34,078 nucleotides of DNA from Candidatus Woesearchaeota archaeon (GTDB lineage Archaea > Nanobdellota > Nanobdellia > Woesearchaeales > UBA10216), in the NCBI GenBank assembly GCA_016180085.1, contig JACPBX010000008.1, positions 1 to 34,078 on the forward strand, given 5' to 3'. The number at the start of each line of letters is the position of its first letter. Within the stretch, counting starts at the first letter, position 1. This document shows positions 1 to 34,078 of this stretch, in pieces. Both the position numbers and the translations under genes were made by a program. Under the pieces are notes generated by a model, which did no database searches, had not been told where the DNA came from, and saw only the letters and a program-made list of their open reading frames with translations.

Positions 1-423
1 ATAGCTGTACTCCTTTACTGTCCTGTGCGCCTCGTCAAACCCTATCAGCACAACATCTTCAAAGCCTATCTTTCCTGCGAGCAGGTCATTTTCCAGGCCC
101 TGCGGGGTGCTGAATATTATGCTGGCTTTTTCCCAAAGTTCTATCCTTTTTTCAGGCGCCACCATTCCGGTAAGCACAGCCATTCTTTCCTCTTCTATTT
201 CGAAATGCTTTTTGAACACCTCATGGTACTGGTCAATGAGCGGCCTTGTCGGGCCCATGAGCAGTATCTTGCCGTGGGGATAGAGCCTGAGCCTGTGTGC
301 GGCCAGCATCAGGAATATGTTTGTTTTTCCGAGCCCTGTCGGAAGCACCACAAGCGTGTTTTTTGCTGTCGCGGTAGCAAGTATGGTTTCCTGGTAAAGC
401 CTTGGCGTGAATCCTTTTATCAT
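1..423 (-). CDS. hef: Hef/FANCM-like DEAH superfamily 2 helicase, N-terminal part (runs off the window)
   Basis: Open minus-strand frame from ATG at 423 to the window edge (absent from the ORF track because its stop is outside): MIKGFTPRLYQETILATATAKNTLVVLPTGLGKTNIF...LLMGPTRPLIDQYHEVF...GFDEAHR. Walker A LPTGLGKT and DEAH box are seen. Confidence 0.85.
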   Translation of the reverse strand, partial: MIKGFTPRLYQETILATATAKNTLVVLPTGLGKTNIFLMLAAHRLRLYPHGKILLMGPTRPLIDQYHEVFKKHFEIEEERMAVLTGMVAPEKRIELWEKASIIFSTPQGLENDLLAGKIGFEDVVLIGFDEAHRTVKEYSY

Positions 424-468
424 GCCGGCTAAAAAATAGTTTCAAAGTTAAAAACTTATGCAAAGCCC

Positions 469-804
469 CTATGCCAAGAAGTCAAAGCCCTGGTGGGCTT
501 TGTAGCTTACCACAGCTGCAGCCGCAAATATCAGCATTATGACGAGCCAGTTGCCTGTCCTGTGCCCGAAAAGGTAGCCAACCAGGAACGCAAGGCTTAT
601 GGCCTTGAACGGCAAAGGATCATTTTCCCTTTTCACGTAGCTCAGCCTGCCGGCGACTAGTCCTGCTGCTGCAACAACAAGGTATGAAAAAGTCACATCA
701 ATAATAAGTTTTCCAGCAGCAAAGCCAGTTGCGAGCATGCCCAAAAACGATAGCTCTACCCAGTTAGTGAGAAATTCAAAGCCCCTCTTCCCCCATATTT
801 CCAT
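469..804 (-). CDS. hypothetical small membrane protein
   Basis: ORF MEIWGKRGFEF... with several hydrophobic segments; lies between the M50 and Hef genes on the same strand. Start chosen at the internal Met (804); the upstream extension to 897 is uncertain. Confidence 0.55.
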   Translation of the reverse strand: MEIWGKRGFEFLTNWVELSFLGMLATGFAAGKLIIDVTFSYLVVAAAGLVAGRLSYVKRENDPLPFKAISLAFLVGYLFGHRTGNWLVIMLIFAAAAVVSYKAHQGFDFLA

Positions 805-906
805 TTTCGAGACTTTGCCGGGCTTTGCCGGCTTTGGCTGCTGCAGGGCTTTTAATGTTTTTAAATATTGTGCAAAACCGGCGCAACAGCATTGCACAGA
901 ATTTGG

Positions 907-1665
907 CTACCAGCTTCCCATCTTCGGCTCCAGGAAATTGAAGTAGGTTATTGCCGTGAGCAGCCCTATTATCAGCGATGCTGCTATTGCAAGCCATACG
1001 CTTAGCCACGGAATCAGCAGCAAAACTCCGCAGCTTATAATGGCGCCAAACACGAATGGATAGGCTGTTTTGCTGGCGTACATTATGTTTGCCCCGTCCA
1101 ATGGCGGGATTGGCAGTGTGTTCGTTATTGCAAACAGCACGTTTACGAGCACTATCTTTTCAGCTAATTCTTGGGGCAGAAAGCCCATTCCCTTGACAGC
1201 AATTGCCAGGAACAGGTTTGAAAGCGGGCCTGCCAGCGATACCTTCCCGAGGTCGTAGTAGCCGAGCTGGTACCTGAAATAGCCTAGCCTGTGCTTTTCC
1301 ATTATGTTCAGGAACACGCCGCTGTAAGCCAGGAATATCACCTTGCCGTAAGTCATGAAAGCCAGGATAATGCCTGCGAGCAGCCCGTAAAGGAAGGGCT
1401 TGAACTCGGTCTTGTAGCCCATGTTCAGGCCGAGTATCCTGTGGGCTGATTCGTGGACAAAAACAGCAATTGCAACAGCAACCATGCTCAGCGCGAAATT
1501 GCTGATAAACACGCTCAAAACAAACTGCTCGCCTTCAAAGCTGAAGCCGACTATGAACGCCATTGCCAATACTGATACGAGCAGCCACAGCTGCTCGTTC
1601 CTGCCGAACTTATAGTATCTCCTGATCCTGTCTATCCAGTCGTAAAACGTGTACAGCGATGGCAT
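907..1665 (-). CDS. M50 family (site-2 protease-like) membrane metalloprotease
   Basis: HESAH (HExxH) in a hydrophobic helix and distal NTLPIPPLDG motif; multiple TM segments. Confidence 0.85.
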   Translation of the reverse strand: MPSLYTFYDWIDRIRRYYKFGRNEQLWLLVSVLAMAFIVGFSFEGEQFVLSVFISNFALSMVAVAIAVFVHESAHRILGLNMGYKTEFKPFLYGLLAGIILAFMTYGKVIFLAYSGVFLNIMEKHRLGYFRYQLGYYDLGKVSLAGPLSNLFLAIAVKGMGFLPQELAEKIVLVNVLFAITNTLPIPPLDGANIMYASKTAYPFVFGAIISCGVLLLIPWLSVWLAIAASLIIGLLTAITYFNFLEPKMGSW

Positions 1666-1718
1666 CTTCTTTCTGTGGTTCTCCTCTTTTTGTTCTCATT
1701 TACTCCCTTCTTTTCTTT

Positions 1719-2405
1719 TTAAATGCTTCGCTCAGCCTGTTTTTTTACAAGCCTGATTAGCTCCCTCTCGTGCCCCGCTCCGACCACGGCAACAATCCTG
1801 CTTTGCGGCTCCATTTTAATTATCCTTGCAAGCATGTTTGCCATGTAATTGTCCCTGTCTGTTACAAGCGCCTTGTAAAGTTGAGGGTATCTCTCTTTGA
1901 CTTTTTTCATCGCCATCCTGACAAAGCTCTCAGGGGGAACTTTTGTAAGGTCTAACTTTACATTCATTTTTTCATTATCAATCCCGGCCATCCCGAAAAG
2001 CAGGTCCCTGACGAGCTTAAGCTTCTCCGTCAGGCTTATTCCAGATATTCTGCCCATCGTTATGTTGAAGGGCTGGTCTATCAGGGCCACCCTTGTGCCA
2101 TTCTGCCTTGCAAGCTCAACTGCAGCCTTCATCTCCTCGCCAGGGCTTGCTCCAATCATTTTGCCAAGCTTTCTTTGCAGAAAGTTGCCTATGAGGAAGA
2201 ACAGTGTTCCTGTCATCCCCATCACTTTTATTATTGAAAGGCTGAACCTCGGCTTCTGCCCGGAAAGCATGACGTGGAGCCTTGCGTGGTCAAGCTCCAC
2301 AGCAACTATGTCCGGCTTCTCTGCCAGTATTGCCTCTTTTACCCTGCTCACGCTGTCCTTTGCAATGTGCGAGGTTCCAATCACGGTCAAATTGCCATAT
2401 TTCAT
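1719..2405 (-). CDS. TraB/PrgY family protein
   Basis: GTSHIAKDS...VAVELDHAR N-terminus and VVGAGHERELI C-terminus typical of the TraB family. Confidence 0.8.
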   Translation of the reverse strand: MKYGNLTVIGTSHIAKDSVSRVKEAILAEKPDIVAVELDHARLHVMLSGQKPRFSLSIIKVMGMTGTLFFLIGNFLQRKLGKMIGASPGEEMKAAVELARQNGTRVALIDQPFNITMGRISGISLTEKLKLVRDLLFGMAGIDNEKMNVKLDLTKVPPESFVRMAMKKVKERYPQLYKALVTDRDNYMANMLARIIKMEPQSRIVAVVGAGHERELIRLVKKQAERSI

Positions 2406-2456
2406 CTTCGGTTGATTTTCGTTCTCAGCAGTAATGATTATTTAAACTGTGCCGCC

Positions 2457-2471
2457 AAAAAGTTTATATAT
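2457..2471 (+). promoter_or_regulatory. archaeal BRE/TATA promoter
   Basis: aaaaagtttatatat upstream of the PRC-barrel-like ORF. Confidence 0.65.
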
Positions 2472-2524
2472 TGCTGTGGGAATAGAAACAAGGTTTCGCT
2501 TTAAAGCATTTATCGTTTTTTGAT

Positions 2525-2547
2525 TGACCTTTTTGCTAAAAAGGTCA
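2525..2547 (+). promoter_or_regulatory. perfect 10-bp hairpin in 5' UTR
   Basis: TGACCTTTTT-GCT-AAAAAGGTCA immediately before gaggtg (SD-like) and ATG at 2563. Confidence 0.6.
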
Positions 2548-2562
2548 TTTGAGGTGAATGGG

Positions 2563-2838
2563 ATGCTTAGGACAAAAAGGGTAACAGAAGTTTACGAGAT
2601 GAGGGTTTTTACCGATACCGGTGATTATTTTGGGGACGTTGAAGAGGCGCTTCTCACCCAGACGAAAGTCATCGGCTGGAGGGTTAAAGCCACAAGGAAC
2701 TCGGTCCTGAGCAAGCTTCTTGGCAGCGCCAAGGGCGTTGTTGTGCCCCATCAGCTGGTAAAGTCCGTTGGGGACGTAATGATAATCTCAAAGGCGGCTA
2801 TGCCAAGCTATACGTCTGAGGAGCCTGCTAGCGTTTGA
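2563..2838 (+). CDS. PRC-barrel-like small protein
   Basis: MLRTKRVTEVYEMRVFTDTGDYFGDVEEALL...; beta-barrel-like pattern; SD gaggtg 7 nt before ATG 2563. The track start at 2524 would include the UTR hairpin. Confidence 0.55.
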   Translation: MLRTKRVTEVYEMRVFTDTGDYFGDVEEALLTQTKVIGWRVKATRNSVLSKLLGSAKGVVVPHQLVKSVGDVMIISKAAMPSYTSEEPASV

Positions 2839-2864
2839 CGCGTCTGATAAGTGGCTCTATAACT

Positions 2865-4127
2865 CTACCTTGGTAACTGTGGCAGCGTTGGTTGCCTCGG
2901 CAGTAGCCTGTCATATGCTGCTATTTCTGCTGGCTTCAGAATCTCCCTTTCAGGTCTTGTGATTATTGCCACAACCTCTCTTTGTGTTCTTTCATCAAAA
3001 CAGGTTACATATCTTCCGAAGCTTTGAAGGGGATTTTCAGGCATTTCTATAGTGACGGGCTCCTTCCCAAGATTTCCCACCCAAACGCTTGGTGGTACTT
3101 TAAGCATTACCAATGGAAGGCCTATACCGAGCTTATAGTCGTGAACTAAGTGCGCACTTCTTCCGTCAGGTCTTGTCAGTACTATGGCTGTGGTTTTGTA
3201 TTTGGTTCCCCTGAAGTCTGTGGCAAATCCGCCAAAGCTGTAGCCATCCTGTTGTCTTCTTTCTCTTATTCTCCTGATTATTTCCTGAACCCGCCCATCT
3301 ATGTTTTTCATGTGTTTGATAACCTCAAGCGTCATTTCTCCATCGCTTATCCGTTGTCGTGTTTCTTCTGTAATGGCTCCTTGTGTTAAAAGGTAATCAT
3401 CTATGGTTGCTTCTTTCTTTTTGCCCAGCTTATCCATAAGTAGGGTCTCGATGGCTTCTCCAGTCCCGATTTTAAACGGAACGCTGAATCTTCCTTTTTT
3501 TGCTGTGTGAGTCAGGGCGACAGCAACGTGGTAGCAAGCCACACCGACACTGAAAACAGGAAAGCCGGATAAATCGGACCAGCCGTTTGATGCCCTTCCT
3601 CTTAGCTGTGGTCCTCTTGTGCCATCTCCTGCAGAAGGTGAGGCGCCAAGCATTTTGCCATAATTACTCTTGGCAATGTTTTTTAAGTAAGTTGGGCACT
3701 GGCATGCAAACTCAACTATGTTCCCGACGTCATCAAGCATAAGTGTTACCTGTCTATGCCTTTCTTTCCTTTCATCCCCCCGTCTTTTCACACCTATGTA
3801 AAAAATCCCCCCTCCTGAGAAGCCTTCACTTATTACCGGATCGCCCTCAAGCAGGTGAAGCGAACCTTCGTGATCCCTTCTAATCTTTTCTTCTAGCACT
3901 TTGTACAAATTTTTACCGTGCATTTCCGCAGCCCTTCTTATTGCCGGGAAGCTGGGTGTTTTGTCGCTCAGTGATGCACTGGCCAGCCCCTCGAGGTCTT
4001 GTCGGAGCCGGTCAGACTCCATAAACGCAATTTGGGCCTCCGCAAAAGAGGATGGAGGCAGAACTATTTTGCTGTCACCGCGTGTTGTAGTCACTCCTTC
4101 AAAAAGCTCATTTATTCCACTGTCCAT
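2865..4127 (-). CDS. SWIM zinc-finger protein
   Basis: CQC...(53 residues)...CYH, matching CxCx(n)CxH. Confidence 0.55.
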   Translation of the reverse strand: MDSGINELFEGVTTTRGDSKIVLPPSSFAEAQIAFMESDRLRQDLEGLASASLSDKTPSFPAIRRAAEMHGKNLYKVLEEKIRRDHEGSLHLLEGDPVISEGFSGGGIFYIGVKRRGDERKERHRQVTLMLDDVGNIVEFACQCPTYLKNIAKSNYGKMLGASPSAGDGTRGPQLRGRASNGWSDLSGFPVFSVGVACYHVAVALTHTAKKGRFSVPFKIGTGEAIETLLMDKLGKKKEATIDDYLLTQGAITEETRQRISDGEMTLEVIKHMKNIDGRVQEIIRRIRERRQQDGYSFGGFATDFRGTKYKTTAIVLTRPDGRSAHLVHDYKLGIGLPLVMLKVPPSVWVGNLGKEPVTIEMPENPLQSFGRYVTCFDERTQREVVAIITRPEREILKPAEIAAYDRLLPRQPTLPQLPR

Positions 4128-4188
4128 AATGACCGGTAGTCTTTTCTATCATATAAACCTTTTTAAAACAAGAAAGCCTTCTTGCATT

Positions 4189-4500
4189 ATGTCTGAAACA
4201 TCAGGCCTCATCAAAGAATCCGTCCTCGAGCAGCTCAAGCAGGTAGAGGACCCGGAGCTCCATTACAACATAGTTGACCTTGGCCTTATTTACGGGGTCA
4301 AGATAGACCAGGGCATGGTTGTTATTGATATGACCTTTACCTCGCCAATGTGTCCCGTCGGGCCTTATATCGTTTCAAAGGTTGAGGAAGTGGTAAAGAA
4401 GCTTCCGGGCGTTACTGGCGTTACGATAAACATCGTCTGGGAGCCGCTGTGGAGCCCTGACTGCATGTCTGAAGAGGCCAAGGTTGCGCTTGGGATATGA
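4189..4500 (+). CDS. MIP18/DUF59 family Fe-S assembly factor
   Basis: VLEQLKQVEDPELHYNIVDLGLIYGV...MTFTSPMCPVGPYI...WEPLWSPDCMSEEAK; start ATG at 4189 about 30 nt after a TATA-like atataaac. Confidence 0.85.
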   Translation: MSETSGLIKESVLEQLKQVEDPELHYNIVDLGLIYGVKIDQGMVVIDMTFTSPMCPVGPYIVSKVEEVVKKLPGVTGVTINIVWEPLWSPDCMSEEAKVALGI

Positions 4501-4548
4501 TTCTGAACAGCAATGTTTAAATTGGCTTTGAGTTTCTTGTTTGTTTAC

Positions 4549-4619
4549 GCGGCAGTGGTCCACCGGCACGACTCGACCTTCCCAAGGTCGCAAAGCGGGT
4601 TCAATTCCCGCCTGCCGCA
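4549..4619 (+). tRNA. tRNA-Gly (anticodon CCC)
   Basis: Hand-folded cloverleaf: GCGGCAG/CTGCCGC acceptor, GTC/GAC D stem, CGACC-TTCCCAA-GGTCG anticodon arm, GCGGG-TTCAATT-CCCGC T arm; no encoded CCA. Confidence 0.9.
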
Positions 4620-4623
4620 TTAC

Positions 4624-5139
4624 ATGACTATACGTTTGGCAACAGCGAAAGACATTCCCAAATTAGCCCTCCTTGAGAGGAAAGCTTACGGGAAGCAAGG
4701 ATATAGTGAGCAGTTTATTTTAGGGAAGCAAAGGCACTTTCCTGATGGCCTGATAATCTCCGAGCACGAAAATAAGATAACTGGCTACATTCTTTACGAT
4801 TCTCTGGGTGAGCATGAGATTTCCCCGGATTTTCGCATTGTCAGCTTGAAAGAGCCGATTGAAGGCAGATGGATGCATATTGTTGCATTTACAACTGAGA
4901 CAAACTACAAGGATTTTGAGCATGATGCCAATCTTCTTCGCACAGCGGAAAAATCGGCAATTCTCAACGGCTGTAAGTTTGCTTATGTCCCTCTGCCAAA
5001 AGAGCACACATTTGATAAGCATGGTGCGCACCAGTTTTGGGAGCGCAACGGCTACCGGAAAATTGGGAGCATTCAGTGGCTGCCTGAGTCAGGGAAGCCT
5101 GTTGAATGTTATTTCTACAAAAAACAGCTGACAGGTTAA
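4624..5139 (+). CDS. GNAT family N-acetyltransferase
   Basis: MTIRLATAKDIPKLALLERKAYG... and HGAHQFWERNGYRKIG; the track start at 4513 translates through the tRNA, so ATG 4624 is preferred. Confidence 0.75.
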   Translation: MTIRLATAKDIPKLALLERKAYGKQGYSEQFILGKQRHFPDGLIISEHENKITGYILYDSLGEHEISPDFRIVSLKEPIEGRWMHIVAFTTETNYKDFEHDANLLRTAEKSAILNGCKFAYVPLPKEHTFDKHGAHQFWERNGYRKIGSIQWLPESGKPVECYFYKKQLTG

Positions 5140-5170
5140 ATTTATATTGCATTGCCAATCGCAAGAACGT

Positions 5171-5842
5171 ATGAAGCTATCACCGACAGAATTTGACAGA
5201 AAGCTGCGTGAAGGCAGGCTCCGCCTTTCAGTTGTAGGCATGTCCAACGTTGGCAAGACTAGGCGGGCAAAGAGCCTCGTTGCCGACCAGAGCCTGAACT
5301 TTGTGTGGCTGCACGGCGATGACCTCGTTGAGGCAAAGCTGCAGCCTTACCTTGAAGGCAAAGGATTTAAGGGTGTCAACGGAGTTGCTGCATGGATGGG
5401 CCAGCCTTATGAAGCCCGCTATCCCGAAACCCAAAAGCTGTTTCTTCAGTTTGAGGAGTCAGCAATGGCTGAGATTGTCTTTTCCGTTGGCAAGAACATT
5501 GTCGTTGACACTACAGGGAGCGTTATTTACCTTCCACAGAATGTGCTGCAGCGGCTGAAGGAGAGCACCCTTATAGTTTACCTTGAAGCCACAGAGGATG
5601 TTAAAAAACTGCTTTTCGAGCGCTATATCTCCAATCCAAAGCCTGTTATCTGGGGTGGCAGCTTTAGCCGCAAACATGGTGAATCAGACCTTGACGCGCT
5701 TAGGCGCTGCTATCCGCAACTGCTGGAATACAGGGCTGTAAGATACAGGAAGCTTGCCGACATCACCATCCCGCATAATGTTCTTCGCGACACTTCCGGC
5801 AGGCAGTTCCTGAATGAGATTAAGAAGCGGCTTCCGCAGTAG
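5171..5842 (+). CDS. P-loop kinase, shikimate/adenylate kinase-like
   Basis: GMSNVGKT Walker A, NIVVDTTGSVIY; TATA aaatttatatt about 25 nt before ATG 5171. Confidence 0.65.
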   Translation: MKLSPTEFDRKLREGRLRLSVVGMSNVGKTRRAKSLVADQSLNFVWLHGDDLVEAKLQPYLEGKGFKGVNGVAAWMGQPYEARYPETQKLFLQFEESAMAEIVFSVGKNIVVDTTGSVIYLPQNVLQRLKESTLIVYLEATEDVKKLLFERYISNPKPVIWGGSFSRKHGESDLDALRRCYPQLLEYRAVRYRKLADITIPHNVLRDTSGRQFLNEIKKRLPQ

Positions 5843-5852
5843 TTTTCCGATT

Positions 5853-5903
5853 CCCAAGTCGCGTTTGACGCGACTGGGCCCAGTCGGCTGCTGCCGACTC
5901 GGG
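5853..5903 (+). repeat. tandem double-hairpin element (intergenic copy)
   Basis: CCC(A)AGTCGCG-TTTGA-CGCGACTGGG followed directly by CCCAGTCGGC-TGCT-GCCGACT(C)GGG; two 10-bp stems, each with one bulge. Confidence 0.6.
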
Positions 5904-5966
5904 GACTGCTTTACCAAAGGGGTCACCCTAGTAAACTTTTTAATCCAGCCATTTTCCCACCGTTAC

Positions 5967-6707
5967 ATGCTGAACATTAGGGAAATTGTAATAAAAATAG
6001 CTGACATCCGTGCATATTCGGAAAACCTCAGGGTTTTCAGGCTCACGCTTCCTGAAGGCAGCGGCTTTTCATTTGTTCCCGGCCAGTTTGTGATGGTTTC
6101 GCTTCCAGGCTTTGCTGCCGCGAATGGCAGGAAAATAGCCAAGTCATACTCAATAGCATCCTCGCCTTCCGAGACGGGAATTCTGGAGCTTTGCATAGCC
6201 CTCTATCCCTCGGGCGCCCTCTCTCCGAAACTGTTCCAGAAAAATGTCGGTGATGAGGTTGTTGTGACAGGGCCTTACGGCGTATTTCAGCTCAAGCAGT
6301 CTATCCAGTCGGGAACTGTTTTTATGGCCGGGGGCACAGGTCTCGCCCCTTTGATGAGTATGCTTCGTTCGCTCTACGCAGGAGGCTACAACGAAAAGCT
6401 CTGGCTTTTTTACAGTGCCAGCGAGCCAAAGCTGTTTTTGTTCAAGGAAGAGCTTTTGGGCTATCAAAAAAACAACAATCTGCAGCTTATTGCTTCAACC
6501 AGCAGGCCGGACAATACCTGGGAATGGGAAAAGGGCAGGGTGACAGACACGTTCCCAAGCTTTCTGCATCAGTTGCAAGGCGATGGCGTCCCAAGCGAGT
6601 CAAGGCAGTTCTACATCTGCGGCCCTCCGCTGATGGTTTCTGACACGGTTAAGATGCTTGAGCAGATCGGCTTCAAAAAGGAGAACATCCACAAGGAGCA
6701 ATGGTAA
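5967..6707 (+). CDS. FAD/NAD(P)-binding oxidoreductase, ferredoxin-NADP reductase-like
   Basis: FVPGQFVMVSLPG, KSYSIASSP (FAD), GGTGLAPLMSMLRSL and YICGPPLMV (NAD(P)); start ATG 5967. Confidence 0.8.
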   Translation: MLNIREIVIKIADIRAYSENLRVFRLTLPEGSGFSFVPGQFVMVSLPGFAAANGRKIAKSYSIASSPSETGILELCIALYPSGALSPKLFQKNVGDEVVVTGPYGVFQLKQSIQSGTVFMAGGTGLAPLMSMLRSLYAGGYNEKLWLFYSASEPKLFLFKEELLGYQKNNNLQLIASTSRPDNTWEWEKGRVTDTFPSFLHQLQGDGVPSESRQFYICGPPLMVSDTVKMLEQIGFKKENIHKEQW

Positions 6708-6709
6708 AG

Positions 6710-7336
6710 TTACAGCCGCTTTGTAACCCCATTCTTTGGGCAAACCTTATCCAGCACGCACTTGCTGCAGTAAGGAATCGGAGCGCGGCACACAGCCCTG
6801 CCGTGGTCTTTCAGAAGCCAGGTTATTCTCTTCCATTCGCTTTTAGGCACAACAGCCATCAAATCTTTTTCTACTTTGTCTGGGCTGGTGTTTTTGGTGA
6901 GACCCAAACGATAGCCAACCCGTAAAACATGTACATCGGCGGCAATTCCTGAAACTTTGTTAAATGCATTTATGAGAATTACATTTGCAGTCTTTCGCCC
7001 AATTCCAGGAAGCGTCACTAATTCGTCCATCGTTTCAGGCACCTTGCCGCTGAACCTGGCCATTATAATCCTGCACGCCTCCCTGATGTTTTTTGCCTTG
7101 TTGTTGAAGAACGTGATTGACTTTATGTCGCCTTCCTCCAGCTTTGTAAAATCTGCAGCTGTTTTGTATTTCTGAAACAGTTTCGCTGTCACAGCGTTGA
7201 CTGCCTCGTCACGGCATTGCGCCGAAAGAACGGCAGCCACCATCAGCTGCAAAGGATTTGAAAAATTCAGGTAATATCTCGTATTTGGGTACTGTTTTTT
7301 CAGGATTGCTGTTATTTCCTCTGCCTTCGCCATCAC
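6710..7336 (-). CDS. nth: endonuclease III
   Basis: HhH motif LPGIGRKTANV, catalytic-region DVHVLRV, C-x6-C-x2-C-x5-C Fe-S cluster (CRAPIPYCSKCVLDKVC). Confidence 0.93.
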   Translation of the reverse strand: MMAKAEEITAILKKQYPNTRYYLNFSNPLQLMVAAVLSAQCRDEAVNAVTAKLFQKYKTAADFTKLEEGDIKSITFFNNKAKNIREACRIIMARFSGKVPETMDELVTLPGIGRKTANVILINAFNKVSGIAADVHVLRVGYRLGLTKNTSPDKVEKDLMAVVPKSEWKRITWLLKDHGRAVCRAPIPYCSKCVLDKVCPKNGVTKRL

Positions 7337-7355
7337 TAACCCTACCCCGTCACTA

Positions 7356-9740
7356 TCACTTTATGGAGTGCCCGCCGAACTGCTCCCTGAGCCCCGAGAG
7401 GACTTTTCCAGTGTAAGTTTTGCTGTTTTTCTCCGACCACTTCCTGAACTGCATGGCCCCCTCAATGATTTTTGCCTTGGCCTTGAGTTCCTTTGCTGTT
7501 TTGACTGTCCAGGCCCCTTCTCCCGTGTGGCCAACCTTGCCCGAAACTCCCTTTAGGTCTTCTCCGTGAAGCTCAAAAGCCGCCTTGAGCCAGCCGGCGA
7601 GCCTTGACTCTATGACGCTGCCGTGGTTGTAAATGTCCGCAACCCTTTTCAGGTCAAGCCTGTAACCTGACTTTTTCAGAATCTCAAAGCCTTCTGCCAG
7701 GGCCTGCATCATGCCGTACTCAATTCCGTTGTGCACCATCTTCACAAAGTGGCCTGCCCCTGCTCCCTGGAAGAACTGCACGCCGTTTGTGGCGGCGTAA
7801 TCAACTAGCAGGGGCAGCAGGTATTCATAGTCCTTTTTCTCACCGCCAACCATGAGGCATGCCCCTCGCCTTGAACCTCCCGGCCCTCCTGACACGCCAA
7901 CATCCGCAAACCTTATCCCTCTCCTGGTCAGCTCATTGTGCCTCCTTGCCGAGTCCTTGTAGTATGAGTTTCCGCCGTCAACTATTATGTCACCCTTCTG
8001 CAGACAGTGGACAAGGCCATTGTGCTCCATTGTACCGAATATCATTTCGTCTACCGGATTTCCTGCGGGCAGCATGAGCCAGATTATTCTTGGATGTTTT
8101 AGCTTGCCCACAAGTTCCTGCAGCGAGTAAGCTCCTTTAAGGCCGTGCTTTTCAAACTCCTTGGTTTTCTCTGCTGTCCTGTTGTAGGCCACAACCTTCC
8201 AGTCCTTTTCGTGCATCCTTAGCGCCATGTTGCCGCCCATCCTGCCAAGCCCGATTATGCCAAGTTCTTTGGCGAATCCCGGCCGCACAGACTCTTCTTC
8301 TATTCTTGCCGACATCCTTGAGGCGTAGTCAGTATCTGGCATGTACGTCCTCAGCGGCACAGCGTTATTCTTCCATGCATATACATAGGGGTCAATGAAT
8401 TTCCACATGGCATTTACTTCCTCACTGCTTATGAAGAGGGTCTGGTCTCCTACGATGCAATCCAGAAGGAGCCTTTCATACTCTTCAACGTACTGTACCC
8501 GGTTCTCTGCTTCCCTGTAAAGCATCTTCAAAGCTCTTTTGTCTATTTCTGACGTGAGGCCTGGCTTTTTGAGCCAGAAATGGACAGTTATGGCCTCCAC
8601 CGGCTCCAGGCTGAACACGACCTCACTGTGGTAGTGCTTGGCGGCTGTTGGCTGGCACAGGCATGGCGCCGGGTGCTTTAGCACAACAACTATCTCTTTC
8701 TTGGGCTCTCCCATTCTTTTGCCGCTTTCCATTATTATTGGGACGCCCTGCCACCTTTCATTGTCAATGTACGCCCTGATTTTGAAGTAGGTCTCAGTTT
8801 GCGATTCTGGCGCTACACCATTAATTTTCCTGTAGCCGTCGTACTGTGCCCTGAAGGAGTTGTTCCTGATTTCCTCCTCAGCCGGTATTTTCAGTGCCTT
8901 CAGCACCCTTGCCCTTTGCGTCCTTATGGCGTTCGGCTCCAGCTTAACAGGATGGTCCATGGCAGCAAGCGCAAGCATCTGCAGCAGGTGGTTCTGGCCT
9001 ACATCCCTGAGGCAGCCTATGCTGTCGTAAAAGCTTCCTCTGTCATCAACGCCCAGCTCCTCAAACACCCTGATATGTATTCGCTCTATGAACTGGTTGT
9101 TCCAGCTCTGCTCGAAAAGGCTGTTGGAGAACCTGAAAGAGAGTATGTTTTGCAGCATGTCCTTGCCCAGGTAGTGGTCTATCCTGTAGATTTGCTCTTC
9201 CTTGAACAGCTTGCCCAGCAGTAGGTCCAGTTCTTCAGCTGTCTTGAGGTCCTTGCCAAAGGGCTTCTCAACCATTACCCGTGTCCAGCCCTCTTCCGGC
9301 CCGCATCCTTTTGTCAGGCCTGAGGCTGCCAGGTTATTGAATATGTTCTTGTAGAACTCCGGGGCAACTGCAAGGTAGAACAGCTTGTTGGTGCACACTC
9401 CCCACTGCGAATCTATCTGCCCAATTTTCTTAGCCAGGCTCTTGTATGTGGTTTTTTTGTCAAAAAGCCCCTTGTGGTAGGAGAAGAGCTGCAGGAAAGG
9501 CTTCAGCTCAGGGTCGGCCTTTGTTGTGTCCTTGTGCTGGCTGAGGAATTCCGCAACCATTCTCCTGAAGTCTTTGTCAGAGTAGTCACGCCTGGAAACC
9601 CCCACTACCCTGAACATCCTTGGCAGCATGCGCTTCTTGTGGAGGTGGAACAGGGCAGGCACTATTTTCCTGGCCATCAAGTCGCCTGTTGCGCCGAATA
9701 TTACTACTGTTGACGGAATGTTCTGTTTCGGGCTGAGCAT
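7356..9740 (-). CDS. zwf-gnd: fusion of glucose-6-phosphate dehydrogenase (about aa 1-470) and decarboxylating 6-phosphogluconate dehydrogenase (about aa 492-794)
   Basis: GATGDLMARK, VEKPFGKD, RIDHYLGK, DVGQNHLLQML (G6PDH); GIIGLGRMGGNMA, GVSGGPGGSRRG, GHFVKMVHNGIEYG (6PGDH); one uninterrupted 794-aa frame. Confidence 0.93.
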   Translation of the reverse strand: MLSPKQNIPSTVVIFGATGDLMARKIVPALFHLHKKRMLPRMFRVVGVSRRDYSDKDFRRMVAEFLSQHKDTTKADPELKPFLQLFSYHKGLFDKKTTYKSLAKKIGQIDSQWGVCTNKLFYLAVAPEFYKNIFNNLAASGLTKGCGPEEGWTRVMVEKPFGKDLKTAEELDLLLGKLFKEEQIYRIDHYLGKDMLQNILSFRFSNSLFEQSWNNQFIERIHIRVFEELGVDDRGSFYDSIGCLRDVGQNHLLQMLALAAMDHPVKLEPNAIRTQRARVLKALKIPAEEEIRNNSFRAQYDGYRKINGVAPESQTETYFKIRAYIDNERWQGVPIIMESGKRMGEPKKEIVVVLKHPAPCLCQPTAAKHYHSEVVFSLEPVEAITVHFWLKKPGLTSEIDKRALKMLYREAENRVQYVEEYERLLLDCIVGDQTLFISSEEVNAMWKFIDPYVYAWKNNAVPLRTYMPDTDYASRMSARIEEESVRPGFAKELGIIGLGRMGGNMALRMHEKDWKVVAYNRTAEKTKEFEKHGLKGAYSLQELVGKLKHPRIIWLMLPAGNPVDEMIFGTMEHNGLVHCLQKGDIIVDGGNSYYKDSARRHNELTRRGIRFADVGVSGGPGGSRRGACLMVGGEKKDYEYLLPLLVDYAATNGVQFFQGAGAGHFVKMVHNGIEYGMMQALAEGFEILKKSGYRLDLKRVADIYNHGSVIESRLAGWLKAAFELHGEDLKGVSGKVGHTGEGAWTVKTAKELKAKAKIIEGAMQFRKWSEKNSKTYTGKVLSGLREQFGGHSIK

Positions 9741-9925
9741 CCTGCTGGCCGTATTGAGTTTTTGATATAAACCTTTTGTTTGCGGCTTAAACGCATTTTT
9801 TTGTCTTTGTTTTCCTGTACACTGATGTTTCGGGTTTTTTATAGTGCGAATGCTAGTTTTCGGCTGATTTGTTCGAGTTTTTCTCGAGGTTTTCTTTTAG
9901 CTTTTGAAGCATCGGCTGCCATTTT

Positions 9926-10318
9926 TTAATAGCGCTCAATCCTCAGGCCCTTTACTCTTGAGAAGTGTTTGATATTCCGTGTCAGGACTGTTTCGTTTTC
10001 CAGCAAAGCGGTTGCGGCTATCATTGCGTCAATGTTGTCTATGCCCTGGCCTCCCTTTGCAAGTGTTCCATGAATCTCCCCTGCTTTTTCAGCCATAGGC
10101 GCTGTCAGGGCAATCGTGCTTATCCCTGACAGGGCTCTCATGACTTTAAGCCTTTCTTCCTCGCTTTTTTTTGAATGGCCTACGCCCGACCACAACTCAA
10201 ATATTGCTGCACTGCTCACCCGATACGTTTCACTTTTTTCCACAAGCTTCCTGTGCCTATTTAGCGCGCCTTCATCCATCTCCATAAGATCAATTATGAA
10301 GCTAGTATCCAGTATCAT
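9926..10318 (-). CDS. vapC: PIN-domain toxin VapC
   Basis: MILDTSFIIDLME, GIDNIDAMIAATALLENETVLTRNIKHFSRVKGL; 4-bp overlap with upstream antitoxin. Confidence 0.85.
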   Translation of the reverse strand: MILDTSFIIDLMEMDEGALNRHRKLVEKSETYRVSSAAIFELWSGVGHSKKSEEERLKVMRALSGISTIALTAPMAEKAGEIHGTLAKGGQGIDNIDAMIAATALLENETVLTRNIKHFSRVKGLRIERY

Positions 10319-10548
10319 TCAAATCTGGCCCACGTCTTTTTTATTCTTTCTTCTGTAGTCGCCCTTGAAGATTTGAGGTGCGCCCTCATGTCATCCGCTT
10401 CCTTTTTTGTCAAAAGTCCAACTAGCTCTGCTAGCGGGTCTTTATTTGTTATGCGCATTATGGCATCTGTGAAGCTCTCGTCTTCACTTTTTGTGCTTTT
10501 TAGGCGGTTATACGCATTCTCTGTAATTGTTATCGTTTTGACAGCCAT
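10315..10548 (-). CDS. vapB: VapB-like antitoxin (archaeal family)
   Basis: MAVKTITITENAYNRLKSTKSEDESFTDAIMRI...; start ATG 10548; overlaps vapC. Confidence 0.75.
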   Translation of the reverse strand: MAVKTITITENAYNRLKSTKSEDESFTDAIMRITNKDPLAELVGLLTKKEADDMRAHLKSSRATTEERIKKTWARFE

Positions 10549-10558
10549 AATTAAACAC

Positions 10559-10576
10559 ATATAAGTGCACTTATAT
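10559..10576. promoter_or_regulatory. 18-bp perfect palindrome containing bidirectional TATA boxes
   Basis: ATATAAGTGCACTTATAT, self reverse-complementary, between divergent vapBC and ferredoxin-like genes. Confidence 0.65.
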
Positions 10577-10645
10577 AAACATTTCGGTTTATGCATGAGT
10601 TTGTTCAAGAAACATTTAAGTAACGGAAGCTTTTCCGGCAGCATA

Positions 10646-11227
10646 ATGGCCGATTATGAAGTCCGTGTTGACAGGAAAAAATGCATCGGAGCCGGCTTTT
10701 GCGAAAAGCTAGTGCCGAGGATGTTTAAGGTTGATGCCAAAAATAGGGCCACACTAAATAATGGCGTTGTTGTGGGCGATGAAGCCGTCGCCTTGACAGT
10801 GGGCGATACCGACCTCAAAGACAGCGTAATGGCTGCTAAGGTCTGCCCTTCTTATGCCATTTCAGTAGCCAATAAGGCAACGGGCGAAAACATGCTCGAC
10901 ATTGAGCCTGAGATGCACATTCCGGTGAAGATGATTGATGCCCATTACGACAGCATGAAGGAATGGTCTATGGACCCTCTCGGCTTTTTCACAATAAAGC
11001 CGTTTCCTGACGAAGGCTTAATCAGAGTCAGGTACTACAATGCCAAACACCAGCTTGCAGCAGAAATAGAGGGCAAAACTGCAGAGGAGCTTTACAACAC
11101 CATCTGCCGTGAGGGACTAGTCTCAGGCTTATCTCATGCAGCTTACTTGGGCAGCGAACTCCAGAAAGCTGAAATTGCCATTAAGAAGCGCCTGCTTTAC
11201 GTGCAGGATGACCCTCTAAAGATTTAG
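10646..11227 (+). CDS. ferredoxin domain fused to a DUF4346-like domain
   Basis: N-terminus CIGAGFC...AAKVCPSYAI (single cluster); C-terminus WSMDPLGFFTIKPFPDEGLIRVRYYN...EELYNTICREGLVSGLSHAAYLGSELQKAEIAIKKRLLYVQDDPL. Confidence 0.65.
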   Translation: MADYEVRVDRKKCIGAGFCEKLVPRMFKVDAKNRATLNNGVVVGDEAVALTVGDTDLKDSVMAAKVCPSYAISVANKATGENMLDIEPEMHIPVKMIDAHYDSMKEWSMDPLGFFTIKPFPDEGLIRVRYYNAKHQLAAEIEGKTAEELYNTICREGLVSGLSHAAYLGSELQKAEIAIKKRLLYVQDDPLKI

Positions 11228-12144
11228 CCCAATTTTCTTATGTACTGGCCAAGAGTTTTTGCTGACCTGTGCAGCAATGCCTGTTCCTGCTTGTTAAGCG
11301 TTAGTTCTATAGTTCGTTCTATCCCTTTCCTGTTAATGACACATGGTATGCTCAGGCATACGTTGTTAACGCCGTAATAGTTGCTTACCAAGGTCGATAC
11401 AGGGAACACGTCGTTTCTGTCTGTAAGTATCGCTTTTACCACCTGCGTTATTGCAAGCCCTATTGCGTAGTAGGTTGCGCCTTTCTTTGCTATAACCTCA
11501 TACGCGGACTCTTTTGTTTTCCTAAATATCTGCTGCAGTGCCTTGGCGCTGTATTCAGGGAATTCCCTCAGCGGCTTCCCTGAGATGTTTGCCGTGCTCC
11601 ATACTGGAAATTCTGTATCGCCGTGCTCCCCAAGCACAAACGCATGGACGTGCTGCGGGCTGACTTTGAACCTGTGGCTTAGCCAGTACCTGAGCCTTGC
11701 CGTGTCAAGCAGCGTGCCTGAGCCTATGACCCTTCTTTTTGGGAAGCGCGAGTACTTTAGCGCGAGGTATGTTAAGATGTCAACGGGGTTTGTCACTATC
11801 AGAAGTATGCAGTCAGGGCTGTTCTTTGCTATCTTCGGGATTATTTCCCTGAAAATCCTGGCGTTCTTCTCAACAAGGTCAAGCCTTGTTTCGCCTTTGC
11901 CCTGGTGCAGGCCTGCGCACACTATTACTATGTCAGCCCCTTTGCAAAGGCCGTAATTGTTCCCAAAGGTTATTTTGGTTGTGTTTACGAACTGCAGGCC
12001 GTGCTTCAGGTCCAAAGCCTCGCCTTCTGCCCTTTGCCTGTTTATGTCTGTCAGTGCAATCTCAGTAGCCAGGCCTTCAATCATCAGCGCATAGGCTGCT
12101 GTTGCCCCTACAAACCCCGCTCCCACAATTGCAATTTTTGGCAT
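11224..12144 (-). CDS. ldh: L-lactate dehydrogenase (LDH/MDH family)
   Basis: GAGFVGATAAYAL, CAGLHQGKGETRLDL (Gln at the LDH/MDH specificity position), GSGTLLDTARLR, GEHGDTEFPVWS. Confidence 0.85.
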   Translation of the reverse strand: MPKIAIVGAGFVGATAAYALMIEGLATEIALTDINRQRAEGEALDLKHGLQFVNTTKITFGNNYGLCKGADIVIVCAGLHQGKGETRLDLVEKNARIFREIIPKIAKNSPDCILLIVTNPVDILTYLALKYSRFPKRRVIGSGTLLDTARLRYWLSHRFKVSPQHVHAFVLGEHGDTEFPVWSTANISGKPLREFPEYSAKALQQIFRKTKESAYEVIAKKGATYYAIGLAITQVVKAILTDRNDVFPVSTLVSNYYGVNNVCLSIPCVINRKGIERTIELTLNKQEQALLHRSAKTLGQYIRKLG

Positions 12145-12147
12145 AAG

Positions 12148-12573
12148 TTACCCTGTGCTCCCGAACCCGCCTCTCGTTTTCCCCATTTTGTCAGTTTCTT
12201 CCCATTCAAACCTGTCCACTTTCACAAATATTCCCTGCGCTACCCTTTCGCCTTTCTCAACTTTAACAACTTTATCTGTGTTGTTATAGACCTGCACTTT
12301 TACCTCATCGCCTTCTCCGCAGTAGTCGTTGTCAATTACGCCTATGCCGTGGGGCTTAATCAGCCCTTTCTTTCTTGGCGTAGAGCTTCGCAGCGCAACC
12401 AGCAGCATATATCCTTGCGGCGTTTCAACAATAATGTTTCCTGGAATAAGTGCAATCTCGCGCGGCTTTATCTCCATGTCCTCCCTAGAATAAATGTCAA
12501 ACCCCACCGAGCCGGAAGTCTGGTAAGTCGGCAGAGGCAGTGACTTGTCTACGCGCTTTATTTTGACTTTCAT
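12148..12573 (-). CDS. dut: dUTP diphosphatase
   Basis: GSVGFDIYS, RSSTPRKKGL, GVIDNDYCGE, RGGFGSTG. Confidence 0.9.
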   Translation of the reverse strand: MKVKIKRVDKSLPLPTYQTSGSVGFDIYSREDMEIKPREIALIPGNIIVETPQGYMLLVALRSSTPRKKGLIKPHGIGVIDNDYCGEGDEVKVQVYNNTDKVVKVEKGERVAQGIFVKVDRFEWEETDKMGKTRGGFGSTG

Positions 12574-12582
12574 TGTAGTACC

Positions 12583-13029
12583 CTATTTCTTAATCAGCTT
12601 CTTCAGCTCTTTCTCGAAGCTTTCCAGGTCGGCGAACTGCCTGTAGACCGAAGCGAACCTTATGTAAGCGACTTTGTCGAGCTTCTTCAGTTTTCTCATA
12701 ACCAGTTCGCCAACGTGGCTGCTGCTTACCTCTTTCTTTTCTTCGTTTCGCAGCTCGGCCTCTATCTCATCAACTGCATGGTCTATCTTTTCCTGCGGTA
12801 TGGGTCTTTTCTCGCAGGCTTTCGTCATGCCGTTTCTGAGCTTCTCGCGGTTAAAGGGCTCCCTTCTCCCGTCCTTTTTCACAACTACGAGGTCAAAGGG
12901 CTCAATCCTTTCGTAAGTCGTAAACCTTTTTTTGCAGCGAAGGCACTCTCTCCTGCGCCGCGTTGCCTCGTTTGCTTCGCGTTTGTCAACTACCTTGTGA
13001 TCCTCGTTGCCGCAGTAGGGACAGTTCAT
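12583..13029 (-). CDS. nrdR: transcriptional repressor NrdR
   Basis: [36 protein letters not shown] zinc ribbon plus ATP-cone. Confidence 0.95.
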
Positions 13030-13074
13030 TGCAACCGTAGGAATGCTTCGCAGCTGTTTTTAAATGTTGCTGCA

Positions 13075-13641
13075 TCAAATTGGCAGCTCTGATTTCAGCT
13101 TCGATATTAATGCTTCAGTTTCCAGGCTCCTGTTTTCTACTACCCAGCTGTATAGCAGTGGGCTCAGCGTCACGGAGAATGCAAGGTTTCCTGCCAGATG
13201 CAGGAGAGTGAATGGTATTTGTCCTGTCACTGCCTGCACGAATGGCTGTGCGAAAAAGAGAGGGCCTATTGTCAGGCCTGTGGCAGCATCGTAAGCCAGA
13301 GTCCCTAATACAGAAAATATTGCATAGTTTTTGACAGAGCTTTTTCTGCTTTTGAAAAACCATGCGGCGCCAATCCCAACTGCCCCGTAGGCAGCCGCTG
13401 TTATCAATGTCCAGATTCCAGCCTTTTTGGTGAATAAGTCGAACAAAGTTATGCTGAGGAAGCCAAAAGCAAACCCTCCCAAGTAGCCGAATTTTTTGCT
13501 GAAAGGCATGTTTGCGGTCATCACAGGCTCAATATTCGGCGGCCTGAATGGTATTAGCCTTATTGCGAAGCATGCAACAAAACCTATAACGTATTTTGCC
13601 AAATTATTTTTGGCGAGTGTAATTTCCTTCATCTTTTCCAA
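13075..13641 (-). CDS. ECF transporter S-component-like membrane protein (possible cobalamin/corrinoid uptake)
   Basis: RPPNIEPVMTANMPFSKKFG, TM-rich, DAATGLTIGPLFFAQPF; substrate inferred only from the RNR/PduO neighbours. Confidence 0.55.
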   Translation of the reverse strand: MEKMKEITLAKNNLAKYVIGFVACFAIRLIPFRPPNIEPVMTANMPFSKKFGYLGGFAFGFLSITLFDLFTKKAGIWTLITAAAYGAVGIGAAWFFKSRKSSVKNYAIFSVLGTLAYDAATGLTIGPLFFAQPFVQAVTGQIPFTLLHLAGNLAFSVTLSPLLYSWVVENRSLETEALISKLKSELPI

Positions 13642-14174
13642 TACTCGTAGTTTGGCTTTTCTTCCGTAATGCTCCTTCTTCTGTTCTCAACCCTTGCCAT
13701 TATGTGGAGCAGCGATGACAGCCTGTTGGCGTACTTAAGCAGCAGCGGGTTAACCTCCGCGGATTTTGCCAATCTTACCAGCTGCCTTTCAGCCCTTCTT
13801 GAGACAGTCCTGGAGAGGTGGAGCAGGGCTGCCTCTTTGCTTCCTCCCGGCAGCAGGAAGGAGTGTTGGGGCTCCACAAACCTTTCGCATTCCGCGATTA
13901 TTTTTTCAATCCTTTCAACGTGCTTTTCTGTTATTTTCGGAACAGTTTCCACCGCAGCTCCAAGCTCTGCGCATATTGTGTGAATATCATCCTGCGCAGA
14001 CTTCAAAATTCTAACTGTATCATCAGAGCCGGCAAAAGCCCCCACAACGCCAATCACAGAATTAAGCTCGTCATAAGTGCCAAGGGCTTCTATCCTATCA
14101 TCATCCTTCTCTACGCCTGTTTTCCCAAGCAAGCACGTCGTTCCATTGTCTCCTTTGCCAGTGTACAATGCCAT
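13629..14174 (-). CDS. cob(I)alamin adenosyltransferase, PduO type
   Basis: MALYTGKGDNGTTCLLG...ALGTYDELNSVIG...SFLLPGGSKEAALLHLSRTVSRRAER. Confidence 0.92.
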   Translation of the reverse strand: MALYTGKGDNGTTCLLGKTGVEKDDDRIEALGTYDELNSVIGVVGAFAGSDDTVRILKSAQDDIHTICAELGAAVETVPKITEKHVERIEKIIAECERFVEPQHSFLLPGGSKEAALLHLSRTVSRRAERQLVRLAKSAEVNPLLLKYANRLSSLLHIMARVENRRRSITEEKPNYEYWKR

Positions 14175-14189
14175 TTTTGGTTTTAGCTG

Positions 14190-14306
14190 TCATGTGCAGA
14201 TTCCCCAGCCGCATTCCTCGTTCTTGCAGCTGAAGCATGTGCCGTCATCCGTGTCTTCCTTTTCCACCGGGCCGCCGCAGTTAGGGCATTTCGTTATTTC
14301 GTTCAT
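14190..14306 (-). CDS. 38-aa stand-alone zinc ribbon resembling the NrdJ C-terminal tail
   Basis: Read by hand (not in the ORF track): MNEITKCPNCGGPVEKEDTDDGTCFSCKNEECGWGICT; about 15 nt from both nrdJ and the pduO-like gene. Confidence 0.75.
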   Translation of the reverse strand: MNEITKCPNCGGPVEKEDTDDGTCFSCKNEECGWGICT

Positions 14307-14321
14307 TTTTTCCTGCTAATG

Positions 14322-17300
14322 TCATACTTCGCACTTGCTGAAGCCGCACGTTTCGTTAAGGCAGCTGTGGCAGCCGTTTTCGATTTTCAGCGTTTTATTG
14401 CTGCACGATGGGCATATGCTCAGCTTCATGTCAGAGGCTGTTATCTCTGTGCTGTTTTTGCCGTGCCCCTGCCTTGCTTCCGCGGCTGCTGCAGTCTCCA
14501 AGCCTGCAGCTGCTTTTGTGAAGACATACCTTCCTCCGTCTTTTTTAATCTGGCCGTTCTTCGCAGCGCTGTAGACTGTTGTCAGCCTTCCATCTGGCAG
14601 GGCTATCACATCATCTCCCCTCATGAGCCTTTGTTCGCCATCAACCTCAACATCATACTGCTCTTCCGCTGCTTTTTGGAACTCTGATTTCTGCGTGCCA
14701 GTGCTCAGTATCGGGTAGCGGGAGCCTTCCCTGTAGATGGTTATGCCCTTGAGGCCGTTCTTCCACGCGTCAAGGTAGATGTTTGATATGGTCTCAGGGT
14801 CAATGTCCTCAGGCAGGTTTACTGTTGATGATATGCTGTGGTCAACATATTTCTGCCATAGGCCCTGAGTCATTACCCTCTTGCCCGGGTCGATGAAATG
14901 TGCTGTCCTGAAGAAATGGGCGGGCAGTATGCGCTTCAGCTCATCAGCATCCTTGCATTTTTGCGCTTCTTCAGCCAGGTTGTGCTGCTGGATGTACGCA
15001 TCCACAGTCGAATGAAATATCTTGAAGAACATGTTGCTTCCTCCGGAACTCAGGCCCTCAGACCTCCTGGTGTAGTAAAGCGCGAATACAGGCTCTATGC
15101 CCCCGCTGACACCTATGAAATTCCTGTCACCAAGCTTGTAGCCGAGCACTATGTTGGATATTGTCCCTGTTGGCGCTATTGAAAGGATTGCGATGTTCCT
15201 GAGCCCTTTCTTCCTTATGAGTTCCTTTGTTTCGTCTGTAAGCACTTCCTGGAAGAAGTTTCCCTTGCTGTAGGCCTGATACTCGAATATCGGCGATGGC
15301 GATTTCTCCTCTGCCAGGCTTGCTGATGCCTGGTAAGCAGTATTCGAGAACAGTTTGGCAGACTCTTCGAGTATCTTTACGCCTTCCTCGCTGTCATAGC
15401 CAATGCCAAGCTGGTTAAGCATGTCTGCTATGCCCATAACACCCAATCCAACTCTTCTGGTTTCGTAAGCTGCCTTTCGCTGCTTTTCAAGCGGGTTCAG
15501 GAGCTCATTCCACGTAACCACGTTGTCCAAAAATCTCACTGCAAGCGCGGTTGTTTCCTTGATGCCGCCCCAGTCTATCTCTGCCTTGTCTGTGTAGCCG
15601 CTTTTGACAAACCTCGACAAATTGACAGATGCCAGGTTGCATGCCCCGCCGTCCTCAAGAGGAACCTCGGCGCAAGGGTTCGTGCTCGCTATTGGCCTCC
15701 CAACATAGTTGGATGGCGAGTACTTGCTCATTGTAGACCAGAATATGAGCCCTGGCTCGGCTGTCCTGTAGTTGCCTTCTATAAAGGCGTTCCAGATGGT
15801 TCTTGCCTTAACCATCCTCTTTATCTCGTTAGTCTCGCGCGAATTGTAATAAAGCATGAAGTCTCCTGCTTGCTTTATTGCAAGGTCAAACTCAGAGCCC
15901 CTGTCAGGAACGACAATGTCGCCAAACATGTCCCTCCTTCCAGCGTCAGCCAGGTCCCTTCCGCTTAACGGTCCTGCGCCGTGCTCTGACAGGAACCTGT
16001 TAAGCTCTTGCAGCGTGTCAAATGTTTTCAGCAGCCTGTATTTTTCTATCGGCTTCGATGGTATGCCGTATGAGTAGTGCACTGCCCCGCCTTGCATTAT
16101 TCCAAGTCCGGATACTGCCTTGTCTTTCAGATAAACAAGGAGCTTTTCAGTGCCATACCTATTCTGCTCATCAACCGCCTGCATGAACTCGTCTGATATC
16201 TTCAGGCTTATGTTGGCGAACCTCACCTGCGTGTTCTCCCTCACCTGCCGTTCTATTTCCCTGAGCTGCTTCTCATTGAACTGGTTCGACCACTTGCACT
16301 GCTCGACTATCTGGTTCGTCACCCAGTTCGGCATCTTCTTCACGTTTATGAAGTGCTGGCTGTCAGGGTGCTTTATGTCAATGGTGAGCATGAGGGCTCC
16401 CCTTCTTCCTGACTGCCCGATCAGCCCCGTGGTTAACGAGAAAAGCTCCATGAAGGAGACGCTTCCTGTTGAGGTATCGGCCGCGTTGTGAACTACTGAG
16501 CCTTTCGGCCTTAGCACAGATATGTCCACCCCAATCCCGCCGCCATAAGAATAAGTCCTGGCGCATTCGTAAGCAGACTGGTAGATTGACTCTATGTTGT
16601 CCTCTGCTATGAGCGAAACAAAGCAGTTGGCAAGTGTCTTTAGCCTGTATAAATCTCCCCCACCGGCAATCACTCTCCCTCCCGGCACAAAATAGCCCTC
16701 GTACAGCGCCCTGTAGAACCGTGCTGCCCATTCCTGCTGCTTTTCAGGCGTTGACTCAACAGCCGCCATAAAAGCTGCAAGCCTTGAAAACGCATCCTCA
16801 GGCCTTTTCTCAATCAGCTTGTTGCTAAGGTCCTTCAGGAAATATTTCTTCTGGTAGATGCTTGTTGCCAGCTCATTCGCATTAAGGTAGTCTCCTGGGT
16901 GAACAGGCATTTCCCCTTTCTTTTGCAGGTCTTTCAGGTAGAACAAAAGGTTCTTGTAAGCCTCAATCCTGTCATACCCTATAATTGATGCAAGCTTGCT
17001 CTTGTGGGCGAACATGTCAAGCAGCGCTGTCTTCTCACCATCGCTGCCCTTTGCAGCCTCAGCGGCCGCCTGCCTTAGTTCGGCCCTCTTTGCCCTGTAA
17101 AGTATGTACGCCTTCGCTGTCTTGGCATGGCCTTCCTCTATGAGTATCTTTTCAACAGCATCCTGGACCTCTTCCACTGTTGGTATCTTCTCGTTTTTTG
17201 ACACAAAATCAACGACAAGCCCTGACAGCCTATCTGCCTCTTTCCTGTCGCTTCCGCCAACAGACCTTGCAGCCTTCATGATGGCAGAGGTTATTTTTTC

Positions 17301-17396
17301 ATCGTCAAAGTTAACAACCCTTCCATCGCGCTTGACTATCTTGGGAATCCTGCTGACGGACATGGCTTTCCCTGCATCGAAGGCTTTTGGTGTCAT
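14322..17396 (-). CDS. nrdJ: class II (adenosylcobalamin-dependent) ribonucleoside reductase
   Basis: N-terminal ATP cone, GGRVIAGGG, NPCAEVPLEDGGACNLASVNL, SIAPTGTISNI, C-terminal CPSC...CHSCLNETCGFSKC. Start could be the internal Met at 17360. Confidence 0.93.
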   Translation of the reverse strand: MTPKAFDAGKAMSVSRIPKIVKRDGRVVNFDDEKITSAIMKAARSVGGSDRKEADRLSGLVVDFVSKNEKIPTVEEVQDAVEKILIEEGHAKTAKAYILYRAKRAELRQAAAEAAKGSDGEKTALLDMFAHKSKLASIIGYDRIEAYKNLLFYLKDLQKKGEMPVHPGDYLNANELATSIYQKKYFLKDLSNKLIEKRPEDAFSRLAAFMAAVESTPEKQQEWAARFYRALYEGYFVPGGRVIAGGGDLYRLKTLANCFVSLIAEDNIESIYQSAYECARTYSYGGGIGVDISVLRPKGSVVHNAADTSTGSVSFMELFSLTTGLIGQSGRRGALMLTIDIKHPDSQHFINVKKMPNWVTNQIVEQCKWSNQFNEKQLREIERQVRENTQVRFANISLKISDEFMQAVDEQNRYGTEKLLVYLKDKAVSGLGIMQGGAVHYSYGIPSKPIEKYRLLKTFDTLQELNRFLSEHGAGPLSGRDLADAGRRDMFGDIVVPDRGSEFDLAIKQAGDFMLYYNSRETNEIKRMVKARTIWNAFIEGNYRTAEPGLIFWSTMSKYSPSNYVGRPIASTNPCAEVPLEDGGACNLASVNLSRFVKSGYTDKAEIDWGGIKETTALAVRFLDNVVTWNELLNPLEKQRKAAYETRRVGLGVMGIADMLNQLGIGYDSEEGVKILEESAKLFSNTAYQASASLAEEKSPSPIFEYQAYSKGNFFQEVLTDETKELIRKKGLRNIAILSIAPTGTISNIVLGYKLGDRNFIGVSGGIEPVFALYYTRRSEGLSSGGSNMFFKIFHSTVDAYIQQHNLAEEAQKCKDADELKRILPAHFFRTAHFIDPGKRVMTQGLWQKYVDHSISSTVNLPEDIDPETISNIYLDAWKNGLKGITIYREGSRYPILSTGTQKSEFQKAAEEQYDVEVDGEQRLMRGDDVIALPDGRLTTVYSAAKNGQIKKDGGRYVFTKAAAGLETAAAAEARQGHGKNSTEITASDMKLSICPSCSNKTLKIENGCHSCLNETCGFSKCEV

Positions 17397-17416
17397 GTTT
17401 CATTACCTCACAATAA

Positions 17417-17467
17417 ATACAACCTGTTGTGTTTCTCTCCCGTCTAGAACCCCAATATGTTGTGGTT
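17417..17467. promoter_or_regulatory. two candidate NrdR-box dyads upstream of nrdJ
   Basis: Box A ACAAC-CT-GTTGT (centre 17424.5) and box B aaccCCAATATGTTGTGGtt (16 of 20 positions match its reverse complement, centre 17457.5); 33 bp centre to centre. Confidence 0.6.
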
Positions 17468-17476
17468 TCTGGATTT

Positions 17477-17494
17477 ACTTGTATTTAAAGGTTT
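17477..17494 (-). promoter_or_regulatory. BRE/TATA core promoter of the nrdJ operon
   Basis: Minus strand AAACCTTTAAATACAAGT, identical over 18 nt to the suf operon promoter. Confidence 0.65.
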
Positions 17495-17598
17495 TTGTGC
17501 CAAAAACTATATTAGCCATAACTCATGACAGAATTTCTAGCTGCTGGTGATGTAAATTCAAAAGCATCAATCGCAGTTGGTATAAGTTTTATATAAAA

Positions 17599-17880
17599 TC
17601 ACTGGTTCGTCTTCCAGTACTTCTTCTGCCCCAAAATCAATGCCGCGGTAAAAAGCAGGTATGTGAGCAGGTAGCTAATCTCTGTGAGGAAGAATCCGAA
17701 ATCGACAACATCCTTGCTCTGGCCGAATCTGAATCCGAAGCCTAAAGAAAACAAAACCGGAATGAAGAATATGGGATAGAAGCTTTTCCTGCTTGTTTTG
17801 AACCGCGAAAGAAAATTGTTAAGAAGCATCATTAAGATTAACACCACAACAAATTCCCCAACTGCCTGCCACGCTTGCAT
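17599..17880 (-). CDS. hypothetical membrane protein
   Basis: 93 aa, three hydrophobic segments. Confidence 0.5.
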   Translation of the reverse strand: MQAWQAVGEFVVVLILMMLLNNFLSRFKTSRKSFYPIFFIPVLFSLGFGFRFGQSKDVVDFGFFLTEISYLLTYLLFTAALILGQKKYWKTNQ

Positions 17881-18034
17881 TTTACCAACCGCAACTAATT
17901 ATAATTATATATTTTATTATATATTTTCTAAAGTGTGGAAAGCAGTATATGTTTAAAAAACTTTTGGATTTGGCATTACACATTTGACTGCGGCAGCTAA
18001 AGCTTTAAAAACATTCAGCGGCATTTGCAACTGC

Positions 18035-18436
18035 ATGCCTGGCGCTTTTGTGCATATTGCTGTTGGTCTGTTATCAGCAGCCATTGTGCACCTGAAGCAT
18101 TTCAAGCCTGAGTTCAGCCTTGCAATTTTCATTGGAAATCTCCTTCCTGATGTCCTGAAATTCGGCTTGACTGCAATAAAGCAGGGAACGCTCAGGATTT
18201 TCAGCGTCAAACAGGACGGCCTTTTCAACACTTTAGCATCAACAACTTCCAGCTCTGCAAACTGGTTCACTCTCGGCTTCTTCCTGTTGCTGCTCATAAC
18301 CTTCTTTTACCATTACCACGTCATCAAGAAGAAAAAGCTTTGGGAGTACGAGGAACTCTACATATTCTTGCTGATTGGCATCGTAACGCATCTCATCATG
18401 GATGCGCTTATAATTGAGAAAGGGCCGTGGTTTTAA
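18035..18436 (+). CDS. hypothetical membrane protein, YdjM/DUF457-like
   Basis: MPGAFVHIAVGLLSAAIVHLK...IFIGNLLPDVLKFG...GIVTHLIMDALI. Confidence 0.5.
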   Translation: MPGAFVHIAVGLLSAAIVHLKHFKPEFSLAIFIGNLLPDVLKFGLTAIKQGTLRIFSVKQDGLFNTLASTTSSSANWFTLGFFLLLLITFFYHYHVIKKKKLWEYEELYIFLLIGIVTHLIMDALIIEKGPWF

Positions 18437-19260
18437 TCCTTCTCATAAATTCTCTTCAGCATAAGTGCATCGCCTTCAATGTTCGGGCTCTCGCTTATCA
18501 CAACTCCTCCAATCTTAAACTCGCGCCAGCTGCGGACAATTTCCTCGTAATTCAAGTCGGATTCCTTCAGCGTCAGATGGTTTAGTTCGCCTTTGTCGCT
18601 GTAGTTGACCCCGGCTATTTGTATGTGCATATTCTTTAGTGCTTCCTTCCCCAGTTCTTTCTCTACAGCGGCAAGTATTTCGTTGAATTCTATGAGGCTG
18701 TTGTTTTTCCCATCACGGGCGTGCATGTGCGCGTAGTCTATGCAAGGCATTACCTGCTCAATCTCCTGGCACAGCCGCAGTATCTCGCTCAAGCCCCCAA
18801 ACTGGCTTCTTTTGCCCGTTGTTTCAGGCCTTACCCATATTCCGCAGCCAGCGTCCTTTAGTTCGGCAACAACCATTTTCATTTGTTGCTTCACTTTTTC
18901 ATATACCTTCTCTTTGCTGATGCCTAAATAATAGCCGGGATGGAAAGCAACGCTTTTCGCCCCGCAGAGCCAGGCAACTTCCGCGGCTTTTATCAGCCGT
19001 TTTTTGCTAGCCTCCAATTTGGCAGTTTCAGCAGCATTCAGATTGATGTAGTAGGGGGCATGGCATGTCAGCATAACCTCTGCTTTCTCAGCGGCAGCTT
19101 TGATTTTCGGGGCATTTTCCTTGCTAATATTGACTGATTGCACGAATTCAAGCTCCATTGCATCAAGGCCAAGCCCTCTCACTGCCCTTATGCCGGAAGC
19201 TGTGTCAGTTCCTTTGGCTGCCATTGGGATGCCTGCTGTGCCGAAGAGGAGCTTAAGCAT
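18433..19260 (-). CDS. nfo: endonuclease IV / AP-endonuclease family TIM barrel
   Basis: MLKLLFGTAGIPMAAK, CHAPYYINL, SVAFHPGYYLG, RPETTGKRSQFGGLSEIL, CIDYAHMHAR, NMHIQIAG. Confidence 0.85.
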   Translation of the reverse strand: MLKLLFGTAGIPMAAKGTDTASGIRAVRGLGLDAMELEFVQSVNISKENAPKIKAAAEKAEVMLTCHAPYYINLNAAETAKLEASKKRLIKAAEVAWLCGAKSVAFHPGYYLGISKEKVYEKVKQQMKMVVAELKDAGCGIWVRPETTGKRSQFGGLSEILRLCQEIEQVMPCIDYAHMHARDGKNNSLIEFNEILAAVEKELGKEALKNMHIQIAGVNYSDKGELNHLTLKESDLNYEEIVRSWREFKIGGVVISESPNIEGDALMLKRIYEKD

Positions 19261-19264
19261 TTTA

Positions 19265-20251
19265 CTACAAATCACCACTAAGATTATATTGATTCAAAAG
19301 AAGTTTATTTTGTAACTGTTTATTAAAACCAAGTAATCGTAATATCACAATTTCCATTATTTTTTGCAGGATAAATAGCATTTGGGGTTTATTCATCAAC
19401 TTTTGCGAATTTAAATTATGAACTAGCTTCGTTCTAATTTCCACCAGATTAGTTAAAACTTTATCTGGATTTTTGGAATCAAATCCTAAATCTAAACTTC
19501 CCAAGTAACTCCTAACTTTTTCATATGTGTTCCTTTCGTACAAAAAACTCCTTAGAATATTCCTTTTAAGCAGGCTTAATTTATTTCTATCTTTAACGCA
19601 GTCTTCCAACGCAGCCGATACCCCATCTTTAATCTTTTTTAATTCCTCTTCCGTAAATATTCTGAGTTTCTTATTTAAGCTATTCTCATTAGCCAAGCGC
19701 TCCAAACTTATCCAACATATCAAAAATTGCAGCTCCGTGATCATATCAGAATGTGAGACAAGGTAAGCGTGTATGACTTTTATAATTTCACTGCATTTAG
19801 ATGCAGTGGTTGTGTTTAGTTTTGCAAGAGCATAATCTATAAAAAATGTTATATCTCTCGTAAAAAAGACACCGTGCGTATTAATTCCGTGTATTAAATC
19901 GGAGTGTCTATTTTCTATCAGTTCAATATGCTTATAGTAAAACCTCGGATACTTTTTCCCTTTCCCATACTCGTAATGATAGTTAAAAAAAACGCTACGT
20001 TTTTGTGCAAAAGAATAAAGCCACTCTAACCAATCAGCCAGCTTTAAAGCTTCATCTCTGTTTGTCGCACGAATATAACACTTTGCAGTTTTCCAAGCGT
20101 CTTGTGCATGAGGATTGTTGATTTTTGTTCTTTCTTTTTCGAATATTTCGGCATATTTTAATGGCACTATTCTTATACATAAGTCTTCATTTATGTACTG
20201 TTTTCCTCTCGGGATGTATAAATTATAGAAATCAAATACGTATGTGTGCAT
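19265..20251 (-). CDS. HEPN-like domain protein of unknown function
   Basis: 328 aa from ATG 20251; C-terminal RTKLVHN (R-x4-H); clearly more AT-rich than its neighbours. Confidence 0.5.
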   Translation of the reverse strand: MHTYVFDFYNLYIPRGKQYINEDLCIRIVPLKYAEIFEKERTKINNPHAQDAWKTAKCYIRATNRDEALKLADWLEWLYSFAQKRSVFFNYHYEYGKGKKYPRFYYKHIELIENRHSDLIHGINTHGVFFTRDITFFIDYALAKLNTTTASKCSEIIKVIHAYLVSHSDMITELQFLICWISLERLANENSLNKKLRIFTEEELKKIKDGVSAALEDCVKDRNKLSLLKRNILRSFLYERNTYEKVRSYLGSLDLGFDSKNPDKVLTNLVEIRTKLVHNLNSQKLMNKPQMLFILQKIMEIVILRLLGFNKQLQNKLLLNQYNLSGDL

Positions 20252-20258
20252 TTTGCAC

Positions 20259-20810
20259 CTATCCAAACGAGCTTCCGCAGCTGCACACTGCATGCGCGTT
20301 CGGGTTGTCCACTTTGAAGCCGGAGCGGTTCAGCGTTTCAACGTAGTCAATCACTGCGCCTTTGAGGGCTTCCGCGCTCGCGGCATCCACAACGATTTTT
20401 AATCCGCTTTTCTCTAAAATTACGTCGTTGCTGCCGCTTTCATCGTCGAGAGAAAAATCGTAGCTGTATCCTGCGCAACCACCTGGCTTTACCTCAACTC
20501 TGAGGTTGAATCCTGAAATGCCCTGCTTCTTCATCATTTCCTTTACCTTTTCCACAGCCGCATCAGTGACATCAAACTTGTCCGGTTTTTCCTTTGGCCT
20601 TTCAGAGTCTATTTTTGCTGCTGCGCGGTTTAATTCCGTCAGCATATTATTGAAATCTTTCTCATTCATCACTGTCGCAGCTGCTGTTTTGAGTTGCTCC
20701 TGGTAAGGTGTGCCGCAGCCCGTCATCTTCATTCCAAATCCGGCCATTGCATCAGCTAATTGGGGGTATTTCAGCATTATTTCGCCAATTGTTGTTTCTG
20801 CAGTTATCAT
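20259..20810 (-). CDS. DUF1858-like domain fused to HesB/IscA-type A-type carrier
   Basis: TTIGEIMLKYPQLADAMAGFGMKMTGCGTPYQEQL then VEVKPGGCAGYSYDFSLDD...CSCGSSFG. Confidence 0.8.
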   Translation of the reverse strand: MITAETTIGEIMLKYPQLADAMAGFGMKMTGCGTPYQEQLKTAAATVMNEKDFNNMLTELNRAAAKIDSERPKEKPDKFDVTDAAVEKVKEMMKKQGISGFNLRVEVKPGGCAGYSYDFSLDDESGSNDVILEKSGLKIVVDAASAEALKGAVIDYVETLNRSGFKVDNPNAHAVCSCGSSFG

Positions 20811-21067
20811 ATGATTTTCTCCCCAGTATCCTTATTTTTCAGGTGTATTACGTTTACAGGGCAGGCTTCGGCTGCGGTCTGGTCCTCTTCGAAATCCTTG
20901 TCATCTTCATCTATTTCGAGCTCCTGCCAGCCGTCTTCCCTCTGCTTCCCAGATCTTATGTCTGACTTGCCGTCTTCGTTCATCTCCCAGCGCTTTGGGC
21001 TGACAGCAGCGCAGGCAGCGCACCCAATGCAGTTTGGCCTGTCGTGCTCAAGCAAATACTTCGTCAT
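20807..21067 (-). CDS. 4Fe-4S ferredoxin
   Basis: CIGCAAC...AEACPVNVIHL. Confidence 0.85.
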   Translation of the reverse strand: MTKYLLEHDRPNCIGCAACAAVSPKRWEMNEDGKSDIRSGKQREDGWQELEIDEDDKDFEEDQTAAEACPVNVIHLKNKDTGEKII

Positions 21068-21812
21068 TAGGCAACACCTTTATGGACTCGTAGCCTTGGC
21101 TTTCTATCTGGTGCGCAAGCTCAGGCCCTCCGCTTGTCGCAACTCTCCCGTCAATCATAACATACACCCTGTTTGGCTTTACATAATTGAGTATTCTCTG
21201 GTAATGTGTTATCAGCAGTATGCCCGTCTCAGGAGTGGCCAGCTTGTTTATCCCGTCTGCAACAACCTTCAGCGAGTCAACATCCAGGCCGGAGTCTGTC
21301 TCGTCAAGTATTGCCATTTCGGGCTTCAGCATTGCCATCTGGAGTATCTCAGCGCGTTTCTTCTCCCCGCCTGAAAAGCCTTCGTTGATGTAGCGGTGCA
21401 TGAATGATTCGTCAATTTTAAGCATCTTCATTGTTTCCTTGAGCTGCTTTATGAATTCTGCAACAGCTATCGGGTTCTTTTTGTCTCTGCGGCTGTTCAT
21501 GGCTGTCCTCAAAAAATTGGCCGTGCTCACCCCGGGAACTTCGCTTGGGTACTGGAATGACAGGAACAGCCCTTTTCTGGCGCGCTCGTTCGTTGGCAGC
21601 TTTGTTATGTCTTCGCCCTTAAACATTATCTGCCCTTTGGTTACCTTGTAGCCTGGGTGGCCAAGTAGCGCATAGCCCAATGAGCTTTTCCCTGCGCCGT
21701 TTGGCCCCATCAAGGCAACTACTTCGCCCTTGCTGACATCAAGGCTTACCCCTTTGAGTATCTCTTTGCCTTCAACTTCCACACGCAGGTCTTTTATTTG
21801 CAGTTCGTTCAT
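21048..21812 (-). CDS. sufC: Fe-S cluster assembly ATPase SufC
   Basis: GPNGAGKSSL, FSGGEKKRAEILQM, LDETDSGLDVD, LLITHYQRIL. Confidence 0.95.
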   Translation of the reverse strand: MNELQIKDLRVEVEGKEILKGVSLDVSKGEVVALMGPNGAGKSSLGYALLGHPGYKVTKGQIMFKGEDITKLPTNERARKGLFLSFQYPSEVPGVSTANFLRTAMNSRRDKKNPIAVAEFIKQLKETMKMLKIDESFMHRYINEGFSGGEKKRAEILQMAMLKPEMAILDETDSGLDVDSLKVVADGINKLATPETGILLITHYQRILNYVKPNRVYVMIDGRVATSGGPELAHQIESQGYESIKVLPNDEVFA

Positions 21813-21833
21813 TTTTCGCCTCTGCGGCTGCCG

Positions 21834-22262
21834 CTATTTTGCTAAATTCGCCCTGTTTGCTTCGTACTGTATTATTCCCTTTTGCACTGCCCTCAGGGCC
21901 AGCAATGCGCATTTTATCCTTACAGGCCCGGGGTTTATTTTGGTTATTTCAAGCATGTCGTTTTGGGTCATTGCAACAACCGCCTTTACGCTTTTTCCAT
22001 GTATCTGTTCAGTGAGCATCGAGGCTGCCGCCTGGCTTATTGCGCAGCCCTTCCCGTTGAACATGGCTTCCTTTACTGTGCCGTTTTCCATTTTCAGCTG
22101 CACAGTTACCTCATCGCCGCAAACCGGGTTGTAGTCGTGGTAGCTTACATCGGCATCGGCCATGTTTCCGAAGTTTCTCGGGTTCTGGTAGTGGTCCATT
22201 AACTCCTCTCTATACAGGTTTTCTATCCCATCCGAAGCTGCTGCATTTGCCATTTTAATCAC
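21834..22262 (-). CDS. sufU: SufU/IscU-like scaffold protein
   Basis: NPRNFG, NPVCGDEV, GKGCAISQAAASML, VRIKCALLALRA. Confidence 0.92.
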   Translation of the reverse strand: MIKMANAAASDGIENLYREELMDHYQNPRNFGNMADADVSYHDYNPVCGDEVTVQLKMENGTVKEAMFNGKGCAISQAAASMLTEQIHGKSVKAVVAMTQNDMLEITKINPGPVRIKCALLALRAVQKGIIQYEANRANLAK

Positions 22263-22269
22263 AATATAA

Positions 22270-23586
22270 TCACAGCCTATTATCGCTTTTTGCCCATGAT
22301 TCAGCGGTTTGGGCTGGCTTTTTTAGCTTTGCGGCTATTTTCCCAAGTGCCTCAGCGAACTTTTCTATTTCTTGTGTGGTGTTGTAGAGGTAAAAGCTTG
22401 CCCTTGTTGAGCCTGCTGTGCCCAGAAGCCTGGCAAGCGGCATGGCGCAGTGGTGGCCTCCCCTGACAGCTATTCCCGCAGCATCCAGGAATGCTGATAC
22501 ATCGTGCGGGTGGGCTCCGTTAAGGTTGAATGCAACCAAGCCACTTCTCTTGGCAGCATCCTTTGGCCCGTATACGGCAACACCCTCTATTTCCTGCAGC
22601 CTTTTTAGCGCCAATTTTGTAAGCAGTATCTCATGCTCCCAAACGTTTTCCATCCCAACCTTCTGCAAATAGTCAACAGCTGCCGTCAGCCCGACGGCTC
22701 CGGCCATGTTTGGAGTTCCTGCCTCAAACTTCCAGGGCAGCTCGTTCCACTTTGCGCCTTCTAAGCTTACCTCGCTTATCATGTCCCCTCCGTAAAGGAA
22801 AGGTTCCATTCCCTCAAGCAGCTCCCTTTTGCCGTAAAGCACCCCTACGCCTGTTGGCCCGAGCATTTTATGCGCTGAGAATGCCAGGAAGTCGCAGCCA
22901 AGCTCTTTCACGTTCACCGGCATGTGTGGCACTGACTGCGCGGCATCGACAACAGTTACAGCTCCAATTTCCTTCGCTGCAGCAATGATTTCCTTGGCTG
23001 GATTTATTGTTCCCAGAACATTTGAAACGTGCGTGAATGCAACTATTTTCGTTTTCTTCCCTATTGTTTGCCGCAGCTGCAAATCGGACGATGTCCGATT
23101 GCACATTCCGCTTGTGGCGGAATTGTGCTGTAGCTTTAATTCGCCGTTGCCGTCTATTTCCAAAAACCTGAGCTTTGCCCCTGTCCTTTTCGCTGCCTGC
23201 TGCCACGGGACAATATTGCTGTGGTGCTCCATCTGCGTCAATACTATCTCGTCACCTTTCTGCAGCTGCTGTGACAAAGAGCTTGCAACAAGGTTGATTG
23301 ATTCTGTGGTGTTCTTTGTGAAAACAACCTCCTCCATACACTCAGCGCCGATGAAACCGGCAACCTTTTCATGGGCTTCGTCATACGCTGCAGTAGCTTC
23401 CTGGCTCAGCCTGTGCACTGCCCTGTGCACGTTTGAGTTGTAGGTTTCATAATAATCATTCGTTGCCTGTATTACCTGCCTCGGCTTTTGCGTTGTTGCA
23501 GCGTTGTCAAGGTAAACCAGCGGCTTCCCGTAAACCTTCCTTTTCAATATAGGGAAGTCCTCTCTTATCCTTTCAGCGTTAAGCAT
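22270..23586 (-). CDS. sufS: cysteine desulfurase SufS
   Basis: YLDNAATTQKP, HHSNIVPWQ, VVDAAQSVPHM, FSAHKMLGPTGVGVLYG, RGGHHCA. Confidence 0.95.
   Translation of the reverse strand: MLNAERIREDFPILKRKVYGKPLVYLDNAATTQKPRQVIQATNDYYETYNSNVHRAVHRLSQEATAAYDEAHEKVAGFIGAECMEEVVFTKNTTESINLVASSLSQQLQKGDEIVLTQMEHHSNIVPWQQAAKRTGAKLRFLEIDGNGELKLQHNSATSGMCNRTSSDLQLRQTIGKKTKIVAFTHVSNVLGTINPAKEIIAAAKEIGAVTVVDAAQSVPHMPVNVKELGCDFLAFSAHKMLGPTGVGVLYGKRELLEGMEPFLYGGDMISEVSLEGAKWNELPWKFEAGTPNMAGAVGLTAAVDYLQKVGMENVWEHEILLTKLALKRLQEIEGVAVYGPKDAAKRSGLVAFNLNGAHPHDVSAFLDAAGIAVRGGHHCAMPLARLLGTAGSTRASFYLYNTTQEIEKFAEALGKIAAKLKKPAQTAESWAKSDNRL
23079..23128. repeat. tandem double-hairpin element apparently inserted in frame in sufS
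   Basis: GC(A)AATCGGAC-GAT-GTCCGATTGC followed by GCACATTCCGC-TTGTG-GCGGAAT(T)GTGC; flanked by GCTG direct repeats 51 nt apart (23076 and 23127). Confidence 0.55.
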
Positions 23587-24871
23587 TTTTCAGCAGCTCC
23601 TCCCCGGCATCTTCCATTTTTGCCCTTATCGTGTGCCGCAGGTCTTCTGCAAGCTCCTCAAACGGCATCTGCTTCAGGAGCGGCTCGAAGAAGCCCTCCA
23701 CAACAAGCCTTACCGCTTCCTTCTCACCCACCCCTCTGCTCATCATGTAAAACAGCTTTTCCTTGTCAAGCTGCCCGACAGATGCTTCATGGGATGCTTT
23801 CACGTCGTAGTTGTCTATTTCAAGCTTGGGTATCGGCGATGCCCTTGCCGAGTCGCTTAGCAGCAGCACATTTGCTTTCTGGTGGCCTTCTGAGTTTGGG
23901 GCAGTGCCCATTATCTTGGTGAAGCTCTGGGCTATGACCCTTGCCCTTCCTTTCAAAGCGCCTTTTATTTTCATGTTGCTTGTTGTGTTCCTTGCGTTAT
24001 GCACTGCCTTTGTCATTATGTCCAGCTTTTGCGCGCCCTCCCCGAAAAAGGCTCCAAAAATATTAGTTGCGGCTCCCTCTCCGTTCAGCATGCTGACAAT
24101 CTCCTGCTTTGTATTTTGCCCGCCAATGCCAGCATCTACCCAGTCAACGCTTGCCCTTGTGTCAGCATAGGCGTTCCTTGACATAAGGCTGTTAACGTTA
24201 GTGCCGAGCTTTTGCACTGTTGCGAACCTCACAACAGATCCGGGCCTGGCAGTCACATTTATGACCTCTATTCTGCAATCTTTTTTGGTGTTCCCGTCCG
24301 AACTATCCAAACTGTCGGATGTAATCGTCTCAACAACTTCCAGAGTCGAGTCTTCTTCGGCAACTACAACCACATGAACAATCTCTGTCTGCTTCTGGGC
24401 CAGGCTGATGGCAGCCTTCCCGGCTTTGGCACCCTTGCGGGCATAAATGAACAGGCCGTTGTTCCAGAAGGCTGCGTGCAGCGCTTCCATTCTGTTCTGG
24501 AAAGCGGCCTTGCCGTACTTGCCGATAAGCAGCGGCTTCAGAACAGCCTCGTATTTTGAGGCTGCAACAGAAAGGTCCTCAACGACAACGCCATTTTCTT
24601 CTTTGCTTCCATGGCTGGTGATGCTCGTTAATGGTTTCAGCTGCCTCTCGTCCATATCAAGTGCCGAGCTCACATGCAGGCCGTATGTCAGCTGCGGCAT
24701 TGCCAGATTTTCAAGCTGCCCGAATGCCTCAAGCCTTGCTTGAAGCAGCCAGTCTGGCTCGCCCTTTGCCTTTGACAGACGTATTACTGTTTCCTCAGTC
24801 AGCTGTGTCAACTCTTCCGGCTCTGTTTTCTTGATTGTATTTGTTGATTGCATCGTCTTGTCCCCAATCAA
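23579..24871 (-). CDS. sufD: Fe-S cluster assembly protein SufD
   Basis: SufB/D family; KLEIDNYDVKASHEASVGQLDKEKLFYMMSRGVGEKEA. Confidence 0.9.
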   Translation of the reverse strand: MIGDKTMQSTNTIKKTEPEELTQLTEETVIRLSKAKGEPDWLLQARLEAFGQLENLAMPQLTYGLHVSSALDMDERQLKPLTSITSHGSKEENGVVVEDLSVAASKYEAVLKPLLIGKYGKAAFQNRMEALHAAFWNNGLFIYARKGAKAGKAAISLAQKQTEIVHVVVVAEEDSTLEVVETITSDSLDSSDGNTKKDCRIEVINVTARPGSVVRFATVQKLGTNVNSLMSRNAYADTRASVDWVDAGIGGQNTKQEIVSMLNGEGAATNIFGAFFGEGAQKLDIMTKAVHNARNTTSNMKIKGALKGRARVIAQSFTKIMGTAPNSEGHQKANVLLLSDSARASPIPKLEIDNYDVKASHEASVGQLDKEKLFYMMSRGVGEKEAVRLVVEGFFEPLLKQMPFEELAEDLRHTIRAKMEDAGEELLKNA

Positions 24872-24893
24872 AATTCCAACAGTGGCAGAAATA

Positions 24894-26315
24894 CTACCCT
24901 ATTGCCCCTGTCATGTCAAGCTGTATCAGCCTGTTGAGCTCAACCGCATACTCCATCGGCAGCTCCTTCATTATCGGCTCGATAAAGCCCGAGACTATCA
25001 GCCTTAAAGCCTCCTCCTCCTTCAATCCCCTGCTCATTAAGTAGAATATCTTCTCTGTGCTCAGCCTCCCGACTGTTGCCTCGTGCGCGATTTCAACCTT
25101 TTCCTCGTTGATGTCCATTACCGGCACTGTGTTTGACTTTGATTCCTCATCCATTATCAGGGCATCGCACACAGCGCTTACCCTTGAGTTAGTCGCTCCC
25201 TTTACAACCTTAACCAGCCCACGGTAAGTCGTTATACCGCCCCGGCTGCTGATGCTCTTCATCTTTATCGTTGAGGACGTGTTCTTTGCGAGGTGGTATA
25301 CTTTGGCTCCGGTGTCCTGGTTCTGGCCTTTTCCTGCGTAAGCTATGCCGAGGTGGTCTGCCCTTGAGCCTTCTCCTTTAAGCAGGCTGCACGGGTAAAG
25401 CATTGTGCCTTTTGACCCTGCATTCCCTCCAATCCATTCAACCACGCCATTTCGTTCAACAACAGCCCTTTTCGTGTTAAGGTTGTATGTGCTTTTGCTC
25501 CAGTTCTCGACGCTGCTGTACCTGACCCTGGCTCCTTCTTTCACGTAAATCTCCACCCCTCCCGCATGAAGGGAATTTACGTTGTATTGCGGGGCTGAGC
25601 AGCCTTCCACGTACGATACTTCGCTGAATGGCTCTGCGACTATGAGAGTGTGCTCAAACTGGCCTCCCTTTCTTGCGTTCATCCTGAAGTATGCCTGCAA
25701 TGGCATAGTTACCTTTACGCCGCGAGGCACGAAAATAAAAGTGCCCCCACTCCAGACAGCAGCGTGCAGCATGATGAGCTTGTGGTCGTTTATCGGTATG
25801 CAGTTTGTCATGAAATACTCCTTTACAAGCTCGGGGTATTTCTGCACTGCAACGTCCATGTCCTCAAATATGACGCCCTTCTCCTCCCATTCTCTTTTCA
25901 GGTTGTGGTAAACAACCGAGCTGTCGTACTGCGCCCCTGCGCCGGCAAGGGCCTTTCTCTCGGTTTCAGGTATGCCAAGAAGGTCGAACGTTTTCCTTAT
26001 CTCCTCAGGCACCTCTTCCCACTTGTTGCTTTGGATTGCATCCGGCTTTGCATAGTAAACTATTTCATCAAAATTTATGCCGCTCAGGTCAAGCCCCCAG
26101 TCTGGCACAGGTGTTTTCCTGAACCACTCGTAAGCCTCAAGCCTTTTCTTCAGCATCCATTCTGGCTCGTTCTTGTCCTTTGAAATGAGCCTTATTACTT
26201 CCTCGCTGAGTCCTTTCTCTTTTACAAGGTAGTTCTCTGGCTGCCTGAGATTGTGGATTCTCCCGGCAGCTTCCTCAATCTGCAACAAAAGTTCCTGGTT
26301 TGTCATTTTAAGCAT
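24894..26315 (-). CDS. sufB: Fe-S cluster assembly protein SufB
   Basis: FVPRGVKVTMPLQAYFRMN, EGCSAPQY, AHEATVGRLSTEKIFYLMSRGL. Confidence 0.95.
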   Translation of the reverse strand: MLKMTNQELLLQIEEAAGRIHNLRQPENYLVKEKGLSEEVIRLISKDKNEPEWMLKKRLEAYEWFRKTPVPDWGLDLSGINFDEIVYYAKPDAIQSNKWEEVPEEIRKTFDLLGIPETERKALAGAGAQYDSSVVYHNLKREWEEKGVIFEDMDVAVQKYPELVKEYFMTNCIPINDHKLIMLHAAVWSGGTFIFVPRGVKVTMPLQAYFRMNARKGGQFEHTLIVAEPFSEVSYVEGCSAPQYNVNSLHAGGVEIYVKEGARVRYSSVENWSKSTYNLNTKRAVVERNGVVEWIGGNAGSKGTMLYPCSLLKGEGSRADHLGIAYAGKGQNQDTGAKVYHLAKNTSSTIKMKSISSRGGITTYRGLVKVVKGATNSRVSAVCDALIMDEESKSNTVPVMDINEEKVEIAHEATVGRLSTEKIFYLMSRGLKEEEALRLIVSGFIEPIMKELPMEYAVELNRLIQLDMTGAIG

Positions 26316-26318
26316 CCG

Positions 26319-26687
26319 CTAAGCCCTTAAAAAACAGACATCGCACCCCGCAGGCAAATCAGCAACCGACTCGTGCACTCTGCAAAGAATCTTTTCGCTC
26401 TTTGCCATTGCCAGTATGTTCTGGGTTTCCCTGACAAGGTCGCTTTTCGTTTTTATCCTTTTAACAGCAGCAGCTATCTCCTTGTTTATGTGGTCATTGA
26501 ACTTTACCTCAGCAGCCCTTTTTGAGCTGAGGTACTGGCTTATGGTTGATTCCTGCACGCACAAAAGCCCGGCTATGTCTTTCTGGCTCATTCCCTGCTT
26601 CTTCATGGCAGCAGCCATCCCGCTCCTTATGGCTGGCAGTATGTAAAAGACTTCAACCTCCTGCGGCTGTATTATCTGGAGTTTCAT
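26319..26687 (-). CDS. XRE-family transcriptional regulator with C-terminal Cys cluster, candidate suf regulator
   Basis: HTH KKQGMSQKDIAGLLCVQESTISQYLSSKRA; C-terminus ILCRVHESVADLPAGCDVCF; first gene before sufB. Confidence 0.8.
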   Translation of the reverse strand: MKLQIIQPQEVEVFYILPAIRSGMAAAMKKQGMSQKDIAGLLCVQESTISQYLSSKRAAEVKFNDHINKEIAAAVKRIKTKSDLVRETQNILAMAKSEKILCRVHESVADLPAGCDVCFLRA

Positions 26688-26713
26688 TTTTACACCACCC
26701 TCGGGCAACATAA

Positions 26714-26727
26714 TTCACTATTGTGAA
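26714..26727. promoter_or_regulatory. operator-like dyad at the suf promoter
   Basis: TTCAC-TATT-GTGAA just downstream of the minus-strand TATA. Confidence 0.55.
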
Positions 26728-26744
26728 CTTGTATTTAAAGGTTT
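26727..26744 (-). promoter_or_regulatory. BRE/TATA core promoter of the XRE-suf operon
   Basis: Minus strand AAACCTTTAAATACAAGT, identical to the nrdJ promoter core. Confidence 0.65.
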
Positions 26745-26831
26745 GCGGTCTTTGTTGCGCATTAAAAGTTGCCACTCTAAAGTCATTAATTAAGGAAAGT
26801 TTTATAAGCCTGTTAAACTTCTCACCATTGC

Positions 26832-27884
26832 ATGGCAACTCAGCTTACTCCGGTGCAAATTCTCACAGCCAAGCAGCTTTTTGCAGTCTCTGCAGACCCG
26901 AGGCGTTTCTTATTGGCTTTTAAGGTCCTTGATACGGTTCCAAGAACCAATTCAGGCCTGGAAGAGAAACTGCGGTTAACCCACCCTGAAGTTGAGCGCT
27001 TGTTGCCGGAGTGGTGTGGGGATGGCGGCAAATATCTTGGACTGATGTGTGGCCGTGCCCTTTCGGCAATAGGCCTTGCAGCTTTTGAAGAAGTTGAAGT
27101 GACAACCTCCAGAAACTCGACCTTTCCAGCGATGGCGTGGCACAGCACACCGCTGGCTTCAAGGCTTTTCAACCTGGCCCATTATGTGCAGGAAGCAGCT
27201 TATCAGCTTGGCATCAGCCCTTACATCCTTTTTGGCAGGCTTTCGGGGCCGAGGCTGAAAGCGCCTCTGAAAAAAGCGCTCATAATATCCGAGCTTGCTG
27301 CCCAGGCGAACTATACTGCAGGCACTCCTGTGCCTATCGGAAACCTAGAGGACAGGGTTGGCTTGCCAACCAATGTTATATATGATCATTTGGAAAGGTT
27401 TAGGCTGGCTGGTCTTGTTGATATGGAGCCTCTCCCGGCAGGTGATGGGAAGATGTTTAACTACAGATGGTCGGCTGACGAGCCCCCATCACAAGCTCTT
27501 GCCGCAACTTCTGGAGCCAAGCTTTCGGCTGCAGTTAAAATCTTGTATGAGTCAAAATTATCCCAAAATGGCGCTTTTGTCCCGGCAAGCAGTTTTTATC
27601 CAGGCGTTTACAGCGGGTCCTTCGGAGTTAGGCGCGCTTTTAGCGGCTTTGTTGCCTCAGGCGTTGTTGAGCGGCGTACGAAGTACCACGATCTTCCAGT
27701 AAGGCCGTCACAGCTATGCATCGACGCAGCAGTAAAAAATATTGATCCGGCCATTGCTGCAATAGCTGGCAGCCAAAAAGAGCTGGAGAAAGCCAGGGCT
27801 TATGCTGCCTCGTTTAATGCCAACAAGTCTGCAAGGCTTGTAGCAATTACTGAAAGTTTCTTGTTCGCATCAAAAATTATATAA
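26832..27884 (+). CDS. hypothetical protein with probable winged-helix segment
   Basis: 350 aa; IGNLEDRVGLPTNVIYDHLERFRLAGLVDMEPL resembles a wHTH; TATA agttttataagc about 28 nt before ATG. Confidence 0.5.
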   Translation: MATQLTPVQILTAKQLFAVSADPRRFLLAFKVLDTVPRTNSGLEEKLRLTHPEVERLLPEWCGDGGKYLGLMCGRALSAIGLAAFEEVEVTTSRNSTFPAMAWHSTPLASRLFNLAHYVQEAAYQLGISPYILFGRLSGPRLKAPLKKALIISELAAQANYTAGTPVPIGNLEDRVGLPTNVIYDHLERFRLAGLVDMEPLPAGDGKMFNYRWSADEPPSQALAATSGAKLSAAVKILYESKLSQNGAFVPASSFYPGVYSGSFGVRRAFSGFVASGVVERRTKYHDLPVRPSQLCIDAAVKNIDPAIAAIAGSQKELEKARAYAASFNANKSARLVAITESFLFASKII

Positions 27885-27906
27885 ACGCCTCTTGTGTCGT
27901 CTGTAG

Positions 27907-28938
<1,032 letters not shown>

Positions 28939-29012
28939 CGTCTTTAGCAATAGTAATAAAATCAGCACACTTTATGGCAAAATTTAAATAAACCGCGCCC
29001 TCACCCAAGGGT

Positions 29013-29402
29013 ATGGTTACACCTGCCATAAAACAAGTCGATTTGGTGGATCTTCTGGCAGCTATCAGGAGGGGTGATGTACCGACTTCTCAAGTTGTCA
29101 GAACTGATGGATGGCCTTGTGGCATTACCGATTCTCAAGCAGGACTTGCATACGTGGGTTATCTAGGCAGGGCTCTAAACAGGGCTCTAGAGGGCAGTAC
29201 CCTGCTTCCTTTGATAATAAGCGATAACACTAGAGCCGGACTTGATCCTTCAATGGTCGCATCTCTCCTTAAAGCCGCTTCTGAAGAAGGTTCGCATGTA
29301 AACATAGAGGGCTTGTTGTTAAGTCAGCCTGTAGGTGTTACTCCTCCGTACATCTTGCATGTGAGGGCAGTTGAGTATAGGGGCGTGAGAGTTTCAATGT
29401 AG
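29013..29402 (+). CDS. hypothetical protein
   Basis: 129 aa ORF with TATA aatttaaataa about 25 nt before ATG; family not recognised. Confidence 0.45.
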   Translation: MVTPAIKQVDLVDLLAAIRRGDVPTSQVVRTDGWPCGITDSQAGLAYVGYLGRALNRALEGSTLLPLIISDNTRAGLDPSMVASLLKAASEEGSHVNIEGLLLSQPVGVTPPYILHVRAVEYRGVRVSM

Positions 29403-29465
29403 TGTTTACTTCTAAGTAGTTAATGAGAGCAAGTTTTATAAACAAAAGTCGCTTCCCCGCCCTTT

Positions 29466-30275
29466 ATGAATTCGCACAGCCCGGACCCGCTGGAGACAAT
29501 AATTGTTTCCGATGCGGATTTCATGCAATCCTACGCTCCAGCGAGCCATCCTGAGGCAGTTGAAGGGCTTGACGCCCTGGCTGATGCAGGATTCAGGCTG
29601 CCGCTTACTTACCTCTCCGAAGGCTTTCGCCAATTGAGCACCTTGGCTTGGGTTGTGCAGTTTAGCGGTAACATGCAAACAAACTACGGGGTAAGCTATC
29701 ATTTCAGGGAGTGTGCCTTTGCCGGGCGCAGCAGAGTAACTGGAAATCTTAAAAAATTCGCTTCCCGCAGAGAAAGTAAGGGCCCAAATCACCCTCGTAA
29801 TTCCCATTACCATTATAACCGCTTGTCGCATAACGGCACTTTAGTCGGCAGAATGTTGAGCCAGCTTGGCGTGCGCAGGGAACAGTCCCAGAACTTGGGG
29901 CTTGCTGTTCCGCCGCATTTTCTTAATTTAGCTACGGCCTACGCCTATGGTCAAACATCATTTGACGGGACAGCGAAACTGCTGCTTGAGGATGCTGTTA
30001 GTGCAATGTTCTACACCAGCATGGCTCAGTCTACTGGGCAAGGTTTTAAGATTTTGAGGCTGCCGGCCCAAACCACCAGGGCTGCAGCACTGAACTTGGC
30101 TACCCAGATCAGCCACGTGATTCAGTCTGTTTTTCCAGATGAGGAAATTGACTCTTCCATTCGCCAAATTAAGTCGAAGTCTAAGAAGCTTCCTGACAAA
30201 ACGCCCATTTACAACCCTTTTGTGAGGTTCTCCCCTCAGGCTTATGAGCGTATAGCTTCTGTTCTTGGGCCGTGA
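29466..30275 (+). CDS. hypothetical protein
   Basis: 269 aa ORF with TATA agttttataaac about 27 nt before ATG; family not recognised. Confidence 0.5.
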   Translation: MNSHSPDPLETIIVSDADFMQSYAPASHPEAVEGLDALADAGFRLPLTYLSEGFRQLSTLAWVVQFSGNMQTNYGVSYHFRECAFAGRSRVTGNLKKFASRRESKGPNHPRNSHYHYNRLSHNGTLVGRMLSQLGVRREQSQNLGLAVPPHFLNLATAYAYGQTSFDGTAKLLLEDAVSAMFYTSMAQSTGQGFKILRLPAQTTRAAALNLATQISHVIQSVFPDEEIDSSIRQIKSKSKKLPDKTPIYNPFVRFSPQAYERIASVLGP

Positions 30276-30328
30276 GCGTCGCGGGCACCGGCAAAAACTA
30301 TTTATACGCTCTTCCTATTGCAGCAGCT

Positions 30329-31531
30329 ATGTCGCTTAAGCTTCCGTCCATTAAGGACAAAAATGTTGAAGTTGCCGGCAAGACTGTTCTCGTCAGGGCC
30401 GGCATTGACGCGCCCCTTGACGACAAAGGCAACGTGACTGATGACACGAGGATTCAGGAAGCTGTTCCCACAATCAAATACCTCTCGCAGAAAGGTGCAA
30501 AGGTTGTTTTGCTGGTGAAGGTCGGCCGGCCGGGCTGGAAAGTTGTTGAATCACTCAGGGTTACGTCAATAGCTAAAAGGCTTTCCGAGCTGCTGGGGCA
30601 GGAGGTAAAGGCGCTTGGGGACTGTGTTGGTGATGAAGTTGAAAAAGCTGTTGGCGAGCTGAAAGACGGCGATGTTGTGATGCTCGAGAACGTGTTCTTC
30701 CATCCTGAAGAGGAAACTAACGACTCTGTTTTTGCCCAGCAATTGGCAAGGCTTGGCCAGGTTTACGTTAACGACGCTTTCTCAAGCTCTCACAGGAATC
30801 AGACTTCTATTGTTGGCATTCCCAAGCACTTGCCGTCTTATGCCGGGCTGCTGCTTGAGAAGGAAGTGAAAGTCCTGACTGCCGCCCTTGAGAAGCCAAA
30901 AAGGCCTTTTGTCGTTGTCTTGGGAGGGGCCAAGGTCTCTGACAAGATTGGGGTAATCCGCAACCTGGGCCTTAAGGCTGACAAAATCCTTATCGGAGGG
31001 GCCATGATGTTCACTTTTTACCGCTCTCGCGGGTTTGATGTTGGCAGCAGCAGGTTTGAGTCAGACAAGGTCTCTCTGGCCGACGACCTCCTGAACGAGT
31101 TCCAGGGAAAAATTGTGCTGCCTGTTGATGTTGTTGCGGCTGACAAGTTTGCAAACGACGCAAGGTCACAGGTTGTGGCGGCCAGTGAACTCCCCCATGG
31201 TTGGATGGGCCTTGACATCGGCCCTGAGTCTGTAAGGCGCTTCATAAAAGAGCTCTCGGAGGCAGGCACGATAATCTGGAGCGGTCCGCTGGGCGTTTTT
31301 GAGTTCCCGAACTTTGCAGAAGGGACAGCAGCCATAGCGAAGGCAATCTCTGAAATGACTGGCAAGGCGACCACTATAATTGGCGGAGGCGACACGCTCT
31401 CTGCAGTTGAAAAAGCCGGCTTGAAAGGTAAATTCGGCCATTCCTCAACGGGCGGTGGGGCAATGCTTGAGCTGCTGGAAGGCAAAACCCTGCCTGGAAT
31501 TGCTGCGCTGGCAGAGGCGGCAGCCCGCTAG
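30329..31531 (+). CDS. pgk: phosphoglycerate kinase, divergent
   Basis: DDTRI, VVLGGAKVSDKI, GGGDTLSAVEK, HSSTGGGAMLELLEGKTLPGI; start ATG 30329, about 25 nt after a TATA-like tatttatac. Confidence 0.88.
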   Translation: MSLKLPSIKDKNVEVAGKTVLVRAGIDAPLDDKGNVTDDTRIQEAVPTIKYLSQKGAKVVLLVKVGRPGWKVVESLRVTSIAKRLSELLGQEVKALGDCVGDEVEKAVGELKDGDVVMLENVFFHPEEETNDSVFAQQLARLGQVYVNDAFSSSHRNQTSIVGIPKHLPSYAGLLLEKEVKVLTAALEKPKRPFVVVLGGAKVSDKIGVIRNLGLKADKILIGGAMMFTFYRSRGFDVGSSRFESDKVSLADDLLNEFQGKIVLPVDVVAADKFANDARSQVVAASELPHGWMGLDIGPESVRRFIKELSEAGTIIWSGPLGVFEFPNFAEGTAAIAKAISEMTGKATTIIGGGDTLSAVEKAGLKGKFGHSSTGGGAMLELLEGKTLPGIAALAEAAAR

Positions 31532-31561
31532 TCATCGCCGGTTATTTCTTATTTTGTTACC

Positions 31562-31580
31562 AAAAAGTTTATATATAAAC
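31562..31580 (+). promoter_or_regulatory. archaeal BRE/TATA promoter
   Basis: aaaaagtttatatataaac upstream of the coiled-coil gene. Confidence 0.65.
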
Positions 31581-31609
31581 GTATCACTTGACGATAGCTA
31601 ATTTAGTGG

Positions 31610-33916
31610 GTGGGGTTTTGGAAGTTGGCTATCTCTGAAGACGAGGTTAGGAAGTCTTTTGCACGGGTTAAGGAGGATATTCTTCAGCTCAAGCGCTCTG
31701 TCAACAAGCAGGCCTTTGCAGGCGAGGAAACAGGCAGGGCTTTGGGCAACCTTTTGCAGAAGGATGAGTTCTATGCGTTCATCAAGCGCCTTGGCTCCAA
31801 GATAGAGGAGCTCGAAAACCAGTTTCCATCAAAATCAGATTCAGAGGACGTCCAGGAGCTTGCATCCGAGTTGAGGGAGGAAATCTCAGGCCTCAGGAAG
31901 GCGGTTGAGCGCAAGGACGAGCTTGCTGGAGAGATTCAGCAGGTCAGGAAGCTGCAGGGCAAGGTCCTTGAGCTTGAGGGGCTTTCTATTCCAAAGCCTG
32001 AGTTTTCCAGGGAGATTTCCAGGCTCAAGGCAGAACTCTCTTCTCTAAGGTCAGAAACTTCAGCAAAAAGCAGCGAGCTCTCTTCTTCAGCATCCTCCCT
32101 GGCAGGCTCGCTGGCAAAGCTGACCAAGGACCTTACAGATTTTGGCGCAAGGCTCAACTCGCTCGCAACCAGGGCTGTTGTGAAGGATGACATTTCCTCA
32201 TTTACTGAAAGGATTGAGTCGTCAAGCCAGGAGATGTCTAGAGGGTTTGCATCACTGAAGCGCGATTTTGATAAAAAAGCGCATGATGTTGACAGGAAGG
32301 TGTCTTTTGTCGGCTCTTTCGAGGATAAGCTGTCTTCGCTTGGTGAGAAGCTTGCCTCGGCTGAAACCGCCATAGCTGCCATTAATGAGAGCTTATCAAG
32401 GAAATTCATTGACAAGCACAACTTTGAGAAATCCGTAGCTGAGCTGAGGTCAAAGCTGAACGAGACCAGGCAGCTTGTTGACTCCTCAATGAGCGAGGTC
32501 AACCTTGACGATTACGTTACAAGGCGCTCGCTGAAGCAGCAGCTCTCCTCGGTTTCTGACTCTGTTCCGGCAGCTGTTGATTCTGCCCTGTCGTCAAAGC
32601 TCTCTTCTGTTGAGGAGCAGTTGCGCTCGCTTAAGTCGCAGCTTGACTCGCTTCAAAGGGCTTCGGGGCAGCGCCATACAAGGGACATCTCGAAGCTAAG
32701 GGAGGAGATTGAGCGTTTTTCATCAGAGTTTGTCCAGTTCAGCGATTTCGCATCCAAGCTTGACAGGCTGCAAAAGTCTTCTGAGGATGCTTGGAACGAC
32801 GCCAAAAAGGAAATGAAGCGCCAGCGGGAGCTTCTCGAGGAAAGGCTCAGGTCGCTTGAGTCCCACTACCGCTCTTCAAATGACTCGCTCAAGGCAGAGC
32901 TTGATGAGCTGCGCAGCCAGACTAAGTCGTTGTCCAAGGCTGATGCGGCTGCAAAAGTGGAAATGGCAAAGATCAGCACCTCTGCCGCAAAGGTTGCTGC
33001 CAAGACAGCTACCGAGCTTCTTGAGGAAGCCGGGGAGGAGGAACGCGCCGTGAGGAAGCCTGGAAAAGGCCTTTCGCCCCTTGCAGTTTCAATCGTAATC
33101 GTAGCCCTGCTCATACTCGGCTCATTGGCGTATGTTGTTCTCAAAGGGCAGGAAGCAGGGGTAACACCCACAAACATTACGCAAAACATTTCTTTGCCGG
33201 AAGAAGCGCCAGCAGAAGCAGCCCCGCAGCCCCAGCCCACTCCAGTGCCAGGCGCTGAGGCTGCTGAACAAATTGTTGAAGAAGCTGAAGTGGTTGAAGT
33301 AACACCGCCAGCAGAGGCTGAGGAAATCGCTGCTGCAAACATTACTGTCCCGGAAGCCCCTGCCGAACTCGTAGCCAATGTTTCAGAAAACATTTCAGTT
33401 GCTGTTCCGAATGTTTCGGTTGAATCAGTGCCGGTTACTGAGGACAAAAACAAGAAATGCAAGGAAGAGCTGGAATGCACGAAGCGCTCTGACTCAGGAT
33501 ACTGGTTTGACTGCTACTTTGACGAATCCCTGATGGATTGCAGGTGCTTTGTCGGCTCAATTGAAAAGTGCCCGCAGCTGCTGGTAGAGAACGAGAGCGT
33601 GGCAGCTTCTGCGCCGCCAGCAGAAGGCGCAAAGGAAGAAGAAAAAGGCAAAACCCCTGGTCTGAGGTATTATGGCGCTGTGGCGTTTGTAGTGCTTGTT
33701 GTCCTCTTCTTCGCCTACAGGATGCTTTTTGTGAAAGAAGAAAAAACCGAAAAGGCGACCGAACAGCAGAGGGAGAAGGGCAAGGAACAAAAAGAATCCA
33801 AGTCAGAGAAAGCTGCTGCCAAGAAGCAGGAAAAGGAAAAAGAGAAGCCCGCAAAGGCGGAAAGCGAAGACGAAGACGTTATCGACCTGGAAGAGTTCTT
33901 TGAGAAGAAAAGCTGA
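31610..33916 (+). CDS. large membrane-anchored coiled-coil protein with Cys-rich inter-TM domain
   Basis: About 490 aa coiled coil, TM (LAVSIVIVALLILGSLAYVVL), A/E/P-rich linker, six-Cys segment, second TM, K/E-rich tail. Start codon is GTG. Confidence 0.75.
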   Translation: MGFWKLAISEDEVRKSFARVKEDILQLKRSVNKQAFAGEETGRALGNLLQKDEFYAFIKRLGSKIEELENQFPSKSDSEDVQELASELREEISGLRKAVERKDELAGEIQQVRKLQGKVLELEGLSIPKPEFSREISRLKAELSSLRSETSAKSSELSSSASSLAGSLAKLTKDLTDFGARLNSLATRAVVKDDISSFTERIESSSQEMSRGFASLKRDFDKKAHDVDRKVSFVGSFEDKLSSLGEKLASAETAIAAINESLSRKFIDKHNFEKSVAELRSKLNETRQLVDSSMSEVNLDDYVTRRSLKQQLSSVSDSVPAAVDSALSSKLSSVEEQLRSLKSQLDSLQRASGQRHTRDISKLREEIERFSSEFVQFSDFASKLDRLQKSSEDAWNDAKKEMKRQRELLEERLRSLESHYRSSNDSLKAELDELRSQTKSLSKADAAAKVEMAKISTSAAKVAAKTATELLEEAGEEERAVRKPGKGLSPLAVSIVIVALLILGSLAYVVLKGQEAGVTPTNITQNISLPEEAPAEAAPQPQPTPVPGAEAAEQIVEEAEVVEVTPPAEAEEIAAANITVPEAPAELVANVSENISVAVPNVSVESVPVTEDKNKKCKEELECTKRSDSGYWFDCYFDESLMDCRCFVGSIEKCPQLLVENESVAASAPPAEGAKEEEKGKTPGLRYYGAVAFVVLVVLFFAYRMLFVKEEKTEKATEQQREKGKEQKESKSEKAAAKKQEKEKEKPAKAESEDEDVIDLEEFFEKKS

Positions 33917-33941
33917 AATGCTTAAAAGTTGGCTGGCATAG

Positions 33942-34078
33942 TTAACTTCTATCAACTGCCAGTAACTTGTTTCTGCCGTGCAGCCCGCTTTTTATCCTGA
34001 AAATCTTTCCCGTTTCCTTTTTCAGCAGCCGAAGCAGCTCCTTGTTGGCCTTGTCTTTCTCAGCCTCAGCAGCTATCG
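33942..34078 (-). CDS. DUF167/YggU-like protein, C-terminal part (runs off the window)
   Basis: Minus frame ending in TAA: ..EKDKANKELLRLLKKETGKIFRIKSGLHGRNKLLAVDRS*. Confidence 0.6.
   Translation of the reverse strand, partial: IAAEAEKDKANKELLRLLKKETGKIFRIKSGLHGRNKLLAVDRS

Follow-up and report, generated by a model that had tools for sequence, protein, structure and literature searches.

The window, i.e., the whole stretch of 34,078 nucleotides of Woesearchaeota DNA analysed here, carries on its minus strand, in this order, nrdJ, a small open reading frame (mini-ORF), a gene for a PduO-type cobalamin adenosyltransferase, a gene for an ECF S-component-like protein, nrdR and dut, which reads as a coherent B12-dependent dNTP operon (Table 1). 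The PduO-type adenosyltransferase would be the source of the RNR cofactor, and the ECF S-component-like protein possibly serves corrinoid uptake. The active-site cysteines of NrdJ are located at positions 258, 575 and 586, and the protein ends with six further cysteines of its own (995, 998, 1009, 1012, 1017 and 1022); the catalytic chain thus keeps its redox tail. Elsewhere in the window, a 342-aa protein (19265-20293) weakly resembles Apea-like HEPN domains (E 3e-4, under the Pfam cut-off).

Table 1. Features of the nrdJ operon in the window and of the loci compared with it (coordinates preceded by L refer to other loci).
Feature	Coordinates	Strand	Evidence
mini-ORF, stand-alone six-Cys zinc ribbon, 38 aa	14190..14306	-	ORF; 7/8 genus genomes; invariant Cys; pN/pS 0.18; model pLDDT 85
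spacer nrdJ/mini-ORF, 15 nt, with SD-like AGGA before the mini-ORF ATG	14307..14321	-	sequence
nrdJ, adenosylcobalamin-dependent class II RNR, 1024 aa, ATP cone	14322..17396	-	TIGR02504 502 bits; Pfam ATP-cone and RNR domains
pduO, PduO-type cob(I)alamin adenosyltransferase	13629..14174	-	PF01923 6e-47, TIGR00636
ECF transporter S-component-like membrane protein	13075..13641	-	PF07155 1.3e-6
NrdR, RNR transcriptional regulator	12583..13029	-	TIGR00244 195 bits
dUTPase	12148..12573	-	TIGR00576 117 bits
separate NrdJ ribbon ORFs of genus g7, three genomes	L039:3474-3608, L040:14613-14741, L041:1256-1399
displaced-RNR locus of G160, f1-type nrdJ where congeners carry another NrdJ	L147:2822-6656

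The mini-ORF runs from ATG (14306) to TGA (14190) and encodes 38 amino acids, MNEITKCPNCGGPVEKEDTDDGTCFSCKNEECGWGICT. A sequence-only reading of this DNA had placed it between nrdJ and pduO with gaps of about 15 nt, and both the coordinates and the gaps, 15 nt from the nrdJ stop codon and 15 nt to pduO, were confirmed. Searching all six frames of the window for the six-Cys pattern returned two places, namely the mini-ORF and the NrdJ tail, and the pattern did not arise in any of 20,000 shuffles of the bases in the 147-nt gap. The mini-ORF is present in seven of the eight genomes of its Woesearchaeota genus, always directly behind nrdJ (abutting or almost so in G004, G003 and G006), and in all seven it has a start and a stop codon of its own rather than being an extension fused to the NrdJ C-terminus. 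The six cysteines, a G-T motif and CGWGIC are invariant across the seven sequences. The pN/pS ratio, summed over pairs, was 0.18 at near-saturated synonymous divergence, as compared to 0.18 for the NrdJ tail, and the variable sites were distributed over codon positions 1, 2 and 3 as 9, 9 and 29. Hence, the mini-ORF is a real gene under codon-level purifying selection, and a chance ORF is ruled out by its conservation and pN/pS; the conservation beside nrdJ and the selection on codons that the sequence-only reading had named as checks were both found. The mini-ORF was not detected in the remaining genome of the genus, G002 (67% complete), where pduO directly follows nrdJ. Since the NrdJ tree leaves undecided whether G002 is basal, the mini-ORF may have been gained inside the genus or lost in G002. 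In two congeners, G001 and G005, palindromic hairpin-like inserts that resemble dispersed repeats lie between nrdJ and the mini-ORF (L032:955-1042 and L035:722-818).

The six cysteines of the mini-ORF follow the order CxxC...CxxC..C....C and can be aligned with those of the ribbon at the NrdJ C-terminus, four of which have been proposed to ligate zinc and two to form the redox pair (PMC5704485). In this alignment, C7, C10, C27 and C32 would be the zinc ligands and C24 and C37 the redox pair. The same order, with cysteines 1, 2, 4 and 5 assigned to zinc and 3 and 6 to redox chemistry, is found in the CRD ribbon of Stackebrandtia nassauensis NrdJd (PMC5704485), which, however, is fused to its enzyme, whereas here a separate 38-aa gene stands beside an NrdJ with a fused ribbon; moreover, the spacing differs (C-x2-C-x13-C-x2-C-x4-C-x4-C in the mini-ORF as compared to x2-x9-x2-x2-x5). 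BLASTP of the mini-ORF against its own NrdJ aligned the C-terminus alone, with 37% identity over 35 residues and an E-value of 3e-6 for that comparison, and hhalign of the mini-ORFs with NrdJ tails returned a probability of 96%. HMMs of NrdJ tails scored the window ORF with 24.1 bits for the CGWG type, 22.3 bits for all tails, 13.7 bits for the type of its own nrdJ and 12.3 bits for a third type, and these scores were reached by 0, 0, 7 and 6 of 1000 Cys-preserving shuffles, respectively.

No named Pfam or NCBIfam family matched the mini-ORF above cut-off, and the highest score among 24,736 Pfam models was 16.2 bits, below the 22-24 bits of the NrdJ-tail HMMs (all tails and CGWG type). AlphaFold2 predicted a zinc-ribbon fold (pLDDT 85), with which Foldseek retrieved mostly zinc ribbons, all weakly; ribbons of Topo I and RNA polymerase were the best matches, none of them at E<=0.001, and solved structures contained no sequence match to the mini-ORF. 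In the reverse direction, a profile of the mini-ORFs scored 22-26 bits on two LigA zinc fingers as compared to at most 18 bits on NrdJ tails, a comparison biased by the choice of these two LigA fingers for their match to the mini-ORF. Short zinc ribbons do resemble one another, and at 38 aa the similarity to other ribbons is real; the assignment to the NrdJ-tail family leans also on cysteine layout and gene order. A small zinc ribbon of a general kind that works outside RNR, i.e., in nucleic-acid binding, translation or, together with PduO, corrinoid handling, and is simply encoded in the same operon would be in line with the weak similarity that Topo I, LigA and further ribbons show and with pduO as the next gene. 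We regard this as quite improbable, since the six-Cys layout is that of NrdJ tails, every Pfam model is outscored by the NrdJ-tail HMMs, and a free ribbon of demonstrable NrdJ origin occupies the same place in another genome, G160 (see below). Furthermore, in G006 the mini-ORF sits between nrdJ and nrdR, and the whole genome (88% complete) returned zero matches to PduO. The mini-ORF thus tracks nrdJ and not pduO, which weakens PduO as its partner. In four other genera, the gene for a conserved, roughly 110-aa membrane protein lies between nrdJ and pduO, with either NrdJ type (L043:5380-5790, L046:5465-5880, L045:4150-4560 and L047:5145-5560).

With regard to its origin, the mini-ORF is matched best by the CGWG-C tail found in another lineage of NrdJ and not by the tail of its own NrdJ: six of the seven mini-ORFs scored 24-26 bits against CGWG-type tails and 14-19 bits against their own NrdJ type, and the pairwise score was 84 against CGWG-type tails and 66 against the own tail. 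The sequence-only reading had described the mini-ORF as a mirror of the nrdJ C-terminus; the six-Cys NrdJ-tail layout holds, while a copy of the resident tail is disfavoured by these scores. A recent duplication of the resident tail, which would concern the origin only and be compatible with any function, is supported by the adjacency to nrdJ and by the C-x4-C spacing shared by the mini-ORF and its own tail, but we consider it unlikely given the higher scores of the CGWG-type tails. In the family of the window both NrdJ types occur at the same locus, in different genera, and the mini-ORF is nearest to the type that its genus no longer has. Because the types share the locus and the mini-ORF is nearest to the absent one, the likeliest origin would be the orphaned tail of a displaced RNR rather than a duplicate of the resident tail.

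Such a displacement can be seen in G160, a genome of another family (f10). Here, an nrdJ with fused tail, 69% identical to that of the window, is followed after 4 nt by a free 38-aa ribbon and then by CobO/BtuR. In the five congeners examined, the same CobO (77-83% identical) is preceded by a different NrdJ, the fused tail of which is nearly identical to the free ribbon of G160, and the 3' flanking DNA after the stop codon is alike as well. A match to that congener tail was found in all 19 other genomes of the genus, in none of which a free ribbon beside nrdJ was identified. In the NrdJ tree, the G160 enzyme branches among the NrdJ of the window's family and was therefore probably acquired horizontally. 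In G160 the resident RNR was displaced and its old tail left as a free ORF; G160 is an example of the birth of a freestanding-microprotein gene, in which an essential enzyme is replaced and its tail stays behind. No intermediate of the G160 kind was found in the family of the window. For the G160 free ribbon, pN/pS against the congeners was 0.22-0.42, relaxed yet below 1, as compared to 0.03-0.18 for the congeners' fused tails. This relaxation, together with the absence of the mini-ORF from G002, would suit an orphaned tail with little or no present function that decays slowly or is kept by translational coupling. For the window's genus we judge this very improbable, since pN/pS is 0.18 at near-saturated synonymous divergence and every cysteine is kept in seven genomes.

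The mini-ORF itself has a narrow distribution. A profile search that covered 353 genomes from the order and 371 from the phylum recovered it in its genus only, and a scan of 84,980 genomes with two short patterns, the reach of which is limited to close relatives, returned six Woesearchaeota loci and five others, four of the latter being read as LigA. Two candidates were discarded, namely a 54-aa match in G411 with a different cysteine layout and a 51-aa frame in G158 that is part of a fused tail cut off at the edge of a contig. We found no report of a ribbon-only stand-alone gene in the open-access literature.

Within the same family, the sister genus g7 offers a parallel. In all three genomes (G013, G017 and G018) nrdJ lacks any C-terminal cysteine; the ribbon is encoded on its own, as an ORF of 42-47 aa located 0-4 nt downstream of nrdJ in differing relative frames, with a pN/pS of 0.12-0.15. 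Barring direct access of some other reductant to the active site, this ribbon must act in trans. As in the window, a stand-alone six-Cys ribbon stands directly behind nrdJ; however, the g7 ribbon is the sole one, whereas that of the window's genus is additional and of another sequence type. In G335, G326 and G327, from two other families, a catalytic chain without tail is accompanied by a second chain ending in a ribbon; of the two second chains scanned for TSCPD, that of G335 scored above cut-off and that of G326 just below. This arrangement looks much like NrdJa/NrdJb. In Pseudomonas aeruginosa (PMC4520616; PMC9669993), the redox tail is likewise encoded off the catalytic chain and expected to act in trans, but NrdJb combines an IscU-like domain with the ribbon and NrdJa has no tail, whereas here the ribbon is alone and the catalytic chain has its own. 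Compared with split class II RNRs, the catalytic chain in the window thus keeps its tail, and the 38-aa ORF is a ribbon without TSCPD/IscU-like domain.

We propose that the mini-ORF peptide probably goes back to the C-terminal tail of a different NrdJ type, which was lost while its tail was kept. Produced from the nrdJ operon, the peptide would bind zinc through C7, C10, C27 and C32, and this would place C24 next to C37 as a dithiol/disulfide pair. It would dock near the active-site entrance of NrdJ and swap disulfides with the cysteine pair there (by homology C258/C586), either as a supplement to the fused tail or alternating with it. Acting in trans as a redox ribbon of NrdJ is the most probable role of the peptide and the best supported one because the only NrdJ ribbon of the sister genus is a separate peptide. 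Three comparisons within the order, namely g7, the two-chain NrdJ of G335, G326 and G327, and the orphaned tail of G160, back a tail that works in trans. As a whole, we are inclined, with slightly better than even confidence, to regard the mini-ORF product as a redox zinc ribbon of the NrdJ type that exists as a free peptide, probably derives from the orphaned tail of an RNR, and serves NrdJ in trans as a re-reductant next to the fused tail. The thiol-disulfide exchange by NrdJb of P. aeruginosa (PMC4520616) is a positive precedent for a tail in trans; furthermore, turnover depends on the CRD cysteines, and electrons can move from one subunit to another (PMC5704485). By contrast, the separately expressed CRD failed to restore S. 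nassauensis NrdJ without CRD (PMC5704485), which counts against activity in trans, although that CRD is normally fused. Likewise, the need for the peptide is not obvious because the resident NrdJ keeps its own tail intact, and the restriction to one genus as well as the absence from G002 speak against this explanation. A lack of thioredoxin could not be used as an argument for a shuttle, since thioredoxin-fold matches over cut-off were present in seven of the eight congeners.

The fused tail could already carry the redox work, and the ribbon might then bind NrdJ in a structural or regulatory capacity, i.e., in oligomer control or stabilisation of the mobile tail, without electron transfer. The modelled zinc ribbon and the influence of the CRD on oligomerisation (PMC5704485) agree with such a role, which we nevertheless find unlikely: the two cysteines that correspond to the redox pair are kept in all seven sequences, would be superfluous in a four-Cys ribbon, and are lacking in LigA-type ribbons. 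Returning to the redox ribbon, a more specific form, that of an exchangeable tail in which the free 38-aa ribbon from a displaced RNR shuttles electrons to an NrdJ with a fused tail, is put forward tentatively, as we hold it to be doubtful; if true, two electron routes would be open to a single class II RNR. Which reductant serves class II RNRs with such a tail physiologically is unsettled, and the genus g7, in which the ribbon is cut off, and the window's genus, with its second, free ribbon, provide small and cheap natural constructs for studying re-reduction by the ribbon alone. Finally, the nrdJ frames of G018 and G002 contain intein-like insertions at the active-site NPC motif (L040:14742-17999 and L038:8537-10885).
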